Below, one piece after another: positions 1-64,000 of a DNA stretch of 64,000 bases. Each line of letters opens with the position of its first letter. Position 1 is the stretch's first letter. The DNA is from Bradyrhizobium sp. AT1 (lineage in GTDB: Bacteria; Pseudomonadota; Alphaproteobacteria; Rhizobiales; Xanthobacteraceae). The notes beneath the pieces are model-generated. The model worked only from the letters and a program-made list of their open reading frames with translations, made no database searches and had not been told where the DNA came from. A program made the translations under genes and the position numbers. The stretch lies in assembly GCF_001590795.1 (NCBI RefSeq), contig NZ_JXDL01000001.1:3313720-3377719 (forward strand), written 5' to 3'.

Positions 1-1
1 C

Positions 2-400
2 CTCGGCCGCTCCTATATCGGCTTCGAGCGCGACAAGACTTACGCGAAGGCCGCGGAGCAGCGCATCGCCGCGATCGAGCCGCTGCCGGAAGCCAGCCTC
101 GCCCCGTTCATGACCGCGCGCGAAGCGCCGCGCGTCGCGTTCTCCGAGCTGATCGAGCGCGGCATGATCATGCCCGGCACAAAACTGTTCGACGCCAAGA
201 AGAAGCTGGGGGCGTTGGTGCGCGCCGACGGCGCCATCATGTTCGGCGACAAGGTCGGCTCGATCCACCGCATCGGCGCGGTGGCGCAAGGCGCACAAGC
301 CTGCAACGGCTGGACGTTCTGGCACGTCGAGACCAAGAAGGGTCTCAAGCTGATCGACGAGCTGCGCGCCGAGATCCGCGCCGGCATGTCGGCGGAGTAG
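2..400 (+). CDS. ccrM: CcrM-type adenine DNA methyltransferase, C-terminal part (5' end outside window)
   Basis: The open frame enters from the left edge and ends at a TAG at 398-400. The visible 132 residues begin with the end of an N6-adenine methyltransferase fold (LGRSYIGFERD, the strand that follows the SAM region). They continue into the roughly 90-residue C-terminal extension (RAMA-like, with GALVRADG and GWTFWHVE) typical of alphaproteobacterial CcrM. CcrM methylates GANTC sites and is a cell-cycle regulator in the CtrA network. In Caulobacter the C-terminal extension takes part in DNA recognition. The catalytic DPPY motif lies outside the window, so the call rests on the C-terminal domain. 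Confidence 0.85.
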   Translation, partial: LGRSYIGFERDKTYAKAAEQRIAAIEPLPEASLAPFMTAREAPRVAFSELIERGMIMPGTKLFDAKKKLGALVRADGAIMFGDKVGSIHRIGAVAQGAQACNGWTFWHVETKKGLKLIDELRAEIRAGMSAE

Positions 401-411
401 GCTCCTCCCTT

Positions 412-517
412 CGTCATTCCGGGGCTCGCGAAGCGAGAATCCGGAATCCACCCAACTACGTCCCATGCCGCCCAATGGATTCCGGGTTCGCGCCAAGAAG
501 CGCGCCCCGGAATGACG
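412..517. repeat. Palindromic intergenic repeat (CGTCATTCCGGGG family)
   Basis: The element starts CGTCATTCCGGGG and ends CCCCGGAATGACG, so its two ends are inverted copies. Inside are further inverted pieces (GAATCCGGAATCC against GGATTCCGGG). It lies directly after ccrM and could fold into a long hairpin. A shorter relative with the same CGTCATTCC opening lies near 22712. It resembles the REP-like palindromes common between genes in Bradyrhizobium. No coding potential was seen. Confidence 0.7.
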
Positions 518-591
518 GCGTAATGGTTGAATGCTGCCCCAGCCAGGACTAAGCTCCCCGGATCAGCCTCCGTTCTGGCCGGCTTGGTCCG

Positions 592-918
592 ATGCGACGA
601 CAGTCCGAGACATTGCTGTTGGTGCCGCTGCTGCCGATCTTCCTGGTCGGCATGTTTCCGATGTTCCTGATCGCCCTGCTCGGCTTCTTCGGCCTCGCGC
701 TGTTCGGCGTACTCGTGATCTCCGTCGGGCTCGCCAGCAGCAACGAGGCGCACGACAATTTCAATCAAGATGTCATCGTGCACGGCTATGCGCGCGGATC
801 GGAGCGCAAGGCGCGCGCCTCCGATATGCATCTGGCCGCACGGCTCGGACTGCGCTTGGAAGCGGTCGGCGCGGCGATGGTCCTTACGGCGGCGATCGGC
901 CTTTGTTACGCCGGCTGA
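592..918 (+). CDS. Small two-helix membrane protein of unknown function
   Basis: A 108-residue protein that I do not assign to a family. Residues about 8-48 form a long hydrophobic stretch (LLLVPLLPIFLVGMFP then FLIALLGFFGLALFGVLVI), probably one or two membrane passes. A charged middle follows (NEAHDNFNQD, GSERKARASD), then a last hydrophobic segment near residues 92-106. It stands alone between the ccrM repeat and the GST gene, in the same direction. The start is ATG; no strong ribosome-binding site is visible, so translation is likely but not certain. Confidence 0.55.
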   Translation: MRRQSETLLLVPLLPIFLVGMFPMFLIALLGFFGLALFGVLVISVGLASSNEAHDNFNQDVIVHGYARGSERKARASDMHLAARLGLRLEAVGAAMVLTAAIGLCYAG

Positions 919-1047
919 TCTGCGCGGGGCGCAGGTACCGCCCGGCAAACTCGCCGGTTGCCCTCCTTTAGAAGGTTCGGGCAAGAGAAGACGACCCTGC
1001 GGCGACGACGCTGCGTTCGCGCTCGGCAAACAACACTGGGGAGATCA

Positions 1048-1737
1048 ATGATGCTCAAATTCTATTTCAATGGATCGCCGAACCCGACCAAGGTCGCGCT
1101 TTATCTGGAAGAGTCCGGCCTGCCTTACGAGCCGGTCAAGATCGACACCCGCAAGGGCGAGCAATTCACGGCGGACTATCTGAAGATCAATCCGAACGGC
1201 AAGGTGCCGGCGATCGACGACAACGGGACGATCGTGTTCGATTCGAACGCCATCCTGCTCTACCTCGCCGAGAAGACCGGCAAGTTCCTGCCCTCGGCCA
1301 GCGTGCGCGGCGAGACGCTGTCCTGGCTGATGTTCATCGCCACCGGCGTCGGGCCGTATTCGGGCCAGGCGGTGCACTTCAAGCATTTCGCGCCGAAGGA
1401 CCAGAACCACGACTACGCCCATAACCGCTACCAGTACGAGACCGATCGCCACTACACGATTCTCGACGGCCACCTCAAAGACCGCCGCTACATGGTCGGC
1501 GATACCTATTCGATCGTCGACATGGCGCTGTGGGGTTGGGCGCGGATGGTGCCGTTCAAGCTCGGCGACGACGCCTTTGCGCGCTACCCCAACGTGAAGC
1601 GGCTGGTGGACGAGGTCTCTGCGCGGCCGGCGGCGGCGCGCGCGATCGCGTTGAAGGACAAGTTCACCTTCAAGGCCGAGATGGACGACGAGGCGCGCGC
1701 CAACATGTTCAAGCACTTGACGACCAAGGTGGCCTGA
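1048..1737 (+). CDS. Glutathione S-transferase family protein
   Basis: A 229-residue soluble protein with the two-domain GST layout. The thioredoxin-like N-terminal half has YFNGSPNPTKVALYLEE, then NPNGKVPAI with the cis-proline, and a DSNAILLYLAE motif that binds the glutathione gamma-glutamyl group. The helical C-terminal domain contains YSIVDMALWGWARM. Two ATG codons in tandem (1048 and 1051) follow GGGGAG at 1038-1043, which decides the start. A longer frame upstream lacks family similarity. It is monocistronic and ends at a strong palindromic terminator. The substrate cannot be told from sequence. Confidence 0.88.
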   Translation: MMLKFYFNGSPNPTKVALYLEESGLPYEPVKIDTRKGEQFTADYLKINPNGKVPAIDDNGTIVFDSNAILLYLAEKTGKFLPSASVRGETLSWLMFIATGVGPYSGQAVHFKHFAPKDQNHDYAHNRYQYETDRHYTILDGHLKDRRYMVGDTYSIVDMALWGWARMVPFKLGDDAFARYPNVKRLVDEVSARPAAARAIALKDKFTFKAEMDDEARANMFKHLTTKVA

Positions 1738-1756
1738 GCGCACCACGACGCCGGCC

Positions 1757-1789
1757 GGGCCACGCGCATGCGCGTGGCCCTTTGCTTTG
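1757..1789 (+). terminator. Palindromic terminator after the GST gene
   Basis: A perfect 24-nt palindrome (GGGCCACGCGCA followed by its exact reverse complement, 1757-1780) is followed by TTTGCTTTG. It sits between the convergent GST and chemotaxis genes and could stop transcription from both sides, though the T-rich tract favours the plus direction. Confidence 0.75.
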
Positions 1790-1795
1790 CACGGC

Positions 1796-3805
1796 TCAGG
1801 CGGCGTGAACCGAGCTGAGGAACTTGGCAACTTCCTGCTTCAGCCGGTTGCTGTCGGCCGACAGCAACCGCGCCGCCGAGAGCACCTGCGATGAGGCTGA
1901 ACCGGTTTCGGACGCCCCGCGCTGCACGTCGCCAATGTTCGTCGAGACCCGCTGGGTGCCGTGAGCGGCCTGCAGCACGTTACGCGAGATTTCCTGCGTG
2001 GCCGCGCCCTGCTGCTCCACCGCGGCGGCGACCGCGGAGGAGATCTCCGACAGCCGCTCGATAGTGCCACTGATCTCTCTGATGGCGCCGACCGATTGCT
2101 CGGTCGCCGTCTGGATGCTTGCAATCTGCTGTCCGATCTCGCCGGTGGCCTTGGCGGTCTGCTCGGCCAGCGCCTTCACTTCGGTGGCGACGACGGCAAA
2201 GCCGCGGCCGGCATCGCCCGCACGAGCGGCCTCAATGGTGGCGTTCAGCGCCAGGAGGTTGGTCTGACCCGCGATGGTGCTGATCAGCTCGACCACGTCG
2301 CCGATCCGGGCCGCGGCCTTGGAGAGCTCGCCGACGCGATCGTTGGTCCGGCTGGCCTGGCCGACGGCTTCGCCCGCAATGCGTGCGGACTCCTGCACCT
2401 GGCGGGCGATCTCCCCGACCGAGGACGACAGCTCCTCGGTCGCGGTGGCGACCGCCTGGACATTCGCGGTCGCTTCCTGGGACGCAGAGGCCACCTCCGT
2501 CGACAGGTCCTGGGCCCGCGAAGCCGTCGTGGTCAAGGTGCCGGCGGAGGCTTCGAGCTCGCTCGACGCCGACGACACCGTGTTCACGATCTCGCCGACC
2601 GCCTGCTCGAACTGGTCGGCGAGCCTGACCATGTCCTTCTTGCGGCTTTCCGCCTGCCGCGCCTCGACCTCGGACTGCTCGGCGCGCATGCGCTCGGTGT
2701 CGATCATGTTGTCCTTGAAGACCTGGATCGCCTTGGCCATGTCGCCGATCTCGTCGGCCTTGCCGCGGCCGGGGATCTCGACCTCGAGATTGCCGCCGGC
2801 AAGCCGCCCCATCGCGCTCGTCATCGAGGCCAGGGGCCCGACGATGCTGCGCGCGATCAGGAACGCCACGATGGCGCCGAACAGGATGGCAAGGCCGCCT
2901 GCGATCGCCTGAATGGTCGTCGTGCTGGCGATCACGGCTTCGGCCTGGCTGCGCGAATCCTGATAGTCCTTCTTCAAGGTCGTTTCCGCGGCCTTGAGCC
3001 TGCCGATGCTGTCGACGATGAGGGGCGCGAGGCTCTTGTGATAGATCTCGTCGGCCTGAAGCATCGCGGCGGAGGTCGTCTCGAACGCCGATTTGTAGAG
3101 GCCGAGCGCGGTCTTCACCGGCGCCAGTGTCGAGCGCAGTTCCGTCGCCTGCGGGCTCTTCTCGAGCGCCGCGAGCCGTTGTGCCGCCCTGTCGACGCTG
3201 GCCCGGAAGTTCGCCGGCCCCTGCACGTCGCGCAAAGCCAGGAAACGCCAGTTTGCGATTCGGACCAGGAGGATCCTGGATTCGAGGTCGGCGACGAGGG
3301 CCGCGGTGTCTTCGTCGACGGCCGCACGCGCCACATCGACCAGCTTGCCGGTCTTGGTGGCGAGATCCTCGCCGCTCGGCAGCAACGTCGCCTTGCCGGT
3401 TCTCGCCTCGTTGACGGCGTCGCCGAGGTTGTCACGCAGGCGTCGCATTTTGCCGATGTCGTCGATCAGGCCGTTATAGAGCGCCCGCCGCTCCTCGGAG
3501 GCCGTTCCTTTTGCCCCGACCCGCAACAGCTCGATCGCCGCGGTCTCGCGCTCCTGCGCCTCTTTCATTGCGGGCTCGTTGGCGTCGTAGACGTAACGCA
3601 GATTGGCGCGCTGGATCGCCTGGAGATGGGTCGATATCTCCAAAACCCGCGCCGTGCTGTCCGAAAGTGCGGATTGCCTCGCGACTTGATCCTGCACCGC
3701 CCGCAAATTCCAGACGGCAACCACCGCCATCACGAGGCCAACCGCCACCAGGGCCATGAAGCCTGCGTACAGGCGTCCCCTGATCCGCAAACGAAACTTC
3801 GGCAT
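1796..3805 (-). CDS. Methyl-accepting chemotaxis protein
   Basis: A 669-residue membrane chemoreceptor. The N-terminal helix (about residues 12-34, [21 protein letters not shown]) and a second helix (about 300-325, [18 protein letters not shown]) bracket a periplasmic, mostly helical sensor domain. A HAMP linker follows ([30 protein letters not shown]), then a signalling domain whose hairpin tip reads [20 protein letters not shown], diagnostic for the family. It would pass signals to CheA/CheW. I start at ATG 3805; a GTG two codons upstream with GGTGG before it is possible. No che genes are nearby, so it is an orphan receptor with unknown ligand. Confidence 0.93.
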
Positions 3806-4064
3806 TCCCACTGTCCACCCAGATGCATTCCACTTCGAGCGGCCGAACGCTTCCGGCGATCGTCACCGGCCACCCTGACAGCCGCGCGCCGCATCCATGC
3901 GACCCACGCTGCACCGCGACACAATGGCGGACACTCGTTAATTGAACCTTCAAATTGTTCGCGCGCGCACGTGTCGTCGCACGTAAGGTCTGCTGATTTT
4001 ATCGGCAGCTATGCGAAGTCGTGCAAGAATCCGCAGCGGCATGCATAGCGCGGCATGCAAGCGT

Positions 4065-6611
4065 TTACTGCGCACCGACCTGCTGCAGTTTGCCAAGCGC
4101 GTGCTCGACCACTTCCAGCGTGTACGGCTTCTGGACCACCGGCACCGAGGCGAGCTCCTCCGGCAACGGCGCGCGCTCGCCGTAGCCGGTCGCGAAGATG
4201 AAGGGCACCCCGATCTCTTTCAGCTTCTGCGCCACCTTGATGCTGCTCTCGCTGCCGAGGTTGAGATCCAGCAAGGCAAAGCTCGGCCGGGTGCGCTCGA
4301 TCGCGCGCAGCGCCTGATCGACGCTTGCGGCGGTGTCGACATGGCGGGCGCCGAGATCGAGCAGGATGACCTCGGCCGCCATGGCGATGATCAAATTGTC
4401 CTCGACGATCAGCGCGGTTTCGGACAGCCGGGGACGACTGGATTGCTGTTCCTCGATGCGCATGGCGGCTCCTGCTATTGACGGCACCAGTTCGACGAAA
4501 TTGGCGGGAATGACGAACTTCGCCTGCACGCCCAGCAGGTCGAAGCGGATTTCGGCATCGCCCTTGAGATCGAACGGCACCGAGCGCTCGATGATCGTGG
4601 TGCCGAAGCCGCGCCGCGTGGGTGGCTGCACCGGCGGGCCGCCGCTTTCCTTCCATTCGATCACGAGGCTCGACGCGGGATCGAGGCTCCAGACAATTTC
4701 GACACTGCCGGTGGAATCGGCGAGCGCGCCATATTTGGCGGAATTGGTCATCATCTCGTGTACGACGAGGGCGAGCGTGGCAAATGCCTTGGGATCGAGC
4801 GCGACGTCTGGCCCGCTTATCTTCACCCGGCCTGCACGTGCCCCGAGGTAGGCGCCGGCTTCCGACTCGACAAGGGTCCGCAGCGCCACCGGCGCCCAGT
4901 TCAGATTGGTGATCTGGTCGTGGGCGCGGGCCAGCGCCTGGATGCGGCCGCCGAGAACGCCGGCAAACTCCTCCACGCTCGTCGCGGTGTCCTTGCTCTG
5001 CGCCACCAGGGCGCGAACCAGGCTCAGGATGTTGCGGACGCGGTGATTGAGCTCGGCGATCATCAGCTCCTGCCGCTCCTGCGCCCCGCGGCGCTCGTGC
5101 GCGGCGAGATCGGACAATTGCAGGATGACCTCCAGCAGCGTGACGCGCAGGCTCTCGGCGATGCGGATATCGGCCGCCGACCACGGCTTCGACTGGCCCG
5201 CCACCGTCTCCTGCCAGAGCTCGAAACTCTTGCGCGGCGTCAACCTCGGCCCGTTCGGGCCCTCGTCGTAGACCTTGTTGGGGGCGCCCGCCCAGTTCAC
5301 CGAACGCGTGACCTCGCGCCGGAAGAAGATCAGGCAATCGCGCGGCGTTCGCGAGATCGGGATGGCGAGAAACCCCGCGGCGCGGTCCCGGAAGGACTGA
5401 CCGGCGGCATAGACCTTGGCGATCTCGGCGCTGGCGAAGATCCGTCCCGGCGAATTTCGGTTGATGAAGGCAACGAGGTCCTTCACCTCGTCTTCGGTCG
5501 GCGTGTCTCCTTGAAGCGCGATCTTGTTGTCGGACCACACCGCGATGCCGTCGCAGTCGATCATCTTGCGATAGTCGCCGAGGAAGTCGACGATCGCGCG
5601 ACGGCTGTGCTCGTGGGAGGCCGCGATCTCGATCAACCGCTCCTGCACCTGATGGGCGCGGGCTTCATAGGCGACGTCGCCCTCGCGTTCGCGCCCCTCG
5701 ACGATCCAGGAGAACATCTGCCCGAACAGCTCGGAGGCCGTCCGCTTGTCGAACGAGATGTAGCGCGGCGAATAATGATGACAGGCGAACAGCCCCCACA
5801 GCTTGCCATCGCGCAGGATCGACACCGACATCGAGGCCGCCACCCCCATGTTGCGCAGATATTCGATATGGATTGGCGATACCGAGCGCAGCACGCTCAT
5901 CGAAAGGTCGAGCAAGCCCGCATTGTGCGTCGCCGTCGACGTCAGCGCAGCCGGCCTGGCATTGACGTCGGCGATGATGCGCAGCCAGTTGCGCTGATAG
6001 AGAGCACGCGCCTGCCTTGGGATATCCGACGCGGGATAACGCAGGCCGAGGAAGGATTCGAGCCCCGTCTCCGCCGTCTCCGCGATCACCTCGCCCGATC
6101 CGTCCGGGTGAAACTGATAGACCATGACGCGGTCGAAGCCGGTCAGCGCCTTGAGCTGGCGCGCCGCCTCCCGCGCGAGATCCGTCATGCCGCGCGTCTT
6201 GCGGATCCGTTCCAGCATCAGGCGGACGAGCTCGCCGGAATTGACGCCGGGCTCGTGGACGCTCGGCTCCGCCTCGACGACGAGGTAGACGCCGGAGAAA
6301 TGGATCGCGAGATCGTAGAGCGGCCTGCCGGCCTGAAGCTCGACACCGAACAGACGCTCGGTCGCATCCGGCCCGATCAAATGGTCGACGCGGCTGCGGA
6401 TGGTTTCGACAGCGGCCTCCGAGATGACGGTCGATAGCGGCCGCTGGAGCAGGTCGGCAACGTCGCTTCCGAGAAAGTCGCCAACATTGTCCGAGGCCAT
6501 GCAGATCGTGAAATCAGAGAGCACGGCGAGCATGAAGCCAAACGGCTGCACGCTGCCGGGAATGTGGATCGGCTCGCGATCGCAATTGGTGAGATCGATC
6601 GCCTCGTTCAT
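4065..6611 (-). CDS. bphP: Bacteriophytochrome: PAS-GAF-PHY, HWE histidine kinase and receiver domain
   Basis: An 848-residue red/far-red photoreceptor kinase. Cys10 in TNCDREPIHIPGS is the usual biliverdin attachment site. The GAF domain has PASDIP at 193-198 (Asp196) and the paired histidines at 278-279. The PHY tongue has PRKSF at 459-463. The kinase is of the HWE type: His523 in ELNHRVRN is the phosphorylation site and IEWKESGGP supplies the W-x-E motif. A C-terminal receiver domain (about 732-845) has acceptor Asp782 in LLDLNLG. The order matches Agrobacterium Agp2. Its start overlaps the heme oxygenase stop by 4 nt (ATGA), so chromophore and apoprotein are made from one transcript. Confidence 0.95.
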   Translation of the reverse strand: MNEAIDLTNCDREPIHIPGSVQPFGFMLAVLSDFTICMASDNVGDFLGSDVADLLQRPLSTVISEAAVETIRSRVDHLIGPDATERLFGVELQAGRPLYDLAIHFSGVYLVVEAEPSVHEPGVNSGELVRLMLERIRKTRGMTDLAREAARQLKALTGFDRVMVYQFHPDGSGEVIAETAETGLESFLGLRYPASDIPRQARALYQRNWLRIIADVNARPAALTSTATHNAGLLDLSMSVLRSVSPIHIEYLRNMGVAASMSVSILRDGKLWGLFACHHYSPRYISFDKRTASELFGQMFSWIVEGREREGDVAYEARAHQVQERLIEIAASHEHSRRAIVDFLGDYRKMIDCDGIAVWSDNKIALQGDTPTEDEVKDLVAFINRNSPGRIFASAEIAKVYAAGQSFRDRAAGFLAIPISRTPRDCLIFFRREVTRSVNWAGAPNKVYDEGPNGPRLTPRKSFELWQETVAGQSKPWSAADIRIAESLRVTLLEVILQLSDLAAHERRGAQERQELMIAELNHRVRNILSLVRALVAQSKDTATSVEEFAGVLGGRIQALARAHDQITNLNWAPVALRTLVESEAGAYLGARAGRVKISGPDVALDPKAFATLALVVHEMMTNSAKYGALADSTGSVEIVWSLDPASSLVIEWKESGGPPVQPPTRRGFGTTIIERSVPFDLKGDAEIRFDLLGVQAKFVIPANFVELVPSIAGAAMRIEEQQSSRPRLSETALIVEDNLIIAMAAEVILLDLGARHVDTAASVDQALRAIERTRPSFALLDLNLGSESSIKVAQKLKEIGVPFIFATGYGERAPLPEELASVPVVQKPYTLEVVEHALGKLQQVGAQ

Positions 6612-7192
6612 GCGCGGTCCGCCGCCTGCTCGAAGGCGGCAAAGGCGACCCGCGCCGCCGCGATCACCTCGACCTCGTTGCAGTCCTCCTCGCTTTCGAG
6701 CTTTGACAGGAAACTCTGCCAGAGCCTCCTGCCTGCGCCGTGGCGGAGATAGGTGCAGGCCTCGCGGATGCGCGGATCGTTCGCATCGGCGACGGTCTTC
6801 AGCAGAAACTTCGCGCCGAGCCGGGAGCCCTCCAGCACGTACATGGTGCCGAGCATGCCGCTGTGCGTGAGCGGCGGCACAGAGACTGCCGGCGAAGCGG
6901 TTGCACCGAGGCGCCCGAGATCGGCCGCGATGGCAGCACTCCGCGACCGTTCCGGCCAGTCGGGAAAGATGCGATCCACACCAGCATCCGCCAGGGCGGC
7001 TTCAAGCGGAAGAAGTGCACCGGCACTGGCACCGAGGAAGCGGCGATAGCCGGCAAGGCCGGACAGGTCGAACGCCGACAATTGCGCATCGAGCTCGCGA
7101 TGGGCATCCGATGTCGCATCTCGTAGGCGTTGACGGAGTCCGGAATGGCTGCGGCCCGCATGTGTCGTCACGTCCGAAGCCCCAACCAGCAT
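6608..7192 (-). CDS. bphO: Biliverdin-producing heme oxygenase
   Basis: A 194-residue helical protein of the bacterial heme oxygenase family. It shows the proximal-His region (ATSDAHRELDAQL) near the N-terminus and the distal helix motif (GMLGTMYVLEGSRLGA) in the middle. It opens heme to biliverdin IX-alpha, the chromophore of the downstream bacteriophytochrome, with which it overlaps by 4 nt. The start at 7192 is chosen because GGGA lies about 6 nt upstream and the length then fits the family. A longer upstream reading adds 24 residues of low similarity. Confidence 0.92.
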   Translation of the reverse strand: MLVGASDVTTHAGRSHSGLRQRLRDATSDAHRELDAQLSAFDLSGLAGYRRFLGASAGALLPLEAALADAGVDRIFPDWPERSRSAAIAADLGRLGATASPAVSVPPLTHSGMLGTMYVLEGSRLGAKFLLKTVADANDPRIREACTYLRHGAGRRLWQSFLSKLESEEDCNEVEVIAAARVAFAAFEQAADRA

Positions 7193-7280
7193 GCAATTCC
7201 CAAAAGCCCATGGTCTCGGGCGCGATTGCCCCAGCAACCCACCCAAACGTTCGAGGCGCTGCAAAGGTTCCCGAGGGTTC

Positions 7281-7317
7281 GAGCCGGAAGCGGCACGGGC
7301 GGCGCCGCTTCCGGCTC
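7281..7317 (-). terminator. Strong hairpin between the DUF1127 gene and bphO
   Basis: A 14-bp perfect stem (GAGCCGGAAGCGGC, 7281-7294, against 7304-7317) with a 9-nt loop lies just after the stop of the DUF1127 gene and before bphO. No good T-run follows on the minus strand. It may act as a Rho-assisted stop or a transcript-stabilising 3' end. Confidence 0.5.
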
Positions 7318-7323
7318 GCCTGT

Positions 7324-7539
7324 TTATTTACGCCGGACAAGCCTATCCAGTTCGTAGGCTAGCTCGGCCCGGGTCATCCCGAAGTCCTGAAGCTCCCGCT
7401 CGCTCAGGGCGGCGAGTTGGCAGCATTGGCGAGAGCGCTGCCGCCGGATCCGGACCATCTCCGCCAGCGTCCGCCAGACCGGCACGATCCATGTCAATCG
7501 GGACGGACGCCGCAAGCTGGTCAACCAGAGGGCGCTCAA
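7324..7539 (-). CDS. DUF1127 small basic protein
   Basis: A 71-residue, arginine-rich protein. The C-terminal half carries the DUF1127 pattern (LAALSERELQDFGMTRAEL), with the L-x-D-[IF]-G core followed by a helix. Family members are abundant in Rhizobiales, and some small ones are linked to RNA turnover and phosphate or carbon metabolism in Agrobacterium. The N-terminal 40 residues are longer than in the minimal family. It is transcribed in the same direction as the SnoaL-like gene 4 nt upstream (stop of that gene at 7544), so they may be cotranscribed. Confidence 0.8.
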   Translation of the reverse strand: MSALWLTSLRRPSRLTWIVPVWRTLAEMVRIRRQRSRQCCQLAALSERELQDFGMTRAELAYELDRLVRRK

Positions 7540-7543
7540 GCCG

Positions 7544-7987
7544 CTAGCCCGCGGCCCGTGCTGCCGTTTGCGGATACGGACCCAGCGCCCTCTCGGTCAG
7601 GATCGAGTCGCAGTATTCGCGGATCTCCTTGATCTTGCCGTCCTCGAGACGAAACACCAGGCAGTAGTCGTTGTCGTAGCGCACCCCTTCGTGCGTGACG
7701 TTGTCGCCCTTGGCTTCGACGACGACCACGTCGCCATCGGCGATGAAGCGGTGCGCGACCGTACGCGTGCGGTCGCGCAGGCGGGTGCGCACATAGCCGT
7801 GGAGATCGTTGAGGATGGCCTGCTTGCCCGAAAAGGTCCGCGACCAGGAATATTGGCCGGTCACGACCCATTTGGCATCCTCGGCAAGGCTCGCGGTGAA
7901 CAGCGCACGGTCGCGCGCGGCCGGGTCGGGATTGGCGGCAGCTGCGAAAATATCCTGCATCAGTTTCTTGTTGGTGGCAGCGCTCAT
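7544..7987 (-). CDS. SnoaL/NTF2-like protein
   Basis: A 147-residue protein with the cone-shaped NTF2-like fold suggested by its pattern: an N-terminal helix (NKKLMQDIFAAA), a W-containing strand (AKWVVTGQYSWSRTF), then beta strands (VVVVEAKGDNVTHEGVRYDNDYCLVFRLEDGKIKEIREYCD). Such proteins are small-molecule isomerases, dehydratases or binding proteins. The reaction here is unknown. The start at 7987 has GGAGA about 8 nt upstream; a reading from 8047 is less likely. It is divergent from the LysR regulator, which probably controls it. Confidence 0.82.
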   Translation of the reverse strand: MSAATNKKLMQDIFAAAANPDPAARDRALFTASLAEDAKWVVTGQYSWSRTFSGKQAILNDLHGYVRTRLRDRTRTVAHRFIADGDVVVVEAKGDNVTHEGVRYDNDYCLVFRLEDGKIKEIREYCDSILTERALGPYPQTAARAAG

Positions 7988-8078
7988 GGCGGCATCTCCG
8001 TTTGGTGAGAACACCGAGATCATCGTCGGCCGATCTCCATTCTTCAAATCGATAGTAGATATGATATGTATTCACCTG
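7988..8078. promoter_or_regulatory. Divergent promoter region between the SnoaL-like gene and lysR
   Basis: This 91-nt spacer is AT-richer than its surroundings and contains ATCGATAGTAGATATGATAT just before the lysR start. T-N11-A arrangements with partial dyad symmetry, as LysR proteins bind, can be drawn here. No exact operator can be fixed by eye. Confidence 0.45.
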
Positions 8079-8993
8079 ATGAATTTGAATTCGCTCGACC
8101 TGAACCTGCTGACCGCGCTCGACGCCTTGCTGCGCGAGGCCAGTGTCAGTCGCGCCGCGCTTCGGATGGGCCTGTCTCAGCCGGCGGCGAGCCATGCATT
8201 GCAGCGCTTGCGCGACATTCTCGGCGATCCCCTGCTGGTGCGCACCGGCGCACGCATGGAGCTGACGCCGCGGGCGCAGGCCCTGCGCGCGCCGCTCGCG
8301 CAGGCGCTCGACCAGGTGCGCGGGCTGTTCGTGCCCGACGATTTCGACGCCGCGCGCAGCGAGCGGCAATTCCGCCTGATGATGCCGGACCTGGCGGTCG
8401 AGCTGCTGATGCCGCCGCTGATGGAGAAGGTGACGCGGGCCGCGCCCAACGTCCGCATCGACGTCGTGCCGTGGCGGGGACCTGCGATCTTCCACGCCGA
8501 GTTTGCCCAAACCATCGACCTCGTGATCTCGATCGGCAATGCCTTCAAAGGCTTTCACCGCCAGCTGCTCTACACCGACAGCGATGCCCTCGCGGTGCGG
8601 CGCGGCCACCCCTGGGCCGCGAAGCTGAAGCGGCGTGAGACCTTCCTAGCCGCGCGCCATGTCGGCGTGATCATCCGCGGCAGCAATGAGGATTTGATCG
8701 ATACCTGGCTGCGCGCCAAAGGCATCGAGCGGCACATTTCGCTGGTGGTGTCAGGCTATCTGGAAGCGCTGCATGTCGCCGCGCGGACCGACCTTGTCGC
8801 CTTCGTGCCACGCCGCCTGATCGCGGCGCTATCGAAACAGCTCGGCCTCGTCACGGTGACGCCGCCGCTCGACCCAGGGATCGACGAACAGTTCATGTTC
8901 CACCCGACGCGGGCGCAGATGGACCCCGGCTCGATCTGGCTGCGACGGCTGATGCTTCAGACCGGACGGGAGCTGGAGCAAAAATCTTCGTAG
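8079..8993 (+). CDS. LysR-family transcriptional regulator
   Basis: A 304-residue regulator. The winged helix-turn-helix occupies about residues 5-62 (LDLNLLTALDALLREASVSRAALRMGLSQPAASHALQRLR, then LVRTGARMELTPRA). A two-lobed effector-binding domain fills the rest, resembling the NodD/LinR-like branch (QFRLMMPDLAVELLMPPLM). The start at 8079 gives the typical length; an in-frame ATG at 8061 is also possible. It is divergent from the SnoaL-like gene, the usual target geometry for LysR regulators. The inducer is unknown. Confidence 0.9.
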   Translation: MNLNSLDLNLLTALDALLREASVSRAALRMGLSQPAASHALQRLRDILGDPLLVRTGARMELTPRAQALRAPLAQALDQVRGLFVPDDFDAARSERQFRLMMPDLAVELLMPPLMEKVTRAAPNVRIDVVPWRGPAIFHAEFAQTIDLVISIGNAFKGFHRQLLYTDSDALAVRRGHPWAAKLKRRETFLAARHVGVIIRGSNEDLIDTWLRAKGIERHISLVVSGYLEALHVAARTDLVAFVPRRLIAALSKQLGLVTVTPPLDPGIDEQFMFHPTRAQMDPGSIWLRRLMLQTGRELEQKSS

Positions 8994-9091
8994 GTCGGAT
9001 TAGCCGAAGGCGTAATCCGCCAACCTCGTCGAGACATGGGGGGTTGCGCCGAGCAAATGCGCTTTGCGCATCTGCTCAGCTAACCCACCCT
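8994..9091. repeat. Composite palindromic repeat between convergent lysR and gst genes
   Basis: Two inverted repeats lie in tandem. GGATTAgccgaaggcgTAATCC spans 8998-9019. A larger one opens GGGTTGCGCCGAGCAAATGCGC at 9041 and closes GCGCATCTGCTCAGCTAACCC at 9086. Both occupy the entire spacer between convergent genes and may serve as a two-way terminator. They look like a REP-type mobile palindrome. Confidence 0.65.
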
Positions 9092-9100
9092 CAAGAGCTG

Positions 9101-9721
9101 TCACGCCTTCTGCGCCGCCATCACCTTCGCCACCGCCGGGCGGTCCGACATGCGCTTGAAGTGATCGGCGATCTTCGGCGTTGCGTTGATGTCGACGCTG
9201 TCGCCTTCGAGCCAGGTCGAGAGCGTGTAGAGATAGGGATCGCAGATCGTGTACTGATCGCCCATCACCCAGGGGCCCCTGAACATCTTCTGCTCCATCA
9301 GCGCGAAGCAGGCGGCCATGGTCTGCGGCACCTTCGCCTTCATGTCGGCGAACGAGCTCTCCTGCGTCGCCCAGCGCGCGCCGCGCATCTTGTGGGCATG
9401 ATTGATGTGCACGGTCGAGCACAGATAGGAGTTGAACGACTGAACCTGGGCAAAGTCGAAGGGATCGTCGAGCGGCGCGAGCCTCGCCTTGGGGAACGTC
9501 TGCGCGACGTAGGCCAGCATCGCGGGCGTCTCGGTGAGGACGCCACGATCGGTCACCAGCGCCGGCACGCGCCCCTTCGGGTTGATCGCGAGATAGTCCG
9601 GGCTGTTCTGCTGGTTGTCCTTGAAGCTCAGCCGTTCGGCCGTGTAGTCGGCGCCGGCCTCCTCCAGGGTGATGTAGGTGGCGAGCGCGCAGGTGCCGGT
9701 GGCGTAGTAGAGCTTGAGCAT
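9101..9721 (-). CDS. Glutathione S-transferase family protein
   Basis: A 206-residue GST. The N-terminal thioredoxin-like domain begins MLKLYYATGTCALATYITLEEAGADY, where the Cys/Ser region near residue 10 is typical of beta-class bacterial enzymes. INPKGRVPAL holds the cis-proline and ETPAMLAYVAQ the gamma-glutamyl contact. The C-terminal helical domain has MGDQYTICDPYLYTLSTWL. The start at 9721 matches the family; an extension to 9733 adds only MRSA. It is divergent from the flavin monooxygenase, so the two may respond together to an aromatic or electrophilic compound. Confidence 0.9.
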   Translation of the reverse strand: MLKLYYATGTCALATYITLEEAGADYTAERLSFKDNQQNSPDYLAINPKGRVPALVTDRGVLTETPAMLAYVAQTFPKARLAPLDDPFDFAQVQSFNSYLCSTVHINHAHKMRGARWATQESSFADMKAKVPQTMAACFALMEQKMFRGPWVMGDQYTICDPYLYTLSTWLEGDSVDINATPKIADHFKRMSDRPAVAKVMAAQKA

Positions 9722-9847
9722 GGCGGACCTCATTGGGAAAGCCCGAGGTTAACGGCCCCTCGCCGCGCCGTCCATAGGCGAGCTCTTCGCAGTTGCCCAC
9801 CGCCGCCCTGCTATGCGAAGACGCGTCAATCGGAGGGGGATCTTGTC

Positions 9848-11128
9848 ATGACCGTACTCATCGCCGGTGGCGGCATCGGCGGGCTGACGCTTGCGCTCAG
9901 CCTGCACGGAATCGGCGTTCCCGTAAAAGTGTTCGAGAGCGTCGCCGAACTGAAGCCGCTCGGCGTCGGCATCAACGTGCTGCCGCATGCGGTGCGCGAG
10001 CTGATCGAGCTCGGGCTTTTGGACAGGCTGGACGCCAGCGGCGTGCGGACGCGTGAGCTCGCCTATTTCTCCAAGCACGGCAAGCCGATCTGGAGCGAGC
10101 CGCGCGGGCTGGAGGCCGGCTACAAATGGCCGCAATTCTCGATCCACCGCGGCACACTGCAACAGCTCCTGCTCGACACCGCGGTCGAGCGGCTCGGCCG
10201 CGACAACATTCTGACCAGCCATCACCTGACCGGCTGGACCGAGACGACCGAGGGCGTGCGCGCCGACTTCATCGACCGGGCGACCGGCAAGGCCGCCGGG
10301 ACCTATGAAGGCGCGATCCTGATCGCCGCCGACGGCATTCATTCCGCCGCGCGAGAAAAGCTCTATCCGAACGAAGGCCCGCCGATCTGGAACGGACGCA
10401 TCCTCTGGCGCGGCGTCACGCCGGCCAAGGCCTTCCTCACCGGCCGCACCATGATCATGGCCGGGCACGAGATCCTGAAATTCGTCTGCTATCCCATTTC
10501 GAAGGAGCCGGACGCAAACGGCAACCACCTGATCAACTGGGTCGCCGAGCGGCACATGCCGCCGACCTATCAGTGGCGGCGTGAGGATTATAACCGCACC
10601 GCGCGGCTCGAGGAGTTCCTGCCCTGGTTCGAGAGCTGGCAGTTCGACTGGCTCGACGTGCCCGGCCTGATCAGGAACTGCCCGCACGCCTATGAATATC
10701 CGCTGGTCGACCGCGATCCGGTCTCGCAATGGACCTTTGGCAAGGTCACGCTGATGGGCGATGCGGCGCACCCGATGTACCCGATCGGATCGAACGGCGC
10801 CTCGCAGGCGATCCTCGATGCCCGCACCATCACCCGCGAGATTCTCGCGCATGGACCGACCACCGCGGCGCTGCTCGCCTATGAGGCCGAGCGCCGGCCC
10901 GCGACCACCGACCTCGTGCTGCTCAACCGCAAGAACGGCCCCGAGCAGGTGATGCAGCTGGTCGAGGAACGCGCACCCGATGGTTACAAGGTCGTCGCCG
11001 ACGTGCTGTCGCAAAAAGAGCTGGAAGACATCGCGGCGAACTACAAGCGCGTCGCGGGATTCCAGGTGGACGCGCTGAATGCCAAGCCGCCGATCGTGAG
11101 CAAGGACGCGCGGGCGGGAGGTAGCTAG
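9848..11128 (+). CDS. FAD-dependent aromatic monooxygenase (PhzS-like)
   Basis: A 426-residue flavoprotein of the p-hydroxybenzoate hydroxylase class. The Rossmann GxGxxG reads LIAGGGIGGLTLALSL at the N-terminus. The DG motif is LIAADGIHSAAREKLYP. The second FAD-binding GD motif is VTLMGDAAHPMYPIGSNGASQAI. The region PLGVGINVLPHAVREL resembles the PhzS-type subgroup, enzymes that hydroxylate ring substrates with NAD(P)H and oxygen. The ATG at 9848 is preceded by GGAGGGGG at 9833-9840. There is no neighbouring aromatic degradation operon, so the substrate stays open. Confidence 0.88.
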   Translation: MTVLIAGGGIGGLTLALSLHGIGVPVKVFESVAELKPLGVGINVLPHAVRELIELGLLDRLDASGVRTRELAYFSKHGKPIWSEPRGLEAGYKWPQFSIHRGTLQQLLLDTAVERLGRDNILTSHHLTGWTETTEGVRADFIDRATGKAAGTYEGAILIAADGIHSAAREKLYPNEGPPIWNGRILWRGVTPAKAFLTGRTMIMAGHEILKFVCYPISKEPDANGNHLINWVAERHMPPTYQWRREDYNRTARLEEFLPWFESWQFDWLDVPGLIRNCPHAYEYPLVDRDPVSQWTFGKVTLMGDAAHPMYPIGSNGASQAILDARTITREILAHGPTTAALLAYEAERRPATTDLVLLNRKNGPEQVMQLVEERAPDGYKVVADVLSQKELEDIAANYKRVAGFQVDALNAKPPIVSKDARAGGS

Positions 11129-11201
11129 TCAACGAGCCGCGAAGTCCTCTTCACCTCTCCCCGCGAAGAGCGGGGCGAGGGAGCGGCAGAGCGGCGCCGC
11201 C

Positions 11202-11621
11202 TTACTTCACCACCCTCGCCGCCTCCAGCAGCCGCTCGCTTGCGCTTGCCGTTGCCAGCACGGTGCCGTCTTCCGCCATCAGCTTCGCCTCGACGAAAGC
11301 AATGGTCTTGCCGAGCTGCGTCACCTTGGCCTCGCCGATAATCGGACCGGGCTTGGCCGGGGCCAAAAAATTCACGGTCATGCTGATGGTCGTGGTGTAG
11401 AGCCGGCCCTCGCTCATCACCAGCACGGCCGGGCCCATGGTGTCGTCGAGCATGGCCGAAAGCATGCCGCCCTGGATGAAGCCGGCGGGATTACAGAACT
11501 CCGGCTTGCCCTCGAAGGCGAGCTTGATCCACCCCTCTTCCGGAAGCGCATCGAGCAGACGCCAGCCGAGCAGTTCGGCGCAAGGCGGCCGTGGAAAGTT
11601 GTCGAGTGCGGTCTTGACCAT
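11202..11621 (-). CDS. PaaI-like hotdog-fold thioesterase
   Basis: A 139-residue protein with the hotdog thioesterase signature. NPAGFIQGGMLSAMLDDTMGPAV forms the long central helix, with the catalytic acidic residue in the DD pair. SMTVNFLAPAKPG and IGEAKVTQLGKTIAFVEAKL form the sheet. It probably hydrolyses acyl- or aryl-CoA esters. The start at 11621 follows GGAGG 11 nt upstream; an upstream in-frame start at 11666 lacks this. It is transcribed away from mutY (stop at 11674), with which it shares direction and a 52-nt gap. Confidence 0.88.
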   Translation of the reverse strand: MVKTALDNFPRPPCAELLGWRLLDALPEEGWIKLAFEGKPEFCNPAGFIQGGMLSAMLDDTMGPAVLVMSEGRLYTTTISMTVNFLAPAKPGPIIGEAKVTQLGKTIAFVEAKLMAEDGTVLATASASERLLEAARVVK

Positions 11622-11673
11622 TGGCAACCTCCGTTTCGCAATCCCGTAGCGCAACGCTGCTGCCAACGTGCTG

Positions 11674-12792
11674 TCAGGAGGATGGGCCCGGTGGAAGGTC
11701 CAGCGCGTGCGCGATCACCTTGCGCATGACATTGGGCAGCGCTTCTCCGGCAAGGGTTGCGATCGGCACCCAGCGCATGTCCGCAGGTGCCCGCGTGCGG
11801 GCAGCGGCCTTCGCCGTATAGACTACGAGCTCCAGCGGAAAATGCGTGAAGACGTGGGTGACAACGCCCACCTGGCGCTGCCAGCGCGACAATCCCTTCA
11901 GCTCCGGCGCCTGCCGCTTCGCGGTCGCATCGTCCTGGCCGGCGAGCCAGTCCGAGCCCGGCACTTCCGTCATGCCGCCAAGCAGGCCTTTTTCCGGCCG
12001 CGAACGGACCAGCAGCTCGTCGCCGCGTGTCACCACGAAGGCAGCGCCGCGGCGCAGCGTCCCGCTCTTCTTCGGGGCTTTGCGCGGGAACGTCTCCTGC
12101 GTGCCTTGCGCACGCGCGATACAATCCTCATTGAGCGGACACAGCGAGCAGGCCGGCTTCTTCGGCGTGCAAATCGAGGCGCCCAAATCCATCAGCGCCT
12201 GGGCACTGTCGCCGGCGCGCGAATTCGCCAGCAGCGTCGCCGCCAATTGCTGGATCAGCGGCTTCGCCTGCGGGAGTTCTTCTTCAACGGCAAAAAGCCG
12301 CGACACCACGCGCTCGATATTGCCGTCCACCGGCATGGTATGGCGGTCGAAGGCAATCGCCGCGATCGCGGCCGCCGTGTAGGGCCCGATCCCCGGCAGC
12401 GCGCGCAGGCCGTCTTCTGTGTCCGGAAAGACGCCGCCGTGCTCGCGCGTCACGGCAACCGCGCAGGCGTAGAGATTGCGCGCCCGCGAGTAATAGCCGA
12501 GGCCGGCCCACATTCGCAGCACGTCGTCCTGCGAGGCGTTCCCCAACGCCGTGACGTCAGGCCAGCGCGCGACGAATTTCTCGAAGTAAGGCCCGACCGC
12601 CTTCACCGTGGTCTGCTGCAGCATGATCTCCGACAGCCAGACGCGGTACGGGTCCGACGCCTCTCCGGGCGCCGCCCGCCAAGGCAGCCGGCGCCGGTGG
12701 CGGTCGTACCAGGCGAGCAGGAGGGTCGGGCGCGACGACGCTTTCGACGGCGCAGGTTCCGGCCTGGCCTTGAGGGCAGATTTTGGGCTCAT
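11674..12792 (-). CDS. mutY: A/G-specific adenine DNA glycosylase MutY
   Basis: A 372-residue base-excision repair enzyme that removes adenine opposite 8-oxoguanine. The catalytic Glu is in WLSEIMLQQTTV. The helix-hairpin-helix reads LPGIGPYTAAAIAAIAF and is followed by the catalytic Asp in MPVDGNIERVVSRL. The iron-sulfur loop C-x6-C-x2-C-x5-C is CTPKKPACSLCPLNEDC. The C-terminal NUDIX-like domain (about 240-365) checks the 8-oxoG. Length and motifs are complete. The gene is divergent from the DUF721 gene across a palindromic repeat. Confidence 0.96.
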   Translation of the reverse strand: MSPKSALKARPEPAPSKASSRPTLLLAWYDRHRRRLPWRAAPGEASDPYRVWLSEIMLQQTTVKAVGPYFEKFVARWPDVTALGNASQDDVLRMWAGLGYYSRARNLYACAVAVTREHGGVFPDTEDGLRALPGIGPYTAAAIAAIAFDRHTMPVDGNIERVVSRLFAVEEELPQAKPLIQQLAATLLANSRAGDSAQALMDLGASICTPKKPACSLCPLNEDCIARAQGTQETFPRKAPKKSGTLRRGAAFVVTRGDELLVRSRPEKGLLGGMTEVPGSDWLAGQDDATAKRQAPELKGLSRWQRQVGVVTHVFTHFPLELVVYTAKAAARTRAPADMRWVPIATLAGEALPNVMRKVIAHALDLPPGPSS

Positions 12793-12828
12793 GCTCTCAC
12801 CCTAACGACGTTACGTCGATCTCTCCAC

Positions 12829-12929
12829 GTCATGCCCGCGCTCGTCGCGGGCATCCACGTCTTTCTTCGCGGGAGAACGTGGATGAGTAGGAAGAACGTG
12901 GTTGGCCGGGACAAGCCCGGCCATGACGG
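12829..12929. repeat. Palindromic intergenic repeat upstream of mutY and the DUF721 gene
   Basis: The element opens CGTCATGCCCGCG and closes GGCCATGACGG. Inside are the hairpins ATGCCCGCG..CGCGGGCAT and GGCCGGG..CCCGGCC, with the direct motif AACGTGG twice. It sits between two divergent genes, an unusual place for a terminator-like element, so their promoters must lie inside it or squeezed beside it. Confidence 0.65.
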
Positions 12930-12971
12930 CGAAGCCCATGTGGCCCGCCCGCCAAAATGCTATAAGGCCCC

Positions 12972-13469
12972 ATGTCCAAATCCGGTCCCATCTTCAAACC
13001 CGGCCCGATCAGCGCCAAACCGCTCGGCATCCTGCTCGACGACGTCTTTGCCGAGGCCTATGCCAAGCAGGGTTTTGCCGCGCGCGAGCTGGTGACGCGG
13101 TGGGCGCAGATCGCAGGGCCCGAAATCGCGGCCCATGCCGAGCCGCTGAAGATGCAATGGCCGCGGCCGGTGGAGGGCCAGCCGCAGGAGCCGGCGACGC
13201 TGGTGCTGCGGGTCGAAGGGCCGATGGCGCTGGAGATCCAGCATTCCGCCGACGTGATCCTGCAGCGGGTCAACCGTTTCTTCGGCTGGAGCGCGGTCGG
13301 CAAGCTGGCTTTCCGCCAAGCCCCGCTCTCGCGGCCGCGGGCCCGAAAGCGGCCCGGCCCGCCGGACCCCAAATCGGTCGCCAAGGTGGCGGAGAGCCTG
13401 GGGGCGATCGAAGACGAAGAACTGAAGACGGCGCTGGCGCGGCTCGGGGCGGCCATCAAGCGAAATTGA
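12972..13469 (+). CDS. DUF721 (DciA-like) protein
   Basis: A 165-residue protein with the DUF721 domain over about residues 18-105 (LGILLDDVFAEAYAKQGF, TRWAQIAGPEIAAHAEP, VLRVEGPMALEIQHSADVILQRVNRFFGW). The KH-like fold is shared with DciA, which loads the replicative helicase in many bacteria without DnaC. The C-terminal third is basic and proline-rich (SRPRARKRPGPPDPKS) and probably contacts nucleic acid. Next to mutY and a DsbA-like gene, as in other Rhizobiales. The helicase role here is inferred from the family. Confidence 0.85.
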   Translation: MSKSGPIFKPGPISAKPLGILLDDVFAEAYAKQGFAARELVTRWAQIAGPEIAAHAEPLKMQWPRPVEGQPQEPATLVLRVEGPMALEIQHSADVILQRVNRFFGWSAVGKLAFRQAPLSRPRARKRPGPPDPKSVAKVAESLGAIEDEELKTALARLGAAIKRN

Positions 13470-13606
13470 GCCTTATTTTGCGGCCAATCTGGACCCGTCC
13501 CTGCCGCTCGCCATTGCCTCAAACCACGTTTCAAGCTAGCGACAGGCCGCCCGGGTGGGAACTCATAACCCCCTGGGGCAAGACCACGCCAATCCGGGAG
13601 CCGACC

Positions 13607-14263
13607 TTGATCATCACCCGCCGCGCCTTCACCACGATGCTGTCGCTGACCGGGCTTGCCGCGGTCGCCGGGTTCTCGCCGCTCCGGTTCATCTCCGACG
13701 CCATGGCGCAGTCGGCTGGCGATGTGGCCAAGCCGGTGTCGCTGCCCGACATGGCGCTCGGCCCGAAGGACGCTGCCGTCACCATCACCGAATACGCTTC
13801 GATGACCTGCCCGCACTGCGCCGCCTTCAACGAGCAGGTGTTCCCGAAGATCAAGAAGGAATACATCGACACCGGCAAGGTGCGTTACATCTTCCGCGAG
13901 TTCCCGCTCGACATCAAAGCCGCGGCCGGCTCGATGCTGTCGCGCTGCATCGCCAAGGACGACGGGCCGAAATATTTCGCGGTCACCGACATGCTGTTCC
14001 GCCAGCAGAACGACTGGGTCGTGAAGAACACCACCGAGACCCTGACGCGGATCGGCAAGCAGGCCGGCCTCACGCAGCAGCAGGTGGAAGCCTGCCTGAA
14101 GGACCAGGCGCTGCTCGACAAGATCGCCGCCGACCAGAAATACGCCAGCGACGTGCTCAAGGTGGATTCGACGCCGACCTTCTTCATCAACGGCGAGAAG
14201 ATCAAGGGAGAGGCCTCGTTCGAGGAGTTCGCCAAGAAGATCAATCCGCTGCTGAAGAGCTGA
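13607..14263 (+). CDS. DsbA-family thiol-disulfide oxidoreductase with Tat-type signal
   Basis: A 218-residue exported protein. It has a thioredoxin/DsbA fold with active site CPHC in YASMTCPHCAAFNEQVFP, a helical insert, and the cis-Pro loop STPTFFINGEKI. The start is TTG at 13607: GGGAG lies 6 nt upstream, and this start adds the twin-arginine stretch ITRRAFTTMLSLTGLAA, a convincing Tat signal that would be lost if ATG 13637 were used. Probable cleavage follows AMAQSA. Its periplasmic targets are unknown. A Tat-exported DsbA could need cytoplasmic folding or oxidation before export. Confidence 0.88.
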   Translation: MIITRRAFTTMLSLTGLAAVAGFSPLRFISDAMAQSAGDVAKPVSLPDMALGPKDAAVTITEYASMTCPHCAAFNEQVFPKIKKEYIDTGKVRYIFREFPLDIKAAAGSMLSRCIAKDDGPKYFAVTDMLFRQQNDWVVKNTTETLTRIGKQAGLTQQQVEACLKDQALLDKIAADQKYASDVLKVDSTPTFFINGEKIKGEASFEEFAKKINPLLKS

Positions 14264-14480
14264 TTCGCTCGTCAAGACTCTGATTCGCATCTCGAAAGCC
14301 GTATCTTTCCCGGCATAAATCCCTTGGGAAAAGCGGCTTTGGCCGGTTGCCCTCACGGCATACCGCGGCCATTGTCCAGCCGCATGAGGCGCCTCGCGCG
14401 ACTCGCCCGGATAGCGACATTGCCTTCCATGGTAATGTCCCGGCAGGGGGATTCGCGCCTGCCAACAGAGATGCGTGCTT

Positions 14481-17400
14481 ATGAAAATCACCCGCCTGCG
14501 CCTTCACGGCTTCAAGTCCTTCGTTGAGCCCACGGACTTCGTCATCGAGCCCGGCCTGACCGGCGTGGTCGGACCCAACGGCTGCGGCAAGTCGAATCTC
14601 GTCGAGGCGCTGCGCTGGGCGATGGGTGAGACCTCGTACAAGAGCTTGCGCGCCGCCGACATGGACGCGGTGATCTTCGCCGGCTCCGGCAACCGTCCCG
14701 CGCGCAACCACGCCGAAGTGACGATGACGATCGACAATGCCGATCGCACCGCGCCGGCGGCGATGAACGACAGCCAGCTGCTCGAAATCTCCCGCCGCAT
14801 CGAGCGCGAAGCGGGCTCGGTCTATCGCATCAACGGCCGCGACGTGCGCGCCCGCGACGTGCAGATCCTGTTCGCCGACGCCGCCACCGGCGCGCGCTCG
14901 CCGGCCCTCGTCCACCAGGGCAAGATCGGCGAGATCATCCAGGCCAAGCCCGAGCAGCGCCGCCGCGTGCTGGAAGACGCCGCCGGCGTCGCTGGCCTGC
15001 ACGCCCGCCGCCACGAGGCCGAGCTGCGGCTGAAGGCTGCCGAAACCAATCTCACGCGCGTCGAGGACGTGATCGGCCAGCTCTCCGGGCAGATGGAAGG
15101 CCTGAAGAAGCAGGCCCGCCAAGCGGTGCGCTACCGCGAGGTCGCGGCCAAGGTCCGCAAGGCCGAAGCCACCCTGTTCCATCTGCGCTGGATCGGCGCC
15201 CATGCCGACGTCAACGAATCCGGCCAGACCCATGATCTCGCCGTCCGCGAGATGGCCGAGCGCACCCAGCACCAGGCCGAGGCCGCTCGCATCCAGGCGA
15301 TCCGCGCCGCCGAAATGCCGGCGCTGCGCGATGCGGAAGCGCGCGCCGCTGCAGGCCTGCAGCGCCTGACCAATGCCCGCGAGCTGCTCGACCGCGAAGA
15401 AGAGCGCGCCAAGGAGCGCGTCGCCGAGCTGGAGCGCCGCCTCGCCCAGTTCGAAGGCGACATCTCCCGCGCCCAGCAGCAGACCATGGACGCCGACGTC
15501 GCGTTGCAGCGGCTCGACACCGAAGATTCCGAGCTGAAGGAAGAGATCAAGTCGCGCGTCGAGAAGCGCTCCGGCGTCGACGAGCGCGTCGCCGAAGCCG
15601 AGGCGGTGCTGACCGAGACCGAGCAGCAATTCGCCGAGCTCACCACCGCGCTCGCCGACCTCACCGCCAAGCGCAACCAGCTCGAGGCCAACGTCCGTAC
15701 CCACCGCGACAAGCTCGCCCGGCTCGACCAGGAGATCGCGAACGTCGCGGCGGAAGAGCAGAAGCTTGCCGCCGAGACCGGCGGCTTCGGCGATCTCGAC
15801 GAGCTGACCGCGGCGGTCCAAACCGCGGAGGAAACGCTGGCGGCTTCGGAAGCTGCGGCGCAGGCGAGCGAAGCCGCCCATGTCGCGGCCCGCCAGACGC
15901 TCGAATCGTCGCGCTCGCCGCTGGTCGAGGCCGACAAGCGCGCACAGCGGCTCGAAACCGAGGCGCGCACGATCTCCAAGATCCTCAACGGCGAGACCAA
16001 GAATCTGTGGCCGCCGATCATCGACGGCATCACCGTCGACAAGGGCTTTGAAAAGGCTATCGGCGCCGCGCTCGGCGACGATCTCGATGCGCCGATCGAC
16101 CCGTCGGCGCCGATGCGCTGGACCAATGTCGGCCACACCGAAGACGATCCGGCCTTGCCCGAAGGCGTCGAGCCGCTCGCGAGCCACGTTCAGGCGCCGG
16201 CTGAGCTGACACGCCGTCTCGCCCAGATCGGTGTGGTGCCGCGCGAGCGCGGTGCCGAGCTGGTCTCGCAACTCAAGACCGGCCAGCGTCTGGTCTCGCC
16301 CGAGGGCGACGTCTGGCGCTGGGACGGCTTTGTCGCCGCCGCGCACGCTCCGACCGGCGCCGCCCGCCGGCTCGCCGAGCGCGCCCGCCTCGTCGACATC
16401 GAGAACGAGCTGGAGCAGGCCCGCATCGACGCGCAGATCAAGCGCCAGGCCCTGGAGAACGCCGAGTCCGAGCTGCAGATGGCGGCCAGCACCGAAGGCG
16501 CCAGCCGCGAAGCCTGGCGCGCCGCGCAGCGCGAGCTCAACGTCGCGCGTGAGCGCCACGCCAACGCAGAGCGCGAGATCAGCCGCCATGCCGCGCGCAA
16601 GGCGACGCTGTCGGAAGCGCACAGCCGTCTCGCCGCCGACCGCGCCGAGGCCGAGGCCGCCTGCGAATATGCCGAAGCCGGCATCTCCGAGCTGCCGTCG
16701 AGCGAGGACACCGAGACCCGCCTCGCCGCGGTGCGCAGCGACATCGAAGGCCATCGCCGCATGGCGGCCCAGGTCCGCGCCGAAGCGCAGGCGCTGGCGC
16801 GCGAGGCCGAACTCGCCGACCGCCGCGTGCAGGCGATCCTGGCCGAACGCACCGAGTGGCAGAACCGGAAGGAGAGCGCGGCCTCCCACATCGACACCAT
16901 CCAGGCCCGCATCGCCGAGCTCACGATCGAGCGCAGCGAGCTCGAAAACGCGCCTGCCGTGTTCGCCGAGAAGCGCAGCGCGCTGATCACCGAGATCGAA
17001 TACGCCGAGAACGACCGCCGCATGGCCGCCGACGCGCTCGCCACCGCGGAAAGCGCGATGGCGGAGACCGATCGTGTCGCCAAGCTGACCCTCGAAGCAC
17101 TCTCCAGTTCTCGCGAGGCGACAGCCCGCGCGGAGGAGCGCATGGAAGGCGCGCGGCGCCGGCTCGAGGACATCGAGCGCGAGATCCGCGACATGCTGGA
17201 AGTCGAGCCGCAGGCCGTCGCAGGTTTGGCCGAGATCGAGCCCGGCGCCGAGCTGCCGCCGCTGCACGACATCGAGGAAGACCTCGAAAAGATGCGCCGC
17301 GACCGCGAGCGCCTCGGCGCCGTCAATCTGCGCGCCGAGGAAGAGCTGCGCGAGGTCGAGACCCAGCACAACGGTCTGGTCACCGAGCGCGACGATCTCG

Positions 17401-17945
17401 TCGAAGCCATCAAGCGGCTGCGCCAGGGCATCCAGAGCCTCAACAAGGAAGCGCGCGAGCGGCTCCTGACGTCGTTCGAGGTCGTCAACAACCACTTCAA
17501 GCGCCTGTTCGTCGAGCTGTTCGGCGGCGGCGAAGCCGCACTGCATTTGATCGAGAGCGACGACCCGCTGGAAGCCGGCCTCGAAATCATCGCCAAACCG
17601 CCGGGCAAGAAGCCGCAGACGCTGTCGCTGCTCTCGGGCGGCGAGCAGGCCCTGACCGCGATGGCGCTGATTTTCGCGGTGTTCCTGACCAACCCCTCGC
17701 CGATCTGCGTGCTGGACGAAGTCGACGCGCCGCTCGACGACCACAACGTCGAGCGGTACTGCAATCTGTTGCACGAGATGACCGGCTCGACCGACACGCG
17801 CTTCATCATCATCACGCACAACCCGATCACCATGGCGCGGATGAATCGCCTGTTCGGCGTCACCATGGCCGAGCGCGGCGTCTCGCAGCTGGTGTCGGTC
17901 AGCCTGTCCGAGGCGGTGGACATTCTCGACCAGAACGTGGCGTGA
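14481..17945 (+). CDS. smc: Chromosome segregation ATPase SMC
   Basis: A 1154-residue condensin subunit. Walker A is GPNGCGKS at 31-38. A long coiled coil (about 170-490) leads to the hinge (about 500-640, with LNGETKNLWPPIIDGITVDKG), and a second coiled coil returns. The C-terminal head has the signature LLSGGEQALTAMAL and Walker B ICVLDEVDAPLDDHN. With ScpAB it compacts and segregates the chromosome. ATG 14481 is the family start; a GTG six bases upstream is not needed. The hinge is shorter and more divergent than in the Bacillus protein, as usual for Alphaproteobacteria. The downstream gene is separated by a palindromic repeat. Confidence 0.97.
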   Translation: MKITRLRLHGFKSFVEPTDFVIEPGLTGVVGPNGCGKSNLVEALRWAMGETSYKSLRAADMDAVIFAGSGNRPARNHAEVTMTIDNADRTAPAAMNDSQLLEISRRIEREAGSVYRINGRDVRARDVQILFADAATGARSPALVHQGKIGEIIQAKPEQRRRVLEDAAGVAGLHARRHEAELRLKAAETNLTRVEDVIGQLSGQMEGLKKQARQAVRYREVAAKVRKAEATLFHLRWIGAHADVNESGQTHDLAVREMAERTQHQAEAARIQAIRAAEMPALRDAEARAAAGLQRLTNARELLDREEERAKERVAELERRLAQFEGDISRAQQQTMDADVALQRLDTEDSELKEEIKSRVEKRSGVDERVAEAEAVLTETEQQFAELTTALADLTAKRNQLEANVRTHRDKLARLDQEIANVAAEEQKLAAETGGFGDLDELTAAVQTAEETLAASEAAAQASEAAHVAARQTLESSRSPLVEADKRAQRLETEARTISKILNGETKNLWPPIIDGITVDKGFEKAIGAALGDDLDAPIDPSAPMRWTNVGHTEDDPALPEGVEPLASHVQAPAELTRRLAQIGVVPRERGAELVSQLKTGQRLVSPEGDVWRWDGFVAAAHAPTGAARRLAERARLVDIENELEQARIDAQIKRQALENAESELQMAASTEGASREAWRAAQRELNVARERHANAEREISRHAARKATLSEAHSRLAADRAEAEAACEYAEAGISELPSSEDTETRLAAVRSDIEGHRRMAAQVRAEAQALAREAELADRRVQAILAERTEWQNRKESAASHIDTIQARIAELTIERSELENAPAVFAEKRSALITEIEYAENDRRMAADALATAESAMAETDRVAKLTLEALSSSREATARAEERMEGARRRLEDIEREIRDMLEVEPQAVAGLAEIEPGAELPPLHDIEEDLEKMRRDRERLGAVNLRAEEELREVETQHNGLVTERDDLVEAIKRLRQGIQSLNKEARERLLTSFEVVNNHFKRLFVELFGGGEAALHLIESDDPLEAGLEIIAKPPGKKPQTLSLLSGGEQALTAMALIFAVFLTNPSPICVLDEVDAPLDDHNVERYCNLLHEMTGSTDTRFIIITHNPITMARMNRLFGVTMAERGVSQLVSVSLSEAVDILDQNVA

Positions 17946-17972
17946 GGCTGCGCGCGTTCCACACCCATTGAC

Positions 17973-18072
17973 GTCATCATCCGCGAAGGCGGATGATCCA
18001 GTACGCCGCGGCCTCCCGGCTTTAACGGCACTGTCTCGGAGTACTGGATGCCCCGCCTTCGTGGGGCATGAC
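17973..18072. repeat. Palindromic intergenic repeat after smc
   Basis: The element opens GTCATCATCCGCCTTCG-like (written GTCATCATCCGCGAAGGCGGATGATCC) and closes GGATGCCCCGCCTTCGTGGGGCATGAC. The outer ends are inverted, and GATCCAGTAC is mirrored by GTACTGGATG. This makes one long cruciform-capable palindrome with two sub-hairpins, between smc and the following methyltransferase gene. Confidence 0.68.
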
Positions 18073-18077
18073 CGCGG

Positions 18078-19058
18078 ATGATGATCTCCCCCACCCTCCC
18101 CGCTGAACTCAAGGCCGCCCTCGACGGCAAGCTCCAGGGCTTCTCGCGCATCGACGCGGCCCAGCGCTCGCAAAAAATCTCGACCACCTATCGCGCCGGC
18201 GGCGGCTCCGGCACGATCAAGTCGGACGCCGATGCCCTCGCCTATGCGCTGGCGCGCATGCCGGCGACTTACGCGGCGGTGGCGGCCAGCCTCAATGCGC
18301 TGACCGAGATCGCACCGGACTTTGCACCTGAGACGCTGCTCGACGTCGGCGCGGGCCCGGGTACCGCGAGCTGGGCAGCCGCGGAGGCCTTCCCGTCTCT
18401 GCAGGATTTCACGCTCCTCGACGCCAACGCCACGCTGAGCCGGCTCGCGCTCGAATTGGCTCGCGACAGCACGCGCCTCGCGGAGTGCCGCTATCTGCCC
18501 GGCGACGCCTTGGGCAACCTTGCGGAGGTCTCGCAAGCCGATCTCGTCATTGCCAGCTACATCATCGGCGAACTCAACGAGGTCGATCAGCGCAAGCTCA
18601 CCAATGCGATGTGGGCCAAAACGCGCCACGCGCTGGTCGTGATCGAGCCTGGCACGCCCGCCGGCTATGCACGCATCCTCGCCCTGCGCCAGCAGCTGAT
18701 CGCGGCAGGCGCCTTCGTCGCCGCCCCCTGCCCGCACGAAAAGCCTTGCCCGCTCAACGCGCCCGACTGGTGCCATTTCAACCAGCGCCTGCCGCGCTCG
18801 CAGGCGCATCGCCAGATCAAGGGCGCCGAGGTGCCGTTCGAGGACGAGCGCTACATCTACGTCGCGCTGACCCGCACCCCGCCCGCCACGCGCGCCGCGC
18901 GCGTGCTGGCGCCGCCGGACGTCGGCAAAGCCGAGATCACCGCCAAGCTCTGCACCGAGGATGGCGTCGCGCCGACGAAAGTCCCGCGGCGCGACAAGGC
19001 CGCCTATGCAAGCGCCCGGCGTTGGCGTTGGGGCGATGCGGTCATTGCGGAAAGTTAA
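18078..19058 (+). CDS. Rsm22-like small-subunit rRNA methyltransferase
   Basis: A 326-residue protein of the Rsm22 family. The SAM-binding motif is LLDVGAGPGTASWAAAEAFP (about residues 89-108), and a catalytic-region segment reads VIASYIIGELNE. Three cysteines cluster at APCPHEKPCPLNAPDWCHF (about 214-232), matching the CxxxxxxC...C pattern that binds metal in mitochondrial Rsm22/METTL17. The family is tied to small-subunit ribosome assembly and is thought to methylate 16S-type rRNA. The C-terminus is basic. The start is the first of two tandem ATG codons. Confidence 0.85.
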   Translation: MMISPTLPAELKAALDGKLQGFSRIDAAQRSQKISTTYRAGGGSGTIKSDADALAYALARMPATYAAVAASLNALTEIAPDFAPETLLDVGAGPGTASWAAAEAFPSLQDFTLLDANATLSRLALELARDSTRLAECRYLPGDALGNLAEVSQADLVIASYIIGELNEVDQRKLTNAMWAKTRHALVVIEPGTPAGYARILALRQQLIAAGAFVAAPCPHEKPCPLNAPDWCHFNQRLPRSQAHRQIKGAEVPFEDERYIYVALTRTPPATRAARVLAPPDVGKAEITAKLCTEDGVAPTKVPRRDKAAYASARRWRWGDAVIAES

Positions 19059-19195
19059 CCTCGCGACCTGCTTTTGCCTTGAACTCGGGCGGCTCCTCAT
19101 TCGACCAAGCCTTACCTTCCCTCTGCGCGGGGCTCTCTTCCTGCGCCAATATGGTCTAGGCTGGCCCCGCCTTCTTCCCCCTTCAGGAGTTCTCC

Positions 19196-19756
19196 ATGTC
19201 GACCGGCTGGATCGTTCTCGGCGTCATCGTCGTTCTCGCCTTCGTGGCCTTCAGCGCCTACAACCGCCTGGTGGCGCTGAGCCAGCGGGTCGGCCAGGCC
19301 TTTGCCGACATCGACGTGCAGCTCAAGCAGCGCCACGATCTCATTCCGAACCTGGTCGAGACGGTGAAGGGCTACGCCTCGCATGAGCGCGGCACGCTCG
19401 ACGACGTCATCAAGGCGCGCAATTCGGCGATGTCGGCGCAAGGCCCCGCCCAGGTGTCCGCGGCCGAGAACCAGCTCTCCGGCGCACTCGGCCGGCTGAT
19501 CGCGCTGTCGGAGGCCTATCCGGACCTCAAGGCCAACGCCAATTTCCAGCAGCTCGCATCCGAGCTCTCCGACCTCGAGAACAAGATCGCGGCGAGCCGC
19601 CGCTTCTTCAACAACGCGGTCCAGGAATACAACACCGGCATCCAGCAGCTGCCCGCCGCCCTGTTCGCGGGCATGTTCGGCTTCACCAAAAAGGACTTCT
19701 TCGATCTCGGCGCCAGCCGCACCGAGGTCGAGGCGGCGCCGCAGGTGAAGTTCTAA
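19196..19756 (+). CDS. lemA: LemA family protein
   Basis: A 186-residue protein with one N-terminal membrane helix (WIVLGVIVVLAFVAFSAYN), then long coiled helices. LemA hallmarks are visible: QRVGQAFADIDVQLKQRHDLIPNLVETVKGYA and AASRRFFNNAVQEYN. AGGAG lies upstream of the ATG. The M48 protease gene follows after 33 nt in the same direction, a widely conserved LemA/HtpX-like pairing thought to act in envelope protein quality control. The biochemical role of LemA is not established. Confidence 0.92.
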   Translation: MSTGWIVLGVIVVLAFVAFSAYNRLVALSQRVGQAFADIDVQLKQRHDLIPNLVETVKGYASHERGTLDDVIKARNSAMSAQGPAQVSAAENQLSGALGRLIALSEAYPDLKANANFQQLASELSDLENKIAASRRFFNNAVQEYNTGIQQLPAALFAGMFGFTKKDFFDLGASRTEVEAAPQVKF

Positions 19757-19789
19757 AGTTGAGCCGATAGGCCGGCAGGGCAGCGCGTC

Positions 19790-21019
19790 ATGGCCGCGTA
19801 TGGTCTCTACACGCACATCGCCTCGAACAAGTTTCGTTCGATGCTGCTGCTCGCAGGCCTGTTCGCGCTGGTCTACGTGCTGGTCTATGCCGGCGCGCTG
19901 GTCGCCGAGGTCGTCATCAACGGCAACGGCACGGTCGCCTATTATCTGAGCCACGCCCTCGCCGACCTGAAGGTCGCCGCGCCCGTTGCGACGGTCGTGG
20001 CGGCGGTCTGGATCGTGATCGCCTATTTCTTCCACCAGTCGATGATCGATGCCGTGACCGGCGGCCACGACGTCACAAGGCAAGAGGAACCGCGGCTCTA
20101 CAATCTGCTCGAAAACCTCTGCATCTCGCGCGGCATCACCATGCCGAAGCTGAAGATCATGGAGAGCCCGGCGCTGAACGCGTTCGCGACCGGCCTCAAC
20201 CCCCGGCAATATTCCATCACCGTCACCACGGGTCTCCTCGACGCGCTCAATGACAAGGAGATCGAGGCCGTGCTGGGCCACGAGCTGACCCATATCAAGA
20301 ACGGCGACGTGCAGCTGATGGTGGTCGCTGTCATCATCGCCGGCGTGGTCGGCTTCTTCGGCGAATTGTTCTTCCGCCTGTTCACGAATTTCAGTTGGAG
20401 CTCCGGCTCCGGCGGCTCATGGTCCTCGGGCTCCTCCTCGTCGCGCTCGTCCTCGTCATCGAGCGACAGCAAGAATTCCGGCGGCGGCGCGGTAATCGTG
20501 ATCATCATCGCGATCGTGCTGATCATCGTGGCCTGGCTGATGTCGCAGGTGGTGAAGCTGGCGTTGTCCCGCTCCCGCGAATATCTCGCCGACGCGGGCT
20601 CCGTGGAGCTGACGAAAGACCCCGATGCGATGATCTCGGCGCTGCGCAAGATCGAGAACCGGGGCGAGCTGCCGGGCGCGACCTCGGCCGTGATGGAGCT
20701 CTGCGTCGACAATCCCCGTGAGGGCTTTGCCGATCTGTTCGCAACCCACCCCTCGGTGCAATCCAGGGTCGACGCGCTGGTCAAGTTTGCCGGCGGCCAC
20801 GACCCGGGCCCGCTGCCGCCGACTGAGGACACGGACGAGCCCGAGGCACGAGCCGACCAGCAGGACACCCCACCGCCGCTGCGTCATGGCCCTTGGGACG
20901 ATGCCGGTGGCCCAGCCGCTCCGCCGCCCGTGCCTGCACCCGGCCCATCCGGAACCGCGAACAGCAGCCCCGTCGGCAATCCGATTGGCAACCCCATGGG
21001 CCCCTGGGGCCGTCATTGA
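19790..21019 (+). CDS. M48-family membrane metalloprotease (HtpX-like) with serine-rich segment
   Basis: A 409-residue zinc protease. Two N-terminal helices (about 18-40 and 62-84) precede the catalytic HELTHIKNGDVQLM, whose His pair and Glu form the HExxH site. The third zinc ligand Glu lies in SRSREYLADAGSVEL. Helices follow the active site (VAVIIAGVVGFFGELFF and VIVIIIAIVLIIVAWLMSQVV), so the site faces the cytoplasm as in HtpX. Between these helices is a near-pure Ser/Gly stretch of about 35 residues, and the C-terminus is proline-rich, both uncommon in HtpX. It is paired with lemA. Confidence 0.92.
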   Translation: MAAYGLYTHIASNKFRSMLLLAGLFALVYVLVYAGALVAEVVINGNGTVAYYLSHALADLKVAAPVATVVAAVWIVIAYFFHQSMIDAVTGGHDVTRQEEPRLYNLLENLCISRGITMPKLKIMESPALNAFATGLNPRQYSITVTTGLLDALNDKEIEAVLGHELTHIKNGDVQLMVVAVIIAGVVGFFGELFFRLFTNFSWSSGSGGSWSSGSSSSRSSSSSSDSKNSGGGAVIVIIIAIVLIIVAWLMSQVVKLALSRSREYLADAGSVELTKDPDAMISALRKIENRGELPGATSAVMELCVDNPREGFADLFATHPSVQSRVDALVKFAGGHDPGPLPPTEDTDEPEARADQQDTPPPLRHGPWDDAGGPAAPPPVPAPGPSGTANSSPVGNPIGNPMGPWGRH

Positions 21020-21226
21020 GCGCGCGACGTCCCGCGATGCGCGGCAGGTTCGCCGCGATTGGGAAAAACTTCGGGAATTGCCCTATCGTCGGCCTGCGGA
21101 ATTGAATTCTCCCTTGTTTCTGCCATGTTCGCGCCCAACAGCAGACTCGGGACGTCTTTTGGGACATCGATTTGGGGCTCGGCCGATTTCGACCTCGCGA
21201 TCGGGGGCCCGCGTTAGGGGACAGCA

Positions 21227-21979
21227 ATGGCAAAGCCGGCAGTGGTTGTGGTGGGCGCGGACAAGGGCGGGGTCGGCAAGACCACGGTATCGCGCACCTT
21301 GCTCGATTATTTCTCGGCCAACAACGTGCCGACGCGCGCCTTCGACACGGAATCGCCCCGCGGAACCCTGAAGCGTTTCCACCCTGATATCACCGAGATC
21401 GTCGACATGACGACGACGGCCGACCAGATGAAGATTTTCGATACGCTCAATGCGACCAGCCCGTCGGTCACCGTGATCGACGTCCGCGCCGGCCTGCTCT
21501 CGCCGGCGCTGGCTTCGCTGCGCGACATCGGCTTCCTGGATGCCGCCAAGGCCGGCCAGATCACCTTCGCGGTGTTCCACATCCTCGGCCCCTCGATCGC
21601 CTCGCTGGACGAGATCGCCGAGACCGCGGGCTTCATGACCGGCGCGAAGTATTTCCTGGTGAAGAACTTCATCAACGACACCCAGTTCTTCCAGTGGGAC
21701 CAGGCGACCTATAATTCCTACTTCCACCGCATCAAGGACGCGACCGAGCTGACCATCCCCAAGCTCAACGAAATGGCCTATGAGCAGGTCGAGGTCTCCT
21801 CCGTTCCGTTCCTGAAATTCGTCGCCAACAAGGGCATCAACGACGAGGCCGCGAACTATTCCTTCGTGCTGCGCGGCTATGTCCGGCACTGGCTGGCCAA
21901 TGTCTGGAGTGAGTTCGACCGCATCCGCCTGACCGACATCGTCGGTTCGAAGTCCGTCACCCGCAACAGCGAAAAATAG
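21227..21979 (+). CDS. ParA/MinD-like P-loop ATPase of unknown role (first of a pair)
   Basis: A 250-residue protein. A deviant Walker A of the ParA/MinD type opens it (VVVGADKGGVGKTTVSRTLLDYF), with the signature lysine before GG. VIDVRAGLLSPALASL sits where Walker B belongs, and FLVKNFINDTQFFQW could be the base-recognition strand. I do not recognise a named family. It lacks the features of MipZ, Soj or CobQ. It is followed after 60 nt by a second P-loop protein of similar size, so the two probably work together. Confidence 0.75.
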   Translation: MAKPAVVVVGADKGGVGKTTVSRTLLDYFSANNVPTRAFDTESPRGTLKRFHPDITEIVDMTTTADQMKIFDTLNATSPSVTVIDVRAGLLSPALASLRDIGFLDAAKAGQITFAVFHILGPSIASLDEIAETAGFMTGAKYFLVKNFINDTQFFQWDQATYNSYFHRIKDATELTIPKLNEMAYEQVEVSSVPFLKFVANKGINDEAANYSFVLRGYVRHWLANVWSEFDRIRLTDIVGSKSVTRNSEK

Positions 21980-22039
21980 TTGCGCAAGCCGGGCTGATAC
22001 GGCTGGATTGGTCGCCAAGTTCGACTGATATAGCCGTCG

Positions 22040-22708
22040 ATGCCCGCAACGCCCGTCTACATCATCTGCTCCCCTCGCCCGCAGGTCGGCAAGACCCTGC
22101 TGGCGCGGCTATTGAGCGAATTCCTGCTGCTCAAGAACGGCAATGTCGCGGCCTTCGACGTCAATCTGAAGGAGCCGTCGCTGCTCGACTACCTGCCCGG
22201 CGTCACCGAGACCGCCGACGTGATCGACACCTACGGCAAGATGCAGCTGATGGACCGCGTCATCGTCGACGACGGGCTTGCCAAGGTGATCGACCTCGGC
22301 TTCCACGCCTTCGACGAGTTCTTCAAGATGACCGACGAGATCGGGCTTTTGAAGGAGGCCGCGCGCCGCCATGTCGCGCCCCAGATCCTGTTCATGGCCG
22401 ACACCGACCGCGTCTCTCTTCGCGCCCACGAGATGCTGCGCGAACGGATCCCGCGCATGAACCTGATCACGGTCGACAACGAATTTGTCGTGCGCGGCGA
22501 GCTGCCGGCCGCGATGGCGGGTGGCCGCCTATTCCGCCTGCCCGCACTGCCGGGCTTCCTGAAGACCTATATCGACCGGCTGAACTTCTCCTTCACCGGC
22601 TACCTGCGCCAGGAAAAGGACGCCTCCACCGAGCTGCATCAATGGACCCGGCGCAATTACCTCGCCTTCCGTGAGCTCGAGCTCAGCCTGATCCTGCAGC
22701 GCTCCTGA
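22040..22708 (+). CDS. P-loop NTPase-fold protein with degenerate Walker A (second of a pair)
   Basis: A 222-residue protein. The N-terminus reads VYIICSPRPQVGKTLLARLLSEFLLLKNG. The VGKT and following helix match a MinD-like P-loop, but the first glycine and signature lysine of the GKGG type are missing, replaced by SPRPQ. AAFDVNLKEPSLLDYLPG corresponds to switch I. The C-terminal part is helical and ends in a charged tail. It shares direction and spacing with the ATPase upstream and is similar in size, suggesting an unequal pair or heterodimer. The function is unknown. Confidence 0.7.
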   Translation: MPATPVYIICSPRPQVGKTLLARLLSEFLLLKNGNVAAFDVNLKEPSLLDYLPGVTETADVIDTYGKMQLMDRVIVDDGLAKVIDLGFHAFDEFFKMTDEIGLLKEAARRHVAPQILFMADTDRVSLRAHEMLRERIPRMNLITVDNEFVVRGELPAAMAGGRLFRLPALPGFLKTYIDRLNFSFTGYLRQEKDASTELHQWTRRNYLAFRELELSLILQRS

Positions 22709-22711
22709 CCG

Positions 22712-22750
22712 GCGTCATTCCAGAGCGCGACGAAGTCGCGAGCCCGGAAT
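22712..22750. repeat. Short member of the CGTCATTCC palindromic repeat family
   Basis: The segment reads GCGTCATTCCAGAGCGCGACGAAGTCGCGAGCCCGGAAT, with the small hairpin GCGCGAC/GTCGCG. It shares the CGTCATTCC..CCGGAAT ends with the longer element at 412-517. It lies after the paired P-loop genes and may act as their transcript end. Confidence 0.5.
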
Positions 22751-22873
22751 AGCGGTGGGAACGACACCGCGCCCCGCCATCCCGATTGGATTATTTTACC
22801 CGGATAATATTGACTGCAGGCTGAGGCCGACCTATTGAGGGGGCATCAATATCCCTCAGCAAGGCCCTTCCCC

Positions 22874-23206
22874 GTGAGCATCGACCGGAAAGCAGCGATC
22901 GCCGCCTATAAGGAACGCAAGACCATCGCCGGCATCTTCGCCGTGCGCTGCGCGGCCTCGGGCGAGGCCTGGGTGGGCCAGGCACCCAATCTGGAGACGA
23001 TCCAGAACCGCATCTGGTTCTCCCTGCGCCAGGGCAGCCACACCTGTCGCAGCCTCCAGGCTGCATGGAACGCCCATGGCGAGGCCGGCCTGACCTTTGG
23101 CGAATGCGAACGGCTGGAGGATGAGGAGAGCGCCTATGTCAGGAACGCGCTCCTGAAGGAGCGCATGCTGCATTGGCAGTCGGAGCTGAAGGCCGAGGCG
23201 ATCTGA
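22874..23206 (+). CDS. GIY-YIG-domain protein
   Basis: A 110-residue protein that fits one GIY-YIG nuclease domain. AGIFAVRCAASGEAWVGQA stands in for the GIY and YVG strands, QNRIWFSLRQGSHTCRSLQAAWNAHG for the arginine helix, and LTFGECERLEDEE for the acidic metal-binding strand. The first motif is GIF rather than GIY. The GTG at 22874 gives a domain-sized protein; a TTG at 22835 would add 13 unrelated residues. It is solitary and convergent with apt. Whether it cuts DNA is unknown; similar stand-alone domains are common in Bradyrhizobium. Confidence 0.72.
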   Translation: MSIDRKAAIAAYKERKTIAGIFAVRCAASGEAWVGQAPNLETIQNRIWFSLRQGSHTCRSLQAAWNAHGEAGLTFGECERLEDEESAYVRNALLKERMLHWQSELKAEAI

Positions 23207-23218
23207 CCGCTGCGGCGG

Positions 23219-23758
23219 CTAGTGCCCCTCGAACGTCATCAGCGTGCGCACAGGCACGTCCATGGCGCGCAGCTTGGCGGCGCCGCCAAGCTCGGGCAGG
23301 TCGATGATGAAGCAGGCGGCGACAACGTTGGCGCCGATCTGACGCAGCAGCTTCACCGCGCCTTCCGCGGTGCCGCCGGTGGCGATGAGGTCGTCCACCA
23401 GGATGACGCGCTCGCCGGGCGCGATCGCGTCGACATGCATCTCCATCTCGTCGATGCCGTATTCCAGCGAGTAAGCGATGCGCACAGTGGTGTGCGGCAG
23501 CTTGCCCTTCTTGCGGATCGGCACGAAGCCCGCCGAAAGCTGGTGCGCCACCGCGCCGCCGATGATGAAGCCTCGCGCTTCCATGCCGGCGACCTTGTCG
23601 ATCTTGTTGCCGGCCCAGGGATTGACGAGTTCGTCGACCGCGCGGCGGAAGGCGCGCGCGTCCGCGAGCAGGGTCGTGATGTCGCGGAACATGATCCCGG
23701 GCTTGGGATAGTCGGGGATCGTGCGGACGCTCGCCTTGATGTCGTGGTCGAAGGTCAT
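23219..23758 (-). CDS. apt: Adenine phosphoribosyltransferase
   Basis: A 179-residue purine salvage enzyme that makes AMP from adenine and [18 protein letters not shown] is the adenine-side N-terminal motif, [17 protein letters not shown] the hood and flexible region, and [21 protein letters not shown] the PRPP-binding loop. It is full length compared with other Apt proteins. It lies 9 nt after trpEG in the same direction and may be cotranscribed with it. Confidence 0.96.
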
Positions 23759-23767
23759 TGGTGCCTC

Positions 23768-25933
23768 TCAATCAGCGCGCGCATCCAGCCGGAACGCGTT
23801 TTCAACAATACGTAGTCCCACCTCGTTGCCGAGCGACATCAGCGATTCCGGATGGAATTGCACGCCGGCGACCGGCAGGGTCTTGTGCTCCAGTGCCATG
23901 GCGACACCGTCCTCGGTGCTGGCGGTGACGGACAACACCTCCGGCATGCTGTCGCGCTCGACGAACAGCGAGTGATAGCGGCCGATGACGATCTCGTTCG
24001 GCAGATTGCGCATCAAGCGCCCGCCCCGCACCTGCACCCGCGAGGGCCGGCCGTGCGCGGGATGGGTGAGCTGGCCGAGCTCGCCGCCGAAATATTCGCC
24101 GATCGCCTGCACGCCGAGGCAGACGCCGAACACCGGCAGCTTCTTCTCGAGCGCGGCATCGATCGTTGTCTTGATCCCGAAGTCCTCAGGACGCCCGGGG
24201 CCCGGCGACAGCACCAGCAAATCCCACGTCCTCTGCTTGAGCATGTCGAGCGCATGCACGTAGCGGACCACGGTGACCTCGGCGCCCACCTGGCGGAAAT
24301 AATCAGCCAGCATGTGCACGAAACTGTCGTCGTGGTCGATCAGCAGCACCCGCTTGCCCGAGCCGGTCGCATCGGGCGCAAAGGTCGACAGCGGCTTCGG
24401 CGGATCGCCACGCAGCGCCTGGAACAGGGCGGCGGCCTTGACCTGGCATTCGCGGTCTTCGGCAGCCGGATCGGAATCGAACAGGCAGGTGGCGCCGACG
24501 CGCACTTCGGCGAGACCATCCTTCATGCGGATGGTGCGGATGGTGAGGCCGGTGTTGATGCTGCCGTCGAAATTCACAGCTCCAATCGCGCCGGCATACC
24601 AGCGGCGCGGCGAGCGCTCGTGATCCTCGACGAACTGCATCGCCCACAGCTTCGGCGCACCGGTGACGGTGACCGCCCAGGCATGGGTAAGGAAGGCATC
24701 GAGCGCGTCGAAGCCGGGGCGCAGCATGCCCTCGACGTGATCGACGGTGTGAAACAGCTTCGAGTAGGTCTCGATCTGCCGCCGCGCCAGCACCTTGATG
24801 GTGCCGGGAACGCAGACGCGCGCCTTGTCGTTGCGATCGACGTCGGTGCACATGTTGAGCTCGAACTCGTCCTTCTCCGAGTTCAGCAATTGGCGGATCT
24901 GCTCGGCATCGCCGATCGCATCGGTGCCGCGCGCGATGGTGCCGGAGATCGGGCAGGTCTCGACGCGGCGTCCGTCCGAGCGCACGAACATTTCCGGCGA
25001 GGCGGAGACGAGAAACTCGCCTTCGCCCAGATTCATCAGCGCGCCGTAGGGCGAGGGATTGATGACGCAGAGGCGCTGGAACACTTCGGCCGGCGAGCGG
25101 TCGCAAGGCTCGGCGAACAGCTGTCCGGGTACGGCCTCAAAGAGATCGCCACGGGCGAAGGCCGCGCGCGCGGTCTCCACCGTTGCCTGATATTCGCCGG
25201 GCGCGTGATCGGCAAAGCCCTGGCGCGGCGTCTTCAGATAGGGGCTTTCGGCGGTTTCGCGCGGCAGGCCTTCGGTCGACTTGCCCTTCCAGGCGAAGTC
25301 GTACGCGAGCACCACGCCGCGGCCGGTGGCGCGGTCATAGGCCAGCAGGCGATCCGGCACATAGAGCACGATGTCGCGCTGATCGGCCTCGCGCGGGCGC
25401 TTCTGCACGAGGTCCTCGATCTGGAACACGAGGTCATAGGCGAAGGCGCCGAACAGGCCGAGCAGCCCGTCATCGTTGGCAGAGAAGGCGGCAATGATGT
25501 CCCGCACCAGCGACATCACGCTGGCGCGCCGCGTGCGCTGGTCCTCCTCCACCGGGGCGTCGCCGCGGACGATGTGGCCGGCCAGGCGCGAAGCGGTCGT
25601 CTCGGAGATCACGACGCAGGGCTCGCGCAGCACATCACCGAGGAAGGCGATCAGCACCTCCCCGCGCGCGTTCAGTGCTTCCAGCTTGAAATCGACGCCC
25701 GTGGTCTCGAGCTTCAGCGGCGGATCGGAGAAGCCGAGGTCAAAGCTCTCGTAGCGGCCGGGCACGGTCGTGCCCGAGGACAGCACCACGCCGCGGCGGC
25801 GGTCGAGCAGGTTGATGAGGTCGTCGAGCCTGTTGGCGCCGCCGGTAAACTGCTCCGCCACGCGCGTGATCGCCAGACCCGCGCGGGTCGCGTACTCACT
25901 TCTGGCCGGGAGGGCAAAGACTGTCCTGTTCAT
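23768..25933 (-). CDS. trpEG: Anthranilate synthase, fused TrpE and TrpG domains
   Basis: A 721-residue bifunctional enzyme for the first step of tryptophan synthesis (chorismate plus glutamine to anthranilate). The N-terminal TrpE part (about 1-510) has the chorismate-binding core with PISGTIARGTD, DVDRNDKARVC and VTVTGAPKLWAM. RRGVVLSSGTTVPGRYESFD is the likely tryptophan feedback site. The TrpG part (about 530-715) has the oxyanion PGPGRPEDFG, the nucleophile Cys in PVFGVCLGVQAIGEYFGG and the His-Glu pair in GVQFHPESLMS. The fused form is characteristic of Rhizobiales. Transcription is preceded by a tryptophan-coding leader peptide and attenuator. Confidence 0.97.
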   Translation of the reverse strand: MNRTVFALPARSEYATRAGLAITRVAEQFTGGANRLDDLINLLDRRRGVVLSSGTTVPGRYESFDLGFSDPPLKLETTGVDFKLEALNARGEVLIAFLGDVLREPCVVISETTASRLAGHIVRGDAPVEEDQRTRRASVMSLVRDIIAAFSANDDGLLGLFGAFAYDLVFQIEDLVQKRPREADQRDIVLYVPDRLLAYDRATGRGVVLAYDFAWKGKSTEGLPRETAESPYLKTPRQGFADHAPGEYQATVETARAAFARGDLFEAVPGQLFAEPCDRSPAEVFQRLCVINPSPYGALMNLGEGEFLVSASPEMFVRSDGRRVETCPISGTIARGTDAIGDAEQIRQLLNSEKDEFELNMCTDVDRNDKARVCVPGTIKVLARRQIETYSKLFHTVDHVEGMLRPGFDALDAFLTHAWAVTVTGAPKLWAMQFVEDHERSPRRWYAGAIGAVNFDGSINTGLTIRTIRMKDGLAEVRVGATCLFDSDPAAEDRECQVKAAALFQALRGDPPKPLSTFAPDATGSGKRVLLIDHDDSFVHMLADYFRQVGAEVTVVRYVHALDMLKQRTWDLLVLSPGPGRPEDFGIKTTIDAALEKKLPVFGVCLGVQAIGEYFGGELGQLTHPAHGRPSRVQVRGGRLMRNLPNEIVIGRYHSLFVERDSMPEVLSVTASTEDGVAMALEHKTLPVAGVQFHPESLMSLGNEVGLRIVENAFRLDARAD

Positions 25934-25985
25934 GTCGTCCTCTTACGAAACTTGCCGAGGGAACGCCACACAGGACAAACGAGAA

Positions 25986-26009
25986 GGCCGCCGCGCTGTG
26001 CAGGCGACC
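25986..26009 (-). terminator. Attenuator hairpin of the trp leader
   Basis: On the minus strand GGTCGCC (26009-26003) can pair with GGCGGCC (25992-25986), one pair being G-U, and is followed by TTCTCGTTT. It lies between the leader peptide and trpEG. This is the expected place for the terminator arm of a ribosome-mediated attenuator. Confidence 0.6.
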
Positions 26010-26048
26010 TCAGACGATTTTGGGAAAAGAAATCGCACCGGCCACCTC

Positions 26049-26096
26049 TTAGGAGGTGCGCCACCAAAGACGGGCTGGGCGGACGGCGGTGCTCAT
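26049..26096 (-). CDS. trpL: trp leader peptide with tandem Trp codons
   Basis: A 15-codon open frame reads M-S-T-A-V-R-P-A-R-L-W-W-R-T-S-stop. Two consecutive TGG codons sit five codons from the end. CACCTCCTAAGAGGTG overlaps the last codons and stop, giving an RNA hairpin whose formation would depend on where the ribosome stalls. About 115 nt separate its stop from the trpEG start. In Sinorhizobium meliloti the fused trpE(G) gene is regulated by just such a leader, and the freed leader transcript also acts as a small RNA. The assignment rests on position and Trp codons. Confidence 0.85.
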   Translation of the reverse strand: MSTAVRPARLWWRTS

Positions 26097-26160
26097 GGGC
26101 GGATACTCACCATGGCGCGGGGACGGCGTCAAGGGCGCCACCTGCGACAGCCGGCTTGGA

Positions 26161-26775
26161 CTATTGCTCGAGAGGGTCAGGCTCCCAGCCGAACCTGCTC
26201 TTCTTTCGATCCCATTTGAGGACAGAATAGCCGTCGCATTCCATGCATCCCCAAAGGACGAGCTTGCCGTGCTTGTCCTTCGAAAGAGCTGCGAATTGGC
26301 GGTTGGTTCGCACGGCGTCGACAAAGCGCACCTTAGGCTTCCCGCCGTCCGGCTGATCGAGGATCAGCATGAACCTGCCCTTTGGGCCGGCACACTCCTG
26401 AAACACGCCGACCACAGCGATTTGCTTCGGAGCGGAGCCGTCGAAGCGCCCCTCGACGGCAAAGGACATGTCGGCGCCCTTCATCACGTCGGTGCCGTTC
26501 TCGAACAGCAGCTCTTTGGGGATCAGGTCCTTGCGGAATTCCGTCGCCTTGCACCAGTTCTTGCGGATCTGGTTCGCGGGGATACCGCGAATCTCGGTCG
26601 TGAACGGATGAAACTCAGCGATGACCCACCATGCCTCTTTCTTGAGATCGCCGTTCAGCGTGACAAAGGCTTGCTCTGCCGGCGCCTGAGCTGCCATCAG
26701 CATCAGGGCGCCAACACCAAGTATCGACCGAGCGATCGAACCGGGCGTTCGGCGGGCGATAGATGGAATGGGCAT
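26161..26775 (-). CDS. Secreted protein of unknown function
   Basis: A 204-residue protein. A signal peptide is likely (basic start IARRTPGSIARS, hydrophobic ILGVGALMLMAA, cleavage after QAPA or PAEQA). The mature part has no domain I recognise. It contains CKATEFRKDLIPKELLFENG, a mid-protein ECAGPKGRF and a CMEC pair near the end (VLWGCMECDGYSV), so two disulfides or a metal site are possible. It is followed in the same direction by trpL but separated by the trp promoter region. An in-frame extension of an upstream reading covers trpL on the same strand. Confidence 0.6.
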   Translation of the reverse strand: MPIPSIARRTPGSIARSILGVGALMLMAAQAPAEQAFVTLNGDLKKEAWWVIAEFHPFTTEIRGIPANQIRKNWCKATEFRKDLIPKELLFENGTDVMKGADMSFAVEGRFDGSAPKQIAVVGVFQECAGPKGRFMLILDQPDGGKPKVRFVDAVRTNRQFAALSKDKHGKLVLWGCMECDGYSVLKWDRKKSRFGWEPDPLEQ

Positions 26776-26808
26776 GCGCTCGCTGCTCCTGCTCGGGCCG
26801 TTCCAGCA

Positions 26809-27483
26809 TCACCCCAGATGCTTCCTGAAAAACTCCGTCGCACGGCCCCAGGCGAGCTCGGCGGCTTCGCGGTCGTGTACGGCCTGGCGCTGCTCGTTGA
26901 CGAAGGCGTGCTCGGCGTCATAGCGGAACAGCTCCAGCGACTTGCCGGCGGCCTTCATGGCCTTCTCGAAGCCGTTGACCAGCTCCGGCGTGCACCAATC
27001 GTCCTTGTTGGCGAAATGGGCCTGCAGCGGGATCTTGACGTCGGCGGGCTTGGCGGCCTGCTCCGGCGGGATGCCGTAGAACACGACGCCCGCGGCGAGC
27101 TCAGGCACGTGCACCGAACCGATGATCGTCACGGCGCCACCGAGGCAGAAGCCTGTGAGCCCGACCTTGGCGCCGTTGCGCGACAGATATTGGGCGGCGC
27201 CGCGCACGGTCTGCGTGGTGGCGTCCATGAAGTCGAGCGAGTTCATCTCCTTGTTGGCGCTGTCGGTGTCGTGATACGGCACCACCTTGCCCTTGTAGAG
27301 ATCGGGCGCGAGCGCATCGAAGCCGGCCAGCGCGAAGCGGTCGCACAGGCCCTTGATCTGGTCCGACAGGCCCCACCATTCCTGGATCACGACCACGCCC
27401 GGCGCATTGCCCCCTGCGGCGTTGGCGAGATAGCCCGAAGCATCCTTGCCGTCCGGACGCTTGAAAGTGATGGCGGTTCCCAT
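26809..27483 (-). CDS. Dienelactone hydrolase family protein
   Basis: A 224-residue alpha/beta hydrolase. The nucleophile elbow is GFCLGG (Cys), the acid is in AHFANKDDWCTP and the histidine in YDAEHAFVNE, matching the Cys-Asp-His triad of dienelactone hydrolases. The N-terminal PGVVVIQEWWGLSDQIKGLCDRFA supplies the conserved Glu that activates the cysteine. The start at 27483 is fixed by GGAGG about 5 nt upstream; a much longer in-frame extension reads through a repeat and is discarded. The true substrate is unknown because no chlorocatechol genes are near. Confidence 0.93.
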   Translation of the reverse strand: MGTAITFKRPDGKDASGYLANAAGGNAPGVVVIQEWWGLSDQIKGLCDRFALAGFDALAPDLYKGKVVPYHDTDSANKEMNSLDFMDATTQTVRGAAQYLSRNGAKVGLTGFCLGGAVTIIGSVHVPELAAGVVFYGIPPEQAAKPADVKIPLQAHFANKDDWCTPELVNGFEKAMKAAGKSLELFRYDAEHAFVNEQRQAVHDREAAELAWGRATEFFRKHLG

Positions 27484-27569
27484 GGTGTCCTCCGATGAGT
27501 TCTTTGGGGGAGCGTTGGCGCTATTTTGGCGATTGAGCGAGTGATACGCAATCGTGGCAAACAACACAG

Positions 27570-27706
27570 TCTCGTGCCCCGGATGCAATGCAATGCGCCG
27601 CCCTTCGCGGCGTAGTGCATTGCTGATCCGGGGCCCAGTTGCGAGCACGCTGGGTCCCGGCTCTGCGCAGCAGCGTTGCACGCTGCAGCGCGTCCGGGAC
27701 ACGAGA
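27570..27706. repeat. Long palindromic intergenic repeat (TCTCGTGCCCCGGA family)
   Basis: The element opens TCTCGTGCCCCGGATGCAATGCA and ends GTCCGGGACACGAGA, its inverted match. Nested hairpins include GCAATGCgccgcccttcgcggcgtagtGCATTGC and CTGCGCAGCAGCGTTGCACGCTGCAGCG. It fills the spacer between the dienelactone hydrolase gene and the fbc terminator. Such roughly 140-nt GTCCCGG palindromes recur between genes in Bradyrhizobium. Confidence 0.72.
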
Positions 27707-27710
27707 CCAA

Positions 27711-27733
27711 CAAAAAAGCCCCCTCTCGGGGGC
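27711..27733 (-). terminator. Intrinsic terminator of the fbcFH operon
   Basis: On the minus strand GCCCCC-GAGA-GGGGGC is followed directly by TTTTTTG. This is a textbook Rho-independent terminator 26 nt after the fbcH stop codon. Confidence 0.9.
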
Positions 27734-27758
27734 TTCTTCGTTTCTCGTTTCGCGCCGC

Positions 27759-29822
27759 TCAGTGCGAGTCGGCCCAGACCTTCTTCTTGGTGAAGTACAT
27801 CAGGCCCGCGAACAGGATCAGGAACACGAAGACCTGGAAGCCGAGGCGCTTGCGCGCTTCCATGTGCGGCTCGGCGGTCCACATCAGGAACGTGGTGACG
27901 TCCTTGGCGTATTGCGCCACCGTGGTCGGCGAGCCGTCATCATAGGTCACCTGGCCGTCGCTGAGCGGCTTCGGCATCTTGATGGCGTGACCCGGGAAGT
28001 ACCTGTTGTAGTACGAGCCTTCCGGGATCGTGACGCCCTCGGGGACGTGGTCGTCAAAACCCTGCAGCACTGCCGAGACATAATCCGGGCCCTGCTCCTG
28101 GTACTGGGTGAAGAAGTCGAAGATGAACCAGGGGAAGCCGCGGCCGTAGGAGCGGGCCTTGGTAATCAGCGACAGATCGGGCGGCGCCGCACCGCCGTTC
28201 GCGGCACGAGCAGCCTGCTCGTTCGGGAACGGCGAGGGGAAATAGTCCGCCGGGCGGCCGGGGCGCTCGAACATGTCACCCGCATCGTTCGGGCCGTCCT
28301 TGACCTTGTACTCGGACGCGAACGCTGCCGCCTGCGCCACGGAATAGCCGGGTCCGCCAGCTTCGGCGAGGTTGCGGAAGGCGATATAGGACAGGCCGTG
28401 GCAGCTGGCGCAGACCTCCTTGTAGACCTTCAGACCGCGCTGGAGCGCGCCGCGATCGAACTTGCCGAAGGGGCCGGCGAACGACCATTTGTTGCCCGGC
28501 GGCTTGTCGCTACCCTCGGAGGCGCGGACATCCTGCACGCTGCCGAGGAACAGCGCACCGGCGGCGACGATCATGACCGCGACGGAGGCAACGGCCTTAC
28601 CGCTCTTGCTCAGGATCGCCTCCGAGATCGAGTTCGGCACCGGCCGTGGCGTCTCGATGCGCGAGAGCAGCGGCAGCACGATCAGGAAGTAGGCGAAGTA
28701 GCAGACCGTCAGGATCCGGCCGGCGATCACGTAGATGCCTTCCGGCGGCTGCGCGCCGAGATAGCCGAGCAGGATGCAGACCGCGACGAAGATCCAGAAG
28801 AACTGCTTGGCCAGCGGACGGTACTTCGACGACCTCGTCTTCGCGGCGTCGAGCCAGGGCAGGAAGCAGAGGATGATGATCGCCGAGAACATCCCGATCA
28901 CGCCCGCGAGCTTGTTCGGGATCGAGCGCAGGATCGCGTAGAACGGCAGGTAATACCATTCCGGCACGATGTGCGGGGGCGTCACGCCCGGGTTCGCCGG
29001 AATGTAGTTGTCGGCGTCGCCGAGATAGTTCGGCATGTAGAAGATGAACCAGGCGTAGAGCAGCAGGAAGCAGGCGACACCGAAACCGTCCTTGATGGTG
29101 GCATGCGGCGTGAACGGCACCGTGTCCTTTTCCGTCTTCGGTTCGACGCCGTCAGGATTGTTCTGGCCAGCAACGTGCAGCGCCCAGACGTGGAGCACGA
29201 CGACGCCCGCGATCAGGAACGGCAAGAGATAGTGCAGCGAGAAGAAGCGGTTCAGCGTCGGGTTGCCGACGGAATAACCACCCCAGAGCAGCGTCACGAT
29301 GCTCTCGCCGACATAGGGAATGGCGGAGAACAGATTGGTGATGACGGTGGCGCCCCAGAAGCTCATCTGGCCCCACGGCAGCACGTAGCCCATGAAGCCC
29401 GTCGCCATCATCAAGAGGTAGATGATGACGCCGAGGATCCACAGCACCTCGCGCGGCTCCTTGTAGGAGCCGTAATAGAGGCCGCGCAGCATGTGGACGT
29501 AGACCGCGAAGAAGAACATCGACGCGCCGCAGGCGTGCATGTTGCGCAGCAGCCAGCCGTAGTTGACGTCACGAACAAGCAGCTCGACCGACTTGAAGGC
29601 GAGATCGGCATGCGGCGTGTAGTGCATCGCCAGGATCACGCCGGTCAGGATCTGCATCCCCAGCATGAACGAGAGGATGGCGCCGAAGGTCCACCAATAG
29701 TTCAGGTTGCGCGGGGTGGGATAGACGACGAAGGAGGAGTGCATGAGGCCGAGGATCGGCAGACGCCGCTCGATCCATTGCAGGGCCGGATTGCTCGGCT
29801 GGTAGTCGGATGGTCCGCTCAT
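27759..29822 (-). CDS. fbcH: Cytochrome b/c1 precursor polyprotein of the bc1 complex
   Basis: A 687-residue fused precursor. The cytochrome b part (about 1-400) has eight helices, heme-b ligands His96/His197 and His110/His211 (each pair 14 apart across two helices), and the Qo-site PEWY at 287-290. An internal export signal ([18 protein letters not shown], about 410-427, cleavage probably after DVRA at 434) begins the cytochrome c1 part. That part has heme-c motif CASCH at 471-475, a methionine ligand probably in [16 protein letters not shown], and a C-terminal anchor ([16 protein letters not shown]). In B. japonicum fbcFH the polyprotein is cut into separate b and c1. It lies 62 nt after the Rieske gene. 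Confidence 0.97.
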
Positions 29823-29884
29823 GATGCGATCCTGAGGAAATAAAACGACGAGACGGCGCGAAGCTTCGGACGCGAGTCCGAGGC

Positions 29885-30415
29885 TCAGCCGATCTGGATT
29901 TTGGTGTCGGAAACGAAAGTGTACGGCGGCACCGGCAGGTTCGCGGGCGCGGGCCCCTGGCGGATGCGGCCGGACGAATCGTACTGCGAACCATGGCAGG
30001 GGCAGAAGAACCCGTCGTAATTGCCTTCATGGGCGATCGGGATGCAGCCGAGATGGGTGCAGATGCCGATCACGACCAGCCATTGCTCGTGGCCGGACTT
30101 GACCCGCGCCTCGTCGGACTGCGGATCGGGCAGGCTCGCCACGTTGACGGCGCGCGCCTCGTCGATCTGCTTCTTGGTGCGGTGGCTGATGTAGATCGGC
30201 TTGCCACGCCAGAACACCTTGATGTCCTGGCCTTCGGCGACCGGGCTGAGATCGACCTCGATCGGCGCACCCGCCGCGATGGTCGAGGCGTCAGGATTCA
30301 TCTGGGAGATGAAGGGCCAGAGCGCAGCTGCGCCCCCTACTGCTGCAGCTGCCCCGGTTGCAACGAATAAGAAATCACGGCGTGTCGGATGGTCCGCCGA
30401 AGACGCTGTCGTCAC
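29885..30415 (-). CDS. fbcF: Rieske iron-sulfur subunit of the bc1 complex
   Basis: A 176-residue membrane-anchored protein. A twin-arginine motif precedes the helix ([27 protein letters not shown]), so it is Tat-translocated with an uncleaved anchor. The 2Fe-2S box 1 CTHLGCIP and box 2 CPCHGSQYD are intact, followed by the Pro loop ([12 protein letters not shown]). It takes electrons from quinol to cytochrome c1. The start is GTG at 30415, with AAGGG about 10 nt upstream. It is the first gene of the fbcFH operon. Confidence 0.96.
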
Positions 30416-30694
30416 GATTCCAACCCTTTCTTCTTGTGCAGCCGGCGGAACCGCTCCAGAGGGCGCCCATGAGGTCCCCGGAAAGGCTGCCGGCGCCCGC
30501 GGCCCCCCGCGGCGGCAGAACTTCGCTTATCCACCTCTAAACGGGCGAAACAGCAGTCCAGAATCGTTCTATTGGCACCCTTGCCCGGCGAGCGCAAGCC
30601 CGCTATCGGCGCGGGAGCGTGCCATGCACGAATTCCCGGGCAGGCGATGTTTTATTGAGACATTTCCGCCCCCGCAACCAACCCGCCGGCAACG

Positions 30695-31147
30695 ATGCAG
30701 ATAGCGCTTTTCCAACCCGACATACCCCAGAACACCGGCACGATTCTCAGACTTTGCGCCTGCCTGGGACTGGACGCCCATATCATCGAACCGGCGGGGT
30801 TCCCGGTCTCCGACCGCGCGTTCCGCCGGGCGGGAATGGATTACCTCGGCCATGTCAGCATCGTCAGGCACGACTCCTGGCAGAAATTCGAGGACTGGCG
30901 CGCCGGGCATGGCTACCGCCTGCTGCTGTTCACCACCAAGGCCGCCACCGACTATCGCGATTTCCATTACCAGACCTCGGACATCCTGCTATTCGGTCGC
31001 GAGAGCGCCGGCGTCACCGACGCGGTGGTCGAGGCTGCCGATGCGCGGCTGGTGATCCCGATCAAAGCGGGGCTGCGGTCGCTCAACGTCGCCATGACCG
31101 CGGCGATGGCCGCAGGCGAGGCGCTGCGGCAAATCCGGAATCCCTGA
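30695..31147 (+). CDS. trmL: tRNA (cytidine/uridine-34 2'-O)-methyltransferase TrmL
   Basis: A 150-residue SPOUT-class enzyme that methylates the wobble base of tRNA-Leu isoacceptors. Motif 1 is ALFQPDIPQNTGTILRLCACLG, with the conserved Asn-Thr-Gly. The knotted C-terminus has LLFGRESAGVTDAVV and IPIKAGLRSLNVAMTAAMA, which bind SAM. The length is typical for TrmL/YibK. It is divergent from fbcF and starts a plus-strand cluster with queE and hemF. Confidence 0.93.
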   Translation: MQIALFQPDIPQNTGTILRLCACLGLDAHIIEPAGFPVSDRAFRRAGMDYLGHVSIVRHDSWQKFEDWRAGHGYRLLLFTTKAATDYRDFHYQTSDILLFGRESAGVTDAVVEAADARLVIPIKAGLRSLNVAMTAAMAAGEALRQIRNP

Positions 31148-31171
31148 GTTTGAAGATTTGAGGAGAGACGA

Positions 31172-31804
31172 GTGAGTTACGCGGTCAAGGAAATCTTCCT
31201 GACCCTGCAAGGCGAAGGCGCCCATGCGGGCCGCGCCTCCGTGTTCTGCCGCTTTGCCGGCTGCAACCTCTGGAGCGGCCGCGAGGCGGACCGAAGCGAG
31301 GCCACCTGCAAGTTCTGCGACACGGATTTCGTCGGGACCGAGGGCACCCTCGGCGGCCGCTACGGCACGGCCGAAGAACTCGCCGACACCATCGCTGCAC
31401 AATGGCAGGCCTCGGCCGCCAACCGCTACGTGGTGCTCACCGGCGGCGAGCCGCTGCTCCAGGTCGACGCCGCGCTGGTCGAGGCGCTGCACGCCCGCGG
31501 CTTCGAGATCGGCGTCGAGACCAACGGCACCATCGAAGCGCCTGAGGGGCTCGACTGGATCTGCGTCAGCCCGAAGGGCGGCAGCGAGCTGGTGCTGCGC
31601 CAGGGCCACGAGCTGAAGCTGGTCTATCCGCAGGCCCTCGCCGCGCCCGAGACCTTCGAACATCTCGCCTTCGAGCGCTTCTCGCTGCAGCCGATGGACG
31701 GCCCGGAGGTGATCGAGAACACCGCGCGCGCGATCGACTATTGCCTGCACCATCCGCAATGGCGGCTGAGCGTGCAGACGCATAAATCGCTCGGCATCAG
31801 ATAG
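31172..31804 (+). CDS. queE: 7-carboxy-7-deazaguanine synthase QueE
   Basis: A 210-residue radical-SAM enzyme of queuosine synthesis, converting carboxy-tetrahydropterin to CDG. The substrate-binding start is [19 protein letters not shown]. The cluster-binding cysteines are C..CKFCDTDF, with 14 residues between the first Cys pair end and CxxC. This is the variant QueE motif rather than CxxxCxx[13 protein letters not shown] is the glycine-rich SAM motif. The GTG start follows AGGAGAG. It is 24 nt after trmL, so both tRNA-modification genes may be cotranscribed. Confidence 0.95.
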
Positions 31805-31817
31805 GACGCGACCGGGA

Positions 31818-32711
31818 ATGCAGATGGACATGTCGACGATCGAAGACCGCAAGACCCGCGCCCGCGCCTGGTTCGAAGCCTTGCGCGACGACATCTGCGC
31901 GAGCTTCGAGCGGCTCGAGGACGACGCCCCGCAAGGCCTCTATCCGGGCGAGGCCGGCCGCTTCAAGCGAACGCCCTGGCAGCGCACCGACCATACCGGC
32001 GCGGCCGGAGGTGGCGGCGTGATGTCGATGATGTCGGGCCGGCTGTTCGAGAAGGTCGGCGTGCACTGTTCGACCGTGCATGGCGAGTTCGCACCCGAAT
32101 TTCGGGCCCAGATCCCCGGCGCCGCCGAGGATCCAAAATTCTGGGCCTCCGGCATCTCGCTGATCGCGCATATGCGCAATCCGAACGTGCCGGCCGTGCA
32201 CATGAACACGCGCTTCGTCGTCACCACCAAGGCGTGGTTCGGCGGCGGCGCCGACCTCACGCCGGTGCTTGATCGGAGGCGCACGCAGGAGGACGCCGAC
32301 AGCATCGCCTTCCACGCTGCGATGAAGCAAGCCTGCAACCAGCACAGCGGCGTTGCCGATTACGACAAGTACAAAAAATGGTGCGACGAGTATTTCTACC
32401 TGCCGCACCGCAAGGAGGCACGCGGCATCGGCGGTATCTTCTACGACTGGCACGACAGCGGCGACTGGGAGGCCGACCTCGCCTTCACCAAGGACGTCGG
32501 CCGCGCCTTCCTGAAGATCTACCCCGAGATCGTCAGGCGCAATTTCGCAAGCGCCTGGACCGCCGCCGACCGCGAGGAGCAATTGATCCGGCGCGGCCGC
32601 TATGTCGAGTTCAACCTGCTCTATGATCGCGGCACCATCTTCGGGCTCAAGACCGGCGGCAACGTCGATTCGATCCTGTCGTCGATGCCGCCCGAGGTGA
32701 AATGGCCGTGA
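31818..32711 (+). CDS. hemF: Oxygen-dependent coproporphyrinogen III oxidase
   Basis: A 297-residue heme-biosynthesis enzyme that makes protoporphyrinogen IX from coproporphyrinogen III using O2. Conserved family segments include [78 protein letters not shown] and [20 protein letters not shown]. It starts 13 nt after queE. In-frame ATGs at 31818, 31824 and 31830 leave the exact start open. The next gene overlaps its end by 10 nt. Confidence 0.97.
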
Positions 32712-33460
32712 CGACGATGAAGCCCAACTTGAAGCCCCTGCCCCGTGCCATGCTGATCGACATGGACGATACCATCCTGTCGGCCTATGGCCGGCCCGAG
32801 ATCGCCTGGAACACGATCGCGCAGGAGTTCGCCGAGGAGCTTGCGCCGCTGCCGCCAGAGCTGGTCGCAACGACGGTGCTCGCCTTCGCGCGAAACTTCT
32901 GGGCGAACGCGGAAGCGGCATGGCGGATGAAGCTCGCCGAGGCGCGGCACCTCACGGTCAAGGGCGGCTTTGCCGAGCTCGCGGCCGCCGGCCATCGCGC
33001 CCTGCCCGACGACCTCGCCGTCCGCCTCGCCGACCGCTTCACCGCCTATCGCGAGGAGGAGATGTTCGTCTTCCCGGGCGCACATGACGCGATCGACCAC
33101 TTCAAGGCGCTCGGCATCAAGCTCGCGCTCGTCACCAATGGCGCCGCCGACATGCAGCGCGCCAAGGTCGAGCGCTTCGAGCTGGCGCATCGCTTCGATC
33201 ACATCCAGATCGAGGGCGAGCACGGCTTCGGCAAGCCCGAGGAGCGCGCCTATCTGCACGCGATGGAGGCGCTCGGCGTCACGCCTGCGGACACCTGGAT
33301 GATCGGCGACAATCTGGAATGGGAAGTGGTGACGCCGCAGCGTCTCGGCATCTATTCGATCTGGATCGACGTGCATGGCGACGGCCTGCCCGAAGGCTCG
33401 ACCGTCAAGCCCGATCGCATCATCCGCTCGCTGACCGAACTGGTGCCCGGCCGGCCCTGA
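32702..33460 (+). CDS. HAD-superfamily phosphatase
   Basis: A 252-residue haloacid-dehalogenase-like hydrolase. Motif I is [14 protein letters not shown] with the nucleophile and acid aspartates. Motif II is LALVTNGA. Motif III/IV is [20 protein letters not shown] followed by [20 protein letters not shown] helical cap follows motif I. The substrate could be a sugar phosphate or nucleotide, and the sequence does not decide. It overlaps hemF by 10 nt and is probably translationally coupled. Confidence 0.9.
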
Positions 33461-33755
33461 CGGGGCCGCCAACCAAAATATTGAAAAACAACCCCATGCA
33501 CAGTAGACGGCCCCAGCAGAATCAAAGGGATACGGATTTTCCAAAAAGCCTTCTGATCCGTCAGGCAAAACAGGGGTATGATGCCATCGTCGAACCTTGC
33601 GGCGGGGAAATTTTTGCGTGAGCTGCGGTCGTCTGCTCTGCATCGAACGGCAGCAGGCGCCGCGAATTTCCTCGCCTGCTGACGTAACGAGCCGCCATGC
33701 TTGCACGTAGATCACCCCGCGGGCGCTTTTCAGCGCTAAAGGGAGGTACGGCATC
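33461..33755. other. Gene-free spacer before the GNAT gene
   Basis: This 295-nt stretch has no supported gene. It contains AT-richer segments (AATATTGAAAAACAAC and GGATTTTCCAAAAAGCC) and probably the promoter of the GNAT gene. No convincing hairpin or repeat was found. Confidence 0.4.
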
Positions 33756-34220
33756 GTGAGTGGAGAACTGAACATCCGGAGAGCTGAGGCGAGCGATTAT
33801 GCCGCCGTTCGCGGTCTTGCGGACGCACTGGCCGCTCACATCGAAGAGCCGCCACCGCCGCTGACGCTCGACCGATATGTCGCCTTCTACATACGCGAGC
33901 ACGCGCCCGTGCACCTCTTTGTCGCGCAGCTCGGGGATCGCGTCGTCGGCATGATCGCGTGGATCCTGACCCACGAGCTCTATAGCGCCCAGGCCGGCAT
34001 CTACATCAGCGACATTGCGGTGCATGCCGACGCGCGCAGGCAAGGTGTCGGCAGAGCGCTGATGACGAAGGCCAAGGAATGGGCTTTCGATCACGGCGTG
34101 ACGAAGCTCGGCTGGGACGTCTGGAGGCACAACGCGCAGGCCATGCAATTCTATCAGCGCCTGGGCGCGACCATCGACCGCGAGGCCGTGCCGCATCTTC
34201 TGCTGCTGACGAACGACTAA
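33756..34220 (+). CDS. GNAT-family N-acetyltransferase
   Basis: A 154-residue protein. Acetyl-CoA motif A is YISDIAVHADARRQGVGRALMTKAKEWAF (R-x-x-G-x-G/A pattern), and the C-terminal motif B is RHNAQAMQFYQRLGATIDREAVPHLLL. The start is GTG with GGGAGG 9 nt upstream. The acceptor could be an amine, amino acid or protein. It is a single gene with no informative neighbour. Confidence 0.88.
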   Translation: MSGELNIRRAEASDYAAVRGLADALAAHIEEPPPPLTLDRYVAFYIREHAPVHLFVAQLGDRVVGMIAWILTHELYSAQAGIYISDIAVHADARRQGVGRALMTKAKEWAFDHGVTKLGWDVWRHNAQAMQFYQRLGATIDREAVPHLLLLTND

Positions 34221-34359
34221 CTTCGCCATGACCGATTGGCGACGGCGGGGCGTCGCGCGCCCCGTCGGCGGAATTTGCCGTTGTGCCCGACCCGCGTGAT
34301 CGGCCTGTCATGACCGCTTGCTAGGTTCCCCCGGATTGATCACTCGAAAGGAACAATCC

Positions 34360-34566
34360 ATGGAATTGAAAGCCGGCGATGTCGTGATGCTGAAATCCGG
34401 CGGCCAGCCGCTGACGGTTGCGGAGGTCAGGGAGAACGAGGTGCTCTGCCTCTGGATGGGCATGGAAGGCGACCTGTTCCGCGAAACGCTGCCGCTGGCC
34501 ACGCTGGTGCAGGTGGAAGAGGAAGAGGATGAAGACGAGGAAGAAGACGACGAGGACGACGAGTAG
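34360..34566 (+). CDS. DUF2158 small protein with acidic tail
   Basis: A 68-residue protein. The first 45 residues fit DUF2158/YodC (MELKAGDVVMLKSGGQPLTV, then VLCLWMGMEGDLFRETLPLATL), a small beta-barrel-like domain. The last 18 residues are almost all Glu/Asp, far more acidic than in the core family. AAAGGAAC lies just upstream of the ATG. The role is unknown. A hairpin at 34652 probably ends its transcript. Confidence 0.82.
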   Translation: MELKAGDVVMLKSGGQPLTVAEVRENEVLCLWMGMEGDLFRETLPLATLVQVEEEEDEDEEEDDEDDE

Positions 34567-34651
34567 GCAACGCTAACACTGCATCCTATCTGGATTGATG
34601 TGCTTCAGCTCCAGCACGTCGGACGTCCCTCTTAGAGCACAAGATGACCTA

Positions 34652-34674
34652 TCGGGCCGAGTGACTCGGCCCGA
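34652..34674. terminator. Perfect hairpin between DUF2158 and the convergent peptidoglycan hydrolase gene
   Basis: TCGGGCCGAG-TGA-CTCGGCCCGA is a 10-bp perfect stem with a 3-nt loop between convergent genes. No T-run follows on either strand, so any terminator role is inferred from position and stem strength. Confidence 0.55.
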
Positions 34675-34724
34675 CCGATCCGGTCGCTTGCGATGGTCGC
34701 CTCACGCGACGCGAGTTCGTTCGC

Positions 34725-36269
34725 CTATTGGATGAAGGCGATTTCGAAATGCATGCCGTCGGCGCGGCTTCCGAAATGTCCGCCCCAATAGAATCCATGC
34801 TTGTTTGCGATCGGGACCAACTCCCGGACCGCTCCGCGCGTGCCCACGAGCGCTGGTCGGGCTCCCAACGGATTCTCGTCGGCGTTGATGTCGAACGCGC
34901 TTCCGAAAGCGTGGTTGCTCAATTGCGTCGTCGATCCCCGGATGAAGCGAGGCACGAAGGCTCCGTCATAGGACAGGATCCGATCCAGCAGATTCTCGCG
35001 CTCCCACTCCTCCCAAAGCGCCTTCAGCTGTGCCGCGGCGAGCTTGTGGAACTGCATGGAAGCAGGCGCGTGCGATCCCAATGCCTTCCGCAATTGCGGG
35101 ATCGGAACGCTCACGATGTTGTCCCTGGTCCAGGTCCCGAGGATTCGGATGTTCTCGCGGTTGTCCGGACGGGGCTCCGAGACGAAGTTGAACGCTCCGA
35201 AAACCGCCTGCCTTGCCGCGGTGTTTTCGAGCGGCGGAAAATCCGGTCGCGGCGGGAAGTTTGAACCCGTCATGTCGGAAGCGGGCTCTTCAATGAGCTC
35301 GAATCCGAGTTGCATGGCTTTCATGATGGTCTGGCGACCTGCGACGCCGTCGCTCGTCAGTCCGTTTGCGGCCTGAAACGCACTCGTCGCCGCCTGGGTC
35401 TTGTCACCGAACTCTCCGTCGAAGCCACCGGGATCGAGATGCTGGCCCTGCAGAAAGCTTTGCCAGGCCTTCACGAGCGGTCCCTGCGAGCCAAGCCGAA
35501 GCGCCCGCAAAGCGATGGGCCGCGTCGATTCACCCGGCGACGAAGCCGGCGTCTCCGCGATCGGCACGACCTCCGGTGCAGCGCCTGCACCTCCGCCCGA
35601 CACCATTGCACTGGTTGCGGCTCGTGTTGCGCTGAAGCCGCGAGGCTGCGGCTGAATCCCGGGGCTTTCGATCTGCGTGTCGGTCACGACAACCTCCTCT
35701 GAGCTGGTGATAAAACTCTTTGCGACGTTCAATGCGTTATTCCAGCGATTGACCAAGCCCTTCCAGAACTTGCTGCTCTCACTGCGCTTGGCGACATCGC
35801 GCTCGTACTGTTCGCGGGCAGCGCGCAGGTCTTGCAGAAGCTCCAACGTGTCGTCCTCGCGAGCGGCAACACGTGCTCGTCCTGCGTCATCGATCACGCC
35901 ATTATCGGGAACGTCCAATGCTCTCTGGAGTATTCGCGCAGCACCACGCGGGCCTCGGTTGAAGCAGCAATCGCGCAAGTAGCATTCGATCGCCGGCTGT
36001 CTCGACCAGCTCGACACGCCGTCGGTGTAAGTGGCTATGATTTCGCAGGCCGCCCGTTCCGCCTCTTGAAAGTGCCCCGCCTCGACCAGATCGGCGAGCA
36101 TCCGTGCTTCTTCAGGGTGGAAACGTTCGTTGATGCCGGCGACTTCATACGCTCCACCACCGTCGTCGGCCGGCAGCTTGTAGATCGTGAGTCGTCCCTG
36201 CTTGTCGCGCCGGGCTTCGAAGCTGAGAATGGCGGCTGCCATCCGCTGACGATCCGCCGATGTGCTCAT
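34725..36269 (-). CDS. Peptidoglycan-binding/M15 peptidase fusion without signal peptide
   Basis: A 514-residue multidomain protein. Residues about 40-125 (AGINERFHPEEARMLADLVEAGH, AIECYLRDCCFNRGPRGAARILQRAL) resemble the peptidoglycan-binding end of GH108-type lysozymes. A charged linker follows, then a PG_binding_1 repeat (about 258-318, LRLGSQGPLVKAWQSFLQGQ, FDGEFGDKTQAATSAFQAANGL). The C-terminal 100 residues hold an M15/VanY-like peptidase: SNHAFGSAFDIN and DGMHFEI give the His, Asp and second His zinc ligands. No signal peptide or membrane helix was seen, so it resembles an endolysin or secreted effector more than a housekeeping carboxypeptidase. Confidence 0.82.
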   Translation of the reverse strand: MSTSADRQRMAAAILSFEARRDKQGRLTIYKLPADDGGGAYEVAGINERFHPEEARMLADLVEAGHFQEAERAACEIIATYTDGVSSWSRQPAIECYLRDCCFNRGPRGAARILQRALDVPDNGVIDDAGRARVAAREDDTLELLQDLRAAREQYERDVAKRSESSKFWKGLVNRWNNALNVAKSFITSSEEVVVTDTQIESPGIQPQPRGFSATRAATSAMVSGGGAGAAPEVVPIAETPASSPGESTRPIALRALRLGSQGPLVKAWQSFLQGQHLDPGGFDGEFGDKTQAATSAFQAANGLTSDGVAGRQTIMKAMQLGFELIEEPASDMTGSNFPPRPDFPPLENTAARQAVFGAFNFVSEPRPDNRENIRILGTWTRDNIVSVPIPQLRKALGSHAPASMQFHKLAAAQLKALWEEWERENLLDRILSYDGAFVPRFIRGSTTQLSNHAFGSAFDINADENPLGARPALVGTRGAVRELVPIANKHGFYWGGHFGSRADGMHFEIAFIQ

Positions 36270-36728
36270 TCAAAGTCCCTCACACTATGCAATGTTCGCC
36301 GGCGCGGCTTTTGCCGGCTTTCATGGTTACGCCCGGGCGAGAACCGAAGGACGCCAGCGCATCCGCAACACGTTCAATAAAGCTGAGCCTACGCCCCGGG
36401 CCTTAGGGCGTGTTGTGAAGTGCTTCACAATCGCTGTTGCGATCCGATGACGCAGTTGCCCGCGCGCGGTGCCCGGCGACGGTCACGGCCTGGTTCGGAA
36501 AGAGCTAAGCTGGTTCGCTTCGGCTCAGCCGGCATCGGTGCTCGTCGAAACTGCTGCAACGCACTCGGCCCTCCCCTGAGGCCGCCAACGGCGGTCCCCG
36601 CGGGACGGCCACAGCAAGATCGTTTCCTTATGCGATTGCCCTGCTTTTCCAGAGGGCGCGACTTGCAAGCGTGCAGCCCCTAGGGTACGACCAATCGTAG
36701 ATTTATAGCGCACAATTTTTTTATTGAG
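36270..36728. other. 459-nt gene-free region before the glycosylation operon
   Basis: No frame here looks like a real protein. The region carries the palindrome at 36413-36430 and ends in an AT-rich segment (CGACCAATCGTAGATTTATAGCGCACAATTTTTTTATTGAG, about 36688-36728) just before the first glycosylation gene, a likely promoter area. The remainder shows nothing recognisable. Confidence 0.5.
36413..36430. promoter_or_regulatory. CRP-type palindrome TTGTGA-N6-TCACAA
   Basis: TTGTGAAGTGCTTCACAA is an exact 18-nt inverted repeat and matches the TGTGA-N6-TCACA consensus of CRP/FNR-superfamily operators. It lies about 300 nt upstream of the glycosylation operon and about 145 nt from the start of the divergent hydrolase gene. 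The regulator in this organism is unknown. Confidence 0.5.
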
Positions 36729-38354
36729 ATGAAATCAACAGCTGAGCGGCTGCTCTTTCCGACTGGTCGTGTTCATCAGTTCTTCGCAGTTGCAGTACTG
36801 GCCTGCGCTTTTTCCTTGGCGCTGACAGGCCGGCAGATCACCCAGGCGAATTGGGGATTGATCGACGACCATGAGGTCTTCACCTACCTAGGATCCGATC
36901 TGCGGCTGCCCTTTGGCGAGATCTGGGAAACGCTGATCACCAAGACCGAGGTCGGTCAGCTGCAGGGCCGTTTTCGCCCGACCTTCTACATCCTGAAGCT
37001 CACCGAAACCTCGTTGCTCGGCGCGGATGTCCATCTCTGGTACCTGGTTAACAGCGCCTGCTTCGCCATCTTCCTGGCTTCGATCTGGTGGGGACTTGTG
37101 CGCTTCATCGGCGTGTGGCTCAGCGGCGCCTTGACCGCGGCCATCGCAGTCCTGCCCATGTGGGCCGATATCTGGTCGCGGCTGGGGCCTTCGGAGATCT
37201 TCGGCACGGCCTGTCTCGGGCTGATGCTGTTCGCAGCCGACGCCATCCTGTTTGCCGAAGGGCGCAGGGTGAGGCTCTGCGCAGCCGTCGCGCTCACCCT
37301 GTTTGCCATTGTCCTCGCGGGTCTCAAGGAAACCTTCGTCCCGGTCGCCGCCGGCCTGCCGGCTTTTGTCCTTGGCTATGCGGTGATCACCCGCCGCCTG
37401 CCCCTGTCGCTTGTCGCTGCGCTTGGCCTGCTGCTCACGGCCTCTATTGTGGCCATCGGCGTCGTCGTCGTTCGGGAGATGCGCTCGGCCGGTGCGGACT
37501 ATTACGGCCGATCCGCCGGACCGATCGTCACGGTGCGCTACGCGCTGCTCGGCCTGATCGACGGCGTTGCGCGCACCTGGTGGGTATGGGTCCTGCCGAT
37601 CGCCGTCCTTCAATTGCTCAAGGTGATACCGGCCCGCAGCTGGAAGCAGCGGGTTCTGGAATCGGGGCCGGCGTTCGCCGCCTATGCGTTCCTGATCGCC
37701 ATGTATGCCGCCCAGTGCGGGCTCTATCGCATGCTGTTTCCGCACAACAACCGCTACGATTTTCCGGCGATGCTGCTGATCCCGCTCACGGCATGCATCC
37801 TGATTGCCGAGATCGTTTACAAATTGGGCCCTCGTTACCCGAAGCGGACCGTGGATCATGCGCTGTGCGCCGCCGCCTTCTTCGTGGTCTTCTTCCTGGT
37901 GACGAGCCATCTCGGCCAGCCCCCGGCGCTCGCCTCCGCCGTCAAACGGAATATCGAAACAAGCCAGGCGTTCTTCACCGACGTACAAAGGCTCGCCCAG
38001 CTCGCGAAGGCGGCGCCTGAACGTCCCATCATCATAGAGGCTGGAGGACCACTCGCTTTTGAGGGCATCCACTCGCTCCAGCAATTCCTGACGGCGCTCG
38101 GCGTGCAGAACACCATTTCGGTTCGCTACCATCGGAACGAACACGCACGCGGTCCCCTGCTGGAGAACCTTCAGCAGCAGGCGATGAAAATGGAGACGGC
38201 GCGGACCAGCACCCTCACGCCGCTCGCCGAGGCATGGGAGAAGCGTGCCGGCGGCTGCTTCGGCATCGGACTCTACACGCGTCCTGACCCTGCCTGCGAG
38301 GGCATTCAGATCATCAACGGTTTGGATCCGACAGCGATGCGCTCATCGCCCTGA
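36729..38354 (+). CDS. Polytopic membrane protein, GT-C glycosyltransferase-like
   Basis: A 541-residue protein with about 10-11 hydrophobic helices. After the first helix comes NWGLIDDHEVFTYLG, an acidic motif in the first outer loop, as in lipid-sugar-dependent GT-C enzymes. The C-terminal about 140 residues form a soluble, presumably periplasmic domain. No family name is safe. It is followed 12 nt later by a GtrB-like glycosyltransferase and then a second GT-C-like gene. The context suggests modification of a surface polysaccharide with a sugar flipped on undecaprenyl phosphate. Confidence 0.68.
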   Translation: MKSTAERLLFPTGRVHQFFAVAVLACAFSLALTGRQITQANWGLIDDHEVFTYLGSDLRLPFGEIWETLITKTEVGQLQGRFRPTFYILKLTETSLLGADVHLWYLVNSACFAIFLASIWWGLVRFIGVWLSGALTAAIAVLPMWADIWSRLGPSEIFGTACLGLMLFAADAILFAEGRRVRLCAAVALTLFAIVLAGLKETFVPVAAGLPAFVLGYAVITRRLPLSLVAALGLLLTASIVAIGVVVVREMRSAGADYYGRSAGPIVTVRYALLGLIDGVARTWWVWVLPIAVLQLLKVIPARSWKQRVLESGPAFAAYAFLIAMYAAQCGLYRMLFPHNNRYDFPAMLLIPLTACILIAEIVYKLGPRYPKRTVDHALCAAAFFVVFFLVTSHLGQPPALASAVKRNIETSQAFFTDVQRLAQLAKAAPERPIIIEAGGPLAFEGIHSLQQFLTALGVQNTISVRYHRNEHARGPLLENLQQQAMKMETARTSTLTPLAEAWEKRAGGCFGIGLYTRPDPACEGIQIINGLDPTAMRSSP

Positions 38355-38366
38355 GGCAGATTGTCC

Positions 38367-39449
38367 ATGACACACGCATCGCTCACGACCTCGTCTGACG
38401 GTATCAGCCCGCCGTTGCTGTCGATCGTGGTGCCCTGCTTCAACGAGCAAGATGGAATTGCTCATCTGGTCGAGCGCTGCCGCGCCAGCGCAGCGGCCGT
38501 CTTCGGCGATGACTACGAGATCATTCTGATCGACGACGGCTCGACCGACGCCACATGGGACACGATCCGCAACGAGATCGCCAAGTGCACCCGGGTTACG
38601 GGCATCCGGCTTTCGCGGAATTTCGGGCATCAGATCGCACTCACCGCAGGCCTCGCCGCCGTGAATGGCAGCGTGGTTCTGGTCATCGATGCCGATCTCC
38701 AGGACCCGCCGGAGCTGGTCGGCCCGATGCTGGAGCGCATGCGGGAGACCCGCGCCGATGTGGTCTACGGCCAAAGGCGTAGCCGAGCCGGCGAGGGCTG
38801 GTTCAAGAAGAAGTCCGCCAGCCTGTTCTATCGGCTGCTCGAGCGCACCACCGACGTCATCATCCCCAGGGATACCGGCGACTTCCGGCTGATGTCCCGC
38901 CGCGTTGCCGACCTCGTTGCGCGGATGCCGGAGCGGGACAGGTTCATCCGCGGCATGGTCGCTTCACTCGGTTTCAGGCAGGTGCCGTTCGTCTATGACC
39001 GGCAGGAACGCTTTGCAGGGCGGACCAAATACCCGCTCCGCAAGATGCTCGCCTTCGCGACCGACGCCTTTCTCGGCTATTCCATGGTGTTGCTGCGGTT
39101 CTCCTCGCTTGCGGCGCTCGGCATGTTCGTCGTCCTGCTGATCGTCGCCGGCTATTCGCTCTATTCCTGGATGTATCTGGAGGTCGTGCCGGGCTGGACC
39201 AGCCTGATGATCTCGACGATTCTGGCCTCGCTCTTCCAGCTCGTCTCGCTCAGCATCATCGGCGAATATGTCGGCAGGATCTATCTAAGCAGCAAGGAGA
39301 GGCCCCTGTTCGTCGTCGATGCGATCGAACGGCGCGGGCATGACGGCGAAGAGCCAGGCAAGTCCACCGCCTTCATTCCGCAAGCGCGCGCGCAGGGCAT
39401 TGGAGGCCCGCATGGCCTCACCGTCATCACGCAGGACAAGCTGCCGTGA
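38367..39449 (+). CDS. GtrB/DPM1-like glycosyltransferase family 2 protein
   Basis: A 360-residue enzyme. The GT-A domain has LSIVVPCFNEQDGIAHLVE, IILIDDGSTDATW, and IDADLQDPPELV with the metal-binding DxD. DTGDFRLMSRRVADLV is the acceptor-side motif. Two C-terminal helices (LRFSSLAALGMFVVLLIVAGYSL and MISTILASLFQLVSLSIIGEYVG) give the GtrB/ArnC layout. These enzymes load a sugar onto polyprenyl phosphate at the inner face of the membrane. The ATG at 38367 is preferred over TTG 38361. It overlaps the next gene by 4 nt. Confidence 0.9.
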   Translation: MTHASLTTSSDGISPPLLSIVVPCFNEQDGIAHLVERCRASAAAVFGDDYEIILIDDGSTDATWDTIRNEIAKCTRVTGIRLSRNFGHQIALTAGLAAVNGSVVLVIDADLQDPPELVGPMLERMRETRADVVYGQRRSRAGEGWFKKKSASLFYRLLERTTDVIIPRDTGDFRLMSRRVADLVARMPERDRFIRGMVASLGFRQVPFVYDRQERFAGRTKYPLRKMLAFATDAFLGYSMVLLRFSSLAALGMFVVLLIVAGYSLYSWMYLEVVPGWTSLMISTILASLFQLVSLSIIGEYVGRIYLSSKERPLFVVDAIERRGHDGEEPGKSTAFIPQARAQGIGGPHGLTVITQDKLP

Positions 39450-40606
39450 CCCGGTCTGCAAGCTCGCTGCGCCTCGGCAAGGCCATCGGTGTCCTGCTCT
39501 GCGCCGCGATCCTTGCCAGCCACCTGCTCTCGATGTCGCGATGGTCCGAGGACCGCGGCGTCAATGACGACATCTGCTACCTCAGGCAAGCGCATCTATT
39601 CCAGCGCTTTGGTGTCGCCGGCCTCGACACGAGCTTCGCGCGGGATGACGATGGCTATTTCGTCGCGAAGATGAAGAAGCTGCCGACCTGGGTCGATGGC
39701 CAGGGTCCGGTGTGCCACACGGCGATGCCCGCGACCGGCAAGCTGGTCCTGCAATACCCTCCGGGCACGGGCCTGGTGCTGGCGCTGTTCCCTTCCGGCC
39801 ATCAGGTCGTGCCGCTTTATGTCACCTGCACGCTGATCATTTTCCTGTTTGCCTGTGCTGCGATCTGGCTGTCGCGATCGAGAGCGCAACTGGCCATTGC
39901 GACCGTCTTTGGCTTTGTCGCCATCTACGTGATGATCAATCCGGTCAAGGCGAGTTACTCGATTGCGCCGACCATGGTGCTGTGCGCCGCAGCCGGATGG
40001 CTGACGGCCAGGTTGTTCGTCGAGGAACGGCAAAAGCCGAGGATGCTTCTCATTCTGGTCATCGGCCTTTTGATCGGCATCGCGGTCAATATGCGGGTGC
40101 CGAACTTTCTTCTGTCGGCCGGCTATTGCACCTATCTGCTGATCGCATTCCTGGCGACGACCAGGGCCACGCAATTTCTTGAGGGAGCGCTGTTCGCCGT
40201 CGCGCTCGTGATCGGCATGAGCCCGACCCTCGCGGCCAACGCCATCAACGCGGGCAGTCCCTTCTCGACCACCTACAGCGACGGCGATACGGTTCCTCCT
40301 TCATTCGACGGTGAGACCATTCGATCCTATCTCGGTGACCCGCAGTCGCTTTTCATTCTTCTTTCCGCTGCTTGGACAGTGTGGATCTGGCGTCGGGGTC
40401 AGAGCCGTCTTGCGCTTCTGCTCGGAAGCGGGCTTGCGATCAATTTGAGCTTCTTCATCACTCACCCGATCTTTACCCAGTACTATACGATCCCGATCTG
40501 TGCGCTGACCTTCTGGACGCTGTTGTTTGCGTCGCTGATGCCGCGCGACCCATCTACGCGACGAGCTGCCGCGCCGCCGCCGAGATCATCACCAGCCCGC
40601 CTGTGA
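39446..40606 (+). CDS. Second polytopic GT-C-like membrane protein
   Basis: A 386-residue protein with about 9 hydrophobic helices. The first outer loop again has an acidic pair (DRGVNDDICYLRQAHLFQRFG), like the membrane protein two genes upstream and GT-C transferases in general. Its GTG start overlaps the GtrB-like stop (GTGA). The last 17 residues (RDPSTRRAAAPPPRSSPARL region) are coded by sequence that also codes the C-terminus of the convergent TauE gene, so the natural end may have been lost by a rearrangement. The function is inferred from operon partners. Confidence 0.68.
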   Translation: MTRSASSLRLGKAIGVLLCAAILASHLLSMSRWSEDRGVNDDICYLRQAHLFQRFGVAGLDTSFARDDDGYFVAKMKKLPTWVDGQGPVCHTAMPATGKLVLQYPPGTGLVLALFPSGHQVVPLYVTCTLIIFLFACAAIWLSRSRAQLAIATVFGFVAIYVMINPVKASYSIAPTMVLCAAAGWLTARLFVEERQKPRMLLILVIGLLIGIAVNMRVPNFLLSAGYCTYLLIAFLATTRATQFLEGALFAVALVIGMSPTLAANAINAGSPFSTTYSDGDTVPPSFDGETIRSYLGDPQSLFILLSAAWTVWIWRRGQSRLALLLGSGLAINLSFFITHPIFTQYYTIPICALTFWTLLFASLMPRDPSTRRAAAPPPRSSPARL

Positions 40607-41324
40607 TCACCGCCACATCCAGGATCGCGGTGTGGATGTGAAGCGGCATCCGTTCGACGAAGGCTTTTGCCAGGAACGCGCCGGGGATCGCGATGGCTCC
40701 GATCAGCAGCGCGAAAGCGAGCACCTGCGCGGAGACGGCGCCGGCGAGGCCGAACACCGAGATCTTGATGAGGCCGGTGCCGAGCGAGATCATCGCATCG
40801 GTCGCGATGACCGCGGCCCCTTCCAAGCCGGCGGCCATCAGCAGCGACAGCAGGATCACGCCGGAGCCGGAGGTGCCGCCGACCAGCACGCCGTAGCCGA
40901 CCGAGCCCGCGGCAAGGCCGCCGTCGCCGATCCGCACCTGTCGGCGACGGAGCACGCGGCGCAGCGGCACGCTGAGGATCAGCATGGTGCCGATCACGAG
41001 GGCTGCACCGGCATTGGTGAGGCGCGTATAGCCGTAGGCGCCGAGCGCGGTCGTCAGCGCCGCGCAGGCCAGCACGATCAGCGCGCGGCGGCGGTCGGCA
41101 TACCTGATATAGGCGAGTGCACGGCTCGAATTGGTGAGCATCGCAGAGATCGCGATGATCGGCACCACCGGCTCGGCGCCGACCAGAGGCACCAGCACCA
41201 GCGGCATCAAGGCGCCGGTGCCGTAGCCGGCGAGACCACCGATGATCGAAGCGAACAACGCCATCAAAGCGACCAGCAGAAGCTGAAAGATCGAGATGTC
41301 GGCGAAGGCTGAGACGATGGTCAC
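40554..41324 (-). CDS. TauE/SafE-family membrane transporter
   Basis: A 256-residue protein with eight helices in two similar halves. The first half contains FASIIGGLAGYGTGALMPLVLVPLVG and the second AAGSVGYGVLVGGTSGSGVILLSLLM, matching the repeated GxxxGxGG motif of sulfite/sulfonate exporters. The substrate is not predictable. The start is GTG, overlapping the stop of a truncated cca copy (GTGA), which shows that it was once coupled to cca. Its 3' end overlaps the convergent glycosylation gene by 53 nt. Confidence 0.87.
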   Translation of the reverse strand: MTIVSAFADISIFQLLLVALMALFASIIGGLAGYGTGALMPLVLVPLVGAEPVVPIIAISAMLTNSSRALAYIRYADRRRALIVLACAALTTALGAYGYTRLTNAGAALVIGTMLILSVPLRRVLRRRQVRIGDGGLAAGSVGYGVLVGGTSGSGVILLSLLMAAGLEGAAVIATDAMISLGTGLIKISVFGLAGAVSAQVLAFALLIGAIAIPGAFLAKAFVERMPLHIHTAILDVAVITGGLVMISAAARQLVA

Positions 41325-41442
41325 GTTCTCTCGTCGCGGCTGATGCGGGCCGCAGCTTGATCGGCAATGGCAGCGAGTGCGGCTTCATCTAGAGGAAAAT
41401 CCGCTGCAAGCCAAGCGTCCTCTCCTCGGCCAATGTCAACAC
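41313..41442. repeat. Direct repeat copy 1: tauE start plus 3' end of cca
   Basis: This 130-nt segment matches 43691-43815. It starts GACGATGGTCACGTTCTCTCGTCGCGGC and runs through the last codons of cca. It differs by five single-base changes in the coding part, a few more further on, and a 5-nt insertion near 41420-41430. It bounds an inserted block that lies between it and copy 2. Confidence 0.9.
41321..41440 (-). pseudogene. Truncated, frameshifted 3' fragment of cca
   Basis: The last 33 codons before the stop at 41321 give EDAWLAADFPLDEAALAAI and continue to RDERT, the same protein sequence as the intact cca at 43699. The DNA differs at five third-codon positions, all silent (for example GCA for GCG, CTA for CTG). 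Six further codons (VLTLAE) are recognisable upstream, but in another frame because of a 5-nt insertion. Beyond that homology stops. It is a displaced gene end, not an expressed gene. Confidence 0.88.
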
Positions 41443-41559
41443 ATCTTGAGCGGCCGACGATCGCGGGCGGGTCTGCGCCTGCGATCGCTTCTTTTGCTTC
41501 GCGACGACGGGGAAGGACGCAAGGAGCCGGGCTCTGGTTCAATTGGAATCGAACAGGCT

Positions 41560-42408
41560 CTAGAAGCGATAGTTGAGACCGACGCGCGCGGTGTTGAAGT
41601 TAGCGCGGCCGACATTGGCGCTGATCGAGGCCGGCGTATCGCCGGGAACGAAGACCGCCAGGGCCCTTTCGGTGATTTTCGTTCCCGCAAGGCTTACATA
41701 GAGATATTCGGCCTTGAGGGTTATGCGCTCTCCGAGAGCGTATTCAAATCCACCGCCCACCGTCCAACCCGCGGTTACGTCGCGCGACACGCCGGAAAAG
41801 CAGGTAGCGCCGCTCGCGCATGTGAAGCCGCTGTTGTCCGGCAGTCCATTGGCCGTGAAGCCAACGGTGCTATTGTTGATATAACTCCCGCTGCGCGTGA
41901 CCTGCCCATAGGCCAGACCCCCGGTGACATAGGTCAACAGCGTGCTGGTCGGCAGGTAGCCGAGGCGGGCTCGCACCGTGCCGAACCAGTCGATCCGCTC
42001 GTCGAAGGGTGCCGAGTATGGACCTGGAATGGGCACCGGGGGCAAGGCGCCGGAACTGATGCCTGAGCCCTTGATGCCGGACCAGGCGAAATCGGCCTCG
42101 AGGCCGACAAGCCAGCCCGCGCCGAGCTGTCGGTTGTAGCCGAACTGCAATCCGCCGAGCGCACCCGACGTGTTGAACGACGTTGGTGGCGGGATGCCGT
42201 CAAAGGCAGACCAGAGCCGGGTAGCGTCATCGTTCGGGGAAAAACCCAGATCGCGATCGGCCCAGCCATAGCCGACGTTCACACCGGCGTAAAATCCGGT
42301 CCAGTCATAGATCGGGACGGGCTTTGCTTTCACCATCAAGTCGGCAGCCGATGCCGGCGACAGCATCATGGTTGAAACGGCAAATCCGGCCGCGATCAAT
42401 TTTCTCAT
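41560..42408 (-). CDS. Omp25/RopB-like outer membrane beta-barrel protein
   Basis: A 282-residue porin-like protein. A signal peptide (MRKLIAAGFAVSTMMLSPASAADL) is followed by YDWTGFYAGVNVGYGWADRDLGF, the typical first strand of rhizobial Omp25-type proteins. The last residues (NFNTARVGLNYRF) end in Phe, as outer membrane barrels do. A Cys pair in FTCASGATCFSGVS could form a loop disulfide. The start at 42408 is preferred; ATG 42417 is possible. It is divergent from an AraC regulator inside the cca-flanked insert, which suggests they moved together. Confidence 0.9.
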   Translation of the reverse strand: MRKLIAAGFAVSTMMLSPASAADLMVKAKPVPIYDWTGFYAGVNVGYGWADRDLGFSPNDDATRLWSAFDGIPPPTSFNTSGALGGLQFGYNRQLGAGWLVGLEADFAWSGIKGSGISSGALPPVPIPGPYSAPFDERIDWFGTVRARLGYLPTSTLLTYVTGGLAYGQVTRSGSYINNSTVGFTANGLPDNSGFTCASGATCFSGVSRDVTAGWTVGGGFEYALGERITLKAEYLYVSLAGTKITERALAVFVPGDTPASISANVGRANFNTARVGLNYRF

Positions 42409-42699
42409 GTTCGGCATTCCCAGCAAGTCCCTCGCTCGGAATCCCTACCGGGTCGTGCCCGGGCCGTCTTGTCCGCGAAGGTGCCGGAGTTGATCGAAAC
42501 GGTACGGCAGCACGATCGCCGGCGAATGTTGTTTCGGCGCAACGGTCGGCAGCCGCAGACTTGACCTGTCCGGCGCTCAACTTGACCTGAGATGCACGGC
42601 TGACCGCTTTTGCATCACCGCGGTGGGAAAGCGGGTGGATGCCTTTCGCGCGGCGATCATGATACGAGTGGAACCGGAGCGCGAGGATTTTGGACGGAC
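42409..42699. promoter_or_regulatory. Divergent promoter region of the omp25-like and araC genes
   Basis: This 291-nt intergenic region must carry both promoters. I see no unambiguous -35/-10 pair. The stretch TTGACCTGTCCGGCGCTCAACTTGACCTGAGATGCA (about 42562-42597) contains TTGACCTG twice 22 nt apart, plausible direct sites for an AraC-type regulator. Confidence 0.4.
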
Positions 42700-43683
42700 A
42701 TGCCGAAGATTGAATTTTCATCGGACCAGCTTCCATCACATCTGAATGACAGAGCCCGATTCCGCCTTTGGCACGACATATGGATGGAGCAGCTCGGCAA
42801 CGCGGACATGAAGCATGCCGAGGATACGCCGTTCTATACCGCGTCGAAGAATGTTCTGCTCGGCGAGTTGAGCGTCAGCCGGTTTGCCACGACGACCGGG
42901 CACTACGTGCGCACGCGCAAGCATGTGGCCAATGATCGCGACGATATTCTCGTCGGCTTTTATCGCAGCCCCCAACCGCAATTATGGACGGTGGGAAACC
43001 AGGGCGTCGAGCTGAAACAGGGAAGCGTGGTCGCCTTCAACGTCGCCCAACCGGTCTCGAGCTTCACAAACGGGCTGACGGCCTGGAATCTGGCGTCCAT
43101 ACCTCGTGCGCATATTCTGAAGCTCGTTCCGCATGCCGATAATCGTCCGGCAACGTTGCTCGACCCCGCCAATCCGGCGGTAAGACATCTCGATCGCGCC
43201 ATCGGTTTTCTCCTTGATGCCGACGAGGTCTGCGAAGACCAGGAGTTGACACGTCACGCGCAGGCCATGCTCGGGGATCTGATCGTGCTGGCGCTCGGCG
43301 CGCGCGGCGAGGTCGCGGAGATTGCTACGGAACGCGGCTTGCGCGCCGCGCGGCAGCGCGAGCTGATCGCGGTCATCGAGAAGCGTTTCGCCGAGCCGTC
43401 CCTGTCGATCACGACCATCGCGAACGCCCTCAACCTGTCGCGTCGCTATGTGAGCGACCTGCTGCTTGAAAGCGGCTCGACATTCTCCGAGCGTGTCCTT
43501 GAACTGCGCCTGCGCAAGGCAAGGGCGATGCTGTCGGACGTTCGCTACGACAGCACAAAGGTGAGTGACATCGCCTTCGCCTGCGGCTTCAATGAAGTGA
43601 CTTACTTCAATCGCCGCTTCCGCGCCCAGTTCGGCTGCTCACCGACGCAATATCGCATGGGAATGAACCAAGGCGACACATGA
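42700..43683 (+). CDS. AraC-family transcriptional regulator
   Basis: A 327-residue regulator. The N-terminal about 200 residues resemble the AraC-binding-like domain of the FeaR/NphR type (RFRLWHDIWMEQLGNAD, SRFATTTGHYVRTRKH). The C-terminal 100 residues hold the double helix-turn-helix: SLSITTIANALNLSRRYVSDLLLESGSTFSERV and KVSDIAFACGFNEVTYFNRRFRAQFGCSPTQYR. GGACGGAC lies upstream of the ATG. It is inside the cca-flanked insert and divergent from the outer membrane protein gene, its likely target. Confidence 0.92.
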   Translation: MPKIEFSSDQLPSHLNDRARFRLWHDIWMEQLGNADMKHAEDTPFYTASKNVLLGELSVSRFATTTGHYVRTRKHVANDRDDILVGFYRSPQPQLWTVGNQGVELKQGSVVAFNVAQPVSSFTNGLTAWNLASIPRAHILKLVPHADNRPATLLDPANPAVRHLDRAIGFLLDADEVCEDQELTRHAQAMLGDLIVLALGARGEVAEIATERGLRAARQRELIAVIEKRFAEPSLSITTIANALNLSRRYVSDLLLESGSTFSERVLELRLRKARAMLSDVRYDSTKVSDIAFACGFNEVTYFNRRFRAQFGCSPTQYRMGMNQGDT

Positions 43684-43690
43684 TCGGCGG

Positions 43691-43815
43691 GACGATGGTC
43701 ACGTTCTCTCGTCGCGGCTGATGCGGGCCGCAGCTTGATCGGCAATGGCAGCGAGCGCGGCCTCATCCAGGGGAAAATCCGCCGCAAGCCAAGCGTCCTC
43801 GGCGAGCGTCAACAC
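43691..43815. repeat. Direct repeat copy 2: 3' end of the intact cca gene
   Basis: This copy shares GACGATGGTCACGTTCTCTCGTCGCGGC and the following cca 3' coding sequence with 41313-41442. It also includes the first four tauE codons (GTG ACC ATC GTC) with no tauE gene after them, showing that this junction once led into tauE. Confidence 0.9.
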
Positions 43816-44955
43816 GTGCCCGAGCCCGGGTCCTTCCGCCATTCCGCGCGCGATGAAGTCGGCGGCCTTCAGCGGAAATTTCGGTGCAGTCCAGCGCTGC
43901 GGCAGCTCGGCGAGCGCGCGCCAGCGCATCGAGGCGACGTCGCCGCCGGCGCGCGCCCATCCCAGCAGCACACGATCGTGATAGCGCTCAGGCCCGAGCC
44001 GGTAGAGCAACCGCCGCGCATTGGCCTCGTCCTTGGTCGCGAAGCGCCACCAGCGGTGGCCCATCGAATCCAGCGCCTTGGTCTCGGCATTGGACAGCCG
44101 CAAGCGCGTGGCGACGCGCTTGGCATCTTCGGTCACGGCGACAGTCAGCGCCGCGAGGCGCCGCGTGCTGCTCGCGGCAAGGCCGAGTTCGCGCTCGATC
44201 GCGATCATCGTCGCCAGCGGTCCGGTGTAGACGACGCCGCCGACCAGTGCCTGCAGCAAGCCGCCGTCGGCCATGGCCAGCGCGGCCGCGGAGGCGCCCG
44301 ACGCCACCAAGAGCTTCAGCATCTCCATCCGCACCCGCTCCGCCGAGAGGCTGGCAAGGCCGGCGCGGCCGCGGATGCAGGCAAGCGTGCCGTCGCGGTC
44401 GGGATCGCCCGCGCCGAAGGCAGCATGGATGCGGAAGAAGCGCAGGATGCGCAAATAGTCCTCGGCGATGCGCTGGTCGGGATCGCCGATGAAGCGCACG
44501 CGGCGCGCTTTGGCATCCGCGATGCCGCCGACATGGTCGTAGACGACGCCCCTCGCATCGACCGACAGGCCGTTCATGGTGAAGTCGCGCCGCTCGGCGT
44601 CCTTCACCCAGTCGCGGCCAAACGCGACCTTGGCCTTGCGGCCGAAAGTCTCGGTGTCCTCGCGCAGCGTCGTGACTTCGTAGGGGTGGCTGTCGATCAC
44701 CAGCGTGACGGTGCCGTGCTCGATGCCGGTCGGCACGCTCTTGATGCCGGCGGCCCTGGCGCGCCGTATCACCTCCTCCGGCCGGGCCGTGGTCGCGATA
44801 TCGATGTCGCCGGGCAGAAGACCGAGCAGCGCGTTGCGCACCGCGCCGCCGACCACCCGCGCCTCCTCGCCGTCGGCATTGAGCAATTGCAGGACGCGCG
44901 CGGTCCCGCCCGAGATCAGCCAGGGCGCATCGGCGAGTATTGGCTCTGCGCTCAT
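43699..44955 (-). CDS. cca: CCA tRNA nucleotidyltransferase/poly(A) polymerase family protein
   Basis: A 418-residue class II nucleotidyltransferase. ARVVGGAVRNALLGLLPGDIDIATTA holds the GG motif and the two metal-binding aspartates. ERRDFTMNGLSVDA and GDPDQRIAEDYLRILRFFRIHAAFG are the nucleotide-selecting motifs. A helical tail follows. It probably adds or repairs tRNA 3'-CCA. The start at 44955 leaves an 11-nt gap to the DUF6111 gene. Its 3' end is duplicated 2.4 kb away next to tauE, so the element appears to have inserted at the end of this gene while leaving it intact. Confidence 0.93.
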   Translation of the reverse strand: MSAEPILADAPWLISGGTARVLQLLNADGEEARVVGGAVRNALLGLLPGDIDIATTARPEEVIRRARAAGIKSVPTGIEHGTVTLVIDSHPYEVTTLREDTETFGRKAKVAFGRDWVKDAERRDFTMNGLSVDARGVVYDHVGGIADAKARRVRFIGDPDQRIAEDYLRILRFFRIHAAFGAGDPDRDGTLACIRGRAGLASLSAERVRMEMLKLLVASGASAAALAMADGGLLQALVGGVVYTGPLATMIAIERELGLAASSTRRLAALTVAVTEDAKRVATRLRLSNAETKALDSMGHRWWRFATKDEANARRLLYRLGPERYHDRVLLGWARAGGDVASMRWRALAELPQRWTAPKFPLKAADFIARGMAEGPGLGHVLTLAEDAWLAADFPLDEAALAAIADQAAARISRDERT

Positions 44956-44965
44956 CGTGCTGTCC

Positions 44966-45229
44966 CTATTTTTCCACGCCCGGCACCAGCCTGCCGTTCT
45001 CGATATGGGCGGGAACGTAGGTCGAATCCGGTGCGGCGCCGGAGAAGTGCGCAAAGCCGATCAACCCCGCGATGACAAGCACGAGCGCCGCCAGAACGAG
45101 GCGCGCCACGACGGTGACCGGCCAGGACGAGCGCGCGAACAGGCCGGAGCGCGTGGCGGCCAGGAACAGCGCATAGACGGCAAAGGGAATGAGGAAGATT
45201 CCGATCTCGGTCAGAACCGGCCGGATCAT
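44966..45229 (-). CDS. DUF6111 small membrane protein
   Basis: An 87-residue protein with two membrane helices (about 6-25 IGIFLIPFAVYALFLAATR and 40-62 VVARLVLAALVLVIAGLIGFAHF), then a short periplasmic-side tail ending YVPAHIENGRLVPGVEK. This matches the DUF6111 pattern found next to cca and NUDIX genes in Bradyrhizobium and relatives. Its start overlaps the NUDIX stop by 4 nt (ATGA). The function is unknown. Confidence 0.83.
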   Translation of the reverse strand: MIRPVLTEIGIFLIPFAVYALFLAATRSGLFARSSWPVTVVARLVLAALVLVIAGLIGFAHFSGAAPDSTYVPAHIENGRLVPGVEK

Positions 45230-45897
45230 GACGAATAGATCCGCTCATACAGCACACGCAGCATCCCGGCCGTCGCACCCCAGATGTAGCGTTCCGCGAA
45301 CGGCATCGCGTAGTAGGACCGCTCCATGCCGCGGAATTCCTTGCTGTGCACCTGATGGTTCACCGGGTTCATCAGGAAGGATAGCGGCACCTCGAAGGCG
45401 TCATCAACCTCGGAATGGTTGATGGTGAGCGAAAAGCCGGGCCGCACCTTGGCGACCGTCGGCAGGATGCGGAAGCCGAAGCCGGTGCCGTAGAGATCGA
45501 GATAGCCGAGCGGCTCGACGAAGTCCCTGGACAGCCCGACCTCTTCCTCGGCCTCGCGCAGCGCCGCGTCCAGCGGCGAAGAATCCGTCGCGTCGATCTT
45601 GCCGCCGGGAAAGGCGATCTGGCCGGCATGGTCGTTGAGATGCGCCGCGCGCTGCGTCAGCAAAATGGTCGGCTCGGGATGGTCGACAACGGCGATCAGC
45701 ACCGCCGCGGGGCGCACCGGCTGCTCGCGCGCGATGATCTCCAGCATCTTGTCGGTGCCGGGATCGCCGGAGGCTGGAATGATGTTGGGATCGTAGAGAC
45801 CGGGCGGCACGTCGAAGCCGAGCTTCGCCTTCGAGCGGGCGAAGAAATCCGCCGCGCCCATGATGGCGGGATCGTTCCTGGGGATAGGCTTGTTCAA
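45226..45897 (-). CDS. NUDIX hydrolase, CoA pyrophosphatase-like
   Basis: A 223-residue protein. The NUDIX box reads GGKIDATDSSPLDAALREAEEEVGL, with the REAEEE helix intact. The preceding LLTQRAAHLNDHAGQIAFPGGK is the CoA-pyrophosphatase (NudL) signature. It would cleave CoA and its derivatives to phosphopantetheine and 3',5'-ADP. The start overlaps the DUF1285 stop by 4 nt, and the end overlaps the DUF6111 start, so three genes are translationally chained. Confidence 0.92.
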   Translation of the reverse strand: MNKPIPRNDPAIMGAADFFARSKAKLGFDVPPGLYDPNIIPASGDPGTDKMLEIIAREQPVRPAAVLIAVVDHPEPTILLTQRAAHLNDHAGQIAFPGGKIDATDSSPLDAALREAEEEVGLSRDFVEPLGYLDLYGTGFGFRILPTVAKVRPGFSLTINHSEVDDAFEVPLSFLMNPVNHQVHSKEFRGMERSYYAMPFAERYIWGATAGMLRVLYERIYSS

Positions 45898-46505
45898 AGC
45901 GCGGCCCTCACCTGCTCCGCATCGGCCATGGCGAAGAATTCGCCTGATGATTCGACGCCGAACATCGGCTGGCCATCGACCATCCGCTCCTCGCCCATGT
46001 CAACCAGATCGTAATAGAGCGCCCGCGTGACCTTGGCCCAGAGATCGGCGCGGACATGCAAATACGGCGTCAACCCGCCGTCCTTGGCCTGCTCGAAGCG
46101 CAGCCGGTGCGCGGCATCGCAAATGACCCAGTCGTCGACATTGGTGCGGAAGCTGAGCACGCGCTGGCGGCCCTCGCCATGCGTCAGCATCTCGACCGCC
46201 ATGAACGGCGCGTCGTCGACGCGGATGCCGACCTTCTCCACCGGCGTGACCAGGAAATGCTTGTCGCCCTCGCGCTTGAGGATGGTCGAGAACAGCCGGA
46301 CCAGGGCCGGGCGGCCGATTGGCGTGCCCAAGTAGAACCAAGTACCATCGGAGGCGATTCGGATGTCGAGATCGCCGCAAAACGGCGGATTCCACAGATG
46401 CACCGGCGGCAGGCCTTTTTTGGCGCCTTCGGCATTGGCAGCAGTTTTGGCAGCGGCAGTCAGTCCCTCGAGACCGCGATCGGCGCTCTGCCCTTGGTTC
46501 GCCAT
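45894..46505 (-). CDS. DUF1285 protein
   Basis: A 203-residue soluble protein. The DUF1285 domain covers about 35-200 (VHLWNPPFCGDLDIRIASDGTWFYLGTPIGR, LVTPVEKVGIRVDDAPFMAVEM, VDDWVICDAAHRLRFE). The N-terminal 30 residues are low in complexity. ATG 46505 is chosen; an upstream reading adds 23 unrelated residues. It is the first gene of the DUF1285-NUDIX-DUF6111-cca operon. The role is unknown, and the structure family is ligand-binding-like. Confidence 0.87.
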   Translation of the reverse strand: MANQGQSADRGLEGLTAAAKTAANAEGAKKGLPPVHLWNPPFCGDLDIRIASDGTWFYLGTPIGRPALVRLFSTILKREGDKHFLVTPVEKVGIRVDDAPFMAVEMLTHGEGRQRVLSFRTNVDDWVICDAAHRLRFEQAKDGGLTPYLHVRADLWAKVTRALYYDLVDMGEERMVDGQPMFGVESSGEFFAMADAEQVRAAL

Positions 46506-46779
46506 GGTTTGCCCTGACTTTGTCCTTGGCACGATTGGTGCAGGTCTACGTTGTATTTCGGTGTTCGGTTCCACCCCGGATTAGTCCGGTGTGGGAGGTC
46601 GCCACTTCGTGATGCCGTACATAACCCGAAGCCGATAAGGTGGGGATAGGTTAATTCAACGAATACATGGCCTTCCTGCAAGTCTAGCATAGGGCCCATG
46701 ATCTGGCGTGATGACCTGATTTGATGTGATCACGTGACGATGCAGGCGAGCCGCATGGCGGGCTGAAGGAGCTAAACGG

Positions 46780-47778
46780 ATGGCGGAGAGTGTCGAGAAA
46801 CTCGAGGACGGGATCGTCCGTTCGGCCGAGCAGGTGTCGGGCCAGATTCGCGCAGCGAAAGAGGCGATCGCATCCGTCATCTTCGGCCAGGATCGCGTGA
46901 TCGAGAACACGCTGGTCACGATCCTCTCCGGCGGCCACGCGCTCTTGATCGGCGTGCCCGGCCTTGCCAAGACCAAGCTGGTCGAGACGCTCGGCGTCAC
47001 GCTCGGCCTCGACGCCAAGCGCATCCAGTTCACGCCCGATTTGATGCCGTCGGACATTCTCGGCGCCGAAGTGCTGGACGAGAGCACCGCCGGCAAGCGC
47101 GCCTTCCGCTTCATTTCAGGTCCGGTGTTCGCGCAGCTCTTGATGGCCGACGAGATCAACCGCGCCTCGCCGCGCACGCAGTCTGCGCTGCTGCAGGCGA
47201 TGCAGGAGCAGCACATCACCGTCGCCGGCGCCCGCCACGATCTGCCGAAGCCTTTCCACGTGCTCGCGACGCAGAACCCGCTGGAGCAGGAAGGCACCTA
47301 TCCGCTGCCCGAAGCGCAGCTCGACCGCTTCCTGATGGAGATCGACGTCGACTATCCCGACCGCGACGCCGAACGCCGCATCCTGTTCGAGACCACCGGC
47401 GCCGAGGAGACGCTGGCGAAGGGATCGATGACTGCGGATGCGCTGATCACCGCGCAGCGGCTGATCCGGCGCCTGCCGGTCGGCGATTCCGTCGTGGAGG
47501 CGATCCTGTCGCTGGTGCGCTCGGCCCGTCCGGGTCCCGATGCCGGTGAAGCCGGCAAGTTCATCGCCTGGGGCCCGGGTCCGCGCGCCAGTCAATCCCT
47601 GATGCTGGCGGTGCGCGCGCGTGCGCTGATCGACGGGCGCCTCGCGCCCTCGGTCGACGACGTGCTCGACCTCGCCGAGCCCGTGTTGAAGCACCGCATG
47701 GCGCTGACGTTCCAGGCGCGCGCCGAAGGCCGCACGATTCCGGACGTGATCCGGCAATTGAAGACACGGATCGGTTGA
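46780..47778 (+). CDS. MoxR-family AAA ATPase
   Basis: A 332-residue AAA+ protein of the MoxR branch. Walker A is LLIGVPGLAKTKLVE and Walker B LLMADEINRASPRTQSALLQAMQE. The sensor and specific segments are HVLATQNPLEQEGTYPLPEAQLDRFLM. The C-terminal lid ends with LTFQARAEGRTIPDVIRQL. MoxR proteins act as chaperones for the activation of partner proteins. The DUF58 gene begins inside the stop codon (TGATG), the standard MoxR operon layout. Confidence 0.94.
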   Translation: MAESVEKLEDGIVRSAEQVSGQIRAAKEAIASVIFGQDRVIENTLVTILSGGHALLIGVPGLAKTKLVETLGVTLGLDAKRIQFTPDLMPSDILGAEVLDESTAGKRAFRFISGPVFAQLLMADEINRASPRTQSALLQAMQEQHITVAGARHDLPKPFHVLATQNPLEQEGTYPLPEAQLDRFLMEIDVDYPDRDAERRILFETTGAEETLAKGSMTADALITAQRLIRRLPVGDSVVEAILSLVRSARPGPDAGEAGKFIAWGPGPRASQSLMLAVRARALIDGRLAPSVDDVLDLAEPVLKHRMALTFQARAEGRTIPDVIRQLKTRIG

Positions 47779-48722
47779 TGGCGGCGGAGAACGGGCACAC
47801 GGCGAAGGAGATCATCGCGATCCGACGTGCCGATGGCGAAAGCCGCACGCTCGCAGCTTCCTTGCCGCGCCTGGTGCTCGAGGCCCGCCGTATCGCCGCC
47901 AACGTCATCCACGGCCTGCACGGCCGGCGCCGCGCCGGCTCCGGCGAGAATTTCTGGCAATACCGCCGCTTCGTCTCCGGCGAGCCGGCGCAGAACGTCG
48001 ACTGGCGGCGCTCGGCGCGCGACGACCATCTCTATGTCCGCGAGCTCGAATGGGAAGCCTCGCACACGGTGTGGATCTGGCCGGATCGCTCGCCCTCGAT
48101 GGCATTCGCCTCGAAGACCGCGCGCGAGTCCAAGCTCGAACGGACGCTGATCGTTGCCTTCGCGCTGGCCGAGCTCCTGGTCTCCGGCGGCGAGCGCGTC
48201 GGCATTCCCGGGCTGATGGCGCCGACGGCGAGCCGCAGCGTGATCGACAAGATGGCGCAGGCGATGCTGCATGACGATGCCGACCGGCTCAGCCTGCCGC
48301 CGTCCTTCGTGCCCGCAGCGCTGGCCGAGACGATCGTGCTGTCGGATTTCTGGTCGCCGATCTCCGAGATCAGGACCACGCTCGCAGGGCTCTCCGGCTC
48401 GGGCGCGCATGGTACGCTGGTGCAGATCGTCGATCCCGCCGAGGAATCGTTCCCCTATTCCGGCCGCGTCGAGTTCGTCGAGCCGGAAGGATTTGGCGTG
48501 ATCACCGCCGGGCGCGCAGAGAGCTGGGCGCAGGATTACACCGCGCGGCTGGCGCTGCACCGCGACCAGATCCGCGCCGAGACGGGCAAGCTCGACTGGC
48601 TGTTCACGACGCATGCGACCGATCGCTCCGCTGCCGAGCTGCTGCTGTTCCTGCACGCCGGCATGCAGGTGAGCAAGTCGGGCGCCCGCACCACCACGAT
48701 CAAGGCGGGGCCGGCCGCATGA
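47778..48722 (+). CDS. DUF58 protein (MoxR partner)
   Basis: A 314-residue protein. The DUF58 core is GENFWQYRRFVSGEPAQNVDWRRSARDDHLYVRELEWE (about 57-95), followed by a VWA-like region (TVWIWPDRSPSMAF), although a full MIDAS motif is not clear. No membrane helix was seen, unlike many family members. ATG 47778 overlaps the moxR stop by one base. The next gene again overlaps its stop, so translation is coupled throughout. Confidence 0.92.
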   Translation: MAAENGHTAKEIIAIRRADGESRTLAASLPRLVLEARRIAANVIHGLHGRRRAGSGENFWQYRRFVSGEPAQNVDWRRSARDDHLYVRELEWEASHTVWIWPDRSPSMAFASKTARESKLERTLIVAFALAELLVSGGERVGIPGLMAPTASRSVIDKMAQAMLHDDADRLSLPPSFVPAALAETIVLSDFWSPISEIRTTLAGLSGSGAHGTLVQIVDPAEESFPYSGRVEFVEPEGFGVITAGRAESWAQDYTARLALHRDQIRAETGKLDWLFTTHATDRSAAELLLFLHAGMQVSKSGARTTTIKAGPAA

Positions 48723-51523
48723 TGGGACTGCCGCTCGCCTTCACCGAACCGCTGCTGCTGATCGGCCTCGTCAGCCTCCCGGTGCTGTGGTGGCTGCTGC
48801 GCGTGATGCCGCCGCGGCCGCGCCGCATCGAATTTCCGCCGACGCGCCTGTTGTTCGACATCGCGCCAAGGGAAGAGACGCCGTCGCGGACGCCATGGTG
48901 GCTGACCGCATTGCGTCTGCTGGCTGCAGCTCTCGTCATCTTCGCAGCCGCCGGCCCGATCTGGAATCCGCAGACCGGCGTTGCCGGCAGCAAGGCGCCG
49001 CTGATGATCATGTTCGACGACGGCTGGAGCGCCGCCTCGCACTGGGACGTCAGGATCAGGGCCGCCGACGAGCTGATCGCCAACGCAGACAACGACCGCC
49101 GCGCCATCGCACTGGTGCCGCTGTCCGAGCCGAACCGCGACATCACGCTGATGCCGGCGGGCGCCGCCCGCGTCGCGCTGCGCCAGCTCGCGCCAAAACC
49201 CTATTCGATCGACCGTGTCGACACGCTCGCCGCGATCGACCGTTTCCTGAAAGCCACCGGCGACTGCGAGATCGCCTGGCTGTCCGACGGCGTCGACACC
49301 GGCCGCGGCGAGGAGTTCGTAGGCAGCCTCGGCAAGACGATCGGCGATCGCAGCCTGACGATTTTCGAAGGCGGCACCGCCTCGCCGCTGGCGCTCGTCG
49401 CGGCCGAAAATGCCGCCGCCAGGATGACGGTGAAGGTGCTGCGCACCGACAGCGGCATCGCCATGGGCACCGTGCGCGCGCTCGACCAGAAGGCCTCGCC
49501 GATCGGCGAAGCCCGTTATGCGTTCGGCCCGCAGGACAAGGAGACCGACGCCGCGTTCGATCTGCCCGTCGAGCTGCGCAACGACATCACGCGGCTGGAG
49601 ATCTCGGGCGAGCGCTCCGCCGGCGCGGTGCAGCTACTCGACAAGCGCTGGCGCCGCCGCGCCATCGGTCTCGTCTCGGGCGCGACCAGCGAGACCGCGC
49701 AGCCGTTGCTGGCGCCGACCTTCTATCTCACCCGCGCGCTGGCGCCTTTCGCCGACGTCCGGCTCGCCGACAAGGGCTCGCCGCAGCAGGGCATCACACA
49801 GTTTCTCGACCAGAAGCTGCCGATGATCATCCTCGCCGATGTCGGCACCGTCGCCCCTGAGCTGCGCGAGCGCCTCAATGCCTGGATCGACCAAGGCGGC
49901 GTCCTGGTGCGGTTCGCAGGGCCCCGCCTCGCGCAGGCCGAGGATGACCTCGTGCCGGTGAAGCTGCGCAAGGGCGGTCGCACGCTCGGCGGCAGCCTGA
50001 CCTGGGAGAAGCCGCAACATCTGGCCTCCTTCGCCGCCGACGGCCCGTTCGCGGGCGTCGCGGTGCCCAAGGACGTGACCGTGAACCGCCAGGTGCTGGC
50101 CGAGCCCGACGCGGTGCTCGCCACCAAGAGCTGGGCCTCGCTGGAAGACGGCACGCCGCTGGTGACCGGCGAGCATCGCGGCAAGGGCCTCGTCAGCCTG
50201 TTCCACGTCAGCGCCGACATGCGCTGGTCGGATCTGCCGATGTCGGGCACCTTCGTCGAAATGCTGCGGCGGGTCGTCGACATGTCCGGCTACACATCCA
50301 AGCCCGGCGCCGGCGTTGCCAGCGAAGCGACCACCGAAACGGTGGCGCCGCTGCACATGCTCGACGGCTTCGGCGCCTTCGGCCCGCCGCCGGCGACCGC
50401 AAAGCCGCTGCCCGCGGACTATCGCGACCGCGCCACGTCAGATCATCCGCCGGGCTTCTATGGCCCGGCAGAAGGACCGCTCGCCGTGAACACGCTTGCC
50501 AGCGCCGACCGCATCGCGGCCCTCAACACCGCGAACTTGCGCGCGCGGCACGCCACCTACACCAATGCCGAGCCGCGGGACCTGCGCGGCTGGTTGCTGT
50601 CGACGGCGCTCGCGCTGTTCCTGATCGACGCCATCATCGTCGCGGTGCTCGGCGGCGGAATCGCCGCGCTGCTGCGCCGCCGCGCCGCGCCCGCGATGAT
50701 CGTCCTTGGCCTGCTGCTCACCTCGCTCTCCCCGGCGCCGTCACGCGCCGACAGCGCCGCTGACGATTTCGCGATGAAGGCGACGTCGCAGACCCGCCTC
50801 GCCTATGTCGTCACGGGTAATGCCGACGTCGATTCCATCGTCAAGGCCGGCCTGAACGGGCTGACGCTGTTCCTGGCGCAGCGCACCGCGCTCGAGGCCG
50901 GCGATCCCGTCGGGATCGATCCCGCGCGCGACGAGCTCGCCTTCTTCCCGCTGATCTATTGGCCGATCGTGCCGGGCGCACCCAAGCCGCCGCAGGACGC
51001 CATCAACAAGATCGACGCCTACATGAAGCAGGGCGGCACCGTGCTGTTCGACACCCGCGATGCGATCGAGGCGCCGCCTGGCGCCAACGGCGCGGCACAG
51101 ACCCCGGGCATGCAGACGCTGCGCGAGATTCTGTCCCAGCTCGACGTGCCGGAGCTCGAGCCGGTGCCGCGCGAGCACGTGTTGACCAAAACCTTCTATC
51201 TGCTGCGCGACTTCCCCGGCCGCTTCGTCACCGGCCAGACCTGGGTCGAGACCCTGCCGCGCGACGAGGACGACGACAGCGCGCAGCGGCCGGCCCGCGG
51301 CGGCGACGGCGTCTCGCCGATCATCATCACCTCGAACGATCTTGCCGGCGCCTGGGCGGTGCGGCCCGACGGCCAGGCCATGCTGCCGGTGACCGGCGGC
51401 GACACCCGCCAGCGCGAATTCGCCTATCGCGCCGGCGCCAACATCGTGATGTACACGCTCACCGGCAACTACAAGGCCGACCAGGTGCACGCACCGGCTT
51501 TGATCGAACGGCTGGGGCAATAG
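48719..51523 (+). CDS. BatA-like N-terminal domain and DUF4159 membrane protein
   Basis: A 934-residue membrane protein. The BatA/aerotolerance N-terminus has a helix (FTEPLLLIGLVSLPVLWWLLRV) and a second one (LRLLAAALVIFAAAGPIW). A large exported or cytosolic middle domain follows, then two helices (about 622-645 and 660-678). DUF4159 fills the C-terminal about 220 residues (TRLAYVVTGNADVDSIVKAGLNGLTLFL, AFFPLIYWPI, GGTVLFDTRDA, NIVMYTLTGNYKADQVH), resembling a GATase-like fold. It starts inside the DUF58 stop. It is a MoxR-operon component of unknown biochemical function. Confidence 0.88.
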   Translation: MMGLPLAFTEPLLLIGLVSLPVLWWLLRVMPPRPRRIEFPPTRLLFDIAPREETPSRTPWWLTALRLLAAALVIFAAAGPIWNPQTGVAGSKAPLMIMFDDGWSAASHWDVRIRAADELIANADNDRRAIALVPLSEPNRDITLMPAGAARVALRQLAPKPYSIDRVDTLAAIDRFLKATGDCEIAWLSDGVDTGRGEEFVGSLGKTIGDRSLTIFEGGTASPLALVAAENAAARMTVKVLRTDSGIAMGTVRALDQKASPIGEARYAFGPQDKETDAAFDLPVELRNDITRLEISGERSAGAVQLLDKRWRRRAIGLVSGATSETAQPLLAPTFYLTRALAPFADVRLADKGSPQQGITQFLDQKLPMIILADVGTVAPELRERLNAWIDQGGVLVRFAGPRLAQAEDDLVPVKLRKGGRTLGGSLTWEKPQHLASFAADGPFAGVAVPKDVTVNRQVLAEPDAVLATKSWASLEDGTPLVTGEHRGKGLVSLFHVSADMRWSDLPMSGTFVEMLRRVVDMSGYTSKPGAGVASEATTETVAPLHMLDGFGAFGPPPATAKPLPADYRDRATSDHPPGFYGPAEGPLAVNTLASADRIAALNTANLRARHATYTNAEPRDLRGWLLSTALALFLIDAIIVAVLGGGIAALLRRRAAPAMIVLGLLLTSLSPAPSRADSAADDFAMKATSQTRLAYVVTGNADVDSIVKAGLNGLTLFLAQRTALEAGDPVGIDPARDELAFFPLIYWPIVPGAPKPPQDAINKIDAYMKQGGTVLFDTRDAIEAPPGANGAAQTPGMQTLREILSQLDVPELEPVPREHVLTKTFYLLRDFPGRFVTGQTWVETLPRDEDDDSAQRPARGGDGVSPIIITSNDLAGAWAVRPDGQAMLPVTGGDTRQREFAYRAGANIVMYTLTGNYKADQVHAPALIERLGQ

Positions 51524-51530
51524 GACCGTC

Positions 51531-53594
51531 ATGAACTACGGTATTGCATTCACGCCGCTTGTCCCCGCGATCGTCCTCTGGCTCGCGCTCGCCGCGATCG
51601 TCGTCGTCGCGCTCGTGCTGCTGGTGGCCCGCGCGCGCGGCGCCGCCGTGCGCGTGGCCGCGCTGGCGCTGTTCCTGCTGGCGCTCTCCAATCCCTCCTT
51701 CACCCGCGAGGACCGCGATCCCCTGACCTCGGTCGCGGCTGTCGTCGTCGACAAGAGCCCGAGCCAGAATTTCGGCAACCGCAACCGCGAGGCCGCGCAG
51801 GCGCAGGAAGCCCTGGTCGACAGCTTGAAGAAGATCAAGGGGCTCGAGGTCCGCGTCGTCGAGGCCGGACAGGCCGACGGCGAGACCGACGGCACCAAGC
51901 TGTTCGGCGCCCTCGCCTCGGCCTTGTCCGACGTCCCGGTCGACCGCGTCGCCGGCGCGTTCCTGATCACCGACGGCCGCGTCCACGACATCCCCGCGAA
52001 CGCCGCCGCGCTCGGCTTCCAGGCGCCGGTGCATGCGCTTGTGACCGGCCAGAAGGACGAGCGCGACCGCCGCATCGCGATTACGGCCGCGCCGCGCTTC
52101 GGCATCGTCGGGCAGGCCCAGACCATCAGCTACCGGCTCGACGACCAGGGCGTCACGGGCGAGCGCGCCAAGGTGACGATCCGCCGGGACGGCGAGGTCA
52201 TCAACGAGCGCACGCTGTCGAGCGGCCAGGCCGCGAGCGTCGACGTCGACATCAAGCATGCCGGGCCGAACATCGTCGAGATCGAAGCCTCGCCGCTCGA
52301 GAAAGAGCTGACGCCGGTCAACAACCGCGCCGTCGTCGCCATCGACGGCGTGCGCGACAAGCTGCGCGTGCTGCTGGTCTCGGGCGAGCCGCATTCCGGC
52401 GAGCGCACTTGGCGCAACCTGCTCAAGTCCGACGCCAGCGTCGACCTCGTGCATTTCACCATTCTGCGTCCGCCGGAGAAGCAGGACGGCACGCCGATCA
52501 ACGAATTGTCGCTGATCGCGTTTCCGACCCGCGAATTGTTCCAGCAGAAGATCAACGAATTCCAGCTCATCATCTTCGATCGCTACGCCCGCCAGGGCGT
52601 GCTGCCGATCGCCTATTTCGACAACATCGCGCGCTATGTCCGATCGGGCGGCGCGGTGCTGGTCTCGGCCGGACCCGATTACGCCTCCAACACCAGCATC
52701 TGGCGCACGCCGCTGGACACGGTGCTGCCGGCCGAACCGGTCGGCGTGACCGAGAAGCCGTTCTATGCGCATCTGTCCGACGTCGGCAAACGCCATCCCG
52801 TCACGCGCGCCCTGGAGGGCTCCGCCAGCGAGCCGCCGCGCTGGAGCCGTTTCTTCAGGACGGTCGACACCCGCAACTCGGTCAACCCGCCTGTCATGAC
52901 GGGGGCCGACGGCAAACCGCTGCTGTTCCTGTCGCGCTTCGGCGAGGGCCGCGTCGCGCTCCTGCTCTCCGACCACATCTGGCTATGGGCGCGCGGTTAT
53001 GAAGGCGGCGGCCCGCATCTCGACCTGCTGAGGCGGATGTCACACTGGCTGATGAAGCAGCCCGATCTCGACGAAGAGGCGCTGCGTCTCCAGGTGCAGG
53101 GCAAGGACCTCGTCGTGGTGCGCCAGACCATGGCCGACAGCGTCCAGCCGGTGAGCGTGACCTCGCCGTCGGGCGTGTCGAACGATTTGACGCTGAGCCC
53201 CGGCGATCCCGGCGAATGGCGCGCCAGCCTTCCCGCCAGCGAGCTCGGCCTGTGGCAGGCCACCGACGGCACGCTCAAGGCGCTGATCAATGTCGGCCCG
53301 ACAAATCCCAAGGAGTTTTCGGAAGTCACCTCCACGGTCGATACGCTGAAGCCACTGACCCAGGCGACCGGCGGCGATGCCGTGCGCGTGGCCAGTGGCT
53401 CGAGCATCGAGCTGCCGCGCATCCTGCCAGTACGCTCGGTCGGCATGTTCCATGGCGACGGCTGGATGGGCGTGCGAATGCGCGATGCCAGCGTGGTCAA
53501 GGGTGTCGGCGTGCTGCCGATCTTCGCCGGCCTGATCGGCCTGTTGCTGCTGCTCGGCGCGTTCGCGGCGACGTGGGTCCGCGAGGGGCGGTAA
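51531..53594 (+). CDS. Membrane-anchored VWA/GATase-like protein of the MoxR operon
   Basis: A 687-residue protein with N-terminal helices (about 7-32 and 38-52) and a C-terminal helix (VGVLPIFAGLIGLLLLLGAFAATWV). A domain following the first helices starts AAVVVDKSPSQNF, resembling a degenerate VWA fold. Residues about 330-480 (LIIFDRYARQGVLPIAYFDNIARYVRSGGAVLVSAGP) have the GATase1-like pattern without the catalytic Cys. It lies 7 nt after the DUF4159 gene. The moxR to GATase-like set is conserved in Alphaproteobacteria and probably works in the envelope. Confidence 0.85.
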   Translation: MNYGIAFTPLVPAIVLWLALAAIVVVALVLLVARARGAAVRVAALALFLLALSNPSFTREDRDPLTSVAAVVVDKSPSQNFGNRNREAAQAQEALVDSLKKIKGLEVRVVEAGQADGETDGTKLFGALASALSDVPVDRVAGAFLITDGRVHDIPANAAALGFQAPVHALVTGQKDERDRRIAITAAPRFGIVGQAQTISYRLDDQGVTGERAKVTIRRDGEVINERTLSSGQAASVDVDIKHAGPNIVEIEASPLEKELTPVNNRAVVAIDGVRDKLRVLLVSGEPHSGERTWRNLLKSDASVDLVHFTILRPPEKQDGTPINELSLIAFPTRELFQQKINEFQLIIFDRYARQGVLPIAYFDNIARYVRSGGAVLVSAGPDYASNTSIWRTPLDTVLPAEPVGVTEKPFYAHLSDVGKRHPVTRALEGSASEPPRWSRFFRTVDTRNSVNPPVMTGADGKPLLFLSRFGEGRVALLLSDHIWLWARGYEGGGPHLDLLRRMSHWLMKQPDLDEEALRLQVQGKDLVVVRQTMADSVQPVSVTSPSGVSNDLTLSPGDPGEWRASLPASELGLWQATDGTLKALINVGPTNPKEFSEVTSTVDTLKPLTQATGGDAVRVASGSSIELPRILPVRSVGMFHGDGWMGVRMRDASVVKGVGVLPIFAGLIGLLLLLGAFAATWVREGR

Positions 53595-53637
53595 AGCGAA
53601 ACAAGTTCAGGCTCAAATGCCGCCGCAACGAAGGTGT

Positions 53638-53759
53638 GCTCCCCGCTTGCGGGGGAGGGTTGGGGAGAGGGTATCTCTGCAATCGAAAAACCCCCAAGAG
53701 GAGAGAGCCCTCACCCGGCGCATTGCGCCGACCTAGCCCGCAAGCGGGAGAGGTGTACA
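53638..53759. repeat. Palindromic intergenic repeat (CTCCCCGCTTGCGGGGGAG family)
   Basis: It opens GCTCCCCGCTTGCGGGGGAGGGTTGGGGAGAGGG and closes CCCGCAAGCGGGAGAGGTG. The outer parts are inverted relatives, and GAGGAGAGAGCCCTCACCC holds the inner arm. It lies just after the MoxR operon and may form its transcript end. This type of GC-rich palindrome is spread through Rhizobiales genomes. Confidence 0.65.
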
Positions 53760-53866
53760 GAGCGCGCCGCCACGTGAACCCATCTCGCTCGAGTTGCCCG
53801 AACGACACATCGGGTCGGCTGCCCGCAGCCGCCGGTGTTCCCACCATTGACACCAACTGATCAATG

Positions 53867-53893
53867 CTGCGATGTTACATTATTACATTGCAG
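53867..53893. promoter_or_regulatory. 27-bp palindrome, candidate Zur operator
   Basis: CTGCGATGTTACATTATTACATTGCAG pairs at 10 of 13 positions around its centre. The ATGTTA..TTACAT core, AT-rich middle and length resemble Fur-family zinc (Zur) operators. It lies 31 nt before the first possible start of the DUF2946 gene, directly upstream of a receptor with zinc-uptake likeness. The link to zinc is inferred. Confidence 0.55.
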
Positions 53894-53924
53894 CTGCCGC
53901 GGATTGGCGCCTCGCGATGTGGGG

Positions 53925-54353
53925 ATGGCACTTTCAATGAACTGGTTCCGGTCGAATATCAGGCACGGCGCCCGGCTCGCGTTATTCGCGATGCTGGTGC
54001 AGCTCGCGCTGACGTTCGGCCACAGCCATTGGTTTGCGCAGGCCGCACCGCTGGCCCAGGCTACGCTGCAGCAGACCGGCGGCGCCAAGAACAACGCCAA
54101 GGGCCAAGCGGCTGTCGACCGCGCCGCAGTCCAGAAGCAATCGCCCTCGAGCCCGGACCGCGAACATCCGGGCGAGGACAATTGCGCGATCTGCGCCATC
54201 ATTGCGATGGCGGGCGCCGTCGTCTCGGCGACACCGCCGCTGCTGCAGCTGCCGCAGGCGATCGAGCTGCTCCACCGCACCACCGATGCCGAATTTCTCC
54301 ATCTGAAATCGGCCGGCACGGCATTCCAGCCGCGCGCCCCTCCCGCGTCCTGA
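53925..54353 (+). CDS. DUF2946-type protein beside a TonB-dependent receptor
   Basis: A 142-residue protein. A signal or anchor helix (ARLALFAMLVQLALTFGHSHW) is followed by a low-complexity Ala/Gln segment, then a Cys pair (DNCAICAIIAMAGAVV) and a second hydrophobic part. The C-terminus FQPRAPPAS is typical of DUF2946 proteins next to metal-uptake genes. The His/Cys content suggests metal contact. The start may be 53925 or 53937. The TonB-dependent receptor follows after 144 nt in the same direction, and both lie behind the candidate Zur operator. Confidence 0.8.
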   Translation: MALSMNWFRSNIRHGARLALFAMLVQLALTFGHSHWFAQAAPLAQATLQQTGGAKNNAKGQAAVDRAAVQKQSPSSPDREHPGEDNCAICAIIAMAGAVVSATPPLLQLPQAIELLHRTTDAEFLHLKSAGTAFQPRAPPAS

Positions 54354-54497
54354 CTCTCAACATCTAATCACACCTGGCTCGCCGCCAATCGGCGACGACC
54401 CGGGATCCGTTGAAGTCGAATTCCGTCGCGCCGCGACGGCAGGCCGCCTCCGATCAGCAGACAATCACGCGGACGGCGCCTGACTGGAATCAGGACC

Positions 54498-56867
54498 ATG
54501 TCATTTCAAATGCGACGCGCGCAGCGTCTTGGCGGAGCAAGCCTGCTCCTGCTCGGCGCCGCCGCCACGCCCGCTTTCGCCCAAACGCCTGCGCAAGACA
54601 AATCATCGACCGAGATCCCTGCCGTCACCGTAACGGCGCCGAGCCCCATCGTGCGCAGAGCGGTGGTGCCGTCGCGCAACGCAGGCCGTGGCACGCGGAC
54701 GGCGCGGGTGCGCAGCCGCGAGCAGGCGGCAGACGCGACACCGGCAACGGCCGCGCCTGCCACGCCTCAACAGGGCGTGCTGCCTGTCGTGACCAACCAG
54801 TTCGCGACGGTCACCGTGGTGCCGAACGAGGAGATCCGCCGCGAAGGCGGCGGCCAGCTCGGCGATCTCCTGTTCTCCAAGCCCGGCATCACCGGCTCGA
54901 GCTTCGCGCCCGGCGCATCCAGCCGGCCGATCATCCGCGGGCTCGACGTCAACCGCGTCGGCATCCTGGAGAACGGCACCAATGCGAACGGCGCGTCGGA
55001 CCTCGGCGAGGATCATTTCGTCCCGATCGATCCGCTCGCCACCAACCAGATCGAAGTGGTACGCGGACCCGCCGCGCTGCGCTACGGCTCGACCTCGATC
55101 GGCGGCGTCGTCAGCGCCACCAATAACCGGATTCCGGATGCGCTGCCGTCCTGCGCGCCGTCATTCCAGGCTTACGGCCTGCCGACCAAGGCTCCGCTCG
55201 CGAGCGCCTCGACCTCGCCTTGCGTCACCGCCGAGACGCGCACCGCGTTCTCCTCGGTCGACCGCGGCGTCGAAAGCGGCGTGCTGCTCGACACCGGCGG
55301 CGGCAATTTTGCCTTCCACGCCGACGCCTATGGCCGCACGACCTCGGACTATTCGATTCCGAGCTATCCCTATCTGAACGACCAGTCGCGCCCCGTGAAC
55401 GGCCGCCAGCCGAACTCGGCGACGCGTTCGGACGGCGCCTCGATCGGCGGCTCCTACTTCTTCCAGGGCGGCTATATCGGCGCGTCGATCACGCAGAACG
55501 ACTCGCTTTACCACATCCCCGGCATCGACGGCGCCGACCACCAAACGCGGATCGACGGCCACCAGACCAAGATCAACGTCAAGGGCGAGTACCATCCCGA
55601 TGCGGCCGCGATCGACGCCGTCCGCTTCTGGGCTGGCGCGACTGACTACCGCCACAACGAGATCGGCCTTGCCGATCCCGCCGACCTCACCAGCGACGGC
55701 ATCCGCCAGACCTTCACCAACAAGGAGCAGGAGATCCGCACCGAGGTGCAGTTGATGCCGTTCAACGCGCGCTTCGCCGAGGTGACGACGGCGCTGGGCT
55801 TCCAGGTCGGGCATCAGGAATTGAACGCGCCGAGCCCGGACAATCCCGGCACGTTGTTCAACGGATTGTGGGACCCCAACAACAGCAACCGCGTTGCCGG
55901 TTATGCCTTCAACGAGTTCAAATTCACGGAGGCGACGCGGGCGCAGGTCGCCGGCCGCATCGAGCATGTCGAGCTGCACGGCACGACGCCGAACTTCCCG
56001 ACGGATTATCTGCCCGACGGCACACCGCAGGCGGCGATCTCGCGCAATCCGTCGTTCACGCCGAAGAGCGGCAGCATCGGCCTGTTGCAGGATCTGCCGG
56101 GCGGCATGGTCGGCAGCATCACCGCGCAATATGTCGAGCGCGCGCCGAAGGCGGCCGAATTGTTCTCCCGCGGCGGCCACGACGCGACGGCGACGTTCGA
56201 CATCGGCAATCCCAATCTCACCATCGAGACCGCGAAATCAATCGAGGTCGGCGTGCGCAGGGCGACGGGGCCGTTCCGCTTCGAGGCGACGGTCTACTAC
56301 ACGCATTTCGACAATTTCATCTATCGCCGCCTCACCGGCGTGTCCTGCGACGACGATTTTGCATCCTGCGGTACGCCGGGTGCCGAGCTGAACCAGGCGG
56401 TCTACTCGCAGCGCAATGCCAACTTCCGCGGCGGCGAATTCCAGTCGCAGCTCGACGTCGGGGCCTTCCAGGGCGGCATCTGGGGCATCGAGAACCAGTT
56501 CGATTTCGTCCGTGCCACGTTCAGCGACGGCACCAACGTGCCGCGGATTCCACCCATGCGGATGGGCGGCGGCGTGTTCTGGCGCGACGACAATTGGCTG
56601 ATGCGGGTCAACCTGCTGCACGCCTTCGCGCAGAACAACGTCGCGGTGATCGCGGAGACGCCGACGGCAGGCTACAATCTGCTGAAGGCCGAGGTCAGCT
56701 ACAAGACCAAGCTCGACCGCAACTGGTTCGGCGCGCGCGAGATGATGGCCGGCATCGTCGGCAACAACCTCCTCAACGAGAACATCCGCAACTCGGTGTC
56801 CTACAACAAGGACGAGGTGCTGATGCCCGGCATCGGGGTGCGGGCCTTCGCGAACTTCAAGTTCTAG
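54498..56867 (+). CDS. TonB-dependent outer membrane receptor (ZnuD-like)
   Basis: A 789-residue receptor. A signal peptide (about 1-28, ending ATPAFA) precedes an Arg/Pro/Ala-rich linker. The plug domain is about 90-205: SRPIIRGLDVNRVGILENGTNANGASDLGEDHFVPIDPLATNQIEVVRGPAALRYG is the ZnuD-type region. The rest is a 22-strand barrel ending VRAFANFKF. A Cys-flanked acidic loop (SCDDDFASCG) could bind metal. The adjacent DUF2946 gene and palindrome point to zinc, but substrate specificity is not proven. AGGA lies just before the ATG. Confidence 0.92.
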   Translation: MSFQMRRAQRLGGASLLLLGAAATPAFAQTPAQDKSSTEIPAVTVTAPSPIVRRAVVPSRNAGRGTRTARVRSREQAADATPATAAPATPQQGVLPVVTNQFATVTVVPNEEIRREGGGQLGDLLFSKPGITGSSFAPGASSRPIIRGLDVNRVGILENGTNANGASDLGEDHFVPIDPLATNQIEVVRGPAALRYGSTSIGGVVSATNNRIPDALPSCAPSFQAYGLPTKAPLASASTSPCVTAETRTAFSSVDRGVESGVLLDTGGGNFAFHADAYGRTTSDYSIPSYPYLNDQSRPVNGRQPNSATRSDGASIGGSYFFQGGYIGASITQNDSLYHIPGIDGADHQTRIDGHQTKINVKGEYHPDAAAIDAVRFWAGATDYRHNEIGLADPADLTSDGIRQTFTNKEQEIRTEVQLMPFNARFAEVTTALGFQVGHQELNAPSPDNPGTLFNGLWDPNNSNRVAGYAFNEFKFTEATRAQVAGRIEHVELHGTTPNFPTDYLPDGTPQAAISRNPSFTPKSGSIGLLQDLPGGMVGSITAQYVERAPKAAELFSRGGHDATATFDIGNPNLTIETAKSIEVGVRRATGPFRFEATVYYTHFDNFIYRRLTGVSCDDDFASCGTPGAELNQAVYSQRNANFRGGEFQSQLDVGAFQGGIWGIENQFDFVRATFSDGTNVPRIPPMRMGGGVFWRDDNWLMRVNLLHAFAQNNVAVIAETPTAGYNLLKAEVSYKTKLDRNWFGAREMMAGIVGNNLLNENIRNSVSYNKDEVLMPGIGVRAFANFKF

Positions 56868-56882
56868 GTCATTGTGAGCGCC

Positions 56883-56970
56883 GTAGCCCGGATGGAGCGC
56901 AGCGAAATCCGGGAGCGGCGCCTCAGCAACAACAGGATTCCCGCATTGCGCTGCGCTCCGTCCGGGCTAC
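56883..56970. repeat. Palindromic repeat GTAGCCCGGATGGAGCGCAG, copy 1
   Basis: The left end GTAGCCCGGATGGAGCGCAGCGAAATCCGGG is mirrored by CCCGCATTGCGCTGCGCTCCGTCCGGGCTAC. It lies between the convergent TonB-receptor and GNAT genes. A second copy with the same ends lies at 60205-60334. Confidence 0.8.
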
Positions 56971-56988
56971 GCACTGCCGCGGGCTGGC

Positions 56989-57507
56989 CTAACCTACCCG
57001 CGCCTTGCTCCAGTCGGGGCCCACCTGCCCCGACACGCCTTCGAAGGCGCCGTCGACGAGCTCGAACACCAGGATGCGGGCGGCGTCGACCGGGCCCGGC
57101 ATGGTGACGCGGCCCTTGGGGACCGGCTTGAAGCCGACGCGGCTGTAATAGGGCTCGTCGCCGACCAGCAGCACGAGGCGGTGGCCTTTCGCCTTGGCGT
57201 CCTTGAGCGCACGCTCCATCAACAGACGGCCGACACCGCGGCCGCGGAACGGCGGCTCGACCGTCAGCGGGCCAAGCAGCAGCGCCGGCGTCTCGCCGAC
57301 CAGCACCGGCAATTGCCTGACCGAGCCGACCAGCAGCGTGCCGATGCGGGCGGTGAAGGACAATTCGAGCAGATGGTCGACGTGCTCGCGGATGCGGTAG
57401 GCACTGAGCACGAAACGGCCGGGACCGAAGGTACGTTCATGCAGCCGCTCGATCGACTGGGCGTCGCCGGCGGCCTCGGGAAGGATGGTCAGGGAGAGAT
57501 CGGTCAT
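56989..57507 (-). CDS. GNAT-family N-acetyltransferase
   Basis: A 172-residue acetyltransferase. Motif A is LLGPLTVEPPFRGRGVGRLLMERALKDAKAKGHRLVLLVGDEPYYSRVGF, with R-G-R-G-V-G binding CoA pyrophosphate. YYSRVGFKPVP matches the YhbS-like branch. The start at 57507 is chosen because the family begins here. It is convergent with the receptor gene and lies 57 nt after the glycosyltransferase gene, in the same direction. The acceptor is unknown. Confidence 0.88.
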   Translation of the reverse strand: MTDLSLTILPEAAGDAQSIERLHERTFGPGRFVLSAYRIREHVDHLLELSFTARIGTLLVGSVRQLPVLVGETPALLLGPLTVEPPFRGRGVGRLLMERALKDAKAKGHRLVLLVGDEPYYSRVGFKPVPKGRVTMPGPVDAARILVFELVDGAFEGVSGQVGPDWSKARVG

Positions 57508-57563
57508 GTCAATTCGCGGGATAGCACCTGAACGCAGCGCGGTCCATCGGGCAGCGGCGGCGT

Positions 57564-58499
57564 TCAACTCCTTTTCAAGGTCGGTTGGGACAGGTAGGCC
57601 AGCATCTTCATTTCCCGCCGCCCGCGCGTCACGGTGTCGAGCACGAGTCCCGACGACACCGAGAGCAGGGCCATGATCATCAGGCCCATCGCCAGCACAG
57701 CGGTAGGCAGGCGCGGCACGAGGCCGGTCTCGATGAAGGTGATCACGATCGGAATCGCGAGGATCACCGAGGCCACCGCCAGCAGGATTCCGATCGCCGT
57801 GAAGAAACGCAACGGCCGCTCCGAACGATAGAGCTTCAGCATGGTGCCGAGGATGCGAAACCCGTCGCGCCAGGTGTTGAGCTTGGAGAACGAGCCTTCG
57901 GGGCGCGCGTAATAGGGCGTCTCGATCTCGGCGACCGGCAGCGACAATTCCAGCGCATAGACCGCGAGCTCGGTCTCGATCTCGAAGCCGTCGGAGAGGA
58001 CGGGGAAGGATTTGACGAAGCGGCGCGAGAACACGCGGTAGCCGGACAGGATGTCCTTGAAGGCGTGACCGAAGGTCGAGGCGAGGAAGCCGGTCAGCAT
58101 ACGATTGCCGGTGCGGTGGCCGAGCCGGTAGGCGGCATGGACCTGATCGACGCGAAGGCCGACCACCATGTCGAGATGATCGTCGAGCAGCCTGTCGATC
58201 ATGCGCGGCGCGCTCGGCGCATCGTAGGTGGCATCGCCGTCGACCAGCACATAGACGTCGGCCTCGACGTCGGCGAACATGCGCCGCACGACGTGACCCT
58301 TGCCCTGCCGCCGCTCGCTGCGCACGATCGCGCCCGCCTCGCGCGCGAGCGCCGCGGTGCGGTCGCGCGAATTGTTGTCGTAGACGTAGATCTCGGCCGA
58401 GGGCAGCGCCTTGCGGAAATCGGCAACGACGGTCGCAACCGCCGCTTCCTCGTTGTAGCAGGGCACCAGCACCGCGATGCGAAGTTGGGGCGACGTCAT
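57564..58499 (-). CDS. Glycosyltransferase family 2 protein with C-terminal membrane helices
   Basis: A 311-residue enzyme. The GT-A motifs are IAVLVPCYNEEAAVATVV, YVYDNNSRDRTAAL and YVLVDGDATYDAPSAPRMID (DxD). DILSGYRVFSRRFVKSFP and FEIETELAVYALELSLPVAEIETPYYARPEGS follow. Two C-terminal helices (FFTAIGILLAVASVILAIPIVITF and TAVLAMGLMIMALLSVSSGLVL) anchor it to the inner membrane. It probably makes a polyprenyl-phosphate sugar or acts in polysaccharide synthesis. ATG 58499 is the conserved start; an upstream extension in frame has no similarity. Confidence 0.9.
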   Translation of the reverse strand: MTSPQLRIAVLVPCYNEEAAVATVVADFRKALPSAEIYVYDNNSRDRTAALAREAGAIVRSERRQGKGHVVRRMFADVEADVYVLVDGDATYDAPSAPRMIDRLLDDHLDMVVGLRVDQVHAAYRLGHRTGNRMLTGFLASTFGHAFKDILSGYRVFSRRFVKSFPVLSDGFEIETELAVYALELSLPVAEIETPYYARPEGSFSKLNTWRDGFRILGTMLKLYRSERPLRFFTAIGILLAVASVILAIPIVITFIETGLVPRLPTAVLAMGLMIMALLSVSSGLVLDTVTRGRREMKMLAYLSQPTLKRS

Positions 58500-58699
58500 C
58501 GCGACGGCGCTCCGAGGCCTGCCGGCCCGCGCCCGAGCGGCGCGGCCTGCAGCGACGGCATGCGCGCATCGCTCCGGCGTGACATCGTGACGATGTTGCT
58601 GGCGGGGATCGCAAGGCAGATCAGACCGAAGGGGAATTTGGCAATCGTCATCCGGCGTCCGTGGCATCCGTCAGGACCGGTTACTAGCACAGGCTGCCC

Positions 58700-59191
58700 T
58701 CAGCGCCACGTCGCAATCAACGGCCGGCCGTCCAGGACTTCCGCGATCCGCAGCCGGGTGCCGGGCGTGGTGCCCTCCGGCAGCGCCGTGGTCGCGAAGA
58801 ACCCGCATTCGACGATCTCGCGGTTGGGCTCGGGCAGGCGCTCCTGCCTGAACCGCCTGACGACGTAGACCGCGACGTGGTCGCGGCGGGAGACGTGGCT
58901 GTTGAGAAAGATGCCGTGCAGGCTGGCTGCTCCGGTGAGGTCGATATCGCCCTCCTCCTTGAGCTCGCGCCGCATCGCCTGGTCCATGGTCTCGCCGTGG
59001 TCGACGCCGCCGCCGGGCAGATACCAGCCGCTGACGTAGCTGTGCCGGACCAGGAACACCCGGTTCTCGGCATCCAGCACCACGGCGCGGACGCCGAGCG
59101 TCATGCCGCGGACGACGAGGAAATAGGCGTGGAAAATTCGCCGCAGCAGCGGCTCGAATTTTCTGCGAATGCTGTTCAGACGATCTCCCAT
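58700..59191 (-). CDS. NUDIX hydrolase
   Basis: A 163-residue protein. The NUDIX box is GGGVDHGETMDQAMRRELKEEGDI, with the catalytic RELKEEG helix. FLVRHSYVSGWYLPGGGVD precedes it. The N-terminal VVRGMTLGVRAVVLDAENR is the first strand pair. The start at 59191 has GGGAG 6 nt upstream and gives the family length. It is divergent from the metallophosphoesterase gene. The substrate is an unknown nucleoside-diphosphate derivative. Confidence 0.9.
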   Translation of the reverse strand: MGDRLNSIRRKFEPLLRRIFHAYFLVVRGMTLGVRAVVLDAENRVFLVRHSYVSGWYLPGGGVDHGETMDQAMRRELKEEGDIDLTGAASLHGIFLNSHVSRRDHVAVYVVRRFRQERLPEPNREIVECGFFATTALPEGTTPGTRLRIAEVLDGRPLIATWR

Positions 59192-59283
59192 CAGGCTCCC
59201 ATGAGGCCGCAGTCCCGGCCCCGCTTGCACGTTGCCTGCGACCTTGCCATTACAGTGGAGCAATAGCGAGGCAATCGCGCGCC

Positions 59284-60180
59284 ATGTCTCCCAACACGCC
59301 GGCCCCCTTCACGCTCGCCCATCTGTCCGATCCGCATCTGGCGCCCTTGCCGAAGCCTCGGCTGATCGAGCTCGCCGGCAAGCGCGCGCTCGGCTATGTC
59401 AACTGGACGCGCAACCGCCACAAATACCAGCGCCGCGAGGTGCTCGACGCGCTGGTCGCCGACATGAAGGCGCAGGCGCCCGACCACGTCGCGGTGACGG
59501 GCGATCTCGTCAACCTCGCGCTGGAAGCCGAGTTCGCACCCGCCCGCGCCTGGCTCGACGGCGTCGGTCCGCCCGACCGCGTCACCACGATTCCCGGCAA
59601 TCACGACGCCTATGTCCGCGCCACCGCGCATCGCTTCGGCGAGACCTTTGCGCCCTATCTTGCCGGCGATGACGGCCGCATCGGTTTTCCCTCGGTGCGC
59701 CGGCGCGGGCCGCTCGCGCTGATCAGTCTGTCCACGGCGGTGCCGACCCTGCCGCTGATGGCGACGGGCACGCTCGGGCGCGATCAGCTCGCCTCGCTCG
59801 CACAGGTGCTCGAACGGCTCGCGACTGAAGACGTTTTCCGCGTGCTGCTGGTGCATCATCCCCTGAAGTCCGATGCGCGGCAGAAGCGAATGACCGACGC
59901 GCCCGCGCTGCTGGCGCTGCTCAAGCGCCATGGCGTCGAGCTGGTCCTGCACGGGCACGACCACGTTCATTCGACGATGTGGATCGACGGCCCCAACGGC
60001 AACATTCCCGTGCTCGGCGTCCCCTCGGCCTCCGCGCTCGCGCACGGGCACTACCCGGCGGCGGCGTATAATCTGTTCACGGTCGAGAAGGACAATGCGG
60101 GCTGGCGCTGCGAGCAGACAGTGCGGGCGCTGGGGTCGGGATACCAGATCGGGCAGATCAAGCATGTGAGGTTGATCTAG
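59284..60180 (+). CDS. Calcineurin-like metallophosphoesterase
   Basis: A 298-residue protein with the binuclear-metal motifs in order: LAHLSDPHLAPL (D-x-H), VTGDLVNLALEAEF (GD), PGNHDAYVR (GNH[DE]), LLVHHPLKSDA (H), and LHGHDHVHSTMW (GHxH). It is related to cyclic nucleotide phosphodiesterases of the CpdA type, though the substrate cannot be fixed. It is transcribed alone, and a palindromic repeat follows its stop. Confidence 0.92.
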   Translation: MSPNTPAPFTLAHLSDPHLAPLPKPRLIELAGKRALGYVNWTRNRHKYQRREVLDALVADMKAQAPDHVAVTGDLVNLALEAEFAPARAWLDGVGPPDRVTTIPGNHDAYVRATAHRFGETFAPYLAGDDGRIGFPSVRRRGPLALISLSTAVPTLPLMATGTLGRDQLASLAQVLERLATEDVFRVLLVHHPLKSDARQKRMTDAPALLALLKRHGVELVLHGHDHVHSTMWIDGPNGNIPVLGVPSASALAHGHYPAAAYNLFTVEKDNAGWRCEQTVRALGSGYQIGQIKHVRLI

Positions 60181-60204
60181 ACCCGCTGTCATTGCGAGCG
60201 AGCG

Positions 60205-60334
60205 GTAGCCCGGATGGAGCGCAGCGTAATCCGGGACAGCGCATGTGGAGTGCACCCCTGGAGTGCACCCCTATCGTGAGACACGATAACCGGGGACAGG
60301 TTTCCCGGATTGCGCTTCGCTCCATCCGGGCTAC
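60205..60334. repeat. Palindromic repeat GTAGCCCGGATGGAGCGCAG, copy 2, with internal tandem repeat
   Basis: The ends GTAGCCCGGATGGAGCGCAGCGTAATCCGGG and CCCGGATTGCGCTTCGCTCCATCCGGGCTAC match copy 1 at 56883-56970. The centre differs: GGAGTGCACCCCT occurs twice in tandem (60247-60272) and is followed by the small hairpin TATCGTG-AGA-CACGATA (60272-60288). It lies between two convergent genes. Confidence 0.8.
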
Positions 60335-60345
60335 GAGAACCGTCG

Positions 60346-60900
60346 TCACCAGCTCCGCAACGCCGCCACCACGGCAACCCCAAACAGTGCGGCGGCGCCG
60401 AGCACGAATCCGAGCACGAACGGCCAGAAGCGCGAGCGGCGCGGCGGTGCGGCGGCGGGGGCTTGCGGCTCGGGCGGGACCACCATCGCGTGCTCGCGCT
60501 CCACCATGCGGCGCGCGACGTAGTCGGTGACGGCCCCGACGATCACGGACGTGTCGTGGGATTCGGCGAGCACGATGCGGCCGAAGCGGGTGTCCTGGAC
60601 GAAGCGGTACATCCGCTTGTCGCGCCCCATCACGATGTGGGCGACGACGTCGATCCACAGTCTTGGCGTATCGCCCTGGCTGATGCCGCGGTCGAACAGG
60701 TCGATCTTGTCGGGCACCTGCGCGAACAGCGGATCGAGCGCGTCGTTGAGGATCTCGAGCCGCGCCACCTCGGCGTCCCGCAAGTCGACGACGACCCCGG
60801 TCCGGTCGGCGGCCTCGATCCGCGCGCGCAGCAGGGCATCGCGCAGCCGCACCGGCCGCGGTTGGCCGGGATGGGTCCCGCTGGTCTCGGGCTCTGACAT
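60346..60900 (-). CDS. Unknown protein with C-terminal membrane anchor
   Basis: A 184-residue protein that I do not recognise. The first about 140 residues are soluble (RIEAADRTGVVVDLRDAEVARLEILNDALDPLFAQVP, DTPRLWIDVVAHIVMGRDKRMYRFVQDTRFGRIVLAES). A proline/alanine linker and a single helix (WPFVLGFVLGAAALFGVAVVAAL) end it, so it is a tail-anchored inner membrane protein facing the cytoplasm. It is in the same direction as the DUF4170 and aceA genes but separated from them by a terminator. Confidence 0.72.
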   Translation of the reverse strand: MSEPETSGTHPGQPRPVRLRDALLRARIEAADRTGVVVDLRDAEVARLEILNDALDPLFAQVPDKIDLFDRGISQGDTPRLWIDVVAHIVMGRDKRMYRFVQDTRFGRIVLAESHDTSVIVGAVTDYVARRMVEREHAMVVPPEPQAPAAAPPRRSRFWPFVLGFVLGAAALFGVAVVAALRSW

Positions 60901-61008
60901 TGTCGGCCTCGTCCTCGACTTTCCGCCGTTAACCTATCAGCAACCACACCCTCCGCAAAGGCCTACAATTCCAGAGACTTACGGCGCCCACAGGCCGTTG
61001 ACCTGTGC

Positions 61009-61050
61009 CAAAAACAGACGGTCCCACCCAGGCAGCGCCTGGATGGGACC
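61009..61050 (-). terminator. Intrinsic terminator of the aceA-DUF4170 operon
   Basis: On the minus strand GGTCCCATCCAGGC pairs with GCCTGGGTGGGACC across a 3-nt loop, then GTCTGTTTTTGG supplies the T-run. The stem is 14 bp with one G-T pair. It lies 45 nt after the DUF4170 stop codon. Confidence 0.85.
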
Positions 61051-61095
61051 ATCCGTCCTTGGACGTCTTCTTAGTTCAGGTCGGAGTCAGGCCCT

Positions 61096-61305
61096 TCAGG
61101 CCGAGACCCGCGACGGCTCTTCCACGATCGAGAAGCGGACGCCGGCCTTGTGTCGGCTCTCTTCCGAGACTTCCTTCCAGCACTCCTCGGCTTCCTTGCG
61201 GGTCTTGAACGGACCTTTGACCTGGGCCGAGCCTTCCACGAGCTTGTGGAAGTTCATCGAACCGAACTCGCCGCCGATCACCCAGAAATTGCTGCCTTTG
61301 GTCAT
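61096..61305 (-). CDS. DUF4170 small protein
   Basis: A 69-residue protein that fits the DUF4170 domain (FWVIGGEFGSMNFHKL, GPFKTRKEAEECWKEVSEESRHKAGVRFSIVEE). It has no signal peptide. It begins 29 nt after the aceA stop, before a shared terminator, so it is probably cotranscribed with isocitrate lyase. The function is unknown. Confidence 0.87.
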   Translation of the reverse strand: MTKGSNFWVIGGEFGSMNFHKLVEGSAQVKGPFKTRKEAEECWKEVSEESRHKAGVRFSIVEEPSRVSA

Positions 61306-61334
61306 TGTCAGTCTCCTGTCGAAGTCGAGATTCG

Positions 61335-62969
61335 TTAGCCGAACTGGTTCATCGTGTTGTGGACGCCGCCCGCCTTCAGAGCCGCTTCGCCCGCGAAGTA
61401 CTCCTTGTGGTCATCGCCGATGTCGGAGCCGGCCATGTTCTGGTGCTTGGCGCAGGCGATACCCTGGCGGATTTCCTGGCGCTGCACGTTCTTGACGTAG
61501 CCGAGCATGCCCTGCTCGCCGAAATATTCCTTGGCGAGGTTGTCGGTGGACAGCGCGGCCGTGTGATAGGTCGGCAGCGTGATCAGGTGGTGGAAGATGC
61601 CGGCGCGCTTGGCCGAATCCGCCTGGAAGGTACGGATGCGCTCGTCGGCTTCCTGCGCCAGCGGCGTATCGTCGTATTCCGGCTTCATCAGCTCGGCACG
61701 GTTGTACTTGCTGACGTCCTTGCCGGCTTCCTTCATCGCATCGTAGACCTGCCAACGGAAGTTCAGCGTCCAGTTGAAGGACGGCGAGTTGTTGTAGGCC
61801 AGCTTGGCGTTCGGAACGACCTTGCGGATGCGGTCCACCATCTTGGCGATCTGCTCGATATGCGGCTTCTCGGTCTCGATCCAGAGCAGATCGGCGCCGT
61901 TCTGCAGCGAGGTGATGCTGTCGAGCACGCAGCGGTCCTCACCAGTGCCGGGACGGAACTGGTAGAGGTTGGAGGGCAGCCGCTTCGGACGCATCATCTT
62001 GCCGTTGCGGTTGATGATGACGTCGCCGTTGCGAGCGTTCTCCGCGGTCACTTCTTCGCAATCGAGGAAGCTGTTGTACTGGTCGCCGATATCACCGGGC
62101 TTGTGGCTGACGGCGATCTGCTGCGTGAGGCCGGCGCCGAGCGAGTCGGTGCGGGTCACGATGATGCCGTCTTCGACGCCGAGTTCGAGGAACGCATGGC
62201 GGCAGGCACGGATCTTCGCCAGGAAGACCTCATGCGGCACGGTGACCTTGCCGTCCTGGTGACCGCACTGCTTCTCGTCCGAGACCTGGTTCTCGATCTG
62301 GAGCGCGCAGGCGCCCGCTTCGATCATCTTCTTGGCGAGCAGATAGGTCGCCTCGGCGTTGCCGAAGCCGGCGTCAATGTCGGCGATGACAGGGACGACG
62401 TGGGTCTGGAAGTTGTCGATCTTCGCGATCAGTTCCTTCTCGCGGGTCTTGTCGCCTTCCTTGCGCGCCTTGTCGAGCAGACGGAAGATGTCGTTGAGCT
62501 CACGCGAGTCCGCCTGACGCAGGAAGGTGTAGAGCTCCTCGATCAGCGCCGGCACCGAAGTCTTCTCGTGCATCGACTGGTCGGGCAGCGGGCCGAACTC
62601 GGAGCGCAGCGCCGCGATCATCCAGCCCGAGAGGTACAGATAGGTGCGATCGGTCTTGCCGCCGAAATGCTTCTTGACCGAGATCATCTTCTGCTGGGCG
62701 ATGAAGCCGTGCCAGCAGCCCAGCGACTGGGTGTACTTGGTCGGGTCCTTGTCATAGGCGGCCATGTCGGCCCGCATCAGCGCCGCGGTGTAGCGGGCGA
62801 CGTCGAGGCCGGTCTTGAAGCGGTTCTGGAGGCGCATGCGCGCGACGGCCTCGGCCGACACGCCGTTCCAGGTCGGCTGGGTCTCGAGGAGCGCCTGGGC
62901 TGCCTTGACCTCGTCCTGATACGAACCCGGACCCTGAAGGGTGCTGATACCGCGCGGCTGGTAGTTCAT
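61335..62969 (-). CDS. aceA: Isocitrate lyase
   Basis: A 544-residue glyoxylate-shunt enzyme that cleaves isocitrate to glyoxylate and succinate. It belongs to the long subgroup. The catalytic Cys lies in EKQCGHQDGKVTVP, where Gln replaces the Lys/Arg usual before the Cys. The Mg-binding region is PVIADIDAGFGNAEATYLLAKKMIEAGA. TRTDSLGA, AYNNSPSFNW and QFRPGTGEDRC are other conserved parts. ATG 62969 gives the family N-terminus (MNYQPRGI). It is divergent from an XRE-type regulator of the RamB/ScfR kind, and DUF4170 follows in the same operon. Confidence 0.96.
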   Translation of the reverse strand: MNYQPRGISTLQGPGSYQDEVKAAQALLETQPTWNGVSAEAVARMRLQNRFKTGLDVARYTAALMRADMAAYDKDPTKYTQSLGCWHGFIAQQKMISVKKHFGGKTDRTYLYLSGWMIAALRSEFGPLPDQSMHEKTSVPALIEELYTFLRQADSRELNDIFRLLDKARKEGDKTREKELIAKIDNFQTHVVPVIADIDAGFGNAEATYLLAKKMIEAGACALQIENQVSDEKQCGHQDGKVTVPHEVFLAKIRACRHAFLELGVEDGIIVTRTDSLGAGLTQQIAVSHKPGDIGDQYNSFLDCEEVTAENARNGDVIINRNGKMMRPKRLPSNLYQFRPGTGEDRCVLDSITSLQNGADLLWIETEKPHIEQIAKMVDRIRKVVPNAKLAYNNSPSFNWTLNFRWQVYDAMKEAGKDVSKYNRAELMKPEYDDTPLAQEADERIRTFQADSAKRAGIFHHLITLPTYHTAALSTDNLAKEYFGEQGMLGYVKNVQRQEIRQGIACAKHQNMAGSDIGDDHKEYFAGEAALKAGGVHNTMNQFG

Positions 62970-63200
62970 GTGCCTGATCCTCTTGCTGACGATGGCGATG
63001 GCTGGCCATCGACATTCTTGACAGTGCATTGCGAGATGCGTGTCAGGAGCTAAACGCGAAAACAGAAACTTCGTATAGATGGCTTGTTTCTTATTGGTGA
63101 TGTCATGTAACATCAGAACATGTAATAGATGTTATTTTGTAAATCTTGTAAAATTATAGGTCAGTAAGCCTGTCCTTTGATGCGCACGGAGACCTGAGAC
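62970..63200. promoter_or_regulatory. Divergent aceA/regulator intergenic region with two palindromes
   Basis: This 231-nt spacer is the most AT-rich stretch of the right end. TGATGT-CATGTA-ACATCA spans 63098-63115, and AACAT-N7-ATGTT spans 63117-63133. Just after them TTTTGTAAATCTTGTAAAATT contains TTGTAAA twice. Their clustering between aceA and a regulator suggests an operator region. Confidence 0.6.
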
Positions 63201-64000
63201 ATGCCCGCCAATCCCGGCAAGAAACTCTTCGTCGGCCCGCGGTTCCGGAGGATCCGGCAGCAATTGGGGCTATCGCAGACCCAGATCGCCGAAGGGCTCG
63301 GGATCTCGCCGAGCTACGTCAACCTGATCGAGCGCAACCAGCGCCCGGTGACCGCGCAGATCCTGCTGCGGCTGGCGGAGACCTATGACCTCGATTTGCG
63401 CGACCTCGCCACCGCCGACGAGGACCGCTTCTTCGCCGAGCTCAACGAGATCTTCTCCGATCCGCTGTTCCGCCAGATCGACGTGCCCAAGCAGGAACTG
63501 CGCGACCTCGCCGAGCTCTGTCCGGGCGTCACCCATGCGCTGCAGCGGCTCTATGCGGCCTATACCGAGGCCCGCCAGGGCGAGACGCTGGCCGCAGCGC
63601 AAATGGCCGACCGCGACGTCGGTACGCGCTATGAGGCCAACCCCGTCGAGCGCGTGCGCGAGCTGATCGAGGCCAACCGCAACTATTTTCCGGAACTCGA
63701 GCAGGCCGCGGAAACGCTTCGCGACGAGCTGAACGTCCCGGCCGAAGGACTCTATGCGGCGCTCGCGGCGCGGCTGCGCGAAAAGCATTCGATCCAGACC
63801 CGGGTCATGCCGGTCGACGTGATGCGGGAGACGCTGCGGCGCTTCGACCGCCACCGCCGCCAGCTCCTGATCTCCGAGTTGGTCGATCCGCCCGGCCGCG
63901 CGTTCCAGCTCGCCTTCCAGCTCGGCTTGGGTGAATGCACGCAGGCGCTGGAGACCATCATCGGCCGTGCCGGACCGCTCGACGACGCACCGCGCCGCCT
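63201..64000 (+). CDS. RamB/ScfR-like short-chain fatty acid regulator (3' end outside window)
   Basis: 266 residues are visible. The N-terminal XRE helix-turn-helix (about 10-65) is RFRRIRQQLGLSQTQIAEGLGISPSYVNLIERNQRPVTAQILLRLAETYDLD. A long regulatory domain follows, in which the IrrE/DUF955-like peptidase region begins (LLISELVDPPGRAFQLAFQLG). Members such as RamB, MccR and ScfR control acetate, propionate or glyoxylate-shunt genes. Its divergent position to aceA fits autoregulated control of isocitrate lyase. The C-terminal domain is cut by the window end. Confidence 0.9.
   Translation, partial: MPANPGKKLFVGPRFRRIRQQLGLSQTQIAEGLGISPSYVNLIERNQRPVTAQILLRLAETYDLDLRDLATADEDRFFAELNEIFSDPLFRQIDVPKQELRDLAELCPGVTHALQRLYAAYTEARQGETLAAAQMADRDVGTRYEANPVERVRELIEANRNYFPELEQAAETLRDELNVPAEGLYAALAARLREKHSIQTRVMPVDVMRETLRRFDRHRRQLLISELVDPPGRAFQLAFQLGLGECTQALETIIGRAGPLDDAPRR

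Follow-up and report, generated by a model that had tools for sequence, protein, structure and literature searches.

The cca/tauE junction of Bradyrhizobium sp. AT1 raises the question of how an outer-membrane protein gene and a regulator came to lie between two overlapping genes that are both intact. In the coordinates of the window, the 64,000-nucleotide stretch of DNA that was analysed, the locus is made up as follows.

40554..41324, minus strand: tauE-type permease (TauE/SafE family), intact; Pfam TauE, 1.1e-12
41313..41442, minus strand: left (tauE-side) junction copy, a cca 3′-end pseudogene fragment plus the tauE start
41560..42417, minus strand: omp, outer-membrane beta-barrel gene (OMP beta-barrel), reading towards tauE; Pfam OMP_b-brl, 4.1e-14
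42700..43683, plus strand: araC, AraC-family regulator; Pfam HTH_18, 2.1e-19
43691..43815, minus strand: right (cca-side) junction copy, comprising the end of cca, the GTGA overlap and tauE codons 1–4
43699..44955, minus strand: cca, CCA-adding tRNA nucleotidyltransferase / polyA polymerase family, intact; Pfam PolyA_pol, 5.4e-27

The best NCBIfam model for cca is CCA tRNA nucleotidyltransferase, at a score under the model cut-off, and araC is convergent with cca and divergent from omp. A first-pass annotation had described a direct repeat of the cca end and the tauE start on either side of the gene pair, and this repeat is real: positions 41313–41422 and 43691–43800 are 95% identical over 110 nt without gaps, at a start-to-start spacing of 2378, with weaker similarity extending to ∼41442 and 43815. 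As all other direct repeats found by a repeat scan of positions 40500–45000 are at most 36 nt long and at most 88% identical, the junction repeat is far beyond chance. It contains the 3′ end of cca, the GTGA in which the cca stop and the tauE start overlap, and tauE codons 1–4. The right copy provides the end of cca, whose last codons fall within it, and the left copy provides the tauE start and its upstream region, leaving both overlapping genes intact; the cca frame is broken in the left copy, where an extra 5 nt read as a GAGGA tandem duplication.

Within the ungapped 110 nt both copies encode the same 33 residues and their five differences are all silent, as had been stated earlier; when the comparison is carried across the gap 7 codons are changed (8 bases), again all 7 silently. 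The absence of replacements had been taken as a sign that one copy was transferred from another strain, an argument weakened by comparison with the nine other genomes that carry both copies, where the 80 codons changed between copies comprise 46 silent and 34 replacement changes. Among the right-copy cca ends of 14 genomes, likewise, 441 codon differences are replacements and 740 are silent. The silent-only pattern is peculiar to AT1, and it was rejected as proof of donor origin, not being general among carriers.

Comparison of the junction in relatives bears out the presence of empty sites, as it is unbroken in at least 178 of 265 genomes of the genus (126 from a first listing and 52 from a second; the rest are 23 split or incomplete junctions, all examined, 2 partial and 62 unclassified). 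The omp and araC insert is found in 11 of the 265 genomes and in every one at the cca/tauE junction, a carrier being defined by at least the araC end of the insert at ≥85% DNA identity and the best two candidate places being scored per genome. DNA identity to the AT1 insert is 85–92% in the 10 other carriers, and both junction copies are kept in 10 of the 11. A recent duplication private to AT1 is ruled out, as these 10 genomes carry the same structure. The N-terminal part of omp is common to the carriers and its barrel type to 3 of the 10 others; in the other 7 the DNA match ends at ∼42262 and the OMP protein is 35–39% identical. In the two genomes with partial matches (G028 and G138) the tauE beside cca is mostly or wholly lost.

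The ends of the repeat are similar from carrier to carrier. The left copy starts at J476–491 in all 10 carriers that retain it, and the right copy ends at J667–671, i.e. ∼70–75 nt into tauE, in 7 of 11, giving a repeat of ∼195 nt (J476–671) in other carriers; the right copy of AT1 is shorter and ends at J608. Related spacers lie between the right copy and araC in the carriers compared, and across the loci compared this spacer is matched only within carriers, on which ground tauE-flank DNA was rejected as its identity. The similarity of the repeat ends suggests that the omp–araC structure probably arose once, from a single founding event.

On a 60-genome rpoB tree the carriers are interspersed with genomes whose site is empty. 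Among the 11 carriers, Mantel tests relate neither araC to rpoB (r = 0.16, p = 0.24) nor araC to cca (r = 0.10, p = 0.28), while cca and tauE both follow rpoB (r = 0.63, p = 0.003 and r = 0.60, p = 0.001, respectively), and this difference suggests that the omp–araC cassette has probably moved between Bradyrhizobium species. Mean distances are 0.085 for araC and 0.117 for cca, and in the closest pair (G241 and G243) the araC distance is 0.03 compared to 0.11 for cca, although slower evolution of araC could likewise reduce its distances. Tested on araC, the topologies of cca, tauE and rpoB are all rejected (ΔlnL 199–212, AU p ≤ 2.4e-4). Both the Mantel and the AU results thus describe a cargo phylogeny independent of the genome, with the caveat that cca, tauE and rpoB also reject each other's trees (ΔlnL 26–93), so incongruence is general in the genus and what sets araC apart is the degree of its conflict together with its uncorrelated distances (n = 11). 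Divergence falls from cca into araC in six carriers of omp type A and not in the three of type B that were compared, and the divergence profile has no clear edge on the tauE side.

We lean towards the reading that omp and araC form an old, recombinase-free cassette held between the junction copies, founded once and later moved between species by homologous recombination. The most likely route would be uptake as chromosomal DNA, with the junction repeats and the flanking genes acting as homology arms; recombination between the repeats would remove the cassette cleanly and restore an empty site, and the two copies of a genome would be kept alike by gene conversion or by crossovers within the repeat. 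As for the founding event, the choice lies between an insertion that produced a long target duplication and a tandem duplication that began within cca and was followed by complementary loss. Repeats this long and this identical are short for efficient RecA exchange.

A similar picture would result from a single ancient insertion that was inherited vertically and lost many times through its repeats, the tree conflict reflecting ordinary within-gene recombination and nothing more. The similar repeat ends, the clean loss that direct repeats favour and the mutual conflict of all four tested genes are in keeping with such a history, as is the behaviour of the junction copies themselves: over the carriers, outer-half distances are 0.125 between left copies, 0.104 between a left copy and its own right copy and 0.097 between right copies, i.e. 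the left copies form no group of their own and do not stand apart from the cca end of the genome they belong to. Since they are not sorted by cassette, we put less weight on cassette movement and more on vertical descent than we otherwise would. However, vertical descent requires that the cassette was lost along many branches of the rpoB tree and leaves araC distances that, unlike those of cca and tauE, do not correlate with rpoB (nor with cca), and we consider it unlikely.

The two copies within one genome are more alike than random pairs (p = 0.0006 for the inner half, p = 0.003 for the outer half). In AT1 this likeness is uneven, as the left and right copies differ at 7 of 57 positions on the cargo side (J484–540) and at only 1 of 60 on the tauE side. 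Judged from these sequences, the left copy is native to the clade of AT1 in its tauE-side part but not in its cargo-side part, a contrast that would fit a donor-derived outer part. The earlier proposal that one copy came from a related strain is upheld to this extent, but no donor was identified among the carriers and empty sites compared. The sequence nearest the outer stretch is indeed from another genome, but one with an empty site (G018, 4 of 57), and the left copy of the carrier G241 (5 of 57) is tied with several others; a named donor was rejected on these grounds, and over all carriers the left copies are no closer to each other than to their own right copies. As a whole, the AT1 left copy is closest to another empty genome (G093, 7 of 117) and about as close to its own right copy (8 of 117). 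Two single bases of the AT1 left copy are suggestive at most: T at J493 (shared by only 1 of 13 other left copies, none of 14 right copies and 1 of 56 empty sites) and G at J495 (2 of 13, none of 14 and 10 of 56, respectively).

The omp–araC pair is not the only cargo between duplicated cca/tauE junctions in the genus, as cytochrome c and LysR cargoes also occur there, and these bear on how the structure was founded. In G071 and G008 there is one tauE, and the cytochrome c cargo follows it as a native neighbour in the same orientation. In G214, cca and tauE nt 1–57 are fused to position 766 of tauE, which is followed by its native downstream DNA, leaving a tauE stub made by a clean internal deletion; after the fusion come most of the G071 genes in the same order, with one gene in addition, and then a second cca end and a whole tauE. 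Tandem duplication with complementary loss fits this cargo well and is well supported by the comparison. The view of the insert as an arrival is partly sustained: the omp–araC pair does not share the history of cca, tauE or rpoB, although the cytochrome c genes found at this junction have the look of a rearranged neighbour.

If the omp–araC structure was founded in the same manner, a duplication that began within cca would have doubled a cca-tauE-araC-omp segment; all but ∼75 nt of the first tauE, together with the second araC-omp, would then have been lost, and the insert would be a former downstream neighbour. This concerns the founding only and is compatible with later movement between species. 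Besides the cytochrome c case, it draws on the LysR cargo of G169, where 32 nt beside cca match tauE nt 143–174 (an interior relic), and it is consistent with the tauE stub beside araC, which in the omp–araC carriers is a 5′ stub only. Against it, none of the 11 carriers among the 265 genomes has araC downstream of tauE (best two candidate places scored per genome), the 1.2–9.8 kb examined past tauE in each of the 11 contain no remnant of araC or omp, so that such relics had to be dropped as proof of tandem duplication, and the araC-side spacer matches none of the compared loci outside the carriers. We therefore hold duplication as the origin of the omp–araC structure to be possible but doubtful.

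The geometry of the locus had been ascribed to an element that uses a gene end as its target and rebuilds it, and a restored gene end, direct repeats and empty sites in relatives are what a site-specific element attached at the cca 3′ end would leave. However, no recombinase, integrase or transposase was found by Pfam among the 10 cargo proteins scanned (2 of the 10 had no Pfam match), and the integrase model was rejected for want of a recombinase among these proteins. The repeat is also not confined to a core reaching the gene end: ancestrally ∼195 nt long, it covers both genes, including ∼75 nt of tauE, and most repeats continue past the gene end into tauE from start points that vary with the cargo (J271, J459, J476–491 and J504). 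The insert recurs in ten other genomes at this very position and with similar ends, and one sister cargo, the cytochrome c genes native to G071 and G008, is better accounted for by duplication and deletion. Transport on a plasmid or phage was rejected as well, since a search of 50,697 phage records gave no match and one of 72,556 plasmid records gave matches in only 3, none of them longer than 97 bases. A site-specific element is thus highly improbable.

In the reading we favour, that of a cassette moving by homologous recombination, this one locus in several species would illustrate that genes without a mobility enzyme can end up within an overlapping gene pair with neither partner harmed, and probably be swapped and lost. 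Minimal mobile elements of Neisseria are alternative cassettes that lie between two conserved genes and spread by flank recombination; to our knowledge they have no duplicated junction, so the cassette between conserved genes is alike and the duplicated junction is found only here. A literature search, with subscription journals mostly outside its scope, returned no paper on the cca/tauE junction. Insertions with long target duplication in Helicobacter pylori, frequently with restriction-modification genes (Nobusato et al. 2000, as cited in PMC1643837 and PMC3031569), resemble this locus, going by those accounts, in having an insert between long direct repeats of host DNA and an empty site in a related genome. 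They differ from it in that the cargo here is omp–araC, cytochrome c or LysR at one site in several species, and in that the repeats of one cargo here are better explained by neighbour-gene duplication and loss. Target duplication is not the only possible source of long direct repeats on either side of an insert, and duplication with complementary deletion could explain other reported cases. The hotspots of a 2017 study (PMC5635113), as that article describes them, are similar in their variable content beside conserved genes, the lack of an integrase and the proposed flank-driven exchange; the unit here has a duplicated flank on both sides, in an overlapping gene pair.

More speculatively, the duplicated overlapping junction could serve as a reusable, enzyme-free landing pad, whose trapped cargo spares both neighbours, recombines into the single junctions of relatives and can be stacked, as in G208, where a third, decayed junction copy lies between two cargoes. 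We think this distinctly unlikely; if true, overlapping gene pairs would be sites where cassettes born by duplication persist and are mobile by homologous recombination alone. For the host, the cassette means that tauE is preceded by an outer-membrane gene with a variable barrel and a neighbouring AraC regulator, and tauE expression may be altered. Finally, two MAGs from outside the genus, one of Mesorhizobium (AraC 64–65%, OMP 52%) and one of Afipia (AraC 66%, OMP 37%), also have divergent omp–araC pairs, at unrelated places.

In relatives of Bradyrhizobium sp. AT1, cca and tauE overlap by GTGA; in the window, a piece of the chromosome, a two-gene insert parts them and the junction is doubled, with the features arranged as follows.

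40554-41324, minus strand: tauE, with its start and upstream region in the left junction copy
41313-41422, beside tauE: left junction copy, direct repeat of 110 nt, 95% identity
41560-42417, minus strand: outer-membrane barrel gene (omp), insert gene between cca and tauE
42700-43683, plus strand: araC, insert gene between cca and tauE
43691-43800, beside cca: right junction copy, direct repeat of 110 nt, 95% identity
43699-44955, minus strand: cca, with its last codons in the right junction copy

Beyond 110 nt the match between the repeats weakens, and the left copy has a 5-nt frameshifting tandem duplication. As this copy is partial and frameshifted, the cca end within it is a pseudogene fragment, although the same copy still bears the start of tauE and its upstream region. 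Window 36729-40606, downstream of tauE, encodes a family-2 glycosyltransferase plus two proteins with no Pfam match. Beyond tauE the 41 genomes mapped differ widely in gene content, and for two of these three proteins homologues were found among them in G029 only.

The first-pass annotation had regarded the gene pair as an insertion that should leave empty sites in relatives, and such sites are common: at least 178 of 265 Bradyrhizobium genomes have an unbroken cca/tauE junction with no insert there, 126 of them among the matches listed for an empty junction searched against the set and a further 52 among those listed for an empty junction from another clade. This tally leaves out 62 of the 265 genomes, which fell below the listing threshold or had no match. 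The junction was split or incomplete in 23 genomes with the first query, all of which were examined, and G028 and G138, partial with the second, have lost most or all of the tauE next to cca. With the best two candidate places scored per genome, the insert is found in 11 of the 265 genomes, this one included, and in all ten other carriers it occupies the same junction. Both junction copies are kept in ten of the 11 carriers; G276 has lost the tauE-side copy together with the first 42 codons of tauE.

The ends of the copies are also similar. Numbered along the empty junction of genome G005 (J positions; tauE start J597, cca stop J598-600), the left copy starts at J476-491 in all ten carriers having one, and the right copy ends at J667-671 in seven of 11, being shorter in the other four (J608 here). 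The spacer from the tauE stub to the araC stop is short and recognisably related in several carriers. We infer an ancestral doubled junction of ∼195 nt that would have arisen once.

The cassette has probably passed from one species to another. The carriers are dispersed among empty genomes in an rpoB tree of 60 genomes. Across the 11 carriers, pairwise araC distances are uncorrelated with those of rpoB (r = 0.16, p = 0.24) and cca (r = 0.10, p = 0.28), whilst cca and tauE distances track rpoB (r = 0.63 and 0.60, p ≤ 0.003), and mean divergence is lower for araC (0.085) than for cca (0.117). The cca, tauE and rpoB trees are rejected by araC by 199-212 log units. Speaking against movement, these three genes reject one another's trees too, by 26-93 log units; recombination is thus frequent at every one of these loci, and the cassette stands out by degree. 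Sliding windows show a drop in divergence on passing from cca to araC for the six omp type A carriers, none for the three omp type B carriers compared, and no clear edge toward tauE. Divergent omp-araC pairs are present at unrelated loci in MAGs of Mesorhizobium (L228 6779-8966; AraC 64-65%, OMP 52%) and Afipia (L230 6941-8970; AraC 66%, OMP 37%), and the pairing therefore probably predates this site. In the Afipia locus araC is spread over two overlapping ORFs.

The first ∼50 codons of omp (window 42262-42417) are common to the carriers but the barrel (41560-42262) differs: this genome (G000), G276, G104 and G241 have one type, and the remaining seven a second type at 35-39% identity. Six genomes with the second type show a mid-gene mosaic of blocks ∼4% and ∼20% diverged. 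The gene thus looks chimeric within the carrier set, a pattern resembling diversifying recombination of a surface protein.

In this genome the left and right cca ends differ at seven codons, all silent; the purely silent differences had been taken as a sign that one copy probably came from a related strain whose cca was under selection. However, left and right copies in the nine other two-copy carriers differ by 46 silent and 34 replacement codons, and comparisons among the right copies of 14 genomes and among the left copies of ten carriers give 740 silent and 441 replacement codons, and 260 and 286, respectively. These replacement counts indicate that left copies decay and that the end of cca varies in its own right, so purely silent differences are not diagnostic here. 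The related proposal that one copy came with the insert is partly supported. The inner, tauE-side part of the left copy (J541-600) differs from the right copy at 1 of 60 positions, both resembling close relatives, whereas the outer, cargo-side part (J484-540) differs at 7 of 57, which fits an outer part brought by the cassette and joined to native sequence within the repeat. No donor stands out, however: the outer part has its closest match in G018, an empty genome (4/57), the G241 left copy being one of several at 5/57, and the left copy taken whole is closest to another empty genome, G093 (7/117), its own right copy standing at 8/117. Across carriers the outer halves of left copies do not group together (left-left 0.125, left-own right 0.104), and the two copies within a genome resemble each other more than copies paired at random do (p = 0.0006 for the inner half, p = 0.003 for the outer).

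Other cargoes also lie between two junction copies, namely cytochrome c genes in G269 and G214 and LysR/ydhR/ABM genes in G169, where 32 nt beside cca match the tauE interior. G114 retains two copies ∼63-84 nt apart with a 67-nt relic of the LysR/ydhR/ABM cargo; the LysR cargo of G108 comes with no tauE match. In G208 (L220 5600-10120) two successive cargoes are accompanied by three junction copies, in the order cytochrome c cargo, decayed third copy (J291-350, J538-606), araC-omp and tauE. The source of the cytochrome c cargo can be seen in G071 and G008, which have a single tauE with these genes downstream of it. In G214, cca with tauE nt 1-57 runs directly into the last tauE bases and the native DNA downstream of them; most of these genes come next, their order unchanged but with one extra gene, and then a second cca end and an intact tauE. 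This layout is what a tandem duplication would leave after loss of the first tauE and the second cargo.

A junction copy on each side keeps cca and tauE whole, which would explain why cargo is tolerated where these genes overlap. The repeats and flanking genes provide homology through which the cassette could be exchanged with the junction of a relative or be lost cleanly. No recombinase was found among ten cargo proteins scanned, no phage record matched the cassette, and just three plasmid records did, over short stretches. The founding event of the omp-araC structure may have been a tandem duplication followed by loss, or else an insertion that duplicated a long target; araC was found beyond tauE in no carrier (11 of 265 genomes, best two candidate places each), nor were araC or omp relics seen there in the carrier stretches examined. 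We class the structure with an already known kind, though at least one of the other cargoes at this junction has the look of a rearrangement and not of an insertion.

In five further genomes tauE has been reduced by internal deletions, both of its ends being left next to cca, and there is no second copy (G072, locus L106; G122, L107; G285, L110; G153, L111; G009, L114).
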